Of a stretch of DNA of 64,000 bases, positions 1-64,000 are shown one piece after another. Source of the DNA: Bacteroidales bacterium (GTDB lineage: Bacteria; Bacteroidota; Bacteroidia; Bacteroidales; Marinilabiliaceae). The notes under the pieces are model-generated. The model did no database searches. It saw only the letters and a list, made by a program, of their open reading frames with translations, and had not been told where the DNA came from. The first letter of the stretch is position 1. The number at the start of each line of letters is the position of its first letter. The position numbers and the translations under genes were made by a program. The stretch spans positions 31,308 through 95,307 of the forward strand of contig JAKSLH010000009.1 in NCBI GenBank assembly GCA_024401335.1, given 5' to 3'.

Positions 1-402
1 ATAATCTACCCCAAATGATGCTGCGTAAGCAATTTTCTTTACTCCTCTATTATTATTAGTTTTTAGAAAATACCTATTGACATTATATACTCTATCCTCT
101 CCCATTGATGGTCTCCATACTTGGTCACTTCCTACAATCAACACATCAATTTCATACTTATCAAGATCATCTTTTGAAAAAGGAGATTCAGATTTAACAC
201 AATTAATATTACGAGTAACGAATCTATAGTTTTTAGATAAAGAGTATAATGTTTTTTTTATAAAATCTTTTATTGATTTGCATGGCAAAGTCATTACAAC
301 AGTATCACAACCTATTTTTTTTATGGCATTCTGAAGGGCATAAGCTTGTAATATGCCACCAAAATTGTAATGAAACGGCAAAGTGACAATACCTACTCTC
401 AT
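1..402 (-). CDS. Polysaccharide pyruvyl transferase family protein (3' part beyond window)
   Basis: The frame stays open from the ATG at 402 to the window edge (134 residues seen), so the C-terminus is missing. Visible hallmarks of the WcaK/CsaB-like pyruvyl transferase family are HYNFGGILQAYAL (residues 11-23), GSDQVWRP (91-98) and IAYAASFG (124-131). Family members transfer pyruvate from phosphoenolpyruvate to sugars of capsule or exopolysaccharide, in the cytoplasm. The start codon overlaps the stop of the upstream glycosyltransferase (ATGA at 399-402), so the two are probably translationally coupled. The donor and the acceptor sugar cannot be read from the fragment. Family assignment is firm; the exact role is inferred from its place in the capsule cluster. 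Confidence 0.85.
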   Translation of the reverse strand, partial: MRVGIVTLPFHYNFGGILQAYALQNAIKKIGCDTVVMTLPCKSIKDFIKKTLYSLSKNYRFVTRNINCVKSESPFSKDDLDKYEIDVLIVGSDQVWRPSMGEDRVYNVNRYFLKTNNNRGVKKIAYAASFGVDY

Positions 403-1649
403 ATATTTAGTATTTTTTTTATTTCTGATGAATATTTCTGATGATAATCATTCCATGTGAAATTCAAAGCAGATTTTCGCGCATTTTCAGACATACTATC
501 TAACATGTCTTTGTTATTAATAATTAATCTGATTAAATGTTCTAATTCTTTTTCGGACAATGCATCATATATGAAACCATTTTCACCTTGTTCGACTGCC
601 AAGTCACCACCTGAAAGGTTTGATATTAAAACAGGTGTTCCAGTACTTAATGCTTCTAAAATCACCATAGCAAACCCTTCGCCTAAACTTGGCAAAACAA
701 ATAGGTCGGATTTCTGATATTCTTTAGCAAGAACATCTCTTGTTGCGAAACCAATAAAATGAATATTAGAGCTACCTCCATATTGTCTAACAATGCTATT
801 GTCTGCTTTATAAGATCCTGCCAACGTTATGTCAACTTCCTTCTCCATCTTCGAAACCACATTCAATATGTGATGCAATCCTTTTCTATACGAAATTTGC
901 CCTACAAACAACAGATGCAATCTTTCGTCTTTTTCCCTTTTTGTTTTTTTTGCATAATCAAATTTATCGGTATTAACACCATAAGGGACTTGAATGATTT
1001 TCGACTTATCAATACCACAATACATTATGCTTTTCGAAACTATCTCAGAAGGCGAGAAAAAGTAATCAACATATTTCAATTCATTCCTGATAACTTTTTC
1101 ATATTTAGCATTCCACAAATAGCGTTCCTCGACATAGAACCAATCATGGTGATAAATGGCCATATCAGTCTCAAAGTTTTCCTTCATAAAAGGACGCATA
1201 GAAATTGAAACATCCATTATTGTCTTAATTCGTGGAGCCTTTTCTTTTATCCTTTGTAATCCTTTTCTTGATATTCCGTCATACACTATTATTGCATCAA
1301 CATCTTCACTAATTGCAATCTGAGCTACTTTATCTGCAAAATGATTACTCAAAGAGAGATTTAGCCTGAAAGACAGCCAAGATAAAAAAGGTATTCTCGA
1401 TATCAATAATACCAACAAACCCCATATTTCGTAAATCTGTAACACATCGTCATCTAACAACATGCTACAGCGCCTATCATTGGCTTTTTTCAAATTACTA
1501 TTGCCAAGCAAACATTTAAATCTCCCTGTAATAGAAGTTGGCTTGTCATATACTGTTGTAATATACTTATGAAGAACTCCTATCCTCTTTAAAGCTATAG
1601 CTGTCTCAAATGAATGTTGCTTACCTGGATGAGCTAATAATACCTTCAT
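399..1649 (-). CDS. Glycosyltransferase family 4 (GT-B fold)
   Basis: A 416-residue cytoplasmic glycosyltransferase that would add one sugar to the lipid-linked capsule/O-antigen repeat unit. The C-terminal half has the GT4 nucleotide-sugar site: FVGQISYRKG (248-257), then LPSLGEGFAMVILEA (319-333) with the E324/E332 pair of the EX7E motif, and GTPV (337-340). The N-terminal acceptor domain is diverged, so the sugar specificity is unknown. The gene overlaps the upstream polymerase gene by 29 bp and ends in an ATGA overlap with the pyruvyl transferase gene, as expected within one operon. Low GC, like the rest of this cluster. Confidence 0.9.
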   Translation of the reverse strand: MKVLLAHPGKQHSFETAIALKRIGVLHKYITTVYDKPTSITGRFKCLLGNSNLKKANDRRCSMLLDDDVLQIYEIWGLLVLLISRIPFLSWLSFRLNLSLSNHFADKVAQIAISEDVDAIIVYDGISRKGLQRIKEKAPRIKTIMDVSISMRPFMKENFETDMAIYHHDWFYVEERYLWNAKYEKVIRNELKYVDYFFSPSEIVSKSIMYCGIDKSKIIQVPYGVNTDKFDYAKKTKREKDERLHLLFVGQISYRKGLHHILNVVSKMEKEVDITLAGSYKADNSIVRQYGGSSNIHFIGFATRDVLAKEYQKSDLFVLPSLGEGFAMVILEALSTGTPVLISNLSGGDLAVEQGENGFIYDALSEKELEHLIRLIINNKDMLDSMSENARKSALNFTWNDYHQKYSSEIKKILNI

Positions 1650-2925
1650 GCTTTCCTAAACTAACATTAATATATTTTAGATGTATGTATTTTATCAATA
1701 ATGGCATGCAAAATAGTAAGAATATTTCGATTTGGCCAAAAATATAGCTAAATCCATGTGACGACAAATTAGGTAGATTGTATACAAAGCACATATATAT
1801 TATCATATATAGTGTCGATACCTTTGCTCTATTCCATATGAAACCAATGAGATAACCAGTAAAATAAAAAACAACGAACCCAAAATAGCCAAATGCAGAG
1901 AATGCTTGAAAATAACCAGTTTGTGTTGTCACACCATGAGTGATCTTCTCTATATAATCATTATTATAATCAAAAACCATTAGTGACTTCTTACCTTGCT
2001 CTCCAAATATAAATTTAGGGAAATACCATGTGACTATATCATTCCAAAGAAATAAGCCATAGTTGTAGTTCATATTGTCTTTACAATACTTTATTAACAA
2101 AGCACCATTACCTAAATCCATTCCATGAATCAAATCAACATCATAATACGACGAAAGATAATTATCAATGTAGTTGATTTCAATTTTTTCATCATCATTT
2201 CTATGTAAATTTCCCCTTACAATTCCAATACTCGCTTGACCAATAGTTCCAACAATAAAAAAAAGTACAATTAATTTTTTAATAATAGATTCGTATTTAG
2301 GTTTTAGCAGAGTCAAAAACAGCCCAGTATTTAAGATCAACTGAACAGTCACTGCTCTTCTAGCATTAAAAATAATCCTATATAAATAATAGACAGTCCC
2401 CAGTATTAATATCACATATGCAATTCTAGAATTCTTATAACGTCTCAACAAATAGTTAAGTGCAAAATAAAAAGAAACGTCTAAGTAAATGACAAAAAAA
2501 TTAAGTACCTGAAACCTTGAATTCTTTCTAAAGTCTGTTGCGATATTTTGGTAATGTGATTCGATTTCAATATAACTATAATAAGCACATATAATACCTA
2601 TCACAAACATGACAACAAACAACCACTTTGATTTCTTCAAACTAACATCATAGCAACAGATAAAATGTTTGAATTGAGCCCGATCGAACCCCTTAGCAAA
2701 AGCGATTGTTCCAGTTATCATGCAAAAGGACAGGTCCCACAAAAGATATGAATCATAGTAAGAATCAATTGCAATAAATGACATTTGAGGCAACATCATT
2801 AACATACTTGATAACGTAAAAATAAATGGCGCTTGAAAAACTCCATTTTTACGTCTGTAAAAATCAAATAATATGAAGAAACAGATAACAGAAAACAACA
2901 AAGGGAAGACAAGATACCAATTCAT
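1621..2925 (-). CDS. Wzy-like O-antigen/capsule polymerase (polytopic membrane protein)
   Basis: The 434-residue product is almost entirely hydrophobic, with roughly ten to twelve predicted membrane segments and a larger hydrophilic loop near the centre (about 210-290, with HGMDLGNGALL). That topology and its position between an acyltransferase gene and a glycosyltransferase gene fit a Wzy-type polymerase, which joins repeat units at the periplasmic face of the inner membrane. Wzy proteins share little sequence, so the call rests on topology and context and not on a catalytic motif. It overlaps the following glycosyltransferase gene. EpsG-like or other oligosaccharide-unit polymerases are alternatives. 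Confidence 0.65.
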   Translation of the reverse strand: MNWYLVFPLLFSVICFFILFDFYRRKNGVFQAPFIFTLSSMLMMLPQMSFIAIDSYYDSYLLWDLSFCMITGTIAFAKGFDRAQFKHFICCYDVSLKKSKWLFVVMFVIGIICAYYSYIEIESHYQNIATDFRKNSRFQVLNFFVIYLDVSFYFALNYLLRRYKNSRIAYVILILGTVYYLYRIIFNARRAVTVQLILNTGLFLTLLKPKYESIIKKLIVLFFIVGTIGQASIGIVRGNLHRNDDEKIEINYIDNYLSSYYDVDLIHGMDLGNGALLIKYCKDNMNYNYGLFLWNDIVTWYFPKFIFGEQGKKSLMVFDYNNDYIEKITHGVTTQTGYFQAFSAFGYFGFVVFYFTGYLIGFIWNRAKVSTLYMIIYMCFVYNLPNLSSHGFSYIFGQIEIFLLFCMPLLIKYIHLKYINVSLGKHEGIISSSR

Positions 2926-2965
2926 ATTACTAATTGTTAATCCCCAAAAAGTTCACAACTAACAA

Positions 2966-3925
2966 TCACAAAGCTAATAGTCTATTCAAAGACTTTTGAA
3001 TATATCTGTTTAAATAAAAAAGAATTACAGAAATGAAAAAAGACAAAGCAATTAGTATAAATGTATTATCCAAATGTCCATTATTAAAACGGTATAATTG
3101 TATATGAATCAAATAGATTTCGTATGAAAGATTTCCCGACACATATAGAAAAAGACTTCTATGAATGATTTTTATATATGAAAAGAATATAATAAAAAAA
3201 ACAGCGTATGAAAGCTTGATTCCTAGTTGCACAACATTAAAGAACGGCGTGTCAAGCTCTCTAACAAATGGAAACTGTTTGAAACGAAGTAAAAATGTCC
3301 CTATTGCTAATGCACCCAATGCAATAGTATATTTATTTCCAAGATGGGAACCTAAAACCATTCCTCTTTGAGACAAAACAACCCCTAAAAAGAAACTTAA
3401 TCCTTGCTCTGCCTGTAGAGGGAATGGAAGGAAAACAGAAATAGTTCCCAACACCCCAATCATTATCAGTCTATATCTATAAAAATATTTAGTTGTGAGC
3501 CAAAAAACAAAATAACAATACACAAGATAAGACACATACCAGTATACTGTTTTTATACAAGTAACTGTCAAGAATAGATCTTTATAGGAAATTATGTCTA
3601 AACATTTTAAAGACACCGCCACAATAATATTGGGGATAAAAATCCTAAAAAACCGCTTCTTCCAAAAGTTGTCCAACCCATTCTTTTTGTATGATTCATT
3701 TAACCCATAACCAGACATCAATAGGAATATTGCGACACCTGTTCCACCTAGTGGAGTCAATATATTACTCCATTTCCCACAAAAATGATGTGCAACAACC
3801 ATTATTATTGCAAATCCTCTAAGACTATTGGTATATATCCTATCCCCAAATTCTTGGACGTCCATTTTTATAGTTACTATAGATAGTATCAGAAAAAAAA
3901 TTATAACAACAAAAACCTCTATCAT
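2966..3925 (-). CDS. Acyltransferase 3 family membrane protein (OafA/YrhL-like)
   Basis: A multi-spanning O-acyltransferase likely to decorate the polysaccharide, typically with acetyl groups. The family signature is visible after the first helix: NSLRGFAIIMVVAHHF, with the conserved R and H, then GVAIFLLMSGYGL and RFFRIFIPN. About ten hydrophobic segments follow. The frame stays open upstream to a TTG at 3976, but the ATG at 3925 gives the usual short lead into the first helix and a product of 319 residues, so I prefer it. It lies 40 bp upstream of the polymerase gene on the same strand. The acyl group and the sugar target are unknown. Confidence 0.85.
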   Translation of the reverse strand: MIEVFVVIIFFLILSIVTIKMDVQEFGDRIYTNSLRGFAIIMVVAHHFCGKWSNILTPLGGTGVAIFLLMSGYGLNESYKKNGLDNFWKKRFFRIFIPNIIVAVSLKCLDIISYKDLFLTVTCIKTVYWYVSYLVYCYFVFWLTTKYFYRYRLIMIGVLGTISVFLPFPLQAEQGLSFFLGVVLSQRGMVLGSHLGNKYTIALGALAIGTFLLRFKQFPFVRELDTPFFNVVQLGIKLSYAVFFIIFFSYIKIIHRSLFLYVSGNLSYEIYLIHIQLYRFNNGHLDNTFILIALSFFISVILFYLNRYIQKSLNRLLAL

Positions 3926-4016
3926 ATCACTTAGTAAGTTAAGATATCTGTAAAAAGCCCTAACTATTATTATCAATATAGCCTATTTAACGTGAGTTCG
4001 ATGAAAATCTGTATTT

Positions 4017-4124
4017 TTATATTGAATTAGGCAAATGCAAACTATTATTAAACCCATGAGATCTTAGTTCTAAATTATTTCCCAAACAAAAGAATTTGTA
4101 TGGCACAACACAAAACAATTTCAT
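4017..4124 (-). pseudogene. Possible 35-codon remnant coupled to the flippase stop
   Basis: The flippase stop (TGA at 4121-4123) overlaps an ATG at 4122-4124 in the ATGA arrangement typical of coupled genes here. The frame then ends after 35 codons, and the rest of the gap to the acyltransferase gene holds no open frame. This looks like the start of a gene whose body has been lost, but a short sequence of this kind could also arise by chance. No family is recognisable. Confidence 0.25.
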
Positions 4125-5419
4125 AATCGTCTAATGACATTTATACCTAACAAGCCAAAGGCTTTAGGGACTACTAAGAACACCATCAATATATCCAATA
4201 CCACATACCCTATTGTAGCACCTATCATTCCCATTTCACAAGACAGATAATAAGAAACTAGTGTTGATATACATGCGGATACTGTTCCGCATATGGTGAA
4301 CCTGTATGGTTTGTTCATTGCTCTATATACTATTTCGCTTGTCCACCAAACGGCATTAAATAAAACCCCTATCATAAATACGCACCAAACGTTATCAGAT
4401 ACAACCAATTGATCTTTGGTCCACCATGCATATACTCTTGGTCCTACTAAACATAAAAAAACAACACCGAAAAATGCAGCTACTAAAACTATCTTCATAG
4501 AATTGTTAAACATCTTTTTTGCCTTATGAATATCTTTTGCTCCCACAGCTATCTGAAATTCAGGGAAAACAGATTGGTTTATCAGATTGTATATCTGGTT
4601 TACTGATCTGCATAATGTTCTGACAGTGTTAAAAACAGCGACAGCCTCCGCACCTAGAGCTAACCTAACAACAAAAGTTGACCCTTGAAAATATATGGCC
4701 TGCCATATAGGAGACAAAAGAAATCCAAACCCCTTTTTTAATATATCTTTTGCAAGCTCCTTTGAAAAAGAGGCTTTATCCATTACACCTATAAGTTTCA
4801 AACCCACTATAGCATAAACAATTTTATAAACGAAGGAAACAACCATAATTGATGATGCATACGCAACAACACCTCCACCTTTTTGTAAAACAAATATGCC
4901 AACTATTATACAAGTCAAACTTTCAAGAGTACCTATATTTATCGCAGATGCCGCCCTTTCTTTTGCTCTATAAAACGCTTCGAATATTTGATTGTAGAAA
5001 TTCACCAACTTGCTTCCCATCATAAAAACAAGAGAAGCGATAGCATCAGAAGGGGGAATCAATGATTTGTTCAAAAAGCCACCATAATAGGCCAATATCA
5101 TAACAAAAAAACTAAGAACAATTCCAAACAGAACCGCCCAAGACACAATCGTTAAACCTGTTTTAAAAACAACAGCTGCCTTTTGTTTATCTCCTCCTGT
5201 ATAAGCTAAAACAAAAGAATTAGAAGCTGCAGTTCCTAGTCCAAGATCTGAAAAAGCAAGTACACTCGGTATAATAGCCAACGTAAGCCATTCACCATAA
5301 TAAGCGGCTCCCCAAGCAGAAAGGAAGAAAGGCACAAGCAAAAGTTGCTCAGCGACACGTACTCCCTTAGATCCTACAGAGGCTATTCCGTTAAATATTA
5401 TGTTTTTCTTAGTTGACAT
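4121..5419 (-). CDS. Wzx-like polysaccharide flippase (MVF/MATE-like superfamily)
   Basis: A 432-residue inner-membrane protein with about twelve to fourteen hydrophobic segments. Recognisable features are the N-terminal segment NIIFNGIASVGSKGVR and the positively charged loops between paired helices typical of polysaccharide-biosynthesis flippases. It would translocate undecaprenyl-linked repeat units to the periplasm for the Wzy-like polymerase downstream. Its ATG overlaps the end of a short remnant frame (5409-5558), and a decayed fragment of a different flippase lies about 1 kb upstream (6350-6501), so this copy may have replaced an earlier one. Wzx specificity cannot be judged from sequence. 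Confidence 0.85.
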   Translation of the reverse strand: MSTKKNIIFNGIASVGSKGVRVAEQLLLVPFFLSAWGAAYYGEWLTLAIIPSVLAFSDLGLGTAASNSFVLAYTGGDKQKAAVVFKTGLTIVSWAVLFGIVLSFFVMILAYYGGFLNKSLIPPSDAIASLVFMMGSKLVNFYNQIFEAFYRAKERAASAINIGTLESLTCIIVGIFVLQKGGGVVAYASSIMVVSFVYKIVYAIVGLKLIGVMDKASFSKELAKDILKKGFGFLLSPIWQAIYFQGSTFVVRLALGAEAVAVFNTVRTLCRSVNQIYNLINQSVFPEFQIAVGAKDIHKAKKMFNNSMKIVLVAAFFGVVFLCLVGPRVYAWWTKDQLVVSDNVWCVFMIGVLFNAVWWTSEIVYRAMNKPYRFTICGTVSACISTLVSYYLSCEMGMIGATIGYVVLDILMVFLVVPKAFGLLGINVIRRL

Positions 5420-5558
5420 TCTGGTTTTTATCTATTCTCTCGACAAATTTGTCAATCAAATCTTTATCATCATCTTCTCGCACTTTAATAAAAGATATAT
5501 CTGTTTGAAACAGATCTAACCTATTAATTCCTTTATCATTATAAGGTGATGATATGCA
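5409..5558 (-). pseudogene. C-terminal remnant of an unknown capsule-cluster gene
   Basis: A frame open for 49 codons, without a start codon in frame, runs into the start of the flippase gene and stops at TAA (5409-5411), overlapping the flippase ATG by 11 bp. Its translation is charged and protein-like (SPYNDKGINRLDLFQTD followed by an acidic/lysine-rich tail). The nearest ATG (5557-5559) is in another frame. The overlap with the next gene is what a genuine upstream partner would show, so I read it as the surviving 3' end of a gene truncated when the segment upstream was exchanged. Family unknown. Confidence 0.4.
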
Positions 5559-5566
5559 TTATTATT

Positions 5567-6331
5567 TCACCCACCTAAATACTTTTCTAAACTTAGAGCA
5601 TTGTAATTCTCTTCATATTGTGCAAAATCACTGTACATCTGCTTCCATTTTTCACTACGACCAAGACTCTTCGCAAGATTATTCATACAAACAGTAAACT
5701 CATCGACAATTGGCGTGATGTCACAGATCAATTTATCGACAGTTCGTTTTGTATAATATGAATTATAAGTCGGATTAATTGATTTGCCAGTTTCTTTCAA
5801 TTCCAATAGTTTATCATAAATGACAGCCTGTTCAATGAATTTGACATCCCAAAAGAAAGGAGAGATGCTATTGGTTAATAGTTCATTTGTTTTTATAAAT
5901 GCTTCCTTGGTTTTATCACTACCCCAAATAGGAATATAGTGTATATTTTGTAATGAGGTTTGAATTTGTCCGCAAATTGACAAAGGGATATCAAAGGCTT
6001 GTGGTGAAACAATATTGTCAGGTTGTTCCTTAATCCTTAACAACGTATATTTAATAACAGAAAACTCATCATAGAGCAAAGCCGAGTTTTTGAATATCTG
6101 ATCCTTTGCACTAATCTTGTTTAACCTATATTGTTTTATTTCCAATAACAAAGCAATGACAGCACTTGCCAAACCTCCACTAAAAATCGCAAACAAAAAA
6201 TCATTGGATATCCAAGGGCTATTAAGTACAAGGATATTCATCTCTATATTTAAATGAACGGCGTACGTTAACAATATCGTCAATACCAATATCAATAGCA
6301 GAAATTTGATCGTTTTTACATTTTCTTCCAT
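5567..6331 (-). CDS. Hypothetical protein with two N-terminal membrane helices
   Basis: A 254-residue protein of no family I recognise. Two hydrophobic segments (about residues 9-29 and 46-65) form an N-terminal hairpin, followed by a soluble domain of about 185 residues that is mostly helical and rich in Lys, Glu and Asn. The soluble part is probably cytoplasmic. It sits between two gene remnants at the edge of the capsule cluster and downstream of a DUF4365 putative nuclease, so it could belong to the defence island instead of to polysaccharide synthesis. That is inference from position only. Confidence 0.7.
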   Translation of the reverse strand: MEENVKTIKFLLLILVLTILLTYAVHLNIEMNILVLNSPWISNDFLFAIFSGGLASAVIALLLEIKQYRLNKISAKDQIFKNSALLYDEFSVIKYTLLRIKEQPDNIVSPQAFDIPLSICGQIQTSLQNIHYIPIWGSDKTKEAFIKTNELLTNSISPFFWDVKFIEQAVIYDKLLELKETGKSINPTYNSYYTKRTVDKLICDITPIVDEFTVCMNNLAKSLGRSEKWKQMYSDFAQYEENYNALSLEKYLGG

Positions 6332-6349
6332 ATATCACCTATTATATAG

Positions 6350-6501
6350 CAAATGAAGTATACCCTAAAATTCCTCCACACAAAAACTATTCAAATCCCC
6401 ATTGAAGCATGCAAACCCACCACCATCATACCAATCATCCGCAAATATAGCAGCAGGGTGTTCTTCGCTATTCGTTTGCTATTTGATGAATTATCGGACA
6501 T
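6350..6501 (-). pseudogene. Decayed 5' fragment of a second polysaccharide flippase (wzx)
   Basis: From the ATG at 6501 the frame reads MSDNSSNSKRIAKNTLLLY and continues RMIGMMVVGL. I recognise this as the N-terminus common to Bacteroidales lipopolysaccharide/capsule flippases, which usually continue with YTSRVILN.LGVEDFGIYN. Here it continues HASMGI and stops (TGA 6391-6393). The expected continuation survives in another frame as DLNSFCVEEF, then a stop (TAG 6365-6367) and GI. So the copy carries a frameshift, a nonsense codon and a 3' deletion. It lies 8 bp downstream of the DUF4365 gene, where a cluster's flippase gene could once have begun. Confidence 0.65.
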
Positions 6502-6509
6502 CTTTTTTA

Positions 6510-8246
6510 TTAATCAAATAAAAGCTTAGATAATACAGTAGCCGTTTCATTCAAAAGATTGCCATCCATTTGGGAGACAAAGCATTTTACAATATATCTA
6601 TAACCTTCCTCTGGGTTAATTTCCTTGATAGAAGCAATTATTAAAGTTTGATAAATATCGTCAGACATATTGTATGCCGAAATAAAAGCATCACACAAAG
6701 CTTCTAAATCACTATCATTCAAGCGCCATGATATAAGAAAGTTCCACATGGCATCTTGATGATTATTATATTCAGCTGCAGAAAGAGCTGAATTATAAAA
6801 AGCATTAGAATGCCGAATATGTATATTGTTATCTTTAAGACGCTCTGTTACTTTCATTTTTAATAATAAAGACGCAGACATATTCTTGATTTTATCAACA
6901 TACATGTTTTCGAACTTCTGGGCCTCTTCGTATTTGCCTTGACTAACAAGACAATCTGAAATAAGAATATCTATGTTTTCGCAACATTCAACATTTAATC
7001 TTTTTGCCTTTTTGTAGAACAATTCTGCGAAGTAATAACGTCCAACTAAATAACAACATCCCGCAACCTCTTGATTCCAATAACATTGATCCTTATAAAC
7101 AGGGAAGAACTTTGATGAAACTTTATAATGTTGTAAAGCCACTGCAAGATCATAGCATCTAAGTCTGTTTGCAAGATTATAGTACATGTGACCTTTTGTC
7201 TCATTGTCATTTACTGTTTCTAAATATCTATTTAGAAAACTCTCATATAACGTTTTGTCATTATCCTTAGTTGAACTAATAAAAAGTGCGAAGACAATAT
7301 ATTGAGACAACTCAATTCCATTTACTATAGAACAATCAAATAGTTTGTTGAGGTTTTCAAGATTTTCGTTTTGTAGAGGCAAATCCATTATAAAGTCACG
7401 CCAGCAATCGGTAGGCACGATACCGAAATTACCATCATTCACATTCTGCAAAAGATACTTTGGAGCAGAAGTAACTACCTTACGTGACAGCATAGCAATG
7501 ACAAATACACTATTCAGCAACTCTTGAGGGCAATCATAATCCCTTAATTTCCTATAATATAAAAAATCCTTCTGTGATATTGACAATGGTATTTTTATGT
7601 TGTATTCATTACTCTCAAGAAACATAGAGCCTTCTGTAAGACTTCCTTCATAATTGATATGAATCTCAGAAACTGCTAAAGGATCATCAATTTTCACTGG
7701 GCCCTCTAACAATGTTGAAGATAGGCTCGCAAGATGTGCATTGAAATGACTGTGCTCAATTGAAGAATCCGAACACTGAAGACTGACACATCTCGTTAGC
7801 GTGACATCTATTTGCAACCCTATATTTGTTAGATAATCTCTATCAATTTCATTGGCATCAGTAAATGTCATCGTGATAGTCTGTTGGCTTTTTTCTTTCT
7901 CTGAAAGAGTATCGTATAGAGCATTCATCCACCGTCCCCAAAATCTTTTCTGAGTATTACTGTAATATACGAAAAGAACTGGCAAGTCAACTTTACTATA
8001 ATCCTTGATGCGCTCGACAGACATTTGATATTTGATCAGACCATTCTCTGACAAGTCTTTTGTACCTTTTGATTGAATAAAAAAGAATCTTCCTGTTGTC
8101 TTATTATTATCAACGACCTCTATCAGCATATCAAGGCCATAATCAGACTCAGGGCGACTAATTGTCCACTCTTCTGGTATTAACTTAGCAGAAATTTGCC
8201 TTACTGCATTATCGCCTGTAATATGATTATCTGGTCTAATTGCCAT
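6510..8246 (-). CDS. DUF4365 domain protein with C-terminal TPR-like repeats (putative nuclease, defence-type)
   Basis: A 578-residue protein. Residues 1-150 match DUF4365, a domain with a restriction-endonuclease-like core. Visible are the PD-(D/E)XK-style elements ESDYGLDMLIEV (33-44, with D35, D39, E43) and FFIQSKGT (55-62, with the QxK pair Q58/K60), followed by KVDLPVLFVYYS. The remainder, from about 320 to 560, is helical with repeating pairs resembling TPRs (for example YKVSSKFFPVY, YYFAELFYKKAKRL), often a sensor or partner-binding part. DUF4365 proteins occur in accessory regions and defence islands; here it precedes an ATPase/nuclease pair, a Fic gene and a RelA/SpoT gene on the same strand. 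Nuclease activity and a phage target are inferred. Confidence 0.8.
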   Translation of the reverse strand: MAIRPDNHITGDNAVRQISAKLIPEEWTISRPESDYGLDMLIEVVDNNKTTGRFFFIQSKGTKDLSENGLIKYQMSVERIKDYSKVDLPVLFVYYSNTQKRFWGRWMNALYDTLSEKEKSQQTITMTFTDANEIDRDYLTNIGLQIDVTLTRCVSLQCSDSSIEHSHFNAHLASLSSTLLEGPVKIDDPLAVSEIHINYEGSLTEGSMFLESNEYNIKIPLSISQKDFLYYRKLRDYDCPQELLNSVFVIAMLSRKVVTSAPKYLLQNVNDGNFGIVPTDCWRDFIMDLPLQNENLENLNKLFDCSIVNGIELSQYIVFALFISSTKDNDKTLYESFLNRYLETVNDNETKGHMYYNLANRLRCYDLAVALQHYKVSSKFFPVYKDQCYWNQEVAGCCYLVGRYYFAELFYKKAKRLNVECCENIDILISDCLVSQGKYEEAQKFENMYVDKIKNMSASLLLKMKVTERLKDNNIHIRHSNAFYNSALSAAEYNNHQDAMWNFLISWRLNDSDLEALCDAFISAYNMSDDIYQTLIIASIKEINPEEGYRYIVKCFVSQMDGNLLNETATVLSKLLFD

Positions 8247-8395
8247 ATCGAGATAATACGGTTATGTATTCCTTCATCATTATACAAATGGTATATTTAT
8301 ATCCATCGACAATATTATTACCCACCATAATCCTCAATTCTTCAAAAGGATTTAGGTCTTACTTAGTCTTTATTGAGTACATAAAAAACTGTATC

Positions 8396-8607
8396 TCACA
8401 ACACATCCTTCGATATCAAATACACATATACCTCTTCATCAAGAAAGAACAAGCCTCGTGATTCTAAAATATCATTGAGACCATCTTGTGTGAGTCCTGT
8501 TTTTGACAAACAATTCTTAAACTCAGTTTCGTAATCTTACCATCTTTCATCTGCCGAAACGCTTCGTTCAAGCATGATAATACGATGACGTGTTTCTTGT
8601 TCACAAC
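8396..8607 (-). pseudogene. Possible small frameshifted gene downstream of the ATPase/nuclease pair
   Basis: The 390-bp gap between the DUF4365 and PD-(D/E)XK genes is not empty. On the minus strand, one frame reads NKKHVIVLSCLNEAFRQM and KDGKI from about 8604. A second frame continues YETEFKNCLSKTGLTQDGL, then NDILESRGLFFLDEEV, to a TGA at 8396-8398. Joined by one frameshift near 8540 these give about 70 protein-like residues. I recognise no family. It may be a broken third gene of the neighbouring operon, or chance. Confidence 0.35.
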
Positions 8608-8634
8608 CGCTATATTGTCTTATTACTTATCTGT

Positions 8635-9147
8635 TTAGTTTTGCACCTTATCCAACAATGCATCATAAACTATCTCTCGACTCTTTAATTTTAAATATAT
8701 TCCTCGTCCAAACTTACTTCCCCATTTTTTCTTCAATTTAGTTTCCGCTGTCCTATATGAACCATTATTATTTGGATGACATGATGAAACAACAAAACAT
8801 CTAACCTCATCATTATCTGATAATATTTTGGCACTATATAATTTTTCTATTGTACTATCCAACTGCTGTACCGCCTTTCCTACTTCTGTTCCCTTTAATT
8901 CTACAAACAAATACCGACAGCCTTTATATACAAACAAGTAATCACAACGAGACACTTCTGTCCCTTGGAACAGGACACCGTCAACCTTTATTTTTTCGGT
9001 ATTTTCAACCGTGCCACTTCTCAGTCGGAAACTTTTGCCCATTTCACTTACATCAAAGCGCGAATTACAACTACACTTTGAGAGTTCAAACCTCTGGCGC
9101 AAATCTGTACCTGTGATTCTTAATTCATCAAAACATCTACAACTCAT
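8635..9147 (-). CDS. Small PD-(D/E)XK-like protein, partner of the adjacent ATPase
   Basis: Starting at the ATG at 9147, which overlaps the ATPase stop as ATGA, the product is 170 residues. A TTG four codons upstream is an alternative start. The centre has the layout of a PD-(D/E)XK nuclease fold: CDYLFVYKGC (D69), then YLFVELKGTE with the E83-L-K85 signature on the second strand, then a helix (KAVQQLDSTIEKL). Two Cys-x-Cys pairs (C3/C5 and C25/C27) could bind a metal. A strand-rich C-terminus follows (RCFVVSSCHPN). Tight coupling to an SMC/ABC-type ATPase gene suggests an ATPase-nuclease defence module. Family membership is inferred from motifs only. Confidence 0.7.
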   Translation of the reverse strand: MSCRCFDELRITGTDLRQRFELSKCSCNSRFDVSEMGKSFRLRSGTVENTEKIKVDGVLFQGTEVSRCDYLFVYKGCRYLFVELKGTEVGKAVQQLDSTIEKLYSAKILSDNDEVRCFVVSSCHPNNNGSYRTAETKLKKKWGSKFGRGIYLKLKSREIVYDALLDKVQN

Positions 9148-10283
9148 TTCTTGTGGCAATATAGGATATCGGTCAATGAGTCAGTTATTGCCAGTGTATT
9201 TTCTGACACACTGTCAAGATGCTCTGCACCAACATTTCGCAATTCCTCATTTCTAATGTCTTTCGCTACGCCATCAGAAGAGAAATAATAAGAACTAACA
9301 TCTTGAAAATCTATTAGCCATTCACCTTTCAATGGACTAACATCAAATGGCAAATCATTCTTTCTAATAAATTCATTGGCATCATAGCCCATCACAAGAT
9401 TGTCTACCGCAGTCAACACATACGGACTATGAGTAGTAAGAACCAAACTCTTATTTTGATACTTATTGAAAACCTCAGCTAACCAATTGATCATTTCAAC
9501 CTGATTCTTTGGAAAAAGGTTTTGTTCTGGCTCTTCAATAATAAATAAATTTTCTCTCTTTTTCTCAATATTCGACAACAATACTGCGACGAGTGGACCA
9601 GACGACTGTACTCCACTTGAACCTAACCTTAATGGCATTATCTCATTCTGTCCACCCATAGAGAATGATGGATTATCTCCATTCAGATAAAACAATGCCC
9701 CATTGAGGAAAGGTGCACTATAGCTCCGATTCTCTTTGCGCGCTTTATCATACAAACTGCCAAAACGTTTAATACATTCTGACATATTAATTTTGTCGCT
9801 CTGAAGTGCCATCATACTGCCGTATAACTGGGTCATCAACATACGCTCTGTGGCAATATATACCGATGATCCGTAATCCTCCATATTCGACAATATCTTC
9901 AAGAGATTTTCAAGCGTTTCGCTATCAAGTGTCTTTTCACGAAGTTTCTCTATTACACTTGAATCAGACAACGCCCTATAATCGGGAGGAAGATTGTTTG
10001 TATCAATTTTCCCCTTTGTTATTCGCCAGTATTTCTTTCCGTTAGAATAATCAATATATGTGTTATTTAAAAGCTCATAATCTACGTCGTACTTTCTCAG
10101 CATATCGACAAACAATTCATATCCTTCGCTTCCAATCATCGAAATCTCAGGACTATTCATTATCGCCAATAATTTTGCAGCAGTACTCTTTCCAGCTGAC
10201 GTATCACCGATAAAAATATTAACCCTTCTGATGTCAAGTTCAGCACTCTTTATCGGACCGAAATTCTTAATTATTAACCTCAT
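9144..10283 (-). CDS. AAA15/SMC-type ATPase (putative defence ATPase)
   Basis: A 379-residue ABC/SMC-like ATPase of the type in OLD, Septu and related systems. It begins with LIIKNFGPIKSAEL and Walker A GDTSAGKST (26-34). A helical insertion covers about 60-200, an ABC signature-like segment (LGSSGVQSSG) follows, then Walker B with the catalytic acidic pair LFIIEEPE (E250/E251), and the H-loop THSPY (H285). There is no TOPRIM domain, so the effector should be separate. The immediately downstream gene, coupled by ATGA, encodes a PD-(D/E)XK-like protein that fits. ATP binding is secure; the defence role is inferred from architecture and neighbours. Confidence 0.85.
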   Translation of the reverse strand: MRLIIKNFGPIKSAELDIRRVNIFIGDTSAGKSTAAKLLAIMNSPEISMIGSEGYELFVDMLRKYDVDYELLNNTYIDYSNGKKYWRITKGKIDTNNLPPDYRALSDSSVIEKLREKTLDSETLENLLKILSNMEDYGSSVYIATERMLMTQLYGSMMALQSDKINMSECIKRFGSLYDKARKENRSYSAPFLNGALFYLNGDNPSFSMGGQNEIMPLRLGSSGVQSSGPLVAVLLSNIEKKRENLFIIEEPEQNLFPKNQVEMINWLAEVFNKYQNKSLVLTTHSPYVLTAVDNLVMGYDANEFIRKNDLPFDVSPLKGEWLIDFQDVSSYYFSSDGVAKDIRNEELRNVGAEHLDSVSENTLAITDSLTDILYCHKK

Positions 10284-10318
10284 AAAAATTTACTGGTTAT
10301 GAGTTTATATTATGTATA

Positions 10319-10510
10319 TTATACATTCCTTATTAATTTTCCCGTAACGCTATAGTGTTTGCTGATCTTTGTTCCACAAATATTTGTCGCGAAGATACTG
10401 GCGTGTTCGTGGCTTATGGCCTGGTCGTCGATCTCGGCCCCGTTGATGAAGCCATATAGTTCGCACCAGAAGCAGTCGAGCAAGGTCAAACATCCCGTCT
10501 TCTTCAACAT
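10319..10510 (-). CDS. Small unknown ORF behind the Fic gene (possible remnant)
   Basis: A 63-codon frame starts 11 bp after the Fic stop, on the same strand. It ends in SKHYSVTGKLIRNV, and its codon choice is more GC-rich than that of the ATPase gene beyond it. I do not recognise a family. It could be a small real gene co-transcribed with the Fic gene, or the end of a larger gene lost by deletion. An alternative overlapping frame (10350-10580) is arginine-rich and less convincing. Confidence 0.3.
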   Translation of the reverse strand: MLKKTGCLTLLDCFWCELYGFINGAEIDDQAISHEHASIFATNICGTKISKHYSVTGKLIRNV

Positions 10511-10521
10511 ACCTATCTCTC

Positions 10522-11340
10522 TCAATAGCGCGTGAGAATATCATCTTCTCCGACAGACGTAATATATGCATCAATATCACTCTTCAGATGTCTGCAATGT
10601 AATTCCGTCATGCAATTGACTATCACCTCCATGCCTTCTTTCTCGCGCGTATCTATCAGTGCTTGTATATATTCTGCCTTGTCTTCCTTGAGCACCTTCA
10701 TCGGCAACATGCCAAACTCCATCTGCAACAGGTTCATCAATAGTCTGCATGTGCGGCCATTGCCATCTGCCCACGGATGAATGGTTACAAGCTCGAAATG
10801 TGCCCAGAAACTCAGTTCATATATTGATGCAATATCACCAGGGTCAATGGATTTTCGACGACGATTCAACTCGTCGCAGAAAGCGGCAACCTTCATCGGC
10901 ACCTTTGTGAACGACATATACGATTTACCGCCCAAACCAGCAGTGACATTTACCTTACGGAACTCACCCCTAGCCGCCGAAAAATCTCCCACTACAGTAT
11001 GGAATTCGGCACCTGTTCGCGCCATCACCTTTGAAGCCAATAGCACTAGCCATTCGGGGGTTATCGCCTCATGACGCATTATCCACTGACGACCATAGTC
11101 GTAAGCTGTCTTGAGGTCGAGATTCATATTATGCTCAATAATGGAACGCTTGCTGGACGTAATGCCTTCATCAAACAGTAATTGCGCTTCAACTTCTGTT
11201 ACCGTTGATCCCTCTATTGCTGTAGAGTGAGTGATTATGGAGTAGAGATAAAACTTCTCATAGTCAATCTGCTCCCATATCCCCAGACTCTTGTGTCTCA
11301 ACACCAACTCCTGCAAATTCTTCCTATTTTCCTCCTTCAT
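10522..11340 (-). CDS. Fic family protein (putative AMP-transferase)
   Basis: A 272-residue Fic-domain enzyme. The catalytic loop HPWADGNGRTCR (188-199) matches HPFx(D/E)GNGRxxR with Trp in place of Phe and the catalytic H188 kept. An N-terminal autoinhibitory motif, (S/T)xxxE(G/N), is present as STAIEG (39-44), so this is a class II Fic protein whose E43 is expected to obstruct ATP binding until relieved. Such enzymes usually transfer AMP to a protein hydroxyl; the target is unknown. It lies between a RelA/SpoT-domain gene and the ATPase operon, all on one strand. A short inverted repeat, GTAAC-N3-GTTAC (11344-11356), sits just upstream of the start codon. Confidence 0.93.
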   Translation of the reverse strand: MKEENRKNLQELVLRHKSLGIWEQIDYEKFYLYSIITHSTAIEGSTVTEVEAQLLFDEGITSSKRSIIEHNMNLDLKTAYDYGRQWIMRHEAITPEWLVLLASKVMARTGAEFHTVVGDFSAARGEFRKVNVTAGLGGKSYMSFTKVPMKVAAFCDELNRRRKSIDPGDIASIYELSFWAHFELVTIHPWADGNGRTCRLLMNLLQMEFGMLPMKVLKEDKAEYIQALIDTREKEGMEVIVNCMTELHCRHLKSDIDAYITSVGEDDILTRY

Positions 11341-11480
11341 CGCGTAACAGTGTTACAGTTTTTTCTGCTCCCTACTCTCCCCTTTCAACCTATCAACTAT
11401 ATTCCAAACACTTTGCACCTTCTCTGGTCGAGGTATTCGAGATAGAATTGGCGCTGTAGTTCAGCGATTATTCAGTTTTT

Positions 11481-12500
11481 TTACCTTATAAATTTTTCAA
11501 TTGCTTCAATAAACTCCTGAGAGTCGAGGAAGTAGCTCGGATATGCTTCGCGAAGCTCTATCATCTTAGCTACAGACGTGAGTAATACTGCCGTTGTGTT
11601 GTTGTCTATCTTACCTTCCATACTGGTGAAGAGATCCGTCGCCTTCTGTATGTCTTTTTTGCCATATACCTTATATGTCAATCGACTCTTGCTATAGTCA
11701 ATATATAGCACACAGAGCGCATTGTCCTCATTAACAATAGAGTCGGTTATTGCAGTTACACGAAGTGCCTTCAACTTGTCAAGAAATTTGCTCGATGCGT
11801 CAAGACTGTGATATTCTGCCAAGAAACGGTTTTTATCGTAATCTACAAATGCTTCATTGACATTGCAATTCTCTGTTCTCGCCAATATAGCACTAACAAG
11901 TTTGAAAAAATGACGCCACTCTGGATTGTCATCCGTGTTTGCCTTGAGACTTGTTTTTACTATCACACCTGCAGTCTCTACAGCCATCGCCCATGAATGT
12001 TGCAGTCTGGTGCGTATTTGTAGCTCTATTTGTAATCCATCGTAGTTATTGTCTTCAGAATGATACTTATATACAAAATGAATACTACGATAACCGCTGC
12101 ATTTAGGCGAAGATATGTAGTCATTAATCTTTGTCAATTCAAAGCCTTCAAATGTTGACTTGCTGATAGCTTCTTCTGCGGCATGCACACTATCGACAGA
12201 AGCAAACACATATCTGATGCCGCCTATGTCTTGCAGTCCTCCTAGACGCATCTGCGGATTAACCTCTAATTTTCCAAGTATAGAAGTCATACGCTTGATA
12301 CGCTGTGAACTAAATTCAAATGCTATATTATGGCTGGCAAATAATGCATTGAGCTGCGCTTCAAGTTCCTTAAGTGGATGGAAATGCAACATACGCCAGT
12401 CATTGACACGAGCTAAAGCCTCTTCGTGAGAAAAGAATTCTGCCTCTTTATCGCATAGAATTACTCCATCTTTATTCAACGAACTTCGAGTGTATTTCAT
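11481..12500 (-). CDS. RelA/SpoT-domain protein (stand-alone alarmone synthetase, possible toxin)
   Basis: A 339-residue protein with a synthetase domain at about 30-215 and no hydrolase, TGS or ACT domain. Active-site elements are intact: R67/K69/R70 and S73...K77 (SSQRIKRMTSILGK), the magnesium ligand D91 (DIGGIRYVF), DYISSPK and GYRSIHFVY (127-144), and E159 in IELQIRTRLQHSW. It should make (p)ppGpp or, as in toxSAS enzymes, pyrophosphorylate another nucleotide or tRNA. The C-terminal 120 residues are not a known partner domain to my eye. No antitoxin-like small gene is adjacent, but the neighbouring Fic and ATPase genes suggest a stress or defence island. Confidence 0.9.
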   Translation of the reverse strand: MKYTRSSLNKDGVILCDKEAEFFSHEEALARVNDWRMLHFHPLKELEAQLNALFASHNIAFEFSSQRIKRMTSILGKLEVNPQMRLGGLQDIGGIRYVFASVDSVHAAEEAISKSTFEGFELTKINDYISSPKCSGYRSIHFVYKYHSEDNNYDGLQIELQIRTRLQHSWAMAVETAGVIVKTSLKANTDDNPEWRHFFKLVSAILARTENCNVNEAFVDYDKNRFLAEYHSLDASSKFLDKLKALRVTAITDSIVNEDNALCVLYIDYSKSRLTYKVYGKKDIQKATDLFTSMEGKIDNNTTAVLLTSVAKMIELREAYPSYFLDSQEFIEAIEKFIR

Positions 12501-12881
12501 ATCTAATGAAGAATCTTACTTTGTACACTACCGCTTATGTGTCCCCCAAAATCCATCACCTCCCTCCGGGTATAGCTTCGCCACTTCAGTCCCAATCAAA
12601 GGGAATGAAGGCGGGAGAAAATGATTGTTTATGCAAATATACGTTATTTGTGGTTTTCGTGTTATATATTTTAAGGGTTTATTTGCTTTATTCCACTTGC
12701 CCTTTTTCAAAATCTACTAGAATATGACTGACGCTGACGTCTATGGTCTGTCAACAACGCTGTCAGTAATCTATTGGCTGTTCTTGCAACATATAACTGC
12801 TATAACACAAAAACATGCTTCGACAAGATGTTTACATCAATAACATTCTGTATCTTAGCAGACACAAACATTCTTTGAAAA
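12501..12881. other. 380-bp intergenic region between divergent genes
   Basis: It separates the minus-strand alarmone synthetase gene from the plus-strand CotH gene. A Bacteroidota -7 motif TATATTTG lies on the minus strand at 12634-12641 and could serve the synthetase gene, although no matching -33 element is evident. I see no credible gene; a 60-codon minus-strand frame here overlaps low-complexity sequence and has no recognisable product. The junction between the island and core-like sequence probably lies in this stretch. Confidence 0.4.
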
Positions 12882-14771
12882 ATGAAACACCTCACTTCTC
12901 TTTTTCTTGCTCTTTGTGCAGCAAACGGCTGGACAATGGCACAGGACGCTGAAAAATTGACCGGCACCGTTATCGGCTCTGCCGAGAGCGTCGATTACAG
13001 CACGGGACTGTCTTCTACTACCGTCAACACATGCGCTGACGCTCTTGACGGCAATCTCGAGACTTTTTTTGCAAGTTATGACCGCTCTTTCACCTGGGTG
13101 GGCTACGACCTGCTGACTCCTCACGTCATAACTCGTGTGGGTTGGTCGCCCCGCAATGACGGACTTGGCGAGGACCGCGTGGTGCTGGGTATGTTCGAAG
13201 GCGCCAATAACGAAGATTTCTCCGACGCTCTTCCTATCTACATGATCAAGGAGAGGGGCTCTATAGGCTCTATAAGTTATGCCGACATCGACGTGACGAG
13301 GGCTTTTAGATACGTGAGATATGTAGGCCCTAACGACGCTCGCTGTAACATTGCCGAGATAGAGTTCTATGGCTATGAAGGCGAAGGGTCTGACGATAAG
13401 CTCTATCAGCCAACTAACCTGCCGGTGGTGGTTATCAACGTGGAAAACGCTGCCATGCCACAGGACAAGGTAAACGACCTCGTGGCGAACATCAACATCA
13501 TAAGCGACAATGGTACCAACGTGCTCTCTAAGCCAGGAACAGTGCGCCTGAGAGGTAATGCCTCGATGTCGTTTCCAAAGAAGCCTTTCAGAATAAAATT
13601 TGACAAGAAGCAGCAGGTGCTCGATGCACCAGCCAAGGCAAAGAAATGGACGCTCATAAACAACTATGGTGACAAGACGCTCATGCGTAACATCATAGCA
13701 TTTGAGATAAGCCGTCGCCTGGGCATGGAATATACTCCATACTGCCAGCCTGTTGACGTGATTGTGAATGGCGAATATCAGGGATGCTACCAGCTGTGTG
13801 ACCAGATAGAGGTGAACAGCGACCGTGTGGACGTGGAGGCACTGGACAAGGAGGTGACCGACGCTGAGGATATAACAGGAGGTTATCTGATAGAGATAGA
13901 TGCCTATGCATACGAAGAGCCAGAGGGAGGTTATTTCTGGTCGAACAGGAACACACCTGTGACCATCAAATATCCGGATCCTGACGATGACATATCGGAC
14001 GATCAACGCACCTATATCAAGACGCACTTCAACAAGATGGAGTCGGCAGTGTATAGCAACAGCAAGGACCTTTTCGACCTGCTCGACATAGACAGCTTCC
14101 TGAAGCATTTCATTGTGGGCGAGATATCGGGCAACACGGACACCTACTGGAGCACTTACATGTATAAGCACAGAGGTGACGATCATTTCTATACCGGCCC
14201 TGTATGGGACTTTGACATCGCTTTTGACAACGACTACCGCACATATCCGCTGAGCAGCAAGAAGGGCTACATATATGACTGCGGCAGTGCCTCGTTTGCC
14301 GGCGACATGAAGACGTTTGTAGATAAGATTGTGAAGTATAACACAGAGGCTATGACAGCACTCGAGAAGCTATGGGCTGATGCTCGCAGGGACAATGACC
14401 TGAGTGGCGAGTCGCTCTCGGAGTATATCAGGGAGATGGCAACTGTGCTCGATGCCTCACAACAGCTTAACTTCAAGCGATGGAACATAATGAAGGAGTC
14501 AGTACACATGAATCCTGCCGTCTGGGGCTCATACGACAATGAGGTGGCGCATGTCATCGACTATATCTGCAAACGCTTCGACAAACTCGATGCTATTCTT
14601 AAGTACTTCCCTACTCCTATTGCCAACATCACTGTTGACAACAATGACATGCCGACAGTGATATATAACATGTCGGGTGTCGTCGTAGGACAAGGGTCGG
14701 TGGATAACTTGCCAAAGGGCATATACATCATGCGTCGTGGTAGCGAGGCTCACAAGATCATCGTCAAGTAA
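12882..14771 (+). CDS. Secreted CotH kinase family protein with sorting-like C-terminus
   Basis: A 629-residue exported protein with a signal peptide ending near WTMAQ (about residue 20). Residues 25-170 resemble a discoidin/F5-8-type carbohydrate-binding fold (LDGNLETFFAS, ARCNIAEIEFYGYEG). The CotH kinase domain follows at about 180-480: RLRGNASMSFPKKPFRIKF, LINNYGDKTLMRN, GGYLIEIDAY and GPVWDFDIAFDN. The final 45 residues (VIYNMSGVVVGQG, LPKGIYIMR, HKIIVK) look like a T9SS-type C-terminal domain, suggesting export to the cell surface. CotH proteins in spore formers phosphorylate coat proteins; the bacterial substrate here is unknown. Confidence 0.88.
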   Translation: MKHLTSLFLALCAANGWTMAQDAEKLTGTVIGSAESVDYSTGLSSTTVNTCADALDGNLETFFASYDRSFTWVGYDLLTPHVITRVGWSPRNDGLGEDRVVLGMFEGANNEDFSDALPIYMIKERGSIGSISYADIDVTRAFRYVRYVGPNDARCNIAEIEFYGYEGEGSDDKLYQPTNLPVVVINVENAAMPQDKVNDLVANINIISDNGTNVLSKPGTVRLRGNASMSFPKKPFRIKFDKKQQVLDAPAKAKKWTLINNYGDKTLMRNIIAFEISRRLGMEYTPYCQPVDVIVNGEYQGCYQLCDQIEVNSDRVDVEALDKEVTDAEDITGGYLIEIDAYAYEEPEGGYFWSNRNTPVTIKYPDPDDDISDDQRTYIKTHFNKMESAVYSNSKDLFDLLDIDSFLKHFIVGEISGNTDTYWSTYMYKHRGDDHFYTGPVWDFDIAFDNDYRTYPLSSKKGYIYDCGSASFAGDMKTFVDKIVKYNTEAMTALEKLWADARRDNDLSGESLSEYIREMATVLDASQQLNFKRWNIMKESVHMNPAVWGSYDNEVAHVIDYICKRFDKLDAILKYFPTPIANITVDNNDMPTVIYNMSGVVVGQGSVDNLPKGIYIMRRGSEAHKIIVK

Positions 14772-14799
14772 AATTGTCTAATCATTATAAATAAAAGAC

Positions 14800-15144
14800 A
14801 TGATTACAATCGAAGGAATAGACCCAATGATGATAGCGAACAATCTGACACCATCAGACCCTATACATCCTGGTGAACTAATAAAGGACGAAATAGAGAG
14901 CCGAGGATTGAAGCAAAGATCTCTTGCTCAAAAGATGGGTGTATCATATAGTGTGTTAAACGAAATACTGAATGGGAAACGTCCGGTATCAACGGAATAC
15001 GCATTAATGTTTGAAGCGGCATTAGGCATAGATGCCAATATATGGTTGAAAACACAAGCCGACTACAACCTGCAAATGGCAAAACGCAACATATTGTTTG
15101 TAGAAAAACTAAAGGAAATACGTAGAGCTGTAGCAGTGCTCTAA
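14800..15144 (+). CDS. higA: HigA-type XRE antitoxin, no adjacent HigB
   Basis: A 114-residue HigA-family regulator. The helix-turn-helix spans about 25-75: HPGELIKDEIESRG, then QRSLAQKMGVSYSVLNEIL and NGKRPVSTEYALMFEAALG, followed by the dimerisation segment WLKTQADYNLQMAK. In complete modules a HigB ribosome-dependent mRNase gene normally sits directly upstream. Here the preceding 28 bp separate it from the CotH gene, so it is an orphan, or acts with a toxin encoded elsewhere. It would bind operator DNA as a dimer. The gene ends before a strong bidirectional terminator. Confidence 0.9.
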   Translation: MITIEGIDPMMIANNLTPSDPIHPGELIKDEIESRGLKQRSLAQKMGVSYSVLNEILNGKRPVSTEYALMFEAALGIDANIWLKTQADYNLQMAKRNILFVEKLKEIRRAVAVL

Positions 15145-15177
15145 TAACAGTCAAGTAAACATTACCCCATAACAAAC

Positions 15178-15212
15178 AGAGAGAGCCCCCGGAAGGAGGC
15201 TCTCTCTTTATT
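15178..15212. terminator. Bidirectional terminator between convergent higA and GH94 genes
   Basis: A perfect 10-bp stem (AGAGAGAGCC with GGCTCTCTCT, 15178-15187 and 15198-15207) with a 10-nt loop, followed by TTTATTT on the plus strand. It lies between the stops of two convergent genes. Confidence 0.8.
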
Positions 15213-15227
15213 TAATGTATATGGGGT

Positions 15228-17720
15228 TTATCCCATGATGACTTCAACGGTATGCTTGCCTTCGGCATGCTTCACGATAGTGCCGCTGACAGCTTTGCCA
15301 TCGACAACAACACTCTTGACGCCTTTCTGAACTCCCTGTGGGTTCTTGATAGTGATGTCGTATTCTGCTCCACGAAGCACTCGCTTGATCTTATACTCCT
15401 TCATTGAAGAAGGAATACATGGATCGATCATGATACCATCGTAAGTAGGCTTAACGCCAAGGATGAACTGAGTGATTGTGTACCAGTTCCAAGCTGCTGT
15501 TCCAGTAAGCCAAGAGTTCTTTCCTTCACCTGGCTTAGCAGCATCTTTGCCGGCTACCATCTGCGAATATACGTATGGTTCAACCTTATGGAGTGTCTGA
15601 TCTTTGATAAATGCTGGACAGATCTTTGTATAGTGTTCCCACGCATCGTTACCACGGCCGGCTACTGTCTCACCGATGATGACCCAAGGGTTGTTGTGGC
15701 AGAAGATACCTGCATTCTCCTTGTATCCTGCAGGATATGATGATATCTCACCCATCTCTACGTGATATGTTGTGTATGCTGGCCAGTTGAGAACCATACC
15801 ATGCTCACAGTCAAGATATTTCTTGCAAGAGTCAAGCGCCTTGTCTACAAGGCCTTCCTCGAGACCGATACCGGCCATTGTGCAGAAACCCTGGCTCTCG
15901 ATGAAGATCTTGCCTTCTTCATTCTCGTTAGAACCTATCTTGTTGCCATAGTAGTCGTATGCTCGGAGATACCATTCGCCGTCCCAGCCATGCTTCTTGA
16001 CAGCCTCGACCATTGAGTCGATGCACTTCTGAGCACGACCAGCCTCGTCGGACTTCTTGAGAACATTGCAGAGCTCAACATAGTCGCGTCCGCAGAGCAC
16101 GAAGAGACCAGCTATCATGAGCGACTCTGCTTTTGTGCCTTCTGTCTTGTTCTCTGTCGTCTGGAAACTCTCATTTGGATCCCATGAGAAGCAGTTGAGG
16201 TTAAGACAGTCGTTCCAGTCTGCTCGCCCGATAAGTGGAAGCATGTGAGGACCGAGGTTCTCTACTACATGATTGAATGATATGCGGAGGTGATCGAAGA
16301 GGCTAACCTCTGTGCCAGGCTGATTGTCCCATGGTACCATCTCATCGAGGATAGTGAAATCACCTGTCTCCTTGATATAGGCTACTGTTCCGAAGATGAG
16401 CCACATTGGATCGTCGTTGAAGCCGCCACCGATATCGTTGTTTCCTCGCTTGGTGAGTGGCTGATACTGATGGTAGCAACCGCCGTCAGGGAACTGTGTT
16501 GAGGCTATGTCAATGATGCGCTGACGTGCTCGGCTTGGCACCTGATGAACGAAGCCTACAAGGTCCTGGTTGGAATCACGGAAGCCCATACCTCGACCGA
16601 TGCCGCTCTCGAAGAATGACGCTGAACGAGAGAAATTGAAAGTGATCATACACTGGTACTGGTTCCAGATGTTGACCATACGGTCGAGACGCTCATCGCC
16701 TGATACAACTGTATACTTATCAAGAAGAACATCCCATGAAGCGCGGAGCTCAGCAAATGCAGCATCAACAGCAGCCACTGTAGAGAACTTCTCGATAACA
16801 GCCTTAGCCTTCTTCTTGTTGACAAGAGTGCGGTCGGAAGCCTGTGACGAGATGAGAGCGCCACTCTTCTTGCGAGCGATCTCAGCATCGTCGAACTTCT
16901 CATCCTGCTCGTTCTCGACATAACCGAGGAGGAAGATGAAATCTTTGCTCTCTCCTGCCTTGAGTTCTACTTCGATATAATGCGAAGCGATAGGGCTCCA
17001 ACCATGTGCAAGGCTATTAGAAGGCTTACCAGCCATTACACACTGAGGAGCAGCGAACTCATTGTAGAGTCCAATGAAGCTCTCACGATCGGTGTCGTAT
17101 CCTTGCACTGGCACGTTGACTGAATAGTAGGCATAGTGATTGCGGCGTTCCTTATATTCTGTCTTATGATAGATGACGCTACCGTCGATCTCAACTTCAC
17201 CAGTAGAGAAGTTACGCTGGAAATTCTCCATATCGGTAGCCGCGTTCCAGAGACACCACTCCTGGAAAGAGAAGAGCTTGATCTTCTTAGTAGCGCTTGT
17301 AGTATTCTTGAGAGTAACCTTCTGAACCTCAGCCCATGTCTTGAGAGGAACGAAGAAGAGAACAGACGCCTCGATGCCATTCTTGGCACCTGTGATGCGT
17401 GTGTAGTTCATACCATGACGACACTCGTAGGAGTCAAGCGGTGTCTTACATGGCTTCCAACCTGGCGACCAGACTGTACCATTGTCATTGATGTAGAAAT
17501 AACGGCCACCATTGTCCATTGGCACACCATTATAACGATAACGAGTGATGCGGCGGAACTTAGCATCCTTGTAGAATGAGTAACCACCTGCGGTGTTGGA
17601 AATAAGTGAGAAGAAATCCTCGTTGCCAAGATAGTTGATCCATGGCCATGGGGTCATCGGGTCGGTGATGACATACTCTCGGTTCTTATCGTCAAAGTGA
17701 CCGTAAATCTTGTTCTCCAT
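15228..17720 (-). CDS. GH94 phosphorylase, probably cellobiose phosphorylase
   Basis: An 830-residue cytoplasmic enzyme of glycoside hydrolase family 94 that splits a beta-1,4 disaccharide with phosphate, giving glucose 1-phosphate and glucose if the substrate is cellobiose. It lacks a signal peptide. Family landmarks are the N-terminal beta-sandwich ([26 protein letters not shown]), the (alpha/alpha)6 barrel ([30 protein letters not shown]), and the catalytic motif [10 protein letters not shown], with DWND at 501-504. Length and the central motifs agree with cellobiose phosphorylases; chitobiose or cellodextrin phosphorylases are less likely. A TATATTTA -7-like element lies upstream at 17751-17758. 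It stands alone in its operon. Confidence 0.9.
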
Positions 17721-17816
17721 TTATATTAAATTAATGTGTTCCTGAATAGATAAATATATCATCTTTTACGGACGCTAAAATAGAGAAAAAAGAAAACCGA
17801 TTCTACCGAAAAACAA

Positions 17817-18584
17817 TCATAATGTAATACTATTCTGCCAATCCTCTTTATAGGTTAGCTTAAGATGACGCCCCTGTGTCTCCATCTCGTCCATTGACCT
17901 GTTGATGTCTTCTACCTTAGCAACGGCTTCATCTATCTTCTCCTTGAACGATGAATGTTTTACGGTTATCATGTATTTCATACCCCAGTGAAGATGAAAA
18001 TAGACCTCAACGACGTTCTTACGGTCTACGGTGTAATAGGAGACCGACGTCTCTTTTGTTATTAGCTTGAGATATGCATCGATAGCACTCTCGGAAAGCT
18101 GCTTGAGCTTTGCTGTCTTACGGCATTTGAGATATACTTTGTTCCACTCTTTCATCCATCCTTCATACTGAACTGATGCTTGAAGGAGCAAATCGACGAC
18201 CTCCTCGGGTGTCATGAAGACTGCATTGAAGAGATATCGACTATAATAAAAGAACTCTCCCGTATGACACTCCTCGCCCTGACGAAGGTTCATGCAGAAA
18301 CGCACTTCAAGTGAGGATACCTTGATGCGATAGTAGATGTTGCTAGAATAGACCTGCTGAGGCTCCTTCTCGATGACCTCGCAGCACGCCTTGTCGCACA
18401 GCAGGTCTATAACATCTCGACCGTCGAGACGATATTCGGAGATGCCGATATTCATCTGACGATGGAGTTCGCGTATGTTGTTTGCAATATATTCAATACG
18501 CAAGTCGTCGGCGCTGCCTGTTTGCTGCAGAGCGCCGACGATTCGTGTAGCTAATGCTGAGTTTATGTCGATACGATTATTCAT
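17817..18584 (-). CDS. Conserved-looking hypothetical protein downstream of the outer-membrane receptor
   Basis: A 255-residue soluble protein of unknown family. I place the start at the ATG at 18584, which overlaps the receptor gene by 8 bp, because the longer frame (to 18644) would run antisense-free but deep into the receptor's repetitive tail. The sequence has no signal peptide or membrane segment. It contains aromatic-rich strand-like stretches (SSNIYYRIKVSSLEVRF, FFYYSRYLF) and a helical C-terminal part (EKIDEAVAKVEDINRSMDEM). The tight overlap suggests co-expression with the receptor, but a functional link is not evident. Confidence 0.75.
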   Translation of the reverse strand: MNNRIDINSALATRIVGALQQTGSADDLRIEYIANNIRELHRQMNIGISEYRLDGRDVIDLLCDKACCEVIEKEPQQVYSSNIYYRIKVSSLEVRFCMNLRQGEECHTGEFFYYSRYLFNAVFMTPEEVVDLLLQASVQYEGWMKEWNKVYLKCRKTAKLKQLSESAIDAYLKLITKETSVSYYTVDRKNVVEVYFHLHWGMKYMITVKHSSFKEKIDEAVAKVEDINRSMDEMETQGRHLKLTYKEDWQNSITL

Positions 18585-21168
18585 CGCCTCCCATGCCGCC
18601 GCCCATTGAGCCGCGCTGACCTTCGCCTTCATCCTCGCCACCATTCTGGCCAGGACCGCCTTCGCCTGGACGCCCCTTCATCTTGTCGTTCTTCATGTTA
18701 CCGAAACTCCAAGCGATCTGTATCATACCACGACGGCCACCTCGCCACGACTCGCTATCTTGTCTGAAGCCAGCACCGCTAGTCTTGCTACGCCACTTGC
18801 GTGAATCGAGAAGGTCGCGACCGTTGATGGCAAGAGTGAGCTTGCGGTCGAAGAAAGTCTTGCGGAGACCCATGTCGAGGTTGTAGTTGGCCTCACGCTT
18901 ACCCTGAGTGATGACCTTGGCAGCGTTGTAGTTGAAAGTTGTCTGGAACGAGATCTCCTTTGGCAACATAATAGAAGCAAGCACCTTAGCATTCCATGAG
19001 AAGTCGTCGTCGCTGTTGACAACAACAGGATATGTCTTTCCATCGGAGAGCTTATAGTCGAATGTGCCACCCTCGAGCTTATAGTAGAAGAAGTTGAGCG
19101 TAGTTGTAAGATCAAGACGTGTAAATAGTCGGTTCTTCACGATAATCTCGAGACCAGAGTTGAGGTCCTTAGACATGTTCTCAGATGTAGTATAGCGCAC
19201 ACCATTGTCCATATAGCTGATACGCTGCATGACATCTGTCGATGGACGATAATATGCCGAGAGAGAGAGTGTGTGGTTGTCCCATGTCTTGATATAGTTG
19301 AACTCGAGGGAGTTGCTATATGTAGGTGTCAACTCTGGATTACCAAATGAGATATTCGTAGAGTCTGAGATGTTCTTGAAAGAATTGAGCTGACCACCCC
19401 ATGGACGACGCAAACGACGAGTGTAGTTGAGCTGCAGCTCCTGGTTCTCATCGATATGATAGCTCAGATAGGCAGTAGGGAACATCTTGAAGAAACTCTT
19501 GGAGAAAGTCTCGGATGCGCCTCCCTTGAACTCGGCAGCGTAATCCTTGCTCTCTGCATCTACAGTCCAGCCCTCGCCACGGAGACCAAGCTGATAGCCG
19601 AAAGTCTCGTTGATGCGGTGCTGCCAGTTGAAATAGACGGCATGCACATTGGAGTCGTAGATGAAGCGGTTGTAGAGCTTCTCATTGAGAGCGAGATCGG
19701 AATCGCTAATGTTCATTGCTCCTACAGAAGAGAAGTCGAAAGTAGTTGTTGGAGAGTTCTGATGAGAGAAGTCGCCCTTGTAGCCTGTCTCTATCTTAAC
19801 AGCGTCGGAGATAGGCTGCTGATAGTCGAGCTGAACCTCCCAGTCGTTGTGCTTATTGTCCATCTGCTGCTTCTGAACAGAATAGGACTCTGACATGCCG
19901 ACAAATTCAGAAGAGAAGTCACTGCTATTAGGAATATAGCTAGATAACTGATTGTATTTAGTATCACCCTCCATGTTGAACTGGCCGCGTGACACAGTAA
20001 GGTCGATATCATGACCAGTAGCCCACTCATGACGATAGCCAAAGTTGACATTGATCATGCGCATATTGTTGTCGCTAGTATTAACACGGCTGCGCTCCAT
20101 AGAGTAGCCCAGAGTGTTGAAGCCAGGATAGTCGGCGCTCTTATAGATGTAAGTAGTCTTATTGTCGCCATCACCGTTCATGCCCATGAAGCCGACAGTG
20201 AGGTCGTCGTGCTGAGTGATATGCCAAGTGAGACCGGCGCGACCGAAGAGGTTCATGCCGTTGTTCTTACCTTCGTTAGTAGAATTCAAGAAAGACAAAG
20301 CAACGCCATTGTCGTCGAGGTTGTCGCGATCGGAATAGCCACCGCTCTTCATCTTACGCTTGCCGACACCAATGTTGGCATAGGCGTCAACGATGCCGCT
20401 AGAGAAGTTGATGTTGGCACCCAAACGGCCACCGCCAGTAGTGCTGGCATTAGCCTGAACACCGCCGTAGTAGCCTGCCTTGCGGTCGCGCTTGAGGACG
20501 ATATTGATGATACCAGCCGAACCCTCGGCAGAATATTTAGAAGATGGATTGCTAATAACCTCGATATGGTCAATGCTCTCGGCTGGCAACTGCTGAAGGA
20601 TATCACCGCGGTTGTCACTTGTCATACCCTGCGCCTTGCCGTTGATCCAGATCGTTACCGACGATGATCCACGCAACGATATGTTTCCCTCTGCATCTAC
20701 TTCCACCGAAGGGACATTCTCAAGAACTTCTGATGCTGAACCGCCTACAGACGCGATATCCTGATCGACATTGAAAACCTTCTTATCGATATCGAGCTTC
20801 ATAGACTGCTTCTGTGCTACGACAGCCACCTCAGCAATCTGCTCTGAGTCGTCTTCCAAAGTTATAGCCTTAAGACGTACAGTGTGGTTGTTGGCAGAAG
20901 AGACAGTAACATTTCTGGTCACCGTCTTGTAGCCCATGAACTGGACGTTTAACACATAGGAACCATCCTTGACATTAGCCAACTGAAAGGCACCATCGAG
21001 ATCGGTAATCGTACCTTTTACCATTGTTGTGCCGTCTGTCTTATACAAAATAACATTCACATATTCAAGAGGCTGATTGGCGCTATCAACAACGCGACCC
21101 TCAACCGAACCTGCCATTGCCATTACACTAACTGCAAACAAGGCAAGCAAAAGAAAGAGTTTTCTCAT
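18577..21168 (-). CDS. TonB-dependent-receptor-like outer membrane beta-barrel protein
   Basis: An 863-residue outer-membrane protein. The signal peptide (1-19, VSVMAMAG) is followed by a carboxypeptidase-regulatory-like beta-sandwich (SVEGRVVDSANQPLEYVNV to about 100), a plug domain (130-230: ENVPSVEVDAEGNISLRGSS, ESIDHIEVISNPSSKY) and a barrel of the OMP_b-brl_3 type to about 820. There is no SusD-like gene beside it, so it is not a Sus-type glycan importer pair. The last 40 residues are odd: a Gly/Glu/Asp-rich, Arg-containing tail (GRPGEGGPGQNGGEDEGEG) beyond the expected final strand. The ligand is unknown. Confidence 0.88.
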   Translation of the reverse strand: MRKLFLLLALFAVSVMAMAGSVEGRVVDSANQPLEYVNVILYKTDGTTMVKGTITDLDGAFQLANVKDGSYVLNVQFMGYKTVTRNVTVSSANNHTVRLKAITLEDDSEQIAEVAVVAQKQSMKLDIDKKVFNVDQDIASVGGSASEVLENVPSVEVDAEGNISLRGSSSVTIWINGKAQGMTSDNRGDILQQLPAESIDHIEVISNPSSKYSAEGSAGIINIVLKRDRKAGYYGGVQANASTTGGGRLGANINFSSGIVDAYANIGVGKRKMKSGGYSDRDNLDDNGVALSFLNSTNEGKNNGMNLFGRAGLTWHITQHDDLTVGFMGMNGDGDNKTTYIYKSADYPGFNTLGYSMERSRVNTSDNNMRMINVNFGYRHEWATGHDIDLTVSRGQFNMEGDTKYNQLSSYIPNSSDFSSEFVGMSESYSVQKQQMDNKHNDWEVQLDYQQPISDAVKIETGYKGDFSHQNSPTTTFDFSSVGAMNISDSDLALNEKLYNRFIYDSNVHAVYFNWQHRINETFGYQLGLRGEGWTVDAESKDYAAEFKGGASETFSKSFFKMFPTAYLSYHIDENQELQLNYTRRLRRPWGGQLNSFKNISDSTNISFGNPELTPTYSNSLEFNYIKTWDNHTLSLSAYYRPSTDVMQRISYMDNGVRYTTSENMSKDLNSGLEIIVKNRLFTRLDLTTTLNFFYYKLEGGTFDYKLSDGKTYPVVVNSDDDFSWNAKVLASIMLPKEISFQTTFNYNAAKVITQGKREANYNLDMGLRKTFFDRKLTLAINGRDLLDSRKWRSKTSGAGFRQDSESWRGGRRGMIQIAWSFGNMKNDKMKGRPGEGGPGQNGGEDEGEGQRGSMGGGMGGDE

Positions 21169-21214
21169 CTGTCTATATCTGTCGATTAATCAATTATTAT
21201 AATTTTCGCAGTCG

Positions 21215-21246
21215 CAAATATATACATAATAACATTGACCGGCAAC
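21215..21246 (-). promoter_or_regulatory. Bacteroidota-type promoter for the beta-barrel receptor gene
   Basis: TATATTTG (-7, 21215-21222) with GTTG (-33, 21243-21246) at a 20-bp spacing, about 45 bp ahead of the start codon. It fits the TTTG-N19-21-TAnnTTTG consensus with one mismatch. Confidence 0.5.
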
Positions 21247-21322
21247 CCCGTTTGTCGACAAAAGACGGCTTTTTGTCGACAAATAGACATATTCCGCATC
21301 CAACTAAAACAATACTTCCTCA

Positions 21323-21360
21323 CAAAAAAAAGCAGGCCTCCCCAAAACGGGTAGCCTGCT
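21323..21360 (-). terminator. Intrinsic terminator of prs
   Basis: On the minus strand AGCAGGCTACCCG-TTTT-GGGGAGGCCTGCT folds into a long imperfect stem and is followed by a run of eight T, 27 bp after the prs stop codon. Confidence 0.8.
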
Positions 21361-21387
21361 ATATCATTTGTCGCAGAACGACGTCTC

Positions 21388-22332
21388 TTACTTTCTAAAT
21401 ACGAAATGCTTAGCGATAGTCTCGTTGTTATAGACACATGCCAATGTCTCAGCGAACATATCGGCAACAGAGAGGATCTTGATCTTCTTGCACTCTCTCT
21501 TCAATGGAATAGAGTCGGTCAGGATAACCTCAGTGATCTTAGAGTTCTCGATATTGTCGTAGGCAGGACCAGAGAGAACGCCATGAGAAGCGAATGCTCT
21601 AACTGAGAGAGCGCCCTCGTCCATCATCTTATCTGCAGCGGCAGTAAGAGTACCCGCAGTATCGATCATATCGTCCATGAGGATTACATTCTTGCCCTTA
21701 ACATCACCGATAACACGCAACTCGCCAACGACGTTAGGACGTGGACGATACTTATGGCATATAACCATTGGTACTCCAAAATGCTTTGAGTAGTTATGTG
21801 CTCGCTTAGAACCACCGGCATCAGGAGAAGCGATAACCATATTCTCAAGATTCAAGCTCTGGATGTATGGAGCATAAATAGTAGAAGAATAGAGGTGGTC
21901 GACAGGGATATTGAAGAAACCCTGAATCTGATCAGCATGGAGGTCCATTGTGATAACACGGTCAACACCTGCTGCAGTAAGAAGGTCGGCAACAAGCTTT
22001 GCACCGATAGCCACACGAGGCTGATCCTTACGGTCCTGACGCGCATAACCGAAGTAAGGCATCACAGCGATAATCTTAGCAGCAGAAGCTCTCTTAGCTG
22101 CATCAATCATCATCAACAATTCGAAAAGGTTGTCGGCAGGTGGGAATGTACTCTGGATAAGAAATACGTGTGAACCGCGGATAGTCTCATCGAACTTTAC
22201 AGTATACTCTCCATCGCTGAAGTCTATCTTGTGAACTTGTCCGAGCTCCTGTCCGAATGACTGAGCTATTTTTTCTGCGAGGTAACGGCTGTTCGTACCT
22301 GAGAAAATCTTGATGAATGACTGTGGTTGCAT
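21388..22332 (-). CDS. prs: Ribose-phosphate pyrophosphokinase (PRPP synthase)
   Basis: A 314-residue cytoplasmic enzyme (EC 2.7.6.1) that makes PRPP from ribose 5-phosphate and ATP for nucleotide, His and Trp synthesis. Class I motifs are intact: the N-terminal KIFSGTNS and FSDGEYTVKF, MPYFGYARQDRK in the ATP loop, DLHADQIQGFF at the metal/ATP site, and the PRPP-binding loop VILMDDMIDTAGT (about 221-233). Length is standard. Monocistronic, with a -7 motif TACCTTTG upstream (22374-22381) and a strong terminator downstream. Confidence 0.98.
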   Translation of the reverse strand: MQPQSFIKIFSGTNSRYLAEKIAQSFGQELGQVHKIDFSDGEYTVKFDETIRGSHVFLIQSTFPPADNLFELLMMIDAAKRASAAKIIAVMPYFGYARQDRKDQPRVAIGAKLVADLLTAAGVDRVITMDLHADQIQGFFNIPVDHLYSSTIYAPYIQSLNLENMVIASPDAGGSKRAHNYSKHFGVPMVICHKYRPRPNVVGELRVIGDVKGKNVILMDDMIDTAGTLTAAADKMMDEGALSVRAFASHGVLSGPAYDNIENSKITEVILTDSIPLKRECKKIKILSVADMFAETLACVYNNETIAKHFVFRK

Positions 22333-22373
22333 TTGTGATGCTATAGTTTTTGGTTTGTTTTTTGTTTCTGTGG

Positions 22374-22381
22374 CAAAGGTA
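22374..22381 (-). promoter_or_regulatory. -7 element for prs
   Basis: TACCTTTG on the minus strand, about 40 bp before the prs start. No clear -33 match was found. Confidence 0.4.
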
Positions 22382-22478
22382 GTAATTATTACATTCTGTG
22401 TATCGCGTCCCTATCGAAATATCTGTTAAAATACACGCGTTTATAGCCACAAAAGTTCACAATTATGCGGGTGTTCTG

Positions 22479-23486
22479 TTATGGTCTGTACTTTGCATCG
22501 ATAAGGAACTGCTGAGCGTCGGACATATCAAAAAGGTCGGCTATGGTAGCATCCTTATGGTTATCCATATAGCTGCACACAATGTTATATCCGCAATATA
22601 GCGCTGCGCGACCCGGAGACTTGTCGCCAAAGAACACCGTGAATGGAGCCTCGTTGACGAGCTTATTCTTATCGAGAGGGTTTATGCTATAGAGGAGCTT
22701 CTGCTCTGCCATGAATCCCCACATGTTCTTCTCAGCCAATTCGCACCATTTCCTTTCGTCATCGGTGAAACCCATTATAATCCACTCCTTCTCCTTTGGG
22801 AAGCAAGCGGCAGTGGCATACATCACCTTTGCCTGATAGATCATGGCCGACAAGACATCGTCTTTCTCGCTCAAGTCGGGCTTGTTGGCATAGATAAGGG
22901 CTTTGACAAGGTCTATTGACATATTCTCGGGATTCTTGTTCTTGCATGCATATACCGGCATCTCAAGCCATGGATAATATCGACAGTCACTACCAAGATA
23001 ATGTTCTATACTTATAGATATATAGGCACTGTCAACAAATATCTTATTGTTGAAGCCTGAAAAATGACAATAGAAATGTTCTGGGATAGTGATATCGGGC
23101 ATGTAATAAGCAAGGCAGCTCACGGCATCACTAAGTCGCTCACTCTCTCTCTTCAGACTCTTCGCTGCTACACTGTCACATGTAGCTATCACCTCAATGT
23201 TCTCCTTTATACCCAAGAACTGATCAAGATTCTCAACAAACTCATCATCTCCTACATGGCCTATGCGTAGCTCACGTGCACAATAGGCATCAAAATAGTC
23301 TCCATACTTCTCCGAAAGACGGCTTATCTTTGCTTCTGTCGACGCATCCTGCTTGCTGAACAAGTCCTGATAGAAAGGCACTATCTCAACATTCCTACGA
23401 CAACTGCTGGTATCGGGATGCTTAAAACGCGACTGGCAACCCGAGAGGGCAAGAACAATTATACCTATAAATAAAAAACGTTTCAT
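22479..23486 (-). CDS. Hypothetical lipoprotein
   Basis: A 335-residue protein with a lipoprotein signal peptide (IVLALSGC, acylated C17), hence periplasmic or surface-exposed and membrane-anchored. The mature part is helical with many Cys, Tyr and Asp residues and no motif I recognise. It includes EFVENLDQFLGIKE near residue 85, a central segment CRYYPWLEMPVYAC, and WCELAEKNMWGFMAEQ near 250. It is transcribed away from the following intergenic region, and nothing in the neighbourhood suggests a role. It is 130 bp upstream of, and on the same strand as, prs. Confidence 0.8.
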   Translation of the reverse strand: MKRFLFIGIIVLALSGCQSRFKHPDTSSCRRNVEIVPFYQDLFSKQDASTEAKISRLSEKYGDYFDAYCARELRIGHVGDDEFVENLDQFLGIKENIEVIATCDSVAAKSLKRESERLSDAVSCLAYYMPDITIPEHFYCHFSGFNNKIFVDSAYISISIEHYLGSDCRYYPWLEMPVYACKNKNPENMSIDLVKALIYANKPDLSEKDDVLSAMIYQAKVMYATAACFPKEKEWIIMGFTDDERKWCELAEKNMWGFMAEQKLLYSINPLDKNKLVNEAPFTVFFGDKSPGRAALYCGYNIVCSYMDNHKDATIADLFDMSDAQQFLIDAKYRP

Positions 23487-23738
23487 ATAGAATCATTCAA
23501 TATTATGTTACTTCACATAGTGCAAAAATACAACTTTTAGCAACAACTATCAATCAATGAGATAGCTTGTTGTAAAATTGGAACATTTATACTCAAAAAC
23601 TGCACGAAAACGAAGATATTACAAAAAATACAAGATTTTATTATGGAATATCGAAACTATATTGGTTACTTTGCGTAATAGAAAGCAACAAAGGGAAACC
23701 GTGACGGCGAAACTTTGTTTACGATTACTTAACATCTT

Positions 23739-23773
23739 TTTGATAGCAAGTAATGGTAAAAGCAGTACTTTTG
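23739..23773 (+). promoter_or_regulatory. Promoter of a candidate small RNA
   Basis: A perfect -7 element TACTTTTG (23766-23773) and a TTTG at 23739-23742, spaced 23 bp apart, slightly more than the usual 19-21. Transcription would begin near 23780. Confidence 0.5.
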
Positions 23774-23779
23774 CAAAGT

Positions 23780-23876
23780 AGATTTTTTTCATAGATTGGA
23801 ATTTTGGTTAAGGGTCCCTGATAAAGATCTCGGATCCAAGGAAAGGGGACTGAAGTGATTTCAGACCCCTTTTTCT
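23780..23876 (+). ncRNA. Candidate small RNA, about 97 nt
   Basis: A free-standing transcription unit without a credible reading frame lies between the lipoprotein gene and the GH127/146 gene. It has a Bacteroidota promoter just upstream (TACTTTTG at 23766-23773) and ends in an intrinsic terminator (23844-23875) whose stem AGGGG-A-CTGA pairs with TCAG-A-CCCCT ahead of a T-run. The 5' part is AU-rich with a purine-rich single-stranded stretch near 23830-23843 that could pair with target mRNAs. The layout resembles Bacteroidales sRNA families that end in a terminator hairpin. I cannot confirm a family without a covariance-model search. Confidence 0.5.
23844..23876 (+). terminator. Intrinsic terminator of the candidate sRNA
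   Basis: Stem 23844-23854 with 23860-23870 (one A-A mismatch), short loop, then TTTTTCT. It has no upstream protein gene on the plus strand to terminate. Confidence 0.75.
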
Positions 23877-24149
23877 ATTTATCCCCCCCTCCCCATAGTA
23901 ATGCTTACCTCACAGTCTACCCCCCCCTTTTTCTCATCCCTTTTTTCTCATCACACAAAAGTCGTACTTTCGCTGTACCATCCCTGTAGGAACACGCATA
24001 CATAACGTATACATAACGTATACATAACGCTTACATAAAAACACCATATTTATTCCTTTATCCACCCAATTGAGACAAAAACACACCTTATAATTATTAT
24101 CATCTAAGGATTTTTACGATTATTTACATAACTTGCGTCTCGAAAACAA
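23876..24149 (+). promoter_or_regulatory. Long 5' region of the GH127/146 gene with 11-bp direct repeats
   Basis: This 274-bp stretch has pyrimidine-rich tracts (23881-23950) and a TACTTTCG element (about 23965-23972) that may be a -7 box. It also has 3.7 head-to-tail copies of the 11-bp unit ACATAACGTAT (24000-24040, third copy varied at its end). The 11-bp period equals one helical turn, as in binding arrays for a DNA-binding regulator. If the promoter is right, the array lies in the transcribed leader. No gene is seen. Confidence 0.4.
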
Positions 24150-26564
24150 ATGACTACAAACATGAGACACAAATCACATGGTGCGTTACTCGCGCTCGCA
24201 TTCTCCTTATTAACCTCGCAGCATTCTATCGCTCAGGACAAACTTTACCATGACGAATTTCCTATCAGCGACGTCAAACTGCTCGACGGACCGCTGAAGC
24301 ATGCTCAGGACCTTAACGCTCATACTCTCCTAAGGTATGATGTCGACCGTCTCCTTGCTCCTTTCCGCAAAGAGGCCGGACTCAAAGAGATCGCTCCGCT
24401 CTTCCCTAACTGGGCCGGACTTGACGGTCATGTTGGCGGACACTATCTGAGCGCTATCTCTATGTATGCCGCTATGGGCAACAAAGAGTGTGAAGACCGC
24501 ATGCTTTATATGATCAACGAACTGAAAACATGCATGGAAGCTGCCGAAAAGAGCTACCCCGACTGGGGCAAAGGATACCTCGGCGGTGTACCTAACAGCA
24601 ACAAGATGTGGTCGGACTTCAAGAAGGGCGACTTTGGCACATTCAACAGCGCATGGGTGCCATTCTACAACCTGCACAAGATAGAGGCCGGACTGCGTGA
24701 CGCATGGCTCTATTGCGGCAACGAAGATGCCAGGACCCTCTTCCTTGCCACCTGCGACTGGCTCATTGACATAGCTGCCAACGTGAGCAACGAGAAACTT
24801 GAGGAACTTCTTGGCATGGAGCATGGCGGAGTGAACGAGGTGCTAGCCGACGCCTATCAGATGACAGGCGACAAGAAATATCTCGACGCGGCAAAGCGCT
24901 ACTCGCACAAATGGATACTCAACCCAATGAAAGAGCATAACGGCAAGCATCTTGACAACATACACGCCAACACACAGGTGCCAAAGATTGTTGGTTTCGC
25001 ACGTGTGGGCGAACTGGCCAACGACAATGACTACAAGGAGGCAAGCCGATATTTCTGGGACGAGGTGGTAAACCGACGCAGTCTCTCACTCGGTGGCAAC
25101 AGCCGACGCGAGCATTTCCCTAGCAAAGAGTCGAGCATAGACTGGACGCAGGACATCGACGGTCTCGAGTCGTGCAACACCAACAACATGCTAAAACTCA
25201 CAGAGGACCTGCACCGCATGGATCCTGACAACTCGCTCTACGCCGACTATTTTGAAAGAGCGACATTCAACCACATACTCTCAACACAGCATCCGGAGCA
25301 TGGCGGATATGTATATTTCACATCGGCACGTCCTCGCCACTACCGCAACTACTCAGTGCCAAACGAAGCCATGTGGTGCTGTGTAGGTACAGGCATGGAG
25401 AATCATGGTAAATATGGACAGTTCATCTATACCCTAGCCAAAGAGAAGACACTGAGCGTCAACCTATACGCCGCATCGGAGCTTAACTGGAAAGCCAACG
25501 GCATAAAGCTGCGCCAGGAGACGAACTTCCCTTATGCAGAGACCAGCAAGATAACAATAGCCGAGGGTAACGGCAAGTTCACACTACGCCTCCGATACCC
25601 TAGCTGGGTCAAAGCCGGTGAGTTCGCAGTAAAGATCAACGGCAAGAACATCACCTCGAAGAAGTGGGTTCCAGGCACATACGTTGACATAGAGCAGAAC
25701 TGGAAAGAGGGAGACGTTGTTGACATAGCATTCCCAATGCACGCCTCGATAGAACACATGCCTAATGTGCCTCAATACATATCGATATTGTATGGACCTA
25801 TCGTCATGGGCATGAAGACAGGTGACGAAGACCTCGCACTGCTCCTCTCAGACGACAGCCGTTTCGGTCAGCTCGCTGTAGGCAAGAAACTGCCTGTAGA
25901 TCAGGCTCCATACCTCATCGCCAACAAGGTGGAAGACATAGCCAACGACCTCGTAGCAATAGAGGGCAAGCCACTACACTTCACGCTCAAGACACGCATG
26001 GAGAACAAGATAGACAACGAGCTTCAGCCATTCTTCGAGATACACGACAGCCGCTACATGCTCTATTGGCTGGCGTTGAGTGAAGACGGCTATAAGGAGT
26101 ACATCAGCAACCTCCAGAAAGAGGAGAAGGCACGCATGGAACTCGAAGCCAGCACAACAGACAAGGTGCAGCCAGGCGAACAGCAGCCAGAGAGTGACCA
26201 TTTCATGGAGGCAGACGAGACTTCGACAAAGGGTGTCACCAACGACGTGCCATTCCGCGATGCACGCAACGGCGGCTCATTCAGCTATCTGATGCAAACC
26301 AACGGACGCACCGACCTGAGCATCCGCGTTCGCTATTGGGGACAAGACGAATGGCGCACCTGCGAATACGATCTCTTCGTCGACGACACGCTTGTCGCCT
26401 CTATTAACAACTCACGCAAGTGGCGCAGCTCTCAATGGAAATACGAGACTTACGATATTCCTGCTGAGGCTCTCAAGGGCAAAACACAGGTTCGTGTCAA
26501 GTTCGTAGCTAAGCCACACCGTCAGGTGGGCGAAATATACGAAGTGCGTCTGATCAAGAAATAG
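24150..26564 (+). CDS. GH127/GH146 family beta-L-arabinofuranosidase-like protein
   Basis: An 804-residue exported enzyme (signal peptide to about residue 29, HSIAQ) of the former DUF1680 group. The (alpha/alpha)6 barrel carries the zinc-cysteine active site known in this family: E340 and C342 in ESCNTNN, and C410/C411 in MWCCVGTGMENH, one of which is the cysteine nucleophile. GHVGGHYLSA and AWVPFYNLHK are further landmarks. It would release beta-L-arabinofuranose from plant arabinans or glycoproteins in the periplasm. The C-terminal 140 residues include a beta-sandwich with RKWRSSQWKYETYDIP. Single gene, with its own long leader and a strong terminator. Confidence 0.92.
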   Translation: MTTNMRHKSHGALLALAFSLLTSQHSIAQDKLYHDEFPISDVKLLDGPLKHAQDLNAHTLLRYDVDRLLAPFRKEAGLKEIAPLFPNWAGLDGHVGGHYLSAISMYAAMGNKECEDRMLYMINELKTCMEAAEKSYPDWGKGYLGGVPNSNKMWSDFKKGDFGTFNSAWVPFYNLHKIEAGLRDAWLYCGNEDARTLFLATCDWLIDIAANVSNEKLEELLGMEHGGVNEVLADAYQMTGDKKYLDAAKRYSHKWILNPMKEHNGKHLDNIHANTQVPKIVGFARVGELANDNDYKEASRYFWDEVVNRRSLSLGGNSRREHFPSKESSIDWTQDIDGLESCNTNNMLKLTEDLHRMDPDNSLYADYFERATFNHILSTQHPEHGGYVYFTSARPRHYRNYSVPNEAMWCCVGTGMENHGKYGQFIYTLAKEKTLSVNLYAASELNWKANGIKLRQETNFPYAETSKITIAEGNGKFTLRLRYPSWVKAGEFAVKINGKNITSKKWVPGTYVDIEQNWKEGDVVDIAFPMHASIEHMPNVPQYISILYGPIVMGMKTGDEDLALLLSDDSRFGQLAVGKKLPVDQAPYLIANKVEDIANDLVAIEGKPLHFTLKTRMENKIDNELQPFFEIHDSRYMLYWLALSEDGYKEYISNLQKEEKARMELEASTTDKVQPGEQQPESDHFMEADETSTKGVTNDVPFRDARNGGSFSYLMQTNGRTDLSIRVRYWGQDEWRTCEYDLFVDDTLVASINNSRKWRSSQWKYETYDIPAEALKGKTQVRVKFVAKPHRQVGEIYEVRLIKK

Positions 26565-26588
26565 CTTGTCCCGTATGGACAACACAAT

Positions 26589-26625
26589 AAAGGGTGGTCA
26601 CCAATAGATGACCACCCTTATTTTT
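26589..26625 (+). terminator. Intrinsic terminator after the GH127/146 gene
   Basis: An 11-bp perfect stem, AAGGGTGGTCA with TGACCACCCTT (26590-26600 and 26609-26619), followed by ATTTTT. Confidence 0.85.
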
Positions 26626-26644
26626 ACATTCAACACAAGATACA

Positions 26645-27352
26645 TCAAAGCTTTTTCCGTTCTTTCCAATACTCAACGGCTATATCAGAATAGGAATAAT
26701 AGGATGTGGCTTCCGAAGGAAGAAAGTCGGTATGAAACAACATCTCTGTTGACTTCTCTTCCAAGACATCTGTTTCTCCACTACCACCCCATTCACAACC
26801 GGCATTGTAGGCCGTTGCTGCCAATACGACTTGTTGCTCTTCAGTCAATCCTTCTATATGGTAGTCATATTGGAATAGTTTAATGAATATCGCCAGATAG
26901 ACCGACTGCCAGAACCCGTCACTTAATCGCGACAGACGAGCCTTACGCGCATAGGATGTGTCATCAGTATCGAAAAAGGTCTCATAAGTTACTGCGAAGT
27001 CTGTCTGCATCCATCGCTTTTCTAGAGCCTCTGCAAACGACGGCTTCATCTGAAAACGACCTATCGAGAAGTTGAAGCCGGAACTACCAAGCGCCACATA
27101 TGAACCATAGACAACTGCTGTCTCTATATAGTCTTGGCAGGCGCCATAACGCACAAGTTCAGGAAACACGACGGCCTCAGCCATGTCACCATCAACGCCA
27201 TAGGCATCGAACACTGTCGTCCACCCCGCCCTCTGCCGCTCACAATAGGCAACGGCCGATGCCCATCCTTCAACATGATCTTCCTTAAACGAAATGGCGT
27301 CCCCTGCAACAAGAGGAGACGCCATCACTATATATGTCAAACAACGAATCAC
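26645..27352 (-). CDS. Lysozyme/transglycosylase-like exported protein
   Basis: A 235-residue product from a GTG at 27352 that overlaps the upstream stop as GTGA; an ATG nine codons later (MASPLVAGDA) is an alternative. The N-terminus looks like a short signal sequence. The body has features of the lysozyme-like fold of lytic transglycosylases: an acidic residue in VVFPELVRYG, then FSIGRFQMKPSFAEALE in the place of the usual GLMQ/P segment, and ATAYNAG, the family's AYN(A)G motif. I infer peptidoglycan cleavage; the family is too diverged to be sure. Coupling to a coiled-coil periplasmic protein gene suggests joint envelope work. Confidence 0.65.
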   Translation of the reverse strand: MIRCLTYIVMASPLVAGDAISFKEDHVEGWASAVAYCERQRAGWTTVFDAYGVDGDMAEAVVFPELVRYGACQDYIETAVVYGSYVALGSSGFNFSIGRFQMKPSFAEALEKRWMQTDFAVTYETFFDTDDTSYARKARLSRLSDGFWQSVYLAIFIKLFQYDYHIEGLTEEQQVVLAATAYNAGCEWGGSGETDVLEEKSTEMLFHTDFLPSEATSYYSYSDIAVEYWKERKKL

Positions 27353-29286
27353 AACTTATATGTGCACTTGCTGATTACCACAACATTAGGCTCCTTCTGT
27401 TCAATAGAGTACCACACCACAGCGTCGGCTGTCTTCTCTATACACATAGGAGTAACAACATCACCCTCTGGCAACATCAGACAACGACCCTTAGCGTTAA
27501 ATACTACATTACGCTTGCCATCTTTCGACGCAATTACCTCATCCTTCGGAGCCTTAGCTGCCATATACTTGCCTACCTTATAGCCTGCAGGCATCTTTTT
27601 CCAGTTGTTCTTTCCAACATACTGGTAAACAGATGTACCGTCGGTCTTAAAGAGACCAAGCGATTCATACACATTTGCACCAGTTACACCAACAACCTCT
27701 GGCCACGCAAAAGACTCGCCATCGGCTATCTTGACAGTCTCCGCTATTGCCATATCATACATAGGAGGATAACCAGAAGGGAACTCCTGATATGCCGACA
27801 TAAGGACGTTGCCTGCTTCAATCACCTGGTTGTATGGTTCACGCATTACAGCACATTCTGGCAACACTTCATCCTTGACTGCCTTGCGATTGAGAGCTAT
27901 CAGCTTAGGCATATTAGCCTTTATCTTGTCGAGATATTTCTGCAGATAACCAACCCAGCCTTGAGCAACACTCTCACGGCTCTTTGCTATCAAAGCCTCT
28001 GCCTCTGCAAAGAGAGCACTTGCGTCACCCTTACCTGAATAGATCTGCTTCTTCAAGGCTGCTATCTTCAAGTAATTTGCCTTAGCTGCATCCTGCATCT
28101 TAAATCGAGTATTATTGAACTCAACCAATAGACTCGTCATGTCGTCAATATACTTTTTCTCCTTCTCTTCGAAAGCACGCACATCAGCCATAGCGGCCTG
28201 ACGACGCTTATTCTCTTCAGCAACCTTCTGACCATACTTTGAAGATTCCTTCATGTCAATAGCTGCCATAGCAGCCTGCTGCATTTCTTCACCAATCTGC
28301 TTGTCGAGAGCTTCTGCGGTCTTCCTGTCTGCAGACGAGAGTGTCTTACGGAACTTCTCTACCTTCTTCATGAGAGCATCATTCTTCTTTTCCATCTCTC
28401 TCTCATCCTTAGCGTCAAAGGCAGAAACCATCTCTTCAATAGTCACACCACTATATTTCTTTAGCTCTGCTTCATGCTTACGCGCAACCTGTTCTGCCGC
28501 CTTCTGCATCTTCTTGGTTCTGTCTGCCATATACGCCTCTTCACCCATGCTGTTAATCGCCGCCCTGTTACGTTCAAGTTCCGCCATGACATCATCACTC
28601 ATCATGTTACTACCCATCTCGGCAGCTATCATCTTTGCACTTATCTTCTCGCGATCAGCATCTGTACCATTCTTGCCACAAAGGATATCCCACTCATTGT
28701 CTGTCAATCCGTAAATATCCTTGTACATCTTCTTTACACGCTCATCATGCTTCTTTCTGAACGCTTCCTGATCGGCCTCTGAACAAGTGTTCTGATTGTC
28801 AAGTTGTTCTGCACGCATCGTAACAGCCTTGATGGCACGATAAAAGGCTATCTGATCATCTTCCGTTGGATTCGCAAGCTTAGCAGGTGATGGCAAAGCA
28901 GGTAGAGCATTCAGAAGAGCTTCTGGCTGTGATGCTTTGCTTGGCTCTACAGGATCATCCCAGTTGAGCTTGCTTATGCGACTGCCCTTGACGATATCAC
29001 TACCCTGAACCACACCATTACCGTAGCTCATGCGTGATTCGATATATTCTTCATCAGTCTCATCTGTAGCCGTATATTCATACGACGAATCTTCTGTAGT
29101 CTGATACTGTTCCTCTTCTGTTTGATTCTGATTAACACCGACAGCTTTGTTGACCGCTTCACCTGCCTTATTAACAGCCTCTTCTGCCTTCTCCTTTAGT
29201 TTCTTGAGAAAAGCCTGTGCATCGGCTTCTTGAGGGATTAGAAGTAATGCGCCAAACAGCGCAGCAATCATATACTTTTTATTCAT
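27349..29286 (-). CDS. Large exported coiled-coil protein of unknown function
   Basis: A 645-residue protein with a signal peptide (to about residue 23, QEADAQA). An amphipathic Lys/Ala/Glu repeat follows (FLKKLKEKAEEAVNKAGEAV, 24-47), then an acidic linker and a long charged helical part (about 130-470) likely to form coiled coils. The C-terminal 110 residues look like a compact beta domain (YESLGLFKTDGTSVYQYVG, VVWYSIEQKEPNVVVI). No family is recognised. The gene is translationally coupled (GTGA) to a lysozyme-like protein gene, so a periplasmic scaffold or regulator for that enzyme is a reasonable inference. It is divergent from valS. Confidence 0.8.
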   Translation of the reverse strand: MNKKYMIAALFGALLLIPQEADAQAFLKKLKEKAEEAVNKAGEAVNKAVGVNQNQTEEEQYQTTEDSSYEYTATDETDEEYIESRMSYGNGVVQGSDIVKGSRISKLNWDDPVEPSKASQPEALLNALPALPSPAKLANPTEDDQIAFYRAIKAVTMRAEQLDNQNTCSEADQEAFRKKHDERVKKMYKDIYGLTDNEWDILCGKNGTDADREKISAKMIAAEMGSNMMSDDVMAELERNRAAINSMGEEAYMADRTKKMQKAAEQVARKHEAELKKYSGVTIEEMVSAFDAKDEREMEKKNDALMKKVEKFRKTLSSADRKTAEALDKQIGEEMQQAAMAAIDMKESSKYGQKVAEENKRRQAAMADVRAFEEKEKKYIDDMTSLLVEFNNTRFKMQDAAKANYLKIAALKKQIYSGKGDASALFAEAEALIAKSRESVAQGWVGYLQKYLDKIKANMPKLIALNRKAVKDEVLPECAVMREPYNQVIEAGNVLMSAYQEFPSGYPPMYDMAIAETVKIADGESFAWPEVVGVTGANVYESLGLFKTDGTSVYQYVGKNNWKKMPAGYKVGKYMAAKAPKDEVIASKDGKRNVVFNAKGRCLMLPEGDVVTPMCIEKTADAVVWYSIEQKEPNVVVISKCTYKL

Positions 29287-29446
29287 AGCTTAATTATTTG
29301 TTTGTTAGCGATGTAAATATATCGAATCCATGGGAAAATACAACACTTTTTATGTTAAAACGAATCATTTCACCATCAGAACAACTCGTTTTCAGTTTTT
29401 GCCGACATTAAAACCGTAATAGACCTACTAATGTGATTAACGTATA

Positions 29447-29477
29447 TTTTCTTTCCCAACAATTTTCATTATCTTTG
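29447..29477 (+). promoter_or_regulatory. Promoter of valS
   Basis: TATCTTTG (-7, 29470-29477) preceded by TTTT (-33, 29447-29450) at the canonical 19-bp spacing; transcription would begin near 29484, 46 bp before the start codon. Confidence 0.6.
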
Positions 29478-29529
29478 CGCACGTTTAAGAAGACTAGAAC
29501 AGACTAGTCCCGTAGTAACTTAATTATTT

Positions 29530-32172
29530 ATGGAACTCGCAACAAAGTACACCCCAGCCGAAATCGAAGAGCGCTGGTATCAGTATTGGATAGACCAGAA
29601 GCTTTTTGCCTCTAAACCAGATAACCGTCAACCTTATACCGTCGTCATTCCTCCACCAAACGTGACAGGAGTGCTCCACATGGGCCACATGCTCAACAAC
29701 ACCATTCAGGATATCCTTGTGCGTCGTGCGCGCATGATGGGAAAGAACGCATGCTGGGTGCCAGGTACTGACCACGCATCTATCGCTACTGAGGCTAAGG
29801 TTGTGAACCGTCTTGCTCAGCAGGGCATCAAGAAGACCGACCTCACACGCGACGAGTTCCTCAAGCATGCTTGGGACTGGACCAACGAACATGGCGGCAT
29901 CATCCTCAAGCAGCTTCGCAAGCTCGGTGCTTCGTGTGACTGGGACCGTACAGCGTTCACAATGGACGAGACACGTTCGGAGGCTGTCATCAAGGTATTC
30001 TGCGACCTCTTTGACAAGGGTCTTATCTATCGTGGTGTGCGCATGGTCAACTGGGACCCTAAGGCACTCACAGCACTCTCTGACGAGGAAGTAATCTACA
30101 AGGAGGAGCACAGCAAGCTCTTCTACCTCAAATATATGATTGCCGGTGAAGATGGCAAGCCAGACGGCAGCGGCAAGTATTGCATCGTTGCAACTACACG
30201 TCCTGAGACTATCATGGGCGACGCGGCAGTGTGCATCAACCCTGCTGACGAGAAGAACCAGTGGCTCAAGGGCAAGAAGGTTATCGTGCCACTCGTAAAC
30301 CGTGTCATTCCAATCATCGAAGACGAATATGTAGAGATAGGATTCGGTACCGGTTGCTTGAAGGTGACACCTGCTCACGACGTAGCCGACTATATGCTCG
30401 GTGAGAAATATAACTTGCCTATCATCGACATCTTCAACGATGACGCCACACTCAGCGAGGCTGCAGGTCTCTATGTTGGCCAGGATCGTTTTGATGTACG
30501 TAAGCAGATTGCCATTGACCTTGAGGCAGCAGGCCTTATGGAGAAGACTGAGGACTATGACAACAAGGTAGGCTGTTCAGAACGTACTGGTGTGGCCATC
30601 GAGCCAAAGCTCTCTATGCAGTGGTTCCTCAAGATGGAGCACCTTGCTAAGCCAGCTCTTGAGGCTGTGATGAACGACGACATCAAGTTCTACCCTGCAA
30701 AATACAAGAACACATACCGCTACTGGATGGAGAACATCAAAGACTGGTGTATCAGCCGTCAGCTCTGGTGGGGCCACCGCATTCCTGCATATTATCTGCC
30801 ACAGGGTGGATATGTAGTTGCTGAGACTGCAGAGAAGGCTCTCGAGCTTGCAAAGCAGAAGGACGCCAGCATCAAGATGGAAGACCTCCGTCAGGACAGC
30901 GACTGCCTCGACACATGGTTCTCATCATGGTTGTGGCCTATATCACTCTTTGACGGCATCAAAAATCCTAATAACGAGGAGATAAACTACTACTACCCTA
31001 CTTCTGACCTCGTAACAGGTCCAGACATCATCTTCTTCTGGGTAGCCCGCATGATCATGGCAGGTTACGAATACCAGGGCAAGATGCCATTTAAGAATGT
31101 ATATTTCACAGGTATCGTTCGTGACAAGATCGGCCGCAAGATGTCGAAGTCACTCGGCAACTCGCCTGATCCACTGGAGCTCATCGAGAAGTATGGCGCC
31201 GACGGTGTACGTATGGGTATGATGCTTTCTGCACCTGCAGGAAACGACATTCTCTTCGACGACTCACTCTGTGAGCAGGGACGTAACTTCAACAACAAGA
31301 TATGGAATGCATTCCGTCTCGTCAAGGGATGGGAAGTAGCCGACATAGAACAGCCAGAGGCTTCAAAGATAGCTGTCAAGTGGTTTGACGCACTCCTCCG
31401 CAAGACATCGGCAGAGGTAGCTGACCTCTTCACAAAGTATCGTTTGAGCGAAGCGCTTATGGCTGTGTACAAGCTTTTCTGGGACGAGTTCTCATCATGG
31501 TATCTCGAGCTCATCAAGCCAGCTTATCAGAAGCCTATTGACAAGGCAACATTCGACGCTACACTCGGCTTCTTCGATGAGTTGCTCAAGTTGCTCCACC
31601 CATTCATGCCATTCATCACTGAGGAGTTGTGGCAGCACATCTACGACCGCAAGGATGGCGAGAGCATCATGCTTGCACGAGTATCAGAGGCTACAGTAAG
31701 CGAGGAGGATGACAAGTTTATCGAAGCATTCAACGCAGCGAAGGAAGTCATCTCTGGTGTTCGTACGATACGCAACCAGAAGAACATTGCACAGAAGGAG
31801 ACACTTGTGCTCCAGGCACTTGCATCTAACCCATCTGAGGCATTCAACAGCTGTATCACAAAGATGGCCAACCTCTCGGCTATCGAAGTTGTCGCAGCAA
31901 AAGACGACACAGCCGCTACATTCATGGTAGGCACAGCGACATACAGTGTACCACTGGGCAACCTTGTAGATGCTGAGGCTGAAATACAGAAGCAGGAGGC
32001 AGAGCTCAAGCACCTTGAAGGCTTCCTCATGGGCATACAGAAGAAACTCTCTAACGAGAAGTTCGTTGCCAACGCTCCAGCAGCCGTCGTTGAGATGGAG
32101 AAGAAGAAGCAGGCAGATGCCGAAAGCAAGATTGCAGCTCTCAAAGAGAGCCTTGCAAAACTCAAGAAGTAA
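29530..32172 (+). CDS. valS: Valine--tRNA ligase
   Basis: An 880-residue class I aminoacyl-tRNA synthetase (EC 6.1.1.9) that charges tRNA-Val in the cytoplasm. The [14 protein letters not shown] motif contains the HIGH signature as HMGH (50-53), and KMSKS is at 537-541 ([14 protein letters not shown]). The editing domain lies between them ([23 protein letters not shown]), and the C-terminal coiled-coil arm (ILE/VAL type, ending [15 protein letters not shown]) is intact. Full length, with its own promoter and terminator, so probably monocistronic. Confidence 0.99.
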
Positions 32173-32193
32173 CAGAGTATAATGCAATACGAC

Positions 32194-32229
32194 AAGGCTG
32201 TCGACCATTTTGGTAGGCAGCCTTTTTTA
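32194..32229 (+). terminator. Intrinsic terminator of valS
   Basis: AAGGCTG (32194-32200) pairs with CAGCCTT (32218-32224), with further pairing inside the loop, followed by TTTTTT, 22 bp after the stop. Confidence 0.75.
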
Positions 32230-32261
32230 GATAAAACAGACTCAACCCAAACCCAACCCAG

Positions 32262-33152
32262 ATGAAAACTAATTATCGCTGGCATATTCTAGGACTTCTT
32301 ACAGCATGCCTATGGGGCAGTACGTTTGTAGCAAGCAAAGTGCTGCTTAATGCCGGTCTGACACCAGCCGAAATAATGTGCCTACGCTTTATCATAGCAT
32401 GGGTACTCATGCTGCCGTTCTGCAATCAGCACATAAGGACTAACATGCGAGATGAGCTGCTGTTCGTTGTTCTAGGCATGAGTGGCGGATCACTCTATTT
32501 CCTAGCAGAGAACACGGCAGTAAAGATATCGAGCGCGACAAGTACCGTAGCTTTGCTAGTATGCACAACACCAATAGTCACCGCGTTGCTCAACCGCATT
32601 GTCTATCGTTCAGAGCATCTGTCATCACGCTTCCTCATCGGTTCGTTTGTAGCCCTGATAGGAGTTTCACTCGTTGTGATGAACGGCGTCTTTGTGCTCG
32701 ACGATGATCCGATGGTGATCATACTAAGTGTCGGAGCATCCGTCATGTGGGGTATATATAGCCTTGTCATCCGTCAGATGGAGGGGCGCTATTCATCGGC
32801 AGTCATCACACGCAAGGTGTTCTTCTGGGGTGTAATAACGATGCTCCCGATATGCCTCTACGACTACATGCAAGGAGAATCATCTCTAACAATAACAAAA
32901 ATAACAGAACCAACTGTGCTTATCACGCTGGTGTTTCTTGCCATCATCGCTTCACTCATCTGCTTCCTCGTATGGAACATAGTGATACGACGCATCGGCA
33001 TAGTAACAGCCGGTAACTACCTCTATTTCAACCCCGTCACATCACTCTTCGTGGCATATATAGTGCTTGATGAACGAATAACATCGCTAGCCATATTAGG
33101 ATGCATACTAACAATTGCCGGAGTTTTCCTATGTAATCGCAAAAACAAATGA
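32262..33152 (+). CDS. EamA/DMT family transporter
   Basis: A 296-residue inner-membrane protein with ten hydrophobic helices in two EamA repeats (about 8-140 and 150-292). Landmarks are LLTACLWGSTFVASKVLL in repeat one and ASVMWGIYSLVIRQ in repeat two, and the conserved Pro-containing end helix FNPVTSLFVAYIVLDE. DMT exporters move metabolites such as amino acids out of the cell; the substrate here is unknown. It starts about 90 bp after valS, beyond the valS terminator. Confidence 0.92.
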   Translation: MKTNYRWHILGLLTACLWGSTFVASKVLLNAGLTPAEIMCLRFIIAWVLMLPFCNQHIRTNMRDELLFVVLGMSGGSLYFLAENTAVKISSATSTVALLVCTTPIVTALLNRIVYRSEHLSSRFLIGSFVALIGVSLVVMNGVFVLDDDPMVIILSVGASVMWGIYSLVIRQMEGRYSSAVITRKVFFWGVITMLPICLYDYMQGESSLTITKITEPTVLITLVFLAIIASLICFLVWNIVIRRIGIVTAGNYLYFNPVTSLFVAYIVLDERITSLAILGCILTIAGVFLCNRKNK

Positions 33153-33167
33153 AACAAAAACCAGCAT

Positions 33168-33207
33168 AGTTCGTATACCATTCACATAAACCAATAAAAT
33201 ACGAACT
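33168..33207 (+). promoter_or_regulatory. Inverted repeat in the mscL leader
   Basis: A perfect 9-bp inverted repeat, AGTTCGTAT and ATACGAACT (33168-33176 and 33199-33207), with a 22-nt loop, ending 4 bp before the mscL start codon. No T-run follows, so it is not a terminator; in RNA it would hide the ribosome-binding region, or in DNA it could be an operator. Confidence 0.35.
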
Positions 33208-33211
33208 AACA

Positions 33212-33634
33212 ATGGGAATGCTCAAAGAATTTAAGGAATTTGCCATGCGTGGCAATGTTGTTGATATGGCTGTCGGTGTTGTAATCGGTGGCGCATTTGG
33301 TAAGATTGTATCTTCACTCGTAGCCGACGTAATCATGCCTCCTATCGGTCTTCTTCTCGGTGGTGTCAACTTCACAGACCTTAAATTCACTCTCAAAGAG
33401 GCTGTAGATGGTGCAGAAGCAGTAACACTCAACTACGGCAATTTCTTACAGGTAATTGTAGATTTCATCATCATTGCATTCGCAATATTCATGATGATCA
33501 AGGTCATCAACACACTCACTAATCTCCGCAAGAAGGAGGAAGAGGCAGCAGCTCCAGAGCCACCTGCAGCTCCAGAACCTTCAGCAGAAGAGAAGATACT
33601 CACAGAGATACGTGACCTTTTGAAGAACAAGTAA
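33212..33634 (+). CDS. mscL: Large-conductance mechanosensitive channel
   Basis: A 140-residue inner-membrane channel subunit (homopentamer) that opens under membrane tension and releases solutes during hypo-osmotic shock. The N-terminal helix [20 protein letters not shown] leads into TM1 ([20 protein letters not shown], about 22-42) with the pore-lining Gly/Ala pattern. TM2 is at about 80-105 ([17 protein letters not shown]), followed by the charged C-terminal helix. An Ala/Pro/Glu-rich linker precedes the terminal bundle ([15 protein letters not shown]). It is followed directly by a terminator. Confidence 0.98.
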
Positions 33635-33656
33635 ATCAGCTTTTTTCAATATGACG

Positions 33657-33697
33657 AAGGGCATCATACCAAGAGGCATGATGCCTTTCTTTTTTTA
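33657..33697 (+). terminator. Intrinsic terminator of mscL
   Basis: GGCATCAT (33660-33667) pairs with ATGATGCC (33678-33685), followed by TTTCTTTTTTT. Confidence 0.8.
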
Positions 33698-33718
33698 CGC
33701 AAGGCATATAAAAAAGAC

Positions 33719-33748
33719 AAGGGACCATATGTTGCCATATAGTCCCTT
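33719..33748 (-). terminator. Intrinsic terminator of the pheA-tyrA operon
   Basis: On the minus strand AAGGGAC and GTCCCTT (33742-33748 and 33719-33725) close a stem continued by ATAT pairs, followed by TGTCTTTTTT, 31 bp beyond the tyrA stop. Confidence 0.75.
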
Positions 33749-33779
33749 ATATATAAAGCGTCAAGCCTTACCTAAACAA

Positions 33780-34556
33780 TCATTTCTGTATGTTCTTGCG
33801 AAGCTCAGACAGATAATCCTTCATCTCCTGAGTATCCCTCTTCTCAACGATATTGCGAAGACGCTTCATCTGCTCCACGACCTGATCGATCTTGTCGGGA
33901 GTATATGGGCTGAAGAGTATCTCGGACAAGAGGTAGTCGTCTTCCGAAAGCACACCCTTAGCGGTCTCGTAATGCTTAGTAAAAGTAGTACCCGGAGCAT
34001 CAGGGAATCGCATACTGGCCGCGAAAGCCATAGAAGCCACGAAAGGTATCGAAAGCGAATAGGTCATCGTCTCGTCGTGTTCATCAAAGGTATATTCATG
34101 AAGATTGAGTCCGAGCGAAGCATAGAAGTCATTAAAGAACACCTTACCCATATCGTCGCCCTCGCTTATGACAATCGCATGGTTCTTTCTGAGTTCACGC
34201 AGATTGGCGAATGTCGGTCCAAACATAGGGTGAGTAGAGACATAAGGGTGACCAGACTTCTCATAGAACTCCTTAAGGCCATTCTTAACGGATGCGATAT
34301 CAGAAAGCATACATGAAGGCGAGAGATATGGAAGCACATCTTCGAAAGTCTTCAAAGTATATTTCAGAGTAACGGCATTAATCAGCAGTTCAGGATCGAA
34401 GTCCCTCACCTCATCAAGAGTAGTAAGGCGACGAGTGTTGAACACATACTGCAGACGACGCACGTCGACGTCATAGATAGCCACTTCATGAAGCAAGCAC
34501 ATAGAGTCGGCAAAGAACGACCCCATCTTGCCTGCACCGACGATACAGATTCTCAT
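33780..34556 (-). CDS. tyrA: Prephenate dehydrogenase (TyrA family)
   Basis: A 258-residue cytoplasmic enzyme that oxidatively decarboxylates prephenate to 4-hydroxyphenylpyruvate, the last committed step toward Tyr. The Rossmann NAD loop GAGKMGSFF is at 7-15. SDIASVKNGLKEFY and STHPMFGPT form the prephenate-binding segment with the conserved His, and the C-terminal helical dimerisation domain follows (SIPFVASMAFAASM). It lacks a fused chorismate mutase, which is instead joined to the DAHP synthase encoded one base upstream. Last gene of the aromatic operon. Confidence 0.95.
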   Translation of the reverse strand: MRICIVGAGKMGSFFADSMCLLHEVAIYDVDVRRLQYVFNTRRLTTLDEVRDFDPELLINAVTLKYTLKTFEDVLPYLSPSCMLSDIASVKNGLKEFYEKSGHPYVSTHPMFGPTFANLRELRKNHAIVISEGDDMGKVFFNDFYASLGLNLHEYTFDEHDETMTYSLSIPFVASMAFAASMRFPDAPGTTFTKHYETAKGVLSEDDYLLSEILFSPYTPDKIDQVVEQMKRLRNIVEKRDTQEMKDYLSELRKNIQK

Positions 34557-34557
34557 C

Positions 34558-35655
34558 TTACTGTTTCTTTGAAAGTTCCTTCATGATATTGTTCTGTGTA
34601 GCGATAGACTCCTCATGGATATCCTCGTACACCTTAACGACAAATTCAGGATTAAGTCCAGCCTTCTCAGCCTTTTCACGACGGTTGTTGAGCACTTCAT
34701 CGTAGCGGCGTTCCTGAAGGATAGTTATGCCATGTTCGAACTTGTAGCGACCTATAGCTTCAGAGATCTTCATACGCTTAGCGAGAGCGTCGAGAAGAGT
34801 ATAGTCGAGCTTATCGATCTCACCACGAAGCTCCTCGAGAGTCTGACTTGGTGTGCCGTCGAGAGCATGGCTACGTATCACGAGTCCATCGAGAATCATC
34901 TTAAGGTGAGCAGGAGTAACCTGCTGCTTAGCATCGCTCCATGCCTGTGCAGGGCACTCATGGCTCTCGATGATAAGACCGTCGAAATTGAGGTCCATAG
35001 CCTCCTGCGACATATCCTGAATAAGGTTGCAATCACCAGTGATATGTGATGGGTCGGTGATGATAGGCAATTCAGGGATACGACGGTGGAGCTCAATAGG
35101 AATCTGGAACATAGGGTGGTTGCGGTACTTAGTCTTCTCATAAGTAGAGAAACCGCGATGAATAGCACCCAGCTTCTTGATGCCAGCTCTATTGAGACGT
35201 TCGAAAGCTCCGATCCACAATTCAAGGTCAGGGTTTACTGGATTCTTGATAAGCACAGGGATGTTTGTGCCACGAAGAGCGTCGGCAATCTCCTGTACGG
35301 CAAATGGGTTGGCAGTAGTGCGGGCACCAATCCAGAGGAGGTCAACACCATATTTGATAGCCTCATGAACATGGTGAGCAGTAGCAACCTCAGTAGAGAC
35401 ATACATGCCAGTCTCCTTCTTTACGCGCTGCAACCATACGAGACCTTCAGAGCCCACTCCTTCGAAAGCACCTGGACGAGTACGAGGCTTCCAGATACCT
35501 GCACGGAAGATCTTAATACCATTTTCGGCAAGTCCACGAGCTGTATTCATCACCTGCTCTTCTGTTTCTGCAGAGCAAGGACCAGCTATGACGAGTGGAC
35601 GAGTATTTTCTAAACCAGGGAGCGTTATCGGCTCCAGTTCCAATTTTGATTCCAT
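34558..35655 (-). CDS. aroG: Bifunctional DAHP synthase / chorismate mutase
   Basis: A 365-residue fusion. Residues 1-260 are a type I (KDO8PS-like) 3-deoxy-7-phosphoheptulonate synthase, which starts the shikimate pathway from PEP and erythrose 4-phosphate: VIAGPCSAET, FRAGIWKPRTRPGAFEG, STEVATAHH, LWIGARTT, ITDPSHITG. Residues 270-365 are an AroQ-type chorismate mutase (LRGEIDKLDYTLLDALAKRM, RYDEVLNNRREKAE). The mutase part makes prephenate and is also the likely site of feedback control of the synthase. This fusion is typical of Bacteroidota. Second last gene of the operon, 1 bp before tyrA. Confidence 0.95.
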   Translation of the reverse strand: MESKLELEPITLPGLENTRPLVIAGPCSAETEEQVMNTARGLAENGIKIFRAGIWKPRTRPGAFEGVGSEGLVWLQRVKKETGMYVSTEVATAHHVHEAIKYGVDLLWIGARTTANPFAVQEIADALRGTNIPVLIKNPVNPDLELWIGAFERLNRAGIKKLGAIHRGFSTYEKTKYRNHPMFQIPIELHRRIPELPIITDPSHITGDCNLIQDMSQEAMDLNFDGLIIESHECPAQAWSDAKQQVTPAHLKMILDGLVIRSHALDGTPSQTLEELRGEIDKLDYTLLDALAKRMKISEAIGRYKFEHGITILQERRYDEVLNNRREKAEKAGLNPEFVVKVYEDIHEESIATQNNIMKELSKKQ

Positions 35656-35696
35656 TGTATATTGTTTTTTTATTATTCAGAAAAAATATGATTCGA

Positions 35697-36857
35697 CTAT
35701 TTCATTGCCTTGATACGCTTGAGAGCCTCTTCAAATACAGGCACCTTAGCGCAAAGAGATATTCTCAAGAAGCGTTCACCCTGCTCACCGAAGATGAAAC
35801 CAGGAGTGATAAACACGCCAGTCTGGTTTAATATCTCGTCGCTCTGAGCCTCAGCGCTAGCCCATTTCTCATCAACACGAGCCCACACGAAGAGACCTCC
35901 CTGTTCACGGTTAACCTTGCATCCAAGTGTCTCCATTATCTCGAAGGCATATTTCTGTCTCTCGCGATATTCCTTGTTAATCTTATCGAACCAGTCCTTC
36001 TTAAGGCTCAGCGCCTTTGCGGCTGCCACCTGCATAGGACGGAACACACCGCTATCCATATTGGACTTAACCTTGAGCACTGTAGCGATAACCTCAGCAT
36101 TTGATGCTGCCATACCGAAACGCCATCCTGCCATGTTGTGAGCCTTTGACATAGAGTTGAGCTCAATAGCAACATCCTTAGCACCTTCAACAGCAAGGAG
36201 GCTTATAGGATTGTCGTTAAGGATAAAGCTATAAGGATTATCGTTGCAGATCAGAATGCTATGACGACGTCCGAAATCAACGATCTTCTTGTAGAGCTCC
36301 ATTGTTGCAGGAGCGCCAGTAGGCATGTTAGGATAGTTGATCCACATCATCTTAACGCCAGTGAGATCCATCTTCTCGAGTTCTTCGAAATCAGGTTCCC
36401 AGCCGAGCTCCTCATACAACTTATATTTGATTGTGCGTGCGCCAACGAGGTTAGCAACCGACGAATATGTAGGATAGCCAGGATCGGGAACAAGCACACC
36501 GTCACCTTCGTTGATGAAGGCCATCATGATGTGCATTATACCCTCCTTAGAGCCTATAAGAGGAAGCACTTCGTTGGCAGGATTGAGTTCTACTCCATAC
36601 CACTCCTTATACCATGAGGCATAACCTTCTCTCAATTCAGGAATACCGACATAGGACTGATATCCATGCACGTTAGGCTTGCGAGCCTCTGAGGCGAGTG
36701 TCTCAATAACCTCATCAGCTGGAGGCATATCAGGACTACCGATACCGAGATTTATAATATCTACGCCCGACTTACGCATAGCATCGAGTCGGCGATTATT
36801 GCGCGAGAAGTAATATTCCTGTACTGTACTTACGCGGTTGGCTGGTGTTATTATCAT
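35697..36857 (-). CDS. Class I/II PLP-dependent aminotransferase, probably aromatic
   Basis: A 386-residue fold-type I aminotransferase. PLP-binding elements are visible: NLGIGSPDMPP near the N-terminus, GSKEGIMHI, YPNMPTGAPA (the NPxNPTG-type segment), NDNPYSFI and the Schiff-base K238 in SMSKAHNMAGWRFG. Its sequence resembles LL-diaminopimelate and aspartate/aromatic aminotransferases. Its place between pheA and the DAHP synthase/chorismate mutase gene argues that it converts phenylpyruvate and 4-hydroxyphenylpyruvate to Phe and Tyr. Specificity is inferred from context. The intergenic gaps of 23 and 41 bp fit one transcript. Confidence 0.92.
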   Translation of the reverse strand: MIITPANRVSTVQEYYFSRNNRRLDAMRKSGVDIINLGIGSPDMPPADEVIETLASEARKPNVHGYQSYVGIPELREGYASWYKEWYGVELNPANEVLPLIGSKEGIMHIMMAFINEGDGVLVPDPGYPTYSSVANLVGARTIKYKLYEELGWEPDFEELEKMDLTGVKMMWINYPNMPTGAPATMELYKKIVDFGRRHSILICNDNPYSFILNDNPISLLAVEGAKDVAIELNSMSKAHNMAGWRFGMAASNAEVIATVLKVKSNMDSGVFRPMQVAAAKALSLKKDWFDKINKEYRERQKYAFEIMETLGCKVNREQGGLFVWARVDEKWASAEAQSDEILNQTGVFITPGFIFGEQGERFLRISLCAKVPVFEEALKRIKAMK

Positions 36858-36880
36858 AGTTCTAATCTTTTCTATTTTAA

Positions 36881-37750
36881 TTAGTCTTCATCAGACTGAC
36901 GTCCATTCTCATATTCTCCGAGAACTATCAGTTTGCCACACAATGGCCTTACTGCATCGAGAGCCTGAATATAACGTGTATAATTGCTAAACGAGAGGTC
37001 AACATAGAAGACATATTCCCATTCATGTCCGACAACCGGATTTGACTGTATCTTCGAGAGATTCAATCCATAGAAGGCAAGTATCGTCAACACCTTAGAA
37101 AGGCTGCCAACCTCTTGGGCCTGAGGAAGCGAGAACACAATTGACGAACGATTGATGCGGTTCTGGGCACGAAGGTCATCAACCTCTGTACGTCCTCGGT
37201 CACTCACAACCAGAAAACGTGTAAAATTCTTCTTGTTGGTCTCAATGCTTGGCTTTATAATCTCAAGGCCGTAGAGTTCTGCGGCTATGGCAGGAGCAAC
37301 AGCTGCCACATTTCTGAGTTGCTTATCGGCAACCTCTTTAGCCGAGAGAGCGGTATCGACACTCTCTACAAGTCGGATATGGGGATAACCACGGAAAAAC
37401 TGTTCACACTGGAGCAATGCCATAGGATGTGTATGCACCTCAGTTATCTCATCTATCTTTACACCAGGCAACGCCATGAGATTGTGCTTAATGCGCAACT
37501 TGTATTCACCTATGACCTCAAGGCCCGAATCCTTCAGAAGAGTATAATTACCCTGCAAAGAACCTGCTATGGTATTCTCTATTGCAACAATGCCATAAAG
37601 CGAACGGTCTTCTTTCACCTTATCAAAGAGCTCTTCAAATGTATCGCATGGAACAACCTCCACTTCACTACCCTTGAAGAACTCGCGTGCAGCAATCTCA
37701 TGATTGGCTCCCGCTACGCCCTGAATGGCTACCCTCTTAACGTCTTTCAT
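36881..37750 (-). CDS. pheA: Prephenate dehydratase
   Basis: A 289-residue cytoplasmic enzyme (EC 4.2.1.51) that turns prephenate into phenylpyruvate. The catalytic periplasmic-binding-like domain spans 1-180 (VAIQGVAGANHEIAARE, GIVAIENTIAGSLQGNY, NFTRFLVVSD with the TRF motif). A C-terminal ACT domain (about 200-280) contains SLSKVLTILAFYGLNLSKIQS, the Phe-sensing ESRP-like region being PVVGHEWEYVFYVD. It is free-standing, without a fused mutase. First gene of the Phe/Tyr operon, it lies just behind a leader-peptide attenuator (37771-37902). Confidence 0.96.
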   Translation of the reverse strand: MKDVKRVAIQGVAGANHEIAAREFFKGSEVEVVPCDTFEELFDKVKEDRSLYGIVAIENTIAGSLQGNYTLLKDSGLEVIGEYKLRIKHNLMALPGVKIDEITEVHTHPMALLQCEQFFRGYPHIRLVESVDTALSAKEVADKQLRNVAAVAPAIAAELYGLEIIKPSIETNKKNFTRFLVVSDRGRTEVDDLRAQNRINRSSIVFSLPQAQEVGSLSKVLTILAFYGLNLSKIQSNPVVGHEWEYVFYVDLSFSNYTRYIQALDAVRPLCGKLIVLGEYENGRQSDED

Positions 37751-37763
37751 CGTTATTTGTCAT

Positions 37764-37797
37764 ACAAAACAAAAGCCCACCTTGTTCGGGTGGGCTC
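37764..37797 (-). terminator. Attenuator terminator hairpin in front of pheA
   Basis: On the minus strand AGCCCACC (37789-37796) pairs perfectly with GGTGGGCT (37774-37781) around a 7-nt loop, followed by TTTGTTTTG. It stands between a leader peptide and the pheA start codon, so it would stop transcription before the operon. Its 5' arm overlaps CCCACCC (37788-37794), which can instead pair with GGGTGGG inside the leader peptide gene (37834-37840). Confidence 0.8.
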
Positions 37798-37821
37798 TGT
37801 AAGTTTCTTTATATCGTTATT

Positions 37822-37902
37822 TTACATACAACACCCACCCTTTTCTTGGCGATAGCCAAAAAAGTAAAAGTAAAAACCGATATAAAATCGTGTGTTGCAC
37901 AT
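37822..37902 (-). CDS. Phe/Tyr leader peptide of the pheA operon attenuator
   Basis: A 26-codon frame (ATG 37900-37902, TAA 37822-37824), too short for routine gene calling. Its translation begins MCNTRFYIGFYFYFFGY and continues RQEKGGCCM, with five Phe and four Tyr, nine aromatic residues in twelve positions (6-17). The downstream operon makes exactly Phe and Tyr. A short hairpin, TTGGC-TATC-GCCAA, covers 37846-37859. Codons 22-23 carry the GGGTGGG that can pair with the terminator's 5' arm. Stalling at Phe/Tyr codons would leave GGGTGGG free and block the terminator; reading to the stop codon would cover it. This is the logic of enterobacterial pheL. Confidence 0.8.
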   Translation of the reverse strand: MCNTRFYIGFYFYFFGYRQEKGGCCM

Positions 37903-37947
37903 AACATTGTTAATTTATTCTCTTTTCGTGTATCAATTTTCACAATG

Positions 37948-37955
37948 CAAATTTA
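37948..37955 (-). promoter_or_regulatory. -7 element of the pheA operon leader
   Basis: TAAATTTG on the minus strand matches TAnnTTTG exactly; the start would be near 37941, giving a leader of about 40 nt before the leader peptide. The -33 element is not clear. Confidence 0.45.
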
Positions 37956-38033
37956 CTAAAAGATGCAATACGTTGTTCATTTTTCAACAGAAAAGTTATA
38001 AAAAAACAAAATCGAAGTAATTCTTAAGTCTAT

Positions 38034-38402
38034 TTACTTCCAGAAGACGAACACGACAGCCATCACGAGGCAGAAGAATGCCGCGATATGGTTCCAATGG
38101 ATCTCAAGGCCGAATGATATCATGCTATAGACCACAAAGACTACGAGAGTGATAACCTCCTGAATGATCTTGAGCTGAGCAAGAGTAAACACGCCACCAT
38201 TGCCCTCGAAACCAAGACGGTTGGCAGGAACCTGGAGCGAGTATTCGGCGAGAGCCATCAGCCAAGACAGCAGGATGACAACATACAAAGGTGTATTGTC
38301 CTTAATAATTCCAAGTTGTTGGAGCTTAAGATGCCCATACCAGGCAAAAGTCATGAAAATGTTAGCGACGACGAGCATCGCAATAGGCAAGAAATACTGC
38401 AT
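38034..38402 (-). CDS. DMT family protein (DUF486)
   Basis: A 122-residue inner-membrane protein with four hydrophobic helices, matching the DUF486 family of small multidrug-resistance-like (DMT) proteins: FMTFAWYGHLK in helix one, SWLMALAEYSLQVPANRLG between helices two and three, and FTLAQLKIIQEVITL. Function unknown; it may act as a dimer. It begins 12 bp after the mltF stop and is probably co-transcribed with it. Confidence 0.9.
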   Translation of the reverse strand: MQYFLPIAMLVVANIFMTFAWYGHLKLQQLGIIKDNTPLYVVILLSWLMALAEYSLQVPANRLGFEGNGGVFTLAQLKIIQEVITLVVFVVYSMISFGLEIHWNHIAAFFCLVMAVVFVFWK

Positions 38403-38414
38403 ATCTGTTTTATC

Positions 38415-39818
38415 TTATTGTTTTTTCTTTCCAAACGCTACCTTATAGTTATAATATCTGTCCATCACATTCTTCACGTAATTGATGGTCTCTGTACCTC
38501 GACAATAGCCGTGCTTGACGACAGGGTCGGAATAGAACTGAGCATTAGCCTTCTGCAGCAGAGCGACCTCTACATTAGCCTGCCACACATCGGGCTTCAT
38601 CCCCTGTTTCTCTGCCAATCGTATAGCATCCATGATATGTCCGAGACCGATATTATAAGCCGCGAGAGCAAACTTGACACGTTCGTTCATATCAGGTACA
38701 TACTTTATAAGTCGCTTATCGAGCCACATGAGATACTTAATACCGGCCTCTATGTTCTGTTCCGGATGACTTATATCGTCAACACCAAAACGCTTAGCCG
38801 TCTCCGGCATGAGCTGCATCAGTCCTCGAGCTCCAGCCCAGCTCTTAGCCTCAGGATTGAAATGCGACTCCTGATAAACAACAGACGATATCAGCAGCCA
38901 GTCGTAGCGAGAATCGGTTGCCAGCTGACGTATGATTTCCTCATAGTCATCCTTATAGGTGTCGGCTGTCGTCTTCTGCACGTTGCTATGATGCTCGCGA
39001 GGATCGATGACATATTTGCGATATATCTGCTTGAAACGCTGCGTGGTCTTAAACTCCTTGAGCCATTCATCGATATCGGCCTTAAGGTTGACCGCATTGG
39101 TTCTCACACCCCAAGAAAGGTCGTATTCAGGTGTGACACCGGTAGCGACATCGAGATTTGGGTAATACCACTTGTTAGCTCTAGCTATATTCTCAAGAGC
39201 GAGAGTCTGCCTCACCTCCTCCTCAGACACTAACTGGATGATCTGTTCTACATCATAATGCTCTATCTGCTGAATGACGATATCAGGACCCTTCATCGTA
39301 TCGTTGATGTTCTCTATCACTGTCTCATAGAACGAATTCTGAAGCAGGGCAACAGTATCGCCGCAAAGCGCAGAGAGAGAATCTTGCAGAACGAGGTCTC
39401 TATCGGCCTCTACCCTCTGTACAAGTACCACCCTGCTTTTGCCAAAGGGCTCAGCAAACGCCATTCGACCTTCATTGACAGTATCAGCGATAAGCGACGT
39501 AGCAATGATATCGACCTTGCCGCTATTGAGCAGATCGACATTGTGTTCATAATCGTTGCCAACGACAATCTGAAGTTCGACGCCCAGGTGTTTGGCATAT
39601 TCCACCGCCATATCATACTGATAGCCCACAGCGACATCCTTGCATACGAAATAGTTGACTGAGTTATAATCGGTCACCACACACAGCTTCTTGCGGCTAC
39701 AGATGCTGTCGAGATCAATGTCGGCTACACCAAGAATGCTCGGTGTACGACGGCGGCTGCATCCCAGGGAGAGGAACACGAGCAACAACACAAAAAACGA
39801 ATATAGGCGCATTTTCAT
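38415..39818 (-). CDS. mltF: MltF-like membrane-bound lytic transglycosylase
   Basis: A 467-residue lipoprotein (lipobox LSLGC, C20). Residues 40-280 form a solute-binding-protein family 3 domain (DYNSVNYFVCKDVAVGYQY, VDIIATSLIADT) that in MltF binds muropeptides and regulates activity. Residues 300-440 form the SLT catalytic domain with the general acid E317 in VVYQESHFNP, then GARGLMQLMPETA and FALAAYNIGLGH. It cleaves glycan strands to 1,6-anhydro-muropeptides at the membrane. Length is near that of E. coli MltF (518), slightly shorter. It is first in a pair with the DUF486 gene. Confidence 0.92.
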   Translation of the reverse strand: MKMRLYSFFVLLLVFLSLGCSRRRTPSILGVADIDLDSICSRKKLCVVTDYNSVNYFVCKDVAVGYQYDMAVEYAKHLGVELQIVVGNDYEHNVDLLNSGKVDIIATSLIADTVNEGRMAFAEPFGKSRVVLVQRVEADRDLVLQDSLSALCGDTVALLQNSFYETVIENINDTMKGPDIVIQQIEHYDVEQIIQLVSEEEVRQTLALENIARANKWYYPNLDVATGVTPEYDLSWGVRTNAVNLKADIDEWLKEFKTTQRFKQIYRKYVIDPREHHSNVQKTTADTYKDDYEEIIRQLATDSRYDWLLISSVVYQESHFNPEAKSWAGARGLMQLMPETAKRFGVDDISHPEQNIEAGIKYLMWLDKRLIKYVPDMNERVKFALAAYNIGLGHIMDAIRLAEKQGMKPDVWQANVEVALLQKANAQFYSDPVVKHGYCRGTETINYVKNVMDRYYNYKVAFGKKKQ

Positions 39819-39887
39819 AACAAATAACTTATGACGACTGTAAAGATGACCGCAATGCGGCAGAATTGCGACGAATATATATAAAAA

Positions 39888-39919
39888 AGAGGAGACCGCA
39901 AACGAGTTGAGTCTCCTCT
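39888..39919 (-). terminator. Intrinsic terminator of galM
   Basis: On the minus strand AGAGGAGAC (39911-39919) pairs with GTCTCCTCT (39888-39896), followed by TTTTTT, 19 bp after the stop. Confidence 0.8.
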
Positions 39920-39937
39920 GAATATCTTCATCTATTC

Positions 39938-40981
39938 TTATTTCACACCGAACTTATAGACTGTTGTCTGAGTATAAGTCTCTCCTGGACGAAGAGTTGT
40001 CGATGGGAAAGAAGGCTTGTTAGGCGAATCAGGATAATGCTGTGCCTCAAGGCAGAAGCCACCAAACTGCTCGAACTTCAAAGGACCGCGGCTATAGCGG
40101 CCATCGAGGTAGAAACCAGTATAGAACTGGAACGCTGGCTCTGTTGTAGAGAACTGAAGAGTACGTCCTGACTCTGGTTCATAGACCTCAGCAGCGAGCT
40201 TAAGACCACCCTGGTTGCCATCGATAACGAAGTTGTGGTCATATCCATCTTCAAACATGTGAACTCTCTCACCGATGTTGTGTTCGAGGGTAAAATCAAG
40301 TGGAGTACCCTTTACTGAATCGACCTCACCAGTAGGGATATTGCCTTCACCACGAGGAGTGTAGTTGGCAGCATGCATCAAGACACGAGTGTCGTAAACC
40401 TTGCCTTCACCTCTGAGGTTGAAGTAGCTATGGTTAGTAAGATTGACAACAGTAGGCTTGTCGGTCTTAGCCTGGTAGTTGAGCGAGAGCTCACCGTTGT
40501 TGTTGAGTGTGAACACAACACTAACAGAAAGTTCACCAGGATAGCCATTTTCCATGTTAGGGCTCACATAAGACATCTTGACACCAACACGTCCTTCTGC
40601 CTCAAACTCCTCACCCTTCCACATCTTTGTATGGAATGAGTTGACACCACCATGGAGGTGATTAACTCCGTCGTTACATTCAAGCTGGTATTCCTTGCCA
40701 TCGAGAACGAACTTACCACCACCTATACGGTTGCCGAAACGGCCTATTGTAGCGCCAAGGAAGAATGTGTTGCCTGTATATTCCTCCGACAAATAAACCA
40801 TAGGATCATCAAAGCCCAAAGCGACTTCACCTAACTTACCGTCTTTATCAGGAACAACGATACTTGTGATTGTGGCGCCTATATTAGTTATCTTAACTGT
40901 CACCCCATTATCGGCCTTCAATTCGTAGAGGAGAACATCAGCTCCATCATACTGACCTACATTTGTTTTCAGTACTTTCAT
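39938..40981 (-). CDS. galM: Galactose mutarotase (aldose 1-epimerase)
   Basis: A 347-residue enzyme (EC 5.1.3.3) that interconverts alpha and beta anomers of galactose and other aldoses. Motifs are the family's RFGNRIGGGKF, NHLHGG, NLTNHSYFNL with the catalytic His, DYNFV-like YDHNFVID, and a C-terminal catalytic Glu in GGFCLEAQHYPDSPN. I choose the ATG at 40981; the frame extends 23 codons further upstream but that extension is not conserved-looking. No signal peptide, hence cytoplasmic. It lies about 80 bp downstream of rlmD. Confidence 0.95.
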   Translation of the reverse strand: MKVLKTNVGQYDGADVLLYELKADNGVTVKITNIGATITSIVVPDKDGKLGEVALGFDDPMVYLSEEYTGNTFFLGATIGRFGNRIGGGKFVLDGKEYQLECNDGVNHLHGGVNSFHTKMWKGEEFEAEGRVGVKMSYVSPNMENGYPGELSVSVVFTLNNNGELSLNYQAKTDKPTVVNLTNHSYFNLRGEGKVYDTRVLMHAANYTPRGEGNIPTGEVDSVKGTPLDFTLEHNIGERVHMFEDGYDHNFVIDGNQGGLKLAAEVYEPESGRTLQFSTTEPAFQFYTGFYLDGRYSRGPLKFEQFGGFCLEAQHYPDSPNKPSFPSTTLRPGETYTQTTVYKFGVK

Positions 40982-41059
40982 TGTAAATAGAATTATCTGT
41001 TTTTGACTGGCGAAAATTAAGATATTTTTACAAGAAATCCAAATCAACACCCCTTACAT

Positions 41060-42466
41060 TTATCTTCTCTCCAGACAAACGACCGATTCGACGTGATGAG
41101 TATGAGGGAACATATCAACTGGTTGCATCTTAGTAACCTTATAATCCTGATCCATCATATTGATATCTCGGGCCTGTGTAGCCGAGTTGCAGCTCACATA
41201 AACGATACGTTTAGGGCTGGCAGCCAGTATAGTCTTGACAACATCTTCGTGCATACCAGCGCGAGGAGGATCGACAATCATCACGTCTGGCACACCATGT
41301 TTAGCGATAAAGTCCATAGAAAGCACATCCTTCATGTCGCCGGCATAGAAAACCGTATTATCGATACCATTGATTGAAGAGTTGACCTTAGCGTCTTCGA
41401 TAGCCTCCGGAACATATTCTACACCAATCACCTTCTTGCACTTACGGGCCACGAAGTTAGCTATCGTACCAGTGCCTGTATATAGGTCATAGACAACCTC
41501 ATCACCCTTGAGATCGGCAAACGAGCGAGCCACCTTGTAGAGTTCGTAGGCCTGCTCAGAATTAGTCTGATAGAACGACTTAGGGCCGACCTTGAACTTG
41601 ATGTCCTCCATCTGCTCCATAATATGATCGTTGCCAGCGTAAGTCATCACGTCGAGATCACCTATGGTGTCGTTAGCCTTAGGGTTGATGACATACATGA
41701 GCGAAGTGATCTGAGGGAATGCAGCAAGAAGCTCTCCCAGCATCTTCTCACGCGCCTCCTTATCTTCCTTGAAGAGAGAGAAGAGCACCATAAGATCGCC
41801 TGTAGAAGCAGTACGAATTGTCAGGTTACGGAGGAAGCCCTGCTGGCTTCTGAGATCGAAGAATTCGAGGTTATGCTCGAGAGCGTAGTTTCTCACCCAC
41901 ATGCGGATAGCATCAGAAGGGTCCTTCTGAAGATGACACTCCTCTATATCGACAACCTTATCGAACAGTCCAGGGATATGGAAGCCAAGTCCGGCCTGTC
42001 CCATACCGTCACCGTTCTGCATCTGCTCCTTTGTAAGCCATCGCTTATTAGAGAAGGTAAATTCGAGCTTATTACGATACTTCTGATTAAGAGCAGAGGC
42101 CAGGATAGGCATCTGTTCAGGAAGTTCAACTTTACCGATACGCTTGAGGTTCTGAAGCACCTCACGAGCCTTGAACTCGAGCTGCTTCTCATACGGAATG
42201 CTCTGCCACTTACAACCGCCACAAACACCGAAATGCTTGCAGAACGGCTTTACGCGCATGTCTGAATACTTATGGAAAAACACTGCGTCGCCTTCATAAT
42301 ACGACGAACGTTTCTTTGTGACCTGTATGTCGACCACGTCACCAGGAATAGCTCCATTGACAAACACTACGCGGTCATCTACTCTGCACAACGCCTTGCC
42401 TTCTGCGGCAACATCGGTCACCTCTACATTCAGTAGAAGCGGCTTTTTATTTCTTGATCGTCCCAC
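41060..42466 (-). CDS. rlmD: 23S rRNA (uracil(1939)-C5)-methyltransferase
   Basis: A 468-residue SAM-dependent RNA methyltransferase of the RumA/TrmA family. It has an N-terminal TRAM domain (1-60), then the [4Fe-4S] cysteines C76, C82 and C85 (FCKHFGVCGGCKW) with a later one in DIEECHLQ. The SAM-binding Rossmann part is marked by DLYTGTGTIANFVA and GVEYVPEAIEDA, the catalytic Cys by VYVSCNSATQARD and the final Glu by HHVESVVCLERR. Paralogues RlmC or TrmA-like enzymes are possible, since Bacteroidota homologues vary in target base. A -7 motif TAACTTTG lies upstream (42494-42501). Confidence 0.93.
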   Translation of the reverse strand: MGRSRNKKPLLLNVEVTDVAAEGKALCRVDDRVVFVNGAIPGDVVDIQVTKKRSSYYEGDAVFFHKYSDMRVKPFCKHFGVCGGCKWQSIPYEKQLEFKAREVLQNLKRIGKVELPEQMPILASALNQKYRNKLEFTFSNKRWLTKEQMQNGDGMGQAGLGFHIPGLFDKVVDIEECHLQKDPSDAIRMWVRNYALEHNLEFFDLRSQQGFLRNLTIRTASTGDLMVLFSLFKEDKEAREKMLGELLAAFPQITSLMYVINPKANDTIGDLDVMTYAGNDHIMEQMEDIKFKVGPKSFYQTNSEQAYELYKVARSFADLKGDEVVYDLYTGTGTIANFVARKCKKVIGVEYVPEAIEDAKVNSSINGIDNTVFYAGDMKDVLSMDFIAKHGVPDVMIVDPPRAGMHEDVVKTILAASPKRIVYVSCNSATQARDINMMDQDYKVTKMQPVDMFPHTHHVESVVCLERR

Positions 42467-42493
42467 TTCTGATATCTATTTCTTTTGTGCTTG

Positions 42494-42501
42494 CAAAGTT
42501 A
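42494..42501 (-). promoter_or_regulatory. -7 element for rlmD
   Basis: TAACTTTG on the minus strand, 28 bp ahead of the start codon; the -33 element is not clear. Confidence 0.4.
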
Positions 42502-42523
42502 CACAAAATATATTGGAAAATCA

Positions 42524-44845
42524 CTACAGCTTGACACCTACGAGAAGAGCATCATCAGTCTGTTCGTAGAGGTTATTTGACTCTTCAACTCCGCCCATAC
42601 GCCAATAGGCGAATTCAATGCCGATACGTTTCTTCTGCTCATTGGTAGGCATGTCACATATGGAGGTAAGCAACTTATAGAGACGCTTGGTTCCATATTT
42701 CACTATACGCATGTTCTCATCGTAACCGAACTGGTCTGTTATACCGTCGGTATAGAGATAAACGGAATCGCCCTTCTGCATCATAATCTCGTGATCTGTA
42801 AAAGGCACGTTATCCATGACGCTGTCACCGATAGGCATTCTATCACAAGGCCAAGTCAGCTCTTTGCCATCTCTGATGACGACAAGTGGTCGCAAAGCAC
42901 CTGCATAGTGCATCTTCATGGTCTGAGTATCGAGCATTATGACTGCCAGATCCATACCATCCCTGTCATCGACCTCAAAACTTGCTCCATCTCTCATGTT
43001 GATATCCAATGTGTTGCCTGCCATGTTCTTATGAAGCGACACCTTAACCATCTTCCTCATTTCATCGAGGAACTGTCCCGCATTCGGTTCGCAGCCCTCC
43101 TTTATCAACTTAGGCGATAGATACTCGAGTGTCTGCATACCGAGCATACTCAGGAAAGCTCCTGGCACACCATGACCGGTGCAGTCGCCTACCACGAGGA
43201 CTTTGATGGTTCCTATCACCGTTGTCCAGTAGAAGTCGCCCGACACTACCTTAAGCGGACGCAGTGCGACGACACTCTGGCCCCATATCTCCTGCATAAC
43301 ACTTTCGCTAGGCATAACAGCCTTCTGTATGTAGCTGGCATAGTTGATGCTCGATGTGAGCTCATTGTTTGTTGCAGTCATCTGTTCGTTTCTGCGCTCG
43401 AGCTCTCTGTTCTGCTTCTCGATATGAACCTGCTGCTCCTTCAGCTCCACATTCTTGGCATCGATCTGGGCATAGGCCTTTCTTCGCTTGCGAGATGAGA
43501 TGACAATCTGAATGATAATAACGAGCAGCAAAAGGAACACAATACCCATTGCTCTATAGTGGATCTTGAGTGACGCTTCACGCTTATTCTCCTCTACCTC
43601 ACGAGCTTTAAGCTTCTTGTCGAACTCACTCTGAGCCAGCCCCTGAGCAACCTCAACAGCGAGATCGACCCTGTTGAGTCCGTCACTCACAACACGCACC
43701 TGCGCCATATAGTCGAAAGCCTTTTTATAGTCACCCATACGGCGGTAACATTCGACATAATTGAGAAGGAGATGATTCTTACCTTCACGATACGGAACAC
43801 CATCTTCCTCCATCCTTACCGACAGTGAGTCGAGCATGAAGAGCGCTCGTTGGTATTTATTCTCAACAATCATACGCTGAGCCTCAACAAGATCTATACT
43901 GAACATCTCTGACTCATAGCCATGTCGCTGAACAAGCTTACGACTCTCATCTATGAACACACGACACGAATCGAGAACCTCGGGCACTCTGTTTTTAGGG
44001 CACATATTACGGGACACCTGCATCAGCATCGTACTAGCAAGCGAATAGCCTGAAGAATAGAGGCATATATAGTTATAACGCTGCTTTGACGAGTTGTAGG
44101 CCAGAAGAAAATACTTCTTAGCCACATTGAGAAGCGAGTCATTAGGATTCGTATAATAATCTATCGAATAGCGATCGTATGCGGCTCCACCCATACCTAG
44201 ATAGTCATTACTAATTCGGTCGGAGAAATCACAGCTCACATCGAGTTTGAGTGCCTCGTAGTAGAAGCTATCAGCAAGAGAATAGTTGCCTGCTTCGAGG
44301 CTACTCTCGGCCATATTTCTATAAACGTCAGACAGATAGACATAATCCTTCTGCTGCTTTAGCATCTCCATCGACAAGCCATAATAGGAGTTCGCCTTCG
44401 AGAAGTTATTGAGCATACAGAAAGAGTTGCCCAAATCTGAGTAAAGCCTCGCAACAAACTTGTCACTATGTATTGAATCAGCAATAGCAAGTGCATCAAG
44501 AGAATAGCGAAGAGATGACAAATAGTCACAATAATTATAGTGTGACCAAGCAACATAACGCAACGCATGAATCTCACACTCCGGATTACGCACCTTACGC
44601 GCAAGATCGAGCATCAAAAGAGAATAGTGATAGGTGGAATCGAGATTATAATGTTCATAGGCCAATTCGTCAAGAGCCTTCAGCTTCTCCTCGTCGTTCT
44701 TCGCATTCACATATTGTTGCCTCAATTTCTCGAGTTCAATATCTTTGTCGTTAAGTTTGCGTTCATTGGCCCCTGCCACAAGGCATACCAACAGCGAGAG
44801 AAAAGACACCACATATCTTGCATTATATTTCGACCCGTTCAACAT
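42524..44845 (-). CDS. SpoIIE-type PP2C phosphatase with TPR sensor region
   Basis: A 773-residue membrane protein. A signal or anchor helix (about 10-26) is followed by TPR repeats to about 400 (for example YSLLMLDLARKVRN, ANSYYGLSMEMLKQQ), a membrane helix (about 430-450), a coiled coil (455-500) and a cytoplasmic SpoIIE/PP2C domain (about 515-773). The metal-binding motifs are VSGDFYW, VGDCTGHGVPGAFLSM and LYTDGITDQ. Such proteins dephosphorylate regulators, often anti-anti-sigma factors, in response to a periplasmic signal. In Bacteroidota a two-component-like partner is not always linked; none is seen here. Confidence 0.92.
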   Translation of the reverse strand: MLNGSKYNARYVVSFLSLLVCLVAGANERKLNDKDIELEKLRQQYVNAKNDEEKLKALDELAYEHYNLDSTYHYSLLMLDLARKVRNPECEIHALRYVAWSHYNYCDYLSSLRYSLDALAIADSIHSDKFVARLYSDLGNSFCMLNNFSKANSYYGLSMEMLKQQKDYVYLSDVYRNMAESSLEAGNYSLADSFYYEALKLDVSCDFSDRISNDYLGMGGAAYDRYSIDYYTNPNDSLLNVAKKYFLLAYNSSKQRYNYICLYSSGYSLASTMLMQVSRNMCPKNRVPEVLDSCRVFIDESRKLVQRHGYESEMFSIDLVEAQRMIVENKYQRALFMLDSLSVRMEEDGVPYREGKNHLLLNYVECYRRMGDYKKAFDYMAQVRVVSDGLNRVDLAVEVAQGLAQSEFDKKLKAREVEENKREASLKIHYRAMGIVFLLLLVIIIQIVISSRKRRKAYAQIDAKNVELKEQQVHIEKQNRELERRNEQMTATNNELTSSINYASYIQKAVMPSESVMQEIWGQSVVALRPLKVVSGDFYWTTVIGTIKVLVVGDCTGHGVPGAFLSMLGMQTLEYLSPKLIKEGCEPNAGQFLDEMRKMVKVSLHKNMAGNTLDINMRDGASFEVDDRDGMDLAVIMLDTQTMKMHYAGALRPLVVIRDGKELTWPCDRMPIGDSVMDNVPFTDHEIMMQKGDSVYLYTDGITDQFGYDENMRIVKYGTKRLYKLLTSICDMPTNEQKKRIGIEFAYWRMGGVEESNNLYEQTDDALLVGVKL

Positions 44846-44944
44846 ACTTGATATAGTTCTTAATGTTTGTTAGCATTTGTTCACATTTTACGGACACCTT
44901 CTATATAGGTTACATACACAACAGAGAATTGAAGGCACAAAAAA

Positions 44945-44967
44945 AGAGCCACCCGAAGAGTGGCTCT
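44945..44967 (-). terminator. Intrinsic terminator of the GH97 gene
   Basis: On the minus strand AGAGCCAC (44960-44967) pairs with GTGGCTCT (44945-44952), followed by TTTTTTT. Confidence 0.8.
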
Positions 44968-44993
44968 AAGACGTTATGTATTAATCGCGGAAG

Positions 44994-46943
44994 TTATTTT
45001 ACAAGCACTGTACCAGACCCTTCTGTGAGACTCAGCTTCACCTTTGAAGCATCCTTGACTGTCAGAGTCGTAAGGTTCACACCGCCGGTCTTGGTGTCGT
45101 CGGCATATACAGACAACTTATCACCCTTTGCAACGATGCCGGTCAGATCTACGGTCAGCTTAAGAGGCTCCTTCTGGGCACTTATGGCTGCAACGAACCA
45201 CTTGTCGGCCTTTCTGCGGGCGAGAACAACATATCTGCCAGGGTAGCCATCGATAAAGCGCACCTCATCCCATGTTGTTGGGACATCTCTAAGGAAGTCG
45301 AGACATACCTTTGGAGCATCGGTGAGATTGTTTGGAGCAAGGGCGAAGTTCTGTATAGGATTCTGGAACAATACTGATGTAGCCAATGAGAATGCGTCGG
45401 TTGTGCGACGTATATTGCCGCCAGCATTGGTTCTGTTCATTCTCTTGTTCAAGAAACTACCGCCATACTCCATGCAGCCAACCGAGTTGCGTATAAAAGG
45501 ATGAAGGCAGTCATTGAAGGCTTCATGGTCGCAGAAATCCTGACTGAATATCATATTTTCACTGGCGAGGACTGCTTCAGAGCCGACATAGTTAGGATAC
45601 ATCTTTTCCCATCCACGAGGCAATGTGCAGCCATGGAATATAACCATCAGGCCATAATCATCGGCATCGGACAATATCTCCTCATACAGACGCATTGTCT
45701 CCTGCTTGTCACCACCGAAGAAATCGACCTTGATGCCCTTGACACCTATCCTCTTCATCCACTTCATCTGCTGCTTACGCACAATAGAGTTATCCATGCA
45801 GTTGATAGGTCCCTGCACTATATCGTTCCAATAGCCCGACGAACTGTACCACAAGAACACCTCAACATTCTTGGTACGAGCATATTTCACGAGCTGCTCA
45901 ATCTTTTCACGTCCGATATTGAGGTCCCACCAGTTGTCGACAAGAACATACTGGAAGCCCATAGCAGATGCGAGATCGACATACTTTGTCTGGTCATTAT
46001 AGTTGATCGACTCGTCTTGCCACAATATCCAACTCCATGTACCTTTGCCGAACTTATATGTGTTCTGCGAAGTATATATCGGCTCTACGACATCGAGAGA
46101 AATAGTTGACTCAACGATAGGCTTGAGTGTGTTGCCTACAGTGATTGTTCTCCAAGGCGTATTGCCAGGCAGAGCGATAGCGGCATCGGCTGTACCAATT
46201 CCGTTGTTCTCCTCTGGCATAGGATAAGCTATTGTATAGACACCATCGTGATAATCCGACAAGTGAGATGCACAATAATGAGAATCGACACCCGTCTCGC
46301 TCAGCAGCAACCAGCCGTCGCCATTCACGCGGAAGAGACATGGGAATGTATATCCATGTCCGAAGAGGCTCTTATCTGTCATTGGAGCATCGGCCGCATA
46401 GTCCTCCTCATACGATGGCTTGGTGCGCTTCCACCCTATCATAGCATTGCTCTGAGGGCAAAGGAAAGTCGTAGTACCATGTGGCATACGGAAACCAGTA
46501 GTCTCAGACATCACACGAACCGACCCTGTAACGCCAGTCTTAGGCAATTCGTATCGGAAAGCCACGTCGTTATCAGACAAATGAAAACGCACATCCATTC
46601 TGAGGCTGTCAACATCTTTGAGATGCACAACGAGTTCTTTAGCGGCATGATTAACCGAGGACGTCTTACTACGGTCGAGTTGATAGCAGACATTAACATC
46701 ATGCTGTTCGCTGCCAATCATCTCGAGGCCATCGGACAAAGAGCCGATATTCATTTCGATGCCTAGAGGAGATTTGTCAAGCATAGCGACCCCATCGTAG
46801 GCGATGTCGTAGGACGCCTTACCATTGGCCACTTCAACGTTCACCTTCAGGCGTCCGTCAGGCCCCGTTACAGAAACGGCCTGCTGAGCATACGACATCA
46901 CACTTGTCATGCACAACAGGCTCCAAACCGTCACACATTTCAT
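44994..46943 (-). CDS. Glycoside hydrolase family 97, retaining alpha-galactosidase type
   Basis: A 649-residue exported enzyme (signal peptide to about residue 19, VMSYAQ) with the GH97 layout: N-terminal beta-sandwich (20-280), (beta/alpha)8 barrel (290-560) and a C-terminal beta-domain. The barrel has YVLVDNWWDL, GIKVDFFGGDKQ with D407, and GSEAV with E456. In retaining GH97 enzymes such as BT1871 an Asp at this barrel strand is the nucleophile, whereas inverting SusB-type alpha-glucosidases lack it. I therefore favour alpha-galactosidase activity. Periplasmic. A -7 motif TATCTTTG is upstream (46989-46996). Confidence 0.92.
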   Translation of the reverse strand: MKCVTVWSLLCMTSVMSYAQQAVSVTGPDGRLKVNVEVANGKASYDIAYDGVAMLDKSPLGIEMNIGSLSDGLEMIGSEQHDVNVCYQLDRSKTSSVNHAAKELVVHLKDVDSLRMDVRFHLSDNDVAFRYELPKTGVTGSVRVMSETTGFRMPHGTTTFLCPQSNAMIGWKRTKPSYEEDYAADAPMTDKSLFGHGYTFPCLFRVNGDGWLLLSETGVDSHYCASHLSDYHDGVYTIAYPMPEENNGIGTADAAIALPGNTPWRTITVGNTLKPIVESTISLDVVEPIYTSQNTYKFGKGTWSWILWQDESINYNDQTKYVDLASAMGFQYVLVDNWWDLNIGREKIEQLVKYARTKNVEVFLWYSSSGYWNDIVQGPINCMDNSIVRKQQMKWMKRIGVKGIKVDFFGGDKQETMRLYEEILSDADDYGLMVIFHGCTLPRGWEKMYPNYVGSEAVLASENMIFSQDFCDHEAFNDCLHPFIRNSVGCMEYGGSFLNKRMNRTNAGGNIRRTTDAFSLATSVLFQNPIQNFALAPNNLTDAPKVCLDFLRDVPTTWDEVRFIDGYPGRYVVLARRKADKWFVAAISAQKEPLKLTVDLTGIVAKGDKLSVYADDTKTGGVNLTTLTVKDASKVKLSLTEGSGTVLVK

Positions 46944-46988
46944 AGATAAAGATTAGTTCAATTAGATTTATATTCGTTTAACCATTGA

Positions 46989-46996
46989 CAAAGATA
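46989..46996 (-). promoter_or_regulatory. -7 element for the GH97 gene
   Basis: TATCTTTG on the minus strand, 46 bp before the start codon, within the divergent region shared with the carbonic anhydrase gene. Confidence 0.4.
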
Positions 46997-47039
46997 GATT
47001 AAATAATCTGAAAAGAGTACATCAAGCCATGAAAACGCA

Positions 47040-47047
47040 TACATTTG
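47040..47047 (+). promoter_or_regulatory. -7 element for the carbonic anhydrase gene
   Basis: TACATTTG on the plus strand, 51 bp before the start codon; no clear -33 element. Confidence 0.4.
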
Positions 47048-47098
47048 CGACGCTATTAAAAACCATATAGTACTAACAAATAAAACGCATTATTCATT

Positions 47099-47809
47099 AT
47101 GAAGATCTTAAGATCTACAATCGCACTTTGCGCAGCCGCCCTCCTTGTTTGCAGCTGCCAGCAGAAGAGTGCAAACGAGACATCAGAACCACTTACTCAC
47201 GTACTCCACGCCAATGATGTCGACCCACTCTCACCAGATTCAGTAATCGCAATCCTCAAGGAAGGTAACGACCGTTTCGTACAGAAGCAGGGCATGGTTC
47301 GCGACCAGTTTGAGATGATGAAGGAGTCGGCTGTTGACGGACAGCATCCACTCGCTATCGTTCTCTCATGCATCGATGCACGCGTTCCAGTTGAGACTAT
47401 CTTCGACAAGGGACTTGGCGACATCTTCGTTACCCGCGTAGCTGGCAACGTAGTAAGCCCTGACGTTCTCGGATCAATGGAATACGCTTGTGAACACACA
47501 GGAAGCAAAGTCGTTGTTGTCCTTGGTCACGAAAACTGCGGCGCTGTAGCATCAGCATGTGCAGATGTACAGGCTGGCAATATGACACAGATGCTTGCTA
47601 AGATCAAGCCTGCCATCGACGAACTTGGCGACTCTATCGATCATGCTTCTGCTGAATTCCAGAATATGGTGGTAAGCCTCAACGTAGACAACATGGTAAA
47701 CCGTGTTCGTGAGGAGTCGGCCATTCTCAAGGAATTAGAGGAAGAGGGCAAGATCAAGATTGTCGGTGCCGTGTTTAACCTCCACACAGGCGTTGTAGAG
47801 TTCAAGTAA
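47099..47809 (+). CDS. Beta-class carbonic anhydrase, lipoprotein
   Basis: A 236-residue beta-carbonic anhydrase (EC 4.2.1.1) with the zinc ligands C91, H144 and C147 and the D93/R95 dyad (SCIDAR and GHENCGA). Most beta enzymes are cytoplasmic, but this one has a lipoprotein signal (residues 1-20, LLVCSC, probably acylated at C20), placing it in the periplasm or on the surface. There it could hydrate CO2 or supply bicarbonate for fumarate-succinate metabolism at the envelope. The latter is inference. Monocistronic, with a strong terminator. Confidence 0.93.
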   Translation: MKILRSTIALCAAALLVCSCQQKSANETSEPLTHVLHANDVDPLSPDSVIAILKEGNDRFVQKQGMVRDQFEMMKESAVDGQHPLAIVLSCIDARVPVETIFDKGLGDIFVTRVAGNVVSPDVLGSMEYACEHTGSKVVVVLGHENCGAVASACADVQAGNMTQMLAKIKPAIDELGDSIDHASAEFQNMVVSLNVDNMVNRVREESAILKELEEEGKIKIVGAVFNLHTGVVEFK

Positions 47810-47836
47810 CAAAAGACCTATAAAACAAACATACTA

Positions 47837-47870
47837 GGCCGTTCCGATTTTCTCGGGACGGCTTTTTTTA
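47837..47870 (+). terminator. Intrinsic terminator of the carbonic anhydrase gene
   Basis: GCCGTTCCGA (47838-47847) pairs with TCGGGACGGC (47853-47862) including one G-T pair, followed by TTTTTTT. Confidence 0.85.
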
Positions 47871-47882
47871 TAGTAACATCAT

Positions 47883-48014
47883 AGTTCCTCCACGGTTCCT
47901 CCATGGTTCCTCCATAGTTCCTCCATAGTTCCTCCATGGTTCCTCCATAGTTCCTCCATAGTTCCTCCACGGTTCCTCCACGGTTCCTCCATGGTTCCTC
48001 CATGGTTCCTCCAT
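47883..48014. repeat. Twelve tandem copies of an 11-bp unit (minisatellite)
   Basis: Exactly twelve head-to-tail copies of RGTTCCTCCAY, identical except at the first (A/G) and last (C/T) positions. It lies between the carbonic anhydrase terminator and manA. On the minus strand the unit contains GGAGGAAC, a Shine-Dalgarno-like sequence. The minus strand is also open across it in one frame because 33 nt makes 11 codons, but I do not think it is coding. Near-perfect identity implies recent slippage, so copy number should vary between strains. Confidence 0.9.
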
Positions 48015-48150
48015 AAAAAGAGGCCTCCCAACAAAACGAGTTATCACTTTGACCGATTACTACAAACATTAGAAAAAATAGTATCATTCACATGTGATCA
48101 AAATATCGACATTTGCAACAAGATATAACCATTAACACAAACGGATCAAG

Positions 48151-49125
48151 ATGAAACCATACAAATTTGAGCCATACCTCAAGACGACCATCTGGGGAGG
48201 CTATCAGATAGCGCCCTTCAAAGGCATATATACAGCACAGCCCAACATAGGAGAATCGTGGGAGGTATCGGGTGTTGCTGGTCATGAGAGCGTAGCCATA
48301 GAGCGCGGCTTAGTCGATGACATCGATGTGGGCTTGAACCTGACACAACTCATAGACAAATACAAGGAACTGCTCGTCGGACATAAGGTATATAAGAAGT
48401 TCGGCAACAAATTTCCTCTGCTCATCAAGTTCATCGACTCACGACAGGACTTGTCTGTACAGGTGCATCCCGATGACAAACTGGCCATGGCGCGCCACAA
48501 CTGTGCTGGCAAGACCGAGATGTGGTATATCATCAAGAGTGATGTGGGTGCCAAGATCTACGCTGGATTGAAGAAGAGCATCACTCCGGAAGAATACGAA
48601 CGCCTGGCAACGATGGAGACAGAAGACGGTCATTCGCCGATGCAGGATATCATAGCCACGCATGAGGCGCATCAGGGAGACCTATATTTTCTGCCTGCGG
48701 GGAGACTGCATGCCATAGGGGCAGGAAATTTTCTAGCGGAGATACAGCAGACATCGGATATAACATACCGAGTATATGACTTTGGTCGAAAGGACGCACA
48801 TGGCAACCCACGAGAGCTACACATAGAAGAAGCGAAAGAAGCAATAGACTACCAGGTATGGCCCGAATACCGGACCTCATACGACAGCACGAAGCCAAAC
48901 TCACAGCTCATAAGCTGTCCCTATTTCAACGTCAACCGTGTTGTAGTGCAGGTAGCAGCAGAGATAGACTTCAAAGTCGATTCGTTTGTCGTAGTGATGT
49001 GCTTATGGGGAGAGGCCAACATCAACGGCGTCAAGGTGCGCCAAGGAGAGACACTTCTCGTGCCAGCGTGTGAGAACATACTCTACATCTTCGGCAACGC
49101 CACATTCCTCACCGCTACCATGTAA
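48151..49125 (+). CDS. manA: Mannose-6-phosphate isomerase, type I
   Basis: A 324-residue zinc enzyme (EC 5.3.1.8) converting mannose 6-phosphate and fructose 6-phosphate, which feeds GDP-mannose for surface polysaccharides or mannose use. It is the short Bacteroidota/Firmicutes form: YLKTTIWGGYQ, GESWEVSGV, then SVQVHPDD with the zinc-binding Gln and His at about 103-105, KTEMWYIIK with the Glu ligand, and FLPAGRLHAIGAGNFLAEIQQ, with the last His. The C-terminal cupin half is complete. The minisatellite lies 136 bp upstream. Confidence 0.95.
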   Translation: MKPYKFEPYLKTTIWGGYQIAPFKGIYTAQPNIGESWEVSGVAGHESVAIERGLVDDIDVGLNLTQLIDKYKELLVGHKVYKKFGNKFPLLIKFIDSRQDLSVQVHPDDKLAMARHNCAGKTEMWYIIKSDVGAKIYAGLKKSITPEEYERLATMETEDGHSPMQDIIATHEAHQGDLYFLPAGRLHAIGAGNFLAEIQQTSDITYRVYDFGRKDAHGNPRELHIEEAKEAIDYQVWPEYRTSYDSTKPNSQLISCPYFNVNRVVVQVAAEIDFKVDSFVVVMCLWGEANINGVKVRQGETLLVPACENILYIFGNATFLTATM

Positions 49126-49250
49126 AAGTACATTAAGAGGCAACATAATTGGCAAAATGCCCCATCCTGTATTAAATGGACAAATGATGTGTAATTTAAT
49201 GAGAATCAAAAAAAAACGTCATCATAACATTAGAAATCAACTAATCTCAC

Positions 49251-49258
49251 TATATTTG
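49251..49258 (+). promoter_or_regulatory. -7 element for the giant T9SS cargo gene
   Basis: TATATTTG 24 bp before the start codon, implying a very short leader; no clear -33 element. Confidence 0.45.
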
Positions 49259-49282
49259 TAAAATAATATTAATAACAATCCC

Positions 49283-52200
49283 ATGAAAAAGCCTTACGCG
49301 ATTTTAGCGGGCGTCCTAACATTAGGAGCCGCGACGCTCGTAGCTCAACAGCCATTAGGTGAAAAGTTGAGCAATCTGTTTCAAGACAAACAGGAGCAGG
49401 TCAACAATCAAAATGACCAAAACAATCAGAAAGAGAACAAGAGGGTCAGAAGACAAAAAGCAAAGAGCAACAAAGCTCTGCCAACTATCCAAGGCGTCAA
49501 CATCATCAAGCCTAGCAGCCTAGATATGATAGCCGAAGAAGGCCAGCAGTTGACCAAGACCATCACCTTGGAAAACGAACAGACTGAGACAGTTGACTAC
49601 ACAGCTTATCTAACGACAGAGCTAACCCCTACATTTTGTGGCGACAGCCATACTAGTTGCACAGACCTTTCAGCATGTGATGGAACATACATCTATTCAT
49701 ATGAAAGCAACAACAATCATTATGTTGTTTATGACATGGATTGGAATGTAGTTACAAACAAATATTATGAAGATGTAACTATATTTAATCCATATGGCAT
49801 GACCATAATCGATGGCAAGCTATGGATTGTAGACAGCCAAAAACGTGCGAAAGAATACGATTCTTCATTGGTTGCTACAGGACGAGGGTTTGAAATAGAA
49901 GCATCGAGCATCCAAGTAGGCTCAATGGGCAACCGCCTGTTGATTGCAGATCAAGAGGCCGAAGTATTCAAGGTATATAACACCGATGGCACTCTATACA
50001 AGACAATAAAAGCAGATTATATATTCTATAACGTAGATCAGGTTATATTCAACGAGGAAGAGAACATAGTCTATCTTTCAAATTGTAACAATTATATCGA
50101 TGCATATAAATATGACGGAGAGCAGTTCAGATATCTTGGCTATATAGAATACAACACAGATTTCTCCGCCATGTTCCAAAACGAAGGCGTTTATTACGCA
50201 TTCGAGTATAATACAGGTAAGATCATGAAGCTGGACACTGATTTCTTCAACATGATCAGATGCAACAAATATTCAATGGAATCAGGTCAGAGCGCCCAGA
50301 TTGTACTCAAATACACGCCAACGACAGGAAGATATATCGAAACAGAATTATACATAAAGAGTGGCGAGAGCAGTATTCATTATGACTTCACATGTGCTTT
50401 AGGAGGCAACCCATCATTTAAAGCAGACAAGGTGTCAATTGATTTTGGGAAAGTAATAGAAGGCACAATAGCCTATAATCAAGTCACGATAGAAAACACA
50501 GGAAAAGCAAGATTATTCCTAGAAGACTTCAAATGTGACAACGAAAATGTTTATATAGCGAAGAACACCGAACTTTCCACCGAAGACATATTTGTCTTTG
50601 ACATCAGATACGCTCCTAAAGCATCAGACGAAGTGCTTGACGACAATGTATCCATTACAATGGAAACCGCATCAGGCTCGGAAACCATGGATATAGCATT
50701 GTCTGGTCAAGGAATCGTTTCGCCAGCAATATCAGTCAACAAGACAGAAATAACAATAGAAGACCCTGTAAACTGCGGTGATGATATAGAGATATCGTTT
50801 GATATTACAAACAGCACTTCAACACCTCTTGAATACATAGTATCCGACGGACCGGGAAAGAAAGCACTCGTAATTACAGATGGCGTTGACATGAGCAATG
50901 AGGGTTCGAACACGATACAAGCCATCAAGGATTACTATCCAGTATTCAGCTACACGACATTCAGCAACGGAACAGAAGCAAGTATTAAAGAGGCGCTTAA
51001 AACATGCGGAGTAGTATTAATACCGGAGATAGAAAACAATACAAATGCATATTCTACCTATGCACCTGCGCTACAATCGTTTGTAAACGGAGGCGGTATA
51101 GCTGTCATCTGCGGATGTTATAGTACAAGCAATCTAAACTCAACGGGATTGTTGAATGCAACAAACTACAACAATACATATGGAAAAACTGTAGGCGTAA
51201 CGAATAAAAACAGATTAACCGAAGGGATTGAAAGTTATTCTTTGAGCAACGCTTCATATATCATCACCGATGAGACACTCACAGCCGACATAACATATAA
51301 CGATTATATCGTTGTAGGTCATAAGACTATGGGCATTGGTGAAGTAGTGTATATCGCAAACGACTTCTATGAATACAATGAGTCTAACGCACGAGTAATC
51401 GCCAATGCGGTTCGCTCGAGAGGGGGACAAGTTGCATCGGGAAGCGTCCCAGAAGGGACAGCTACAGTAAATGCTGTCATAAACACAGACAATTTGCCAG
51501 CAGGTGAGAATACAGTGCGCATTGCTATCCGTTCCAATGACACTGGAACCCCAGGAATAGAAATACCAGTAACCTTCACTTTGCAGAGCAAGCCTAAAGC
51601 AGCCGTTGAAGAGACAACACTTGATTTCGGAGCGGAAACCATAGGATCTACATTTGACAACCTGACAGCTACCATCTGCAATGTAGGCTGTGACGAACTG
51701 ACAATCAGTGGACACGAGATGTCGAATGAAGCATTTACAGCAAGCGGTATACCAAGTAGCATTGACGCAGGAGCGATAGTGGAGATAGAGATAGCATTTG
51801 CACCGACTGCTACAGGTGACTATAATGGCAAGTTAAATATCAGCACAGATGGTGGAGATATAGAGATATCCCTTACAGGCAAAGTAACACCTGCGCCAGA
51901 GATTGCGATTGAGAAGACCTCATATACCATCAGCGGAACTTTGTCATGCGAGAACAACACCGGTTCTGCAACAATCTCAATCACCAACAAAGGAGAAGCA
52001 ACAGGCCAAGTAAGAAGGATCTGTTCGGCAGAAGAAATTGTCAATATAGAACTATCGTCATTGAAGTCACTCATACCAAATTTCCATTCTATAGAAATGG
52101 ATGGTCACAAAAACTATATCGATGATGGTGGAAATGACATGTACGACGGAGGCAACTATCTCAGCACTGATATCGCATCATACTTCAACTATACAAATGG

Positions 52201-55200
52201 AACGATAGTATCAGGTGGTCCAATGGGCGCAAACGGAAAATACGTCACAAAGGCAGATGACGGTCTGTTCATGATGGCGGCAGAACTTGATGGAGTAAAA
52301 GAGTTCAGCATCACTGGCAACCTTGGCGCCGACGGGGATGGCCAACATGAAGGTTTTGAATATGACTTTGGTGATTACAAAGCATTCTGCACAAGGACAA
52401 TTGGAACATATGACCCAAGCATAAACCATATTATCCTTGTACCTTCTGACGACAACGTAACCCACACCTTCTTGACAAGCACTGAAGATGAGAATCACAT
52501 CATAAAAGGTCTTGACAACACAACCAGCATAGTCTACCTTCTATTCTCGTCCGAAAACGATGCTTCGGAGGAGACAATCAAGTCAGTAGCCCAAGCGCTA
52601 GCGAAACAGCTACCCGAACAAGGTGCTTCCCTTGTCATTCCACAGGGAGAGACATCAGAACTGACAATAACATTTGACGCCAGCAAATACACACCAGGCA
52701 ATCATAGCATTGTCATACCATTGGAAACAAACGACCCTCTAAACCGCAGAATCGACGTCACCGTGAACTTCACAACAGAAGGCACCTCGTCAGCAACTAT
52801 CTCAGAAGAGACAGTAGCGTTCGGCAACGTCGAAACAAGAAAGACGGCAATGAGGAAGTTGACAATAAGCAATACAGGTTGCAGTCCACTCATAATCACA
52901 GGCACAGAAACAACAGGTGACATGGGAGATGAGATAGATGTACTTGGAGAGATGCCATCGAAGATAGAGGAAGGCAACAGTGAAGACTTCTATCTGGCAT
53001 TCAGCACAAGCACTGCAGGTGACTATAGTGGGACACTTACAATTAAAACCAGTGGAGGAGATTTGACTGTATCAGCAAGCGGCAGTGGCATAGCAGCGCC
53101 ATCGGCAAGTGTTGCAAAAACCACAAGTGAAGTTACTGCGACATGCGGGGATGAAACAAAAGTTTCGTACAGCATGTCGAACAGCAGTGCAGCGACACTA
53201 GACTATGCAGTATATGACGAATCGGAGAAAGCACTTGTCATTAATTATGGAGCACCATCATATTATGTTAGCAATCTGACTACTGCTATAAGGAAATACG
53301 TTCCACACTTTAATTACGAGACATTCGACGCGAGCGCCCCAGAAGCTCTCTCAACAGCACTTGAAGGCAAGAGAGTTGTCATTATACCATCGATAACAGA
53401 CAGTTACTCATCAACATACTATGCATATTCGAAGGCGCTCCAATCGTTTGTCAACAACGGCGGACACGTAATTATATGTGGAACATATTATTATAGTACA
53501 ATCAATGCGACAGGACTTCTTAGTGTCACAGATAACCGATCTTATAATAATAATGAGACGGTATATGACTACACAGAGAATACGTACACATCAAATGTGC
53601 CATATATAACGATGACAGAATCGACATACGCAATTGACGAGCCGACATTGACAGCCGACATCACATATAACGGACATATTGTTGTTGGGCACAAGAGCTA
53701 TGGGAAGGGTGAAGTAGAATACATAGGATTCAACTACAACTATTATTACAACGCCCAATGTCAGCTTATTGCAAACGCAATAAACAGATGTTATGGAACG
53801 CCGATTGCATCAGGTTCTATCGCCAAAGATGAGAACAAGGAAATAGAGTTAACAATACCAGAAGATGTCGTTGCTGTTGATCGAAGCAAGACATTCTACA
53901 TGGTAACAAATGACCCTACACAAAGAGCCATCACTCTGACCGCGAACTGGACTGTAGAAGACGGAGACGCTGTAGCAGATCCATCTGCGAAAACATTCAC
54001 CTTCTCAGCGAACAAGGGAGAACGAGACACGAAAGTGTTGACAATCGGCAACACAGGTTGTGACGAGCTCACAATAAGTGGCATCAGCGACAAGAGTGAA
54101 GGATTTGACGACGTATTTACACTTTCAAGCGTACCTAGTGAAATTGCAGTTAACAGCAGTGAAGACATACAGATATCGTATTGTCCAGCTGCCGAAGGTG
54201 CAAATGAAGGCTCGTTCACGATCAACACAAATGCAGGCGACATTGTAGTAACACTCAACGGGCAGTGCACAGTACCTGCAGCGACTATTGAGAATACGAC
54301 AATCAACGTAAGCAAGACTTTAGGTTGTGGTGATACTGAGGCAACAGGAAGCATAACGATAAAGAATGATGGCAACGGACCATTAACTTTATCGAAAAAA
54401 TCTGTTGAGGAACTTGCTACAGCTGATTACTCAACAATTGCGTCAGTCATTCCTAATCAATATGCATTCGTATTGGATGGAGGCAGCAATTATATTCAAG
54501 ATGGTGGTAACAGTTGTGACATGTACGACTATGGCAACTATCTCAACACAAATCTAAAGTCGAAGTTCAATTACACCAATGGAGCGATTGTCAGTGGTGG
54601 TGCGATGGGCGCGAATGGCCGTTACTTCACATCATTCAACAACGGCATATTCGTCATGGGAGCAGAACTAGATGGAGTAACAGAGTTCAGCATCACAGGC
54701 GAACTTGGTGCAGATGGAAATGGCACGCGCAGTGGTTTTGAATTGAATGCAGGTAACTACAAAGCATTCTGCACAATACTGAACAACACAGGAGACCCAT
54801 CAGTGAACCATATCATCATTGTGCCTAATGACGAAGCAGTAACTCACGAATTTTCGTCAAATACAAACGTTGACAATCATTATGTCAGAGGCCTTGACAA
54901 TGTCAATGAATTGTACTATATACTCTTTGCTATAAAGAGAAATGAGAGTACAACTCAAGAGATAGTAGAGAATATTGTGAACGAATTCATCAACAATACT
55001 CTTATAGTACCATATGAGACAATAGAAGCCGGCGAGACAAAAGAAATAGAATTGTCGGTTACCATAGTAGGCATGCCAGAAGGAGACCACACAAACACCA
55101 TCACATTGATGACAAATGACACAGACAACCCAAGCGTTGACGTGACATTAAACTACACAATCGACTACAGCAACAGCGCTGCAGCGGAAGCAACGATAAG

Positions 55201-56107
55201 TGAAGTAACGTTCCCAGGCATCAAGGCAAGCAGAAGTTCGTATAAGAATTTCAGCATCACGAATACAGGATGTGAGGATATCACATTGAAAGAGCCAGTA
55301 TCAACTGATGAAGTATTCGAGGTAGAACTTAGTGATGTCGACCTACCAGTTGGAGCAACAGTCAGTGGCACTATCTATTTCAAACCAGAAGAGGAAGGTG
55401 ACTATAGCGGCACCGTTACTATCGGATCGGACAAGGAGAGTATTGCATTTACAATTGATGTTGAAGGTGCATGTATAGGATCAAAGATGATTGCAGCATA
55501 CGCGACAACACCAAGTGGCACATACACAGCAGGCGACGTAATCGAAATAGAGATAGCATTTAATGATAATGTTACACTCTACAAAGAGAATGAAGACGTT
55601 GAAATGCCATATCTGAAGCTCAACACCGGTGGTATTGCGGAGTATGTATCAAGCGAAGCAAACATCTTGAGATTCACCTACACTGTAGGCGAAGAGGACA
55701 ATGTAGAGGCTCTTGAGTTTGACTGTGAAAAGATACTTGGCGGATGTAAGTTTATGAACATGTCTGATGAAGAAATCGACGTCACATTGTGTAACAAACT
55801 TGCAGACAACAGCACAATCCGACTCTACAACGAGATACCTAATGCCATTGCAGACATCACAAGTGATGACATCAAGGTAGCGATAGCCGTATATCCTAAC
55901 CCAGCAACCGATTACATTGTAGTAGAACTCTCGAACGAGGTTTCAGGCACAATAGAGATCTACAGCATCAATGGATCGATGGTTATCGCAGACAAATACG
56001 TTGGCAAGCAGAAGACAGTTAACGTAAGCGGTCTTACATCGGGCATGTATATTGTACGCGTTGTAACAGCCGAAAAGATGTATGTAAAACAATGGATCAA
56101 GAAGTAA
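49283..56107 (+). CDS. Giant secreted T9SS cargo protein with duplicated domain cassette
   Basis: A 2274-residue exported protein: signal peptide (1-21), a Gln/Asn/Lys-rich linker (30-65) and a propeller-like region (about 105-340). Then come five HYDIN/choice-of-anchor-D-type Ig-like domains (about 376-481, 771-870, 1167-1270, 1568-1662, 1968-2064) marked by IDFGK/LDFGA and NTGC. Two further domain types each occur twice: one opening with KALVI and containing QSFVN(G/N)GG (523-711 and 1313-1504), and one containing the DGG, FNYTNG and SGG.MGANG segments (915-1112 and 1717-1905). The whole cassette is duplicated with a period near 795 residues. It ends in a T9SS type A sorting domain (YPNPATDYIVVEL to the terminal KQWIKK). 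Probably a surface protein; ligand unknown. Confidence 0.88.
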   Translation: MKKPYAILAGVLTLGAATLVAQQPLGEKLSNLFQDKQEQVNNQNDQNNQKENKRVRRQKAKSNKALPTIQGVNIIKPSSLDMIAEEGQQLTKTITLENEQTETVDYTAYLTTELTPTFCGDSHTSCTDLSACDGTYIYSYESNNNHYVVYDMDWNVVTNKYYEDVTIFNPYGMTIIDGKLWIVDSQKRAKEYDSSLVATGRGFEIEASSIQVGSMGNRLLIADQEAEVFKVYNTDGTLYKTIKADYIFYNVDQVIFNEEENIVYLSNCNNYIDAYKYDGEQFRYLGYIEYNTDFSAMFQNEGVYYAFEYNTGKIMKLDTDFFNMIRCNKYSMESGQSAQIVLKYTPTTGRYIETELYIKSGESSIHYDFTCALGGNPSFKADKVSIDFGKVIEGTIAYNQVTIENTGKARLFLEDFKCDNENVYIAKNTELSTEDIFVFDIRYAPKASDEVLDDNVSITMETASGSETMDIALSGQGIVSPAISVNKTEITIEDPVNCGDDIEISFDITNSTSTPLEYIVSDGPGKKALVITDGVDMSNEGSNTIQAIKDYYPVFSYTTFSNGTEASIKEALKTCGVVLIPEIENNTNAYSTYAPALQSFVNGGGIAVICGCYSTSNLNSTGLLNATNYNNTYGKTVGVTNKNRLTEGIESYSLSNASYIITDETLTADITYNDYIVVGHKTMGIGEVVYIANDFYEYNESNARVIANAVRSRGGQVASGSVPEGTATVNAVINTDNLPAGENTVRIAIRSNDTGTPGIEIPVTFTLQSKPKAAVEETTLDFGAETIGSTFDNLTATICNVGCDELTISGHEMSNEAFTASGIPSSIDAGAIVEIEIAFAPTATGDYNGKLNISTDGGDIEISLTGKVTPAPEIAIEKTSYTISGTLSCENNTGSATISITNKGEATGQVRRICSAEEIVNIELSSLKSLIPNFHSIEMDGHKNYIDDGGNDMYDGGNYLSTDIASYFNYTNGTIVSGGPMGANGKYVTKADDGLFMMAAELDGVKEFSITGNLGADGDGQHEGFEYDFGDYKAFCTRTIGTYDPSINHIILVPSDDNVTHTFLTSTEDENHIIKGLDNTTSIVYLLFSSENDASEETIKSVAQALAKQLPEQGASLVIPQGETSELTITFDASKYTPGNHSIVIPLETNDPLNRRIDVTVNFTTEGTSSATISEETVAFGNVETRKTAMRKLTISNTGCSPLIITGTETTGDMGDEIDVLGEMPSKIEEGNSEDFYLAFSTSTAGDYSGTLTIKTSGGDLTVSASGSGIAAPSASVAKTTSEVTATCGDETKVSYSMSNSSAATLDYAVYDESEKALVINYGAPSYYVSNLTTAIRKYVPHFNYETFDASAPEALSTALEGKRVVIIPSITDSYSSTYYAYSKALQSFVNNGGHVIICGTYYYSTINATGLLSVTDNRSYNNNETVYDYTENTYTSNVPYITMTESTYAIDEPTLTADITYNGHIVVGHKSYGKGEVEYIGFNYNYYYNAQCQLIANAINRCYGTPIASGSIAKDENKEIELTIPEDVVAVDRSKTFYMVTNDPTQRAITLTANWTVEDGDAVADPSAKTFTFSANKGERDTKVLTIGNTGCDELTISGISDKSEGFDDVFTLSSVPSEIAVNSSEDIQISYCPAAEGANEGSFTINTNAGDIVVTLNGQCTVPAATIENTTINVSKTLGCGDTEATGSITIKNDGNGPLTLSKKSVEELATADYSTIASVIPNQYAFVLDGGSNYIQDGGNSCDMYDYGNYLNTNLKSKFNYTNGAIVSGGAMGANGRYFTSFNNGIFVMGAELDGVTEFSITGELGADGNGTRSGFELNAGNYKAFCTILNNTGDPSVNHIIIVPNDEAVTHEFSSNTNVDNHYVRGLDNVNELYYILFAIKRNESTTQEIVENIVNEFINNTLIVPYETIEAGETKEIELSVTIVGMPEGDHTNTITLMTNDTDNPSVDVTLNYTIDYSNSAAAEATISEVTFPGIKASRSSYKNFSITNTGCEDITLKEPVSTDEVFEVELSDVDLPVGATVSGTIYFKPEEEGDYSGTVTIGSDKESIAFTIDVEGACIGSKMIAAYATTPSGTYTAGDVIEIEIAFNDNVTLYKENEDVEMPYLKLNTGGIAEYVSSEANILRFTYTVGEEDNVEALEFDCEKILGGCKFMNMSDEEIDVTLCNKLADNSTIRLYNEIPNAIADITSDDIKVAIAVYPNPATDYIVVELSNEVSGTIEIYSINGSMVIADKYVGKQKTVNVSGLTSGMYIVRVVTAEKMYVKQWIKK

Positions 56108-56140
56108 GCGTTAAGCATTACGTTCTAATCTGAGATAATG

Positions 56141-56175
56141 GCGTGAGCTTGGGCGAACCAAGCTCACGCTTTTTT
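56141..56175 (+). terminator. Intrinsic terminator of the giant cargo gene
   Basis: A 12-bp perfect stem, GCGTGAGCTTGG with CCAAGCTCACGC (56141-56152 and 56158-56169), followed by TTTTTT. The T-run runs straight into the next promoter's -33 element. Confidence 0.9.
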
Positions 56176-56205
56176 GTTGGTCTGATTGTTTTTTTATTAC
56201 ATTTG
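56173..56205 (+). promoter_or_regulatory. Promoter of the 56229-MATE transcription unit
   Basis: TTTG (-33, 56173-56176) and TACATTTG (-7, 56198-56205) separated by 21 bp match the Bacteroidota consensus exactly. The -33 box is embedded in the preceding terminator's T-run. Confidence 0.6.
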
Positions 56206-56228
56206 CAGACAATAACACAACACACAAA

Positions 56229-56561
56229 ATGATAGATTTCGATCCAACGACTCAAGATATCATCATGCCTCCCGACATGGCGATGCGTTTTCTCATCTGG
56301 GCGGCTTATTTCAACGGCATAGAGCCAATGGTGGGCAAGAGCTTTGCCGATTATGCCAACGGCAGCGGAGAAAAGATGTTTGCTGCCGCTGATGCCGCGC
56401 GACTGGACCGTTTGCAGGTGGCTCTCTTCCAATGTTTCGATCGACAGTCGGTAGCCAATTCCGTAGCCCAACTTAGAATGGCGCGCGTAAGAGGAGAGCA
56501 ATGTCCATATAGCGAGGAGTCGCTTAACCAGATGTTTGGCACAGCAAAATTCAAGATGTAA
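56229..56561 (+). CDS. Small hypothetical protein upstream of the MATE exporter gene
   Basis: A 110-residue soluble, helix-rich protein with no signal peptide or recognisable family. Alanine-rich helices (AMRFLIWAAYFNG, AAADAARLDRLQVALFQCF) dominate. Its stop codon is one base from the MATE start at 56563, so both are translated from one message, and a good promoter lies just upstream. It may be a small helical regulator or simply an operon passenger. Confidence 0.75.
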   Translation: MIDFDPTTQDIIMPPDMAMRFLIWAAYFNGIEPMVGKSFADYANGSGEKMFAAADAARLDRLQVALFQCFDRQSVANSVAQLRMARVRGEQCPYSEESLNQMFGTAKFKM

Positions 56562-56562
56562 G

Positions 56563-57894
56563 ATGCGCTTCTTCTACCCTACAGAATACAGGGCCCTCAC
56601 AAAACTTGGTATACCGATCACCATAGGCCAGTTAGGGCTCACACTACAGAACATAGCCGACAACATCATGGTAGGTCAGCATTCGACCGAAGAGCTAGCA
56701 GCTGCGGGCTTTGTAAACAACATGTTTCTGCTAGCACTACTATTGACGATAGGCTATTCCATAGGATCGGTGTCGCAGATTGGTGCGCTCTATTCGCAAG
56801 GAGACAAGAAGAGGATCGTGGCCGTATTGAAGAGCAGCATAGTGACCGATTTTCTACAGGGGATGCTTATGGTGGCAGGACTTGTAGTGCTCTATTTCAC
56901 ACTGCCATTCATGGGGCAGCCAGAAGAGTTACTTCCACTCATGAAGCCATATCTGATGATCCAGATATGCTCGTTGCCATTCATGGTAGTAGCAGGAGCC
57001 TTTCGCCAGATGACAGACAGCATCAATGACACAGCCGTAGCCATGACGATAATGCTCATAGGCAATATGTGGAACTTCTTCTTTAACTGGGTGCTTATCT
57101 TTGGCAATCTAGGATTCCCGGAGATGGGCATTACAGGAGCAGCATGGGCGACATTCTCATCGCGTATGCTGATGCTGATGCTCTACATCGGAGTATTCTT
57201 CCTATCGTCACGCTATAAAGAATACACCAAGCATTGGGATTCCACGCCGACATCACGCGAGGACATGCGTCAGCTAAACCGGCTCGGCTGGCCTATTGCG
57301 ATACAGATGGGCATGGAGTCGGCCTCGTTTTCGCTAGTAGCCATAATGCTAGGATGGATAGGCACTAACGCGCTTGCGGCACATCAGGTGATGATAAACA
57401 TAGCCAACGCCATATTCATGTTTTACATAGGTATATCGAGTGCTGTATCGATACGAGTGAGCAACTACAACGGGCTCAAGGACATGCGAGGAGCGCGACA
57501 TGCAGCCTTTGCCGGATATGAGATGATACTAGGCATGGGCATCATATTGAGCATCACAGCATTCATCTTTCGCAACGACGTGTCGACACTCTTTACCGAC
57601 AGCGCTGACGTAGCCCTCATTGTAGCCGGCTTAGCCTACCCTCTTGTGCTATACCAGTTTGGTGACGGCATGCAAGTCACCTTTGCCAACGCCTTGCGCG
57701 GATTGGGTGATGTAAAGAAACTCATGAAATATTCATTCTTTGCATATATAGTCATATCACTACCCTTAAGTTACCTCATGGGCATAGTATTTGAATGGGG
57801 GACCTTCGGCATTTGGATGGGCTTTCCCTTTGGCTTAACAACAGCAGGTCTGCTATACTTCAGACGATTCCTTAAAGTAGCGAAGATCAGCTGA
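56563..57894 (+). CDS. MATE family efflux transporter
   Basis: A 443-residue inner-membrane exporter of the MatE family with twelve helices in two repeats. Typical segments are PITIGQLGLTLQNIADNIMVGQ at the first helix, with the conserved Asp, GAAWATFSSRMLML in helix six, and PIAIQMGMESASFSLVAIM and LRGLGDVKKLMKYSFFAYIV in the second half. It would export drugs or metabolites by Na+ or H+ antiport. An in-frame TTG at 56536 is also possible, but the ATG at 56563, one base after the preceding stop, gives the normal N-terminus. Confidence 0.93.
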   Translation: MRFFYPTEYRALTKLGIPITIGQLGLTLQNIADNIMVGQHSTEELAAAGFVNNMFLLALLLTIGYSIGSVSQIGALYSQGDKKRIVAVLKSSIVTDFLQGMLMVAGLVVLYFTLPFMGQPEELLPLMKPYLMIQICSLPFMVVAGAFRQMTDSINDTAVAMTIMLIGNMWNFFFNWVLIFGNLGFPEMGITGAAWATFSSRMLMLMLYIGVFFLSSRYKEYTKHWDSTPTSREDMRQLNRLGWPIAIQMGMESASFSLVAIMLGWIGTNALAAHQVMINIANAIFMFYIGISSAVSIRVSNYNGLKDMRGARHAAFAGYEMILGMGIILSITAFIFRNDVSTLFTDSADVALIVAGLAYPLVLYQFGDGMQVTFANALRGLGDVKKLMKYSFFAYIVISLPLSYLMGIVFEWGTFGIWMGFPFGLTTAGLLYFRRFLKVAKIS

Positions 57895-57950
57895 GCAACA
57901 CTTGGCACGCATTTTGTATGAGTATGATCAGAACACTAAACAGGAATCTT

Positions 57951-60900
57951 ATGCGAAAGTTAATATACATTCTTGTTGTCGCAGCCGTAGCAGCCACGAC
58001 GTATGCCATCAAGCGACCAGAAAACCAAGCCAAAGCCATGACCGATTCACAGCTTATGGCAGCCATCGACTCATGTATAGAGCGTGATCTGCCACAGAGT
58101 GCCGAGCCATTCTTCGCCGAGATGAAGAGCCGAGCACGCAATGCACACGACTATAAACTGACGCTCTCGCTCATCGACAAAGAGATGACGCTCAACGCGC
58201 CACGCATGGAGAGCAGAGACGAGATAAGAAAAGCACTTGACAGAGAGATAGCATTGTCAGAGACGCCACTCAGAGAAGTCTTGTTGCTACGCAAGCTGCA
58301 TCTGGAATATGGCGGGGACGTCTTGGCCGCCGAGATAGCCGGGAAGCAGACAGAACTCAGCCAGCATAAGGCATCGGAGATAATAGACGAGAGCGACCTG
58401 CTCATCGACATGTCAGCATACGACTACATGATGCTCACACTTGCCAGAAACGGTGTAAACATCGATGAATATATAAGCGGCTGGAAAGAAAAAGGCACAG
58501 CCACATCGAAGATACTGGCTACGATGATAGAGCTAGAAGGCGAACACAGCATACCTGAAGAGCATTATTACGACGAGCACATCAGCATCACAAACGATGA
58601 GACACGCAAAGCATTCAGCAAAGAGAAGACAGAAGAGATAGACAAACTCGCTTTCTCGGCAGAGACAAAAGCGTTGGCCAACATGCTTTGGGGCAAATAC
58701 TATATAGACATGGCCATAGATGCCGACGCCGACAACACAAAGAGCGACCAGCAGACAGCAACAGTATCCGATTCGCTCAGCGACATGGCCATGACACACC
58801 TGAACACAGCGAAAGATCTTGTCGGCGTGAAGAGCGACATCAAGTCGAGAAAGAATGTGCTATATGAAAACATCATGGCAAGCATCAGCCGCATCGACGG
58901 ACAGAAAGTGACCATAGTGACCGAAAGGACAAACATGCCAAACAAATATGTGCCAGTGATGATAACCACCAAGAACATCGATGCATTAAGTCTGGACATA
59001 TACCGCTACAAGAGCATATTCAACATAAAGAACGAGACAGCCCTGCGCCATGTTGACATCGACATACCAAAGGTGAAAGGACGTGTAAGCGAGCAGAACA
59101 CATACACCGAACTTGAAGGGTTGCCAGCCGGACAGTATATCATCGTTGCGCAACACGGCAATCTGATGAACTATCACGAGACACTGGTGACCGACATAGC
59201 GGCAGAGACAATAAACAGCAACAGCGAACGTCTGATGGCCGTTGTGAGCGCAACCGACGGCACACCTATGAAAGGAGCAACAGTAGACGGCAAGAGAGTC
59301 GATGCGCTCGGCATGACAGCCATGCAAAGCAACAGATATAGCGATGTGACAATAGCCAACGGAGCCGACGACAAGATATCGTTAAGACTCTACGGATGGA
59401 GCAAGAGCGACGAACAAGAAAAGACGAACAAGAACTTCCAGATGGTGACCGACAGAGGCATCTACAGGCCGGGTCAGACGGTGAAGTTCAAGCTATGGAA
59501 ATACCTATACAACACACAGAAGAAATGGTCGGCCGATGCCGGCGAGAAGATACACATAACTCTGCGCAGCCACAACTGGAGAGAGATAGCCAAGACCACG
59601 GTGACACTCAACGACATGGGTGCAGCATGGGGTGAGCTAAATATACCCGATGACGTAGATCTGGGACACGCCACACTCATGATAGGCAATTACCAGCATT
59701 CACACAGCATAAGGATAGACGAATACAAGCGCACAGGCAACAACATATTGTTCGACCCAATCAGTAAAGAATACTGCTTGGGTGATACTGTTTTGTTAAG
59801 TGGACGACTCATCTCGGCCGATGCCAAGCCTGTTGTCAATGCGCAAGTAGTCATCAACGACACCATAAAGACGACGACCGATGCCGAGGGACACTTTGAG
59901 CATTCGTTCACAGCCATGCAAAGCTATAACCACTTTGAGGTGAAAGCCACCGACATGGCAGGCGAGACGACAGAAAGCGGGCATACGATAGAAGCCGACA
60001 AGAAAGGCGTCAGATTCAGCTTAAGCCTTAAGGGCAGCAGCTATGTCTACAAGGGATCGGACGCATCGATGTATCTAGAGACCAGGAATTGCGATTCACA
60101 GCCACTGGAGAGAGAAGTGAAGGTTGAGATAGACCGCATGACATACGAAAGCGAGATGAAGCCAGCTATGATGTATGGATGGCATAAAGACGCCGTAGAT
60201 GCCAAGCTAGGCTATGCACATACAGACATCAACAACGAGAACAACAAACTGACGAGCACAGAGACCATCATCAGCTTCACCGACACCATCAGAGGGCGCA
60301 AGACATTGCCTATCGACATGAGCAAGATGAGCTGCGGCATATATCGCATCAAGGCAACAACCACATCACTCAAAGGCGAAGAGATGACCGATGAGAGCTA
60401 TCTGAACGTCATAGAGCCAAACATCGGAAGCGACATTTACGATGCCATAGTCGTCAACTGCGGAAACAAGAACAACGAATTTGAGGCAGGCAAGACGGTC
60501 GACATCGACGTGTCGTCACGACTCGATAATGCATGCGTGCTCTTATGTGCAGAATTTGCCGGCAAGGTCATCTCGAAGCAGTATGTCGACATCAGCAAAG
60601 GCACACGACGCATCACGATAGATGTGCCACAAGACAAGAAAGGCTACAGAGCCATGCACATCACAGCGACGACAGACAACAGCAACCGTCATTATGAGCA
60701 CACGCTAACCCTCAACAGAGCGAAAGACAGCAACGACAATATAGACATGACCATCAGCACGTTGCGCGACCATACGACGCCAGGAGCTGACGAGACATGC
60801 ACAATAGCCGTCAAAGCCGAAAAAGACACATCGGACATAGAACTTGTTGCGTCGATGTATGACACAAGGCTCGACCGCTTTACAAGCAACAACTGGCTTG

Positions 60901-63458
60901 TCTTCTTCCACAAGAATGAGCCATGGAGCCACATGAACATAAACAGAGTGCAGCCAAATATCAAAACATTCAGCAGCAAGACATCATTCAAAGCCGAAAG
61001 CGGATATGGCAGTCACTCCAACTACAACGACATAGTAGCATGCCTTGGCGAAACAACGATACCAGCATACGAGTGGGGCCGATATATGATTGAAGAGAAA
61101 GCCATGCTCTATGGCATGACAGCCAACAAACGCATGATGAAGAGCATGGCAGCAGGTGCAGCACCTATGACAATGGATTGCGTAGCTGTCGATGAGAATG
61201 CGGCAGAAGTCGTAGCCGAAGAAGAAGCTGATTTTGTCTTCAAGCAAGAAGACGCAAAGCCAGAGCCATCGCCAGACGTTGCAGAGGCTGAAGACAACAA
61301 CGACATGATGCGCACCGACTTCCGCGAGACAGTATTCTTCTACCCAGACCTGAAGCCAGACGACAATGGCAACGTCACATTCAGCTTCACTACACCTGAT
61401 AACCTCACTACATACAAACTGAGAGCCGTCGCCCATAACAAGAACATGAGCGAAGGATACATAGAGAAAAATGTAGTTGTCAGCAAGCCGCTTACTGTCA
61501 AGGCATGGTTGCCACGTGTAGTCACCGAAGGCGACACCATAGACATCAGCATGGACATCACGACCGACCTACCAGCCGACAGCATAACGACAAATCTGAA
61601 GGTCAACGGCAACGAGGCAAGCGTCATAGCACATCCGACAGCCACCACATGGCGCATCGTCGTGCCATCGGGAGCCGACGAGATGCAGATAGACTTCTCG
61701 GCCACATCGGGCAAGTATAGCGATGGTGAGCGACATGTGATACCAGTGCGTCAGCTCTATCAGGAAATAAGCGAAGGACAGACCTTCATGCTCATGGAGC
61801 CAGGCAGCTATGATATAGCCAATCCGTTTGCCGACACGAAAGCAGCAAGCGTCAAGCATACCACATTCAACTACAACGCAAGTGCATGGATAGAGATATT
61901 GCGTGCGCTGCCATATCTCAACGACAGCCCATATCCGACATCAGACACATATATAGGTCAGATAGAGTCGTCGGCCATAGCCATGCTGTTCAAGAAACGC
62001 GATGACGTGCGCGAGGTAGTAGCCATGGGCGACAACGCCTTTGCCGAGAAGCATCAGATGGAGGCGAACTCACCTTGGGTGCTCTTCAACCAGTATCAGC
62101 AGCAACACGACAAGCAGGTGCGCATGATGCTATCGGGCAGCAAAGCCGAGAACACCAAGATAAAAGCGTTGCGCAAGCTCAAGAAGATGCAGATGAGCAA
62201 CGGAGCCTTTCCTTGGATGGAGGGTATGGACGAATCGGAATATATGACACGCCATATACTTGCCACGCTCGGCACACTGGTGCGCTTCAACCTCATCGAC
62301 GCGTCGGAGGTGAACGATATATGCGTGAAGGGCAAGAGGTATATAATAGACTGCATCAGGAGAGATGTTGACGAATGGGAAGAGCACAAAGTGAAGGATC
62401 CTATCGCAGATGCCACCATGCTCTACGACCTTTACACCCTCACATGCATAGGCGGCAACAAAGAGATGGCAACAGACGCCAAGCTGCAGAAGGCCATAGC
62501 AGCCATACCTAAGGCATCGAAGCTGAAAGGCACATCGGCCAAGCTGATAGCAGCTATAGTGCTCAACCGCATAGGACGCAAGACAGATGCGCAGATGATG
62601 GTGCAGTCGGCTTGTGAGAACCTCGTGCGTCCCGACGAGCACACGGCACATATCAGCAAGCTGAGCAGAGCTTGGTTCGACGACACCACCCTCACCCATG
62701 CCATGCTCATCATAGCGATGAACGAGATAGAGGTAGAAGAGAAAGCTGGCGACCAGAAACGTGTAGCCAACTGGCTCGTGAAAGAGAAACGTTCGACACA
62801 TTGGGGCAACACGCAATCGACATCGCGTGCCGTACTTGCACTGCTCACACAATGCACCGACAACAGAGCCACCGACACAGTAGAGTGGAGCGAAGACCGC
62901 AAAGCCAATGTCAGCACCTACTACTCTACCCCATTCACATCGGATGACAAGAGCGTGAAGATAGAGAAGCATGGCAAGATGGCATCATGGGGCAGCTGGC
63001 AGCAGACAGCATTATTGCCAACCGACCAGATGACAGCCATGAGTTCGGAAGAGATAAGCATCAAGCGCACCATAGATGGCGGCAACAAGGTAGGTGACAA
63101 AGTAACCATCACGCTGACCATAACAACAGGCATCGACATGGACTTCGTGCGATTGTCGGACTACCGTCCGGCAGCTTTCGAACCAGTAGATCAGACAAGC
63201 GGCTACAGAGGCTGGTGGTGGCTACGCAGCATAGGAGACAAGATAAGCAACAACGTGCCACATTACTATTCGCCACGCGACGAGAGTGTGGACATCTTCA
63301 TATCACATCTTCAGAGAGGCGTTCATACCTTCAGCTACGAATGCTACATCACCAACAGCGGCGATATGAATGGCGGCTATGCCGAAGCCATCTGCACCTA
63401 CACAGAAGGCATGGAAGCACATACAGAAGGACAGAGAGTTAGTGTTGAGGGAAGATGA
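57951..63458 (+). CDS. Alpha-2-macroglobulin family protein without thioester cysteine
   Basis: A bacterial alpha-2-macroglobulin of 1835 residues (11 more if the upstream ATG at 57918 is used), with a signal peptide (YILVVAAVAATTYA). It has macroglobulin MG domains (FQMVTDRGIYRPGQTVKFKLW, MG2-like), an acidic flexible bait-like stretch (about 1065-1125, AEVVAEEEADFVFK), the A2M core (FRETVFFYPDLKPD, LTTYKLRAVAHN) and an alpha/alpha-toroid TED-like domain (about 1320-1640). Where thioester forms have CxEQ the sequence reads YPTSDTYIGQIESS, so the covalent trap is lost. It probably protects the periplasm by protease inhibition or plays a structural envelope role. No pbpC is adjacent. It follows the MATE gene by 56 bp. 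Confidence 0.9.
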   Translation: MRKLIYILVVAAVAATTYAIKRPENQAKAMTDSQLMAAIDSCIERDLPQSAEPFFAEMKSRARNAHDYKLTLSLIDKEMTLNAPRMESRDEIRKALDREIALSETPLREVLLLRKLHLEYGGDVLAAEIAGKQTELSQHKASEIIDESDLLIDMSAYDYMMLTLARNGVNIDEYISGWKEKGTATSKILATMIELEGEHSIPEEHYYDEHISITNDETRKAFSKEKTEEIDKLAFSAETKALANMLWGKYYIDMAIDADADNTKSDQQTATVSDSLSDMAMTHLNTAKDLVGVKSDIKSRKNVLYENIMASISRIDGQKVTIVTERTNMPNKYVPVMITTKNIDALSLDIYRYKSIFNIKNETALRHVDIDIPKVKGRVSEQNTYTELEGLPAGQYIIVAQHGNLMNYHETLVTDIAAETINSNSERLMAVVSATDGTPMKGATVDGKRVDALGMTAMQSNRYSDVTIANGADDKISLRLYGWSKSDEQEKTNKNFQMVTDRGIYRPGQTVKFKLWKYLYNTQKKWSADAGEKIHITLRSHNWREIAKTTVTLNDMGAAWGELNIPDDVDLGHATLMIGNYQHSHSIRIDEYKRTGNNILFDPISKEYCLGDTVLLSGRLISADAKPVVNAQVVINDTIKTTTDAEGHFEHSFTAMQSYNHFEVKATDMAGETTESGHTIEADKKGVRFSLSLKGSSYVYKGSDASMYLETRNCDSQPLEREVKVEIDRMTYESEMKPAMMYGWHKDAVDAKLGYAHTDINNENNKLTSTETIISFTDTIRGRKTLPIDMSKMSCGIYRIKATTTSLKGEEMTDESYLNVIEPNIGSDIYDAIVVNCGNKNNEFEAGKTVDIDVSSRLDNACVLLCAEFAGKVISKQYVDISKGTRRITIDVPQDKKGYRAMHITATTDNSNRHYEHTLTLNRAKDSNDNIDMTISTLRDHTTPGADETCTIAVKAEKDTSDIELVASMYDTRLDRFTSNNWLVFFHKNEPWSHMNINRVQPNIKTFSSKTSFKAESGYGSHSNYNDIVACLGETTIPAYEWGRYMIEEKAMLYGMTANKRMMKSMAAGAAPMTMDCVAVDENAAEVVAEEEADFVFKQEDAKPEPSPDVAEAEDNNDMMRTDFRETVFFYPDLKPDDNGNVTFSFTTPDNLTTYKLRAVAHNKNMSEGYIEKNVVVSKPLTVKAWLPRVVTEGDTIDISMDITTDLPADSITTNLKVNGNEASVIAHPTATTWRIVVPSGADEMQIDFSATSGKYSDGERHVIPVRQLYQEISEGQTFMLMEPGSYDIANPFADTKAASVKHTTFNYNASAWIEILRALPYLNDSPYPTSDTYIGQIESSAIAMLFKKRDDVREVVAMGDNAFAEKHQMEANSPWVLFNQYQQQHDKQVRMMLSGSKAENTKIKALRKLKKMQMSNGAFPWMEGMDESEYMTRHILATLGTLVRFNLIDASEVNDICVKGKRYIIDCIRRDVDEWEEHKVKDPIADATMLYDLYTLTCIGGNKEMATDAKLQKAIAAIPKASKLKGTSAKLIAAIVLNRIGRKTDAQMMVQSACENLVRPDEHTAHISKLSRAWFDDTTLTHAMLIIAMNEIEVEEKAGDQKRVANWLVKEKRSTHWGNTQSTSRAVLALLTQCTDNRATDTVEWSEDRKANVSTYYSTPFTSDDKSVKIEKHGKMASWGSWQQTALLPTDQMTAMSSEEISIKRTIDGGNKVGDKVTITLTITTGIDMDFVRLSDYRPAAFEPVDQTSGYRGWWWLRSIGDKISNNVPHYYSPRDESVDIFISHLQRGVHTFSYECYITNSGDMNGGYAEAICTYTEGMEAHTEGQRVSVEGR

Positions 63459-63547
63459 TGTGAGGGAGATGATAATACGGATGTTGTCACAGCACCCATA
63501 ACAATGTTCATATGTAGATTAAACGTCTCAAGGTTTTCGTACCGCTA

Positions 63548-64000
63548 TCACTCCACCTCTTTCACAAGGTACTCGTCGATGCCACGTATCGCATGGCTGA
63601 AGTTGACGCCTATGCAGACTATCTTCTTGCCGCTTGAACGGAATGGGTCGGCATAATGCTTCTCTTCTATCTGGTCGATGGCTTCCTGGGCTGACTTCTC
63701 GAATTTGAATTCCCAGATATATACATAGTCCGATGTCTCCATCGTCATATCGATACGACCTTCGCTCGTATGATATTCAGCTCTTGTATAGATGCCACAA
63801 AGCTGACTGACAATAAACATCACGTTCTGATAGTGGTTCTCAAGATCCTTGACAAGTTCGTATGGAGTGTTAGAGAAAAGAGTCTTGAGACGCTTCATGA
63901 AAGCATCGATATTGCCGGATTCTATGTCGCGAATGAAGTGCTGGACATTAAGTCCTGTATCACCCTTGGCTACTGACGTATAGTATGGCATCAGGTATCT
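63548..64000 (-). CDS. PD-(D/E)XK domain C-terminus of an AAA-ATPase-like/DUF1703 protein (5' part beyond window)
   Basis: The frame is open through the window edge (RYLMPYYT and onward), so this is the C-terminal 150 residues. It matches the PDDEXK_9 (DUF1703) domain found after an AAA-ATPase-like domain: MPYYTSVAKGDTGLNVQHF and MKRLKTLFSNTPYEL. The nuclease-like core is EGRIDMTMETSDYVYIWEFKF, with D and the ExK pair, then QIEEKHYADPF and IVCIGVNFSHAIRGIDEY. These proteins are abundant in multiple copies in Bacteroidales genomes; their function is unproven and may be DNA-related or mobile. Convergent to the macroglobulin gene, with 89 bp between the stops. Confidence 0.88.
   Translation of the reverse strand, partial: RYLMPYYTSVAKGDTGLNVQHFIRDIESGNIDAFMKRLKTLFSNTPYELVKDLENHYQNVMFIVSQLCGIYTRAEYHTSEGRIDMTMETSDYVYIWEFKFEKSAQEAIDQIEEKHYADPFRSSGKKIVCIGVNFSHAIRGIDEYLVKEVE

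Follow-up and report, generated by a model that had tools for sequence, protein, structure and literature searches.

The leader upstream of pheA in the 64,000-nt stretch of Bacteroidales DNA analysed here (the window) is very probably a classic ribosome-mediated transcription attenuator that would sense both charged tRNA-Phe and tRNA-Tyr. The pheA attenuator as such is real and well supported, and its mechanism is an ordinary one of a known kind. Less expected are its breadth in the Bacteroidia and the predicted joint sensing of Phe and Tyr. The source assembly comprises 2,715,117 bases in 33 contigs and is 84.64% complete; among named records, those closest to the PheA of the window are from uncultured Bacteroidales and Marinilabiliaceae, including MAGs of horse, reindeer, goat and sheep origin.

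The leader is followed on the minus strand by pheA, an aminotransferase gene, aroF/CM and tyrA (Table 1). An earlier note on this DNA had located the box, the frame, the terminator and the pairing arms, and all of these coordinates were exact. It had also stated that the four genes downstream lead to Phe and Tyr, and Pfam confirmed a prephenate dehydratase, an aminotransferase, a DAHP synthase with chorismate mutase and a prephenate dehydrogenase. For the aminotransferase, the 25 listed of 67 NCBIfam matches were all under the cut-off.

Table 1. Features of the putative pheA attenuator and the downstream operon in the window.
Feature	Positions	Strand	Basis
Presumed promoter -7 box TAAATTTG, TAnnTTTG type	37948..37955	-	sequence; conserved in relatives
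Leader peptide frame MCNTRFYIGFYFYFFGYRQEKGGCCM plus stop, 26 codons	37822..37902	-	sequence; similar frames in relatives
Putative sensing stretch FYIGFYFYFFGY, codons 6-17, nine aromatic residues	37852..37887	-	
Region 2 GGGTGGGT, candidate antiterminator 5' arm, within the leader frame	37833..37840	-	
Region 3 GCCCACCC, alternative partner of region 2 or region 4	37788..37795	-	
Predicted intrinsic terminator hairpin, regions 3:4	37773..37797	-	
T-rich tail TTTTGTTTTGT	37764..37774	-	sequence
pheA, prephenate dehydratase	36881..37750	-	PF00800, E 3.3e-55
Class I/II aminotransferase	35697..36857	-	PF00155
DAHP synthase - chorismate mutase fusion	34558..35655	-	PF00793 + PF01817
tyrA, prephenate dehydrogenase	33780..34556	-	PF02153

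Five Phe and four Tyr codons are found in the leader frame, all of them within codons 6 to 17. When the 350-nt region before pheA was dinucleotide-shuffled 100 times, no shuffle matched this richness in F, Y and W. An out-of-frame upstream ATG at 37907 (MLCATHDFISVFTFTFLAIAKKRVGVVCKITI, recognized by eye) was set aside as leader start, because the leaders of close relatives follow the FYxGFYFYFFGY frame. The region 37760-37948 exceeded all of 200 dinucleotide shuffles in fold stability (z -4.1). The terminator arms AGCCCACC and GGTGGGCT are located at 37796-37789 and 37781-37774 and are followed by the T-rich tail. The antiterminator arms are GGGTGGG (37840-37834), which is part of the leader frame, and CCCACCC (37794-37788), which can also pair with GGTGGGC in the terminator. 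The terminator was likewise detected by a pattern scan (37798-37772), which returned 5 terminator-like sites in 5.1 kb in comparison to 3.6 in shuffles, so that the scan alone is weak evidence. Beside these arms, UUUAUAUCG in the leader (37878-37886, minus strand) is exactly complementary to CGAUAUAAA past the stop codon (37808-37816).

The proposed mode of action is that of the enterobacterial trp, his and phe attenuators. RNA polymerase would start upstream of the leader frame, as the conserved promoter-like box suggests, and a ribosome would translate the 26-codon leader behind it. When Phe and Tyr are ample, the ribosome would pass the aromatic codons and cover GGGTGGG; CCCACCC would then pair with GGTGGGC and transcription would end before pheA. 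When Phe or Tyr is scarce, the ribosome would stall on the aromatic codons and the free GGGTGGG would pair with CCCACCC, which would pre-empt the terminator and allow transcription of the genes from pheA through the aminotransferase gene and aroF/CM to tyrA. Because the operon makes both amino acids, both the Phe and the Tyr codons are expected to matter.

In support of such a start, 65 of the 92 leader loci had a TAnnTTTG box, in the window TAAATTTG, which we take to be the -7 promoter box, no more than 110 nt ahead of the leader ATG, in comparison to a mean of 8.4 and a maximum of 15 in 50 runs of a Markov control. A transcription start downstream of the leader, which the earlier note had named as an objection to its own reading, is counter-indicated by this conserved promoter-like box.

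The distribution of the leader was determined in three sets of pheA loci. PheA was matched in 45 of the 61 relatives searched; among 247 class genomes, 73 gave a match and 174 had none to this query. From the resulting 116 genomes in all, G042 (contig ends at pheA) as well as G082 and G272 (weak PheA matches) were removed, which gave the 113 loci of set 1 (the window, L011 and L046-L156). The 350 nt upstream of pheA were scanned for ATG frames of 8-50 codons, F+Y+W was scored per 14 codons, and in set 1 a leader was accepted if it scored 5 or higher and no more than 10 of 100 shuffles did equally well. An aromatic leader frame was found upstream of pheA in 92 of the 113 loci, and the conservation of the Phe/Tyr frame that the earlier note had proposed to look for is thus present in the class. 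Of the 21 loci not accepted, L097 by eye has a GTG-start leader and a terminator, and L156 is cut off and has only 101 nt upstream.

The scan showed no leader in the remaining 19 of 113 loci (L052, L053, L059, L064, L066, L069, L072, L074, L075, L083, L085, L087, L090, L092, L108, L110, L111, L113 and L114), 12 of which were also checked by eye. In several of these, a TAnnTTTG-like box lies right at pheA or pheA lies close behind another gene, and the attenuator has apparently been lost. In L069, L074, L085, L108 and L111 the box is about 15 nt or less from the start codon of the leaderless pheA.

Set 2 consisted of the best 80 of 464 named relatives, three of which had too little upstream sequence; set 3 consisted of 44 loci, of which the family of G054 supplied 18 and the order 26 (covering the best 30 places of one of the searches). 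A leader was present in 76 of the 77 loci of set 2 (score of at least 6), the scan finding none in L241, and 43 of the 44 loci of set 3 passed by score, with none found in L307. Set 2 overlaps set 1, six loci of set 3 belong to genomes of set 1, and the three sets lack phylogenetic independence. One leader of set 3 that passed by score (L295) was disbelieved, as its pheA lies close behind another frame, so that 42 were accepted. Of 20 genomes sampled from the phylum outside the class, 2 have such a leader by score and eye (L249, L264). At one locus (L045, from G060 C7; also in L125), tandem leader-terminator units were seen by eye before pheA, MARLNNNYFYSYYFYFSKWGLGNCCIL with a terminator and then MFYYYFFYYP with a second terminator, which are possibly two attenuators in series.

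The aromatic cores of the 92 leaders are coding. Of their 1009 codons in frame 0, 466 specify Phe, 329 Tyr and 33 Trp, but only 4 specify Leu and 5 Ile. In frame +1 the cores would encode Phe, Ile, Thr, Ser and Leu, and in frame +2 mainly Leu and Phe, interrupted by 48 stops. The few Leu and Ile codons in frame 0 and the stops in frame +2 indicate a coding frame and not a mere U tract. Among ten leaders of the genus and family, third codon positions accounted for 153 of 301 pairwise differences; of the codon differences, 108 were synonymous and 117 non-synonymous, and the synonymous change alone gives modest support. A U tract instead of a reading frame was ruled out, as the frame retains Phe and Tyr, shuns Leu and Ile and varies most at third positions.

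A T-tailed hairpin between leader and pheA was predicted in all 92 leader loci, including poor or distant picks in L055, L084, L107, L112 and L121. In a swap test, the sequence from the midpoint of the aromatic run onwards was paired with its own terminator arm or with those of other loci. The antiterminator duplex with the own arm had a median of -15.05 kcal/mol, in comparison to -10.1 kcal/mol with swapped arms; the own arm was better than every swap in 23, among the best 5% in 45 and among the best 10% in 65 of the 92 loci. The two arms change together: GGGTGGG/CCCACCC in the window corresponds to CAGTGAGC/GCTCACTG in congeners and to GAAGCGGGA/TCCCGCTTC, GCCGGGACT/AGTCCCGGC and GACCGGGA/TCCCGGTC in other loci.

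The earlier note had further proposed a search for covariation in both hairpins, and this covariation was observed in an alignment of 30 rows, made up of the window plus 29 of the 50 family loci, hand-picked before counting. The rows left out were near duplicates or had a longer leader or terminator (L168, L175, L178, L184, L188, L193, L194, L196-L198, L200, L206, L208-L212 and L214-L217). The antiterminator helix showed 90.4% standard pairs and 25 cells with both sides changed (9.9 in shuffles), and the terminator helix 100% standard pairs and 47 such cells (11.6 in shuffles). The covariation scores of 0.367 for the antiterminator (0.209 in shuffles) and 0.526 for the terminator (0.219 in shuffles) were each reached by 0 of 500 shuffles, which ignore relatedness; six slid versions that keep it all gave at most 0.153. 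Counted by helix pair, double changes were no more numerous than in the shuffles, of which 208 of 500 (antiterminator) and 64 of 500 (terminator) reached the count. Together with the conserved frame, the covariation supports the attenuator reading of the earlier note.

The arrangement of the codons also fits a translating ribosome. In the window, region 2 starts 14 nt downstream of where the last Tyr codon begins. Spacing, masking and codon shuffling were analysed in the 65 loci that ranked in the top 10% in the swap test, 27 of the 92 being excluded. In these preselected loci, region 2 starts 3-19 nt (median 12) downstream of where the last aromatic codon begins, and on average 2.57 non-aromatic codons lie between, in comparison to 0.95 +/- 0.16 in codon-shuffled leaders; this gap fits the downstream footprint of a ribosome.

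When a ribosome with an assumed footprint of 14 nt behind and 12 nt ahead was moved along the leader codon by codon, the predicted mean probability of the antiterminator was 0.88 as long as the ribosome occupied aromatic codons and 0.08 once it had passed them, and it dropped by at least 0.5 in 64 of the 65 preselected loci. From 0.86 at the codon preceding the last aromatic one, the mean fell to 0.56 on that codon, 0.21 at the next and 0.02 at the one after. In the window the modelled probability was 1.00 through codon 16, 0.87 at Tyr17, 0.47 at codon 18 and 0 from codon 19; at the stop codon it depended on the footprint (0.61 with 11 nt behind, 0.01 with 14 nt). Without a ribosome and before arm 4 is made, the equilibrium favours the antiterminator (1.00 in the window, mean 0.79 over the 65 loci); the classic attenuation model requires termination when the leader is untranslated. 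Region 2, however, is predicted to be paired with upstream sequence already when region 3 has yet to be made (window 0.92; 0.5 or more in 56 of 65 loci), so that a kinetic block is possible. Once arm 4 is present, the terminator reached at least 0.90 at equilibrium at any ribosome position in five of six loci tried, including the window, and therefore the switch would have to be kinetic; the exception was L133, in which the terminator varied from 0.00 to 0.97 with ribosome position. Dependence on the order of helix formation is a usual assumption for attenuators.

An RNA-only or protein-dependent switch (riboswitch, T-box or RNA-binding protein), for which the small frame would be incidental, could likewise explain the strong folding of the leader region and the covariation of both terminator and antiterminator. 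It is highly improbable, however, as no Rfam family was found at the gathering score in the 64-kb window, the conserved part before region 2 is a frame that shuns Leu and Ile codons, and the spacing between the last aromatic codon and region 2 suits a ribosome. Scarcely credible is a role in reinitiation, by which the leader would boost the translation of pheA and have no control of termination. Short upstream frames, Bacteroidetes included, are discussed in this other role in the relevant passage of PMC4833913, where leaders near genes are argued to act by reinitiation and an enrichment in Bacteroidetes is noted for frames at a distance of 11-14 bp; the distance considered in that passage is 10-16 bp, whereas 71 nt and the terminator lie between the leader stop and pheA in the window.

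Within the attenuator reading, it is unlikely that the leader senses only Phe and that the Tyr codons, TAT and TAC, serve the U-rich arm or the peptide. Enterobacterial pheL senses Phe only, and in the cores studied here Phe occurs in 92 of 92 and is commoner than Tyr. Against this, Tyr occurs in 90 of the 92 cores and is spelled both TAT (190) and TAC (139); a mixed Phe and Tyr leader, which the earlier note had regarded as unusual, is therefore the norm in this group. Phe-only cores were found at two unrelated leader loci with an apparently solitary pheA (L117/L265 and L305), and Tyr is retained in all 17 other loci of the family of L117/L265. These findings argue for sensing of both amino acids.

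The analysis of operon content covered sets 1 and 3 and, from set 2, L239. In L117/L265, the gene after pheA lies on the opposite strand and the leader core is MTRFFTHFFFFFTQQ. The core of L305 is FRFFFFFAFFF, with Tyr only after region 2; no Phe or Tyr gene was found in the 1.5 kb after its pheA by tblastn and by eye, a result that rests partly on the eye, since tblastn with the TyrA of the window misses distant TyrA proteins (e.g. L273). L239 has a Tyr-free leader despite aminotransferase-like and aroF-like genes downstream (by eye). Loss of Tyr with a solitary pheA, seen in two cases and with L239 to the contrary, is a lead. In L142/L205 (Anaerophaga thermohalophila) the scored frame contains no Tyr and the T run is one base shorter than in relatives; this frame shift might be either a sequencing error or a real change.

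Beside Phe and Tyr, a Trp codon occurs within the run in 33 of the 92 cores (e.g. L095, L103, L089, L149). Some of these Trp codons fall in a TTTTTTTGG motif common to many relatives, so that structure may account for part of them. As a tentative reading, which might well turn out otherwise, the leader could represent an ancestral, class-wide aromatic attenuator of the Bacteroidia that reads Phe and Tyr jointly and whose codon mix tracks operon content. This reading would include the Trp codons and the vanishing of Tyr codons where the operon is cut to pheA.

Further attenuators are probably employed elsewhere in the same genome. A Trp leader with three consecutive Trp codons (WWW; MKMNTNIWWWRPSL; L157, 741-870) lies upstream of a trpE-like gene, a His leader with seven consecutive His codons (MNALHHHHHHHTDD; L159, minus strand, about 2271-2150) upstream of hisG, and a Leu leader (MIESINILALSLLGSLLLEKQ; L160, 1337-1480) upstream of a leuA-like gene. 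Behind each lies a T-tailed hairpin, recognized visually and from the fold, and each has a possible antiterminator, all within this one genome. No clear leader was found in the scan of its homoserine dehydrogenase locus.

Leader-peptide attenuation is textbook knowledge in Proteobacteria, and the closest known system is the enterobacterial pheA leader (Rfam RF01859, Phe_leader), which likewise has an aromatic leader peptide, a terminator just before pheA and mutually exclusive hairpins. Of all Rfam families, Phe_leader matched the region best, with an alignment that spans the full model (31.2 bits; E 0.0015 and 0.00088), but under the gathering score of 55 bits. This score was passed in none of 61 related genomes, and equally weak matches occur elsewhere in them. 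The Phe_leader alignment seems to put the pairing of UUUAUAUCG and CGAUAUAAA in the outer helix. In contrast to Phe_leader, the leader of the window carries Tyr besides Phe; its PheA lacks the chorismate mutase domain that E. coli PheA carries, and its operon extends to the aminotransferase gene, aroF/CM and tyrA. The enterobacterial thr (Thr, Ile) and ilv (Ile, Val, Leu) attenuators also use a single leader with codons for several end products of a pathway, whereas here the pair is Phe and Tyr and the bacteria are different. We know of no multi-amino-acid attenuator with this pair.

Among the literature matches listed there was no publication on a pheA attenuator in Bacteroidia; a comparative study by Lopatovskaya et al. 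from 2010 is a likely precedent and may already list some Bacteroidetes leaders. In 2010, according to the passage concerned, no leader-peptide system had been shown beyond Proteobacteria and Actinobacteria, with the exception of ermC, and a case from Firmicutes was added (PMC2965389). For Flavobacterium psychrophilum, a member of the same phylum, strong indications of attenuation by leader peptides ahead of amino-acid operons are mentioned in a passage that names neither operon, codon content nor structure (PMC9723704), and small frames of B. thetaiotaomicron are described as reminiscent of leader peptides (PMC7366714, in part). In the literature searched, as far as these passages go, the precedents for the phylum are hints only.

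Among the Bacteroidia genomes examined, the leader is the usual arrangement before pheA, with Trp, His and Leu siblings in the same genome. The attenuator makes transcription-translation coupling in Bacteroidota, in which translation is initiated largely without Shine-Dalgarno sites, directly testable. In addition, the loci with different operon and codon content form a natural series for asking what each codon senses. If the ancestral, class-wide reading is true, tight coupling of transcription and translation would be implied in this phylum.
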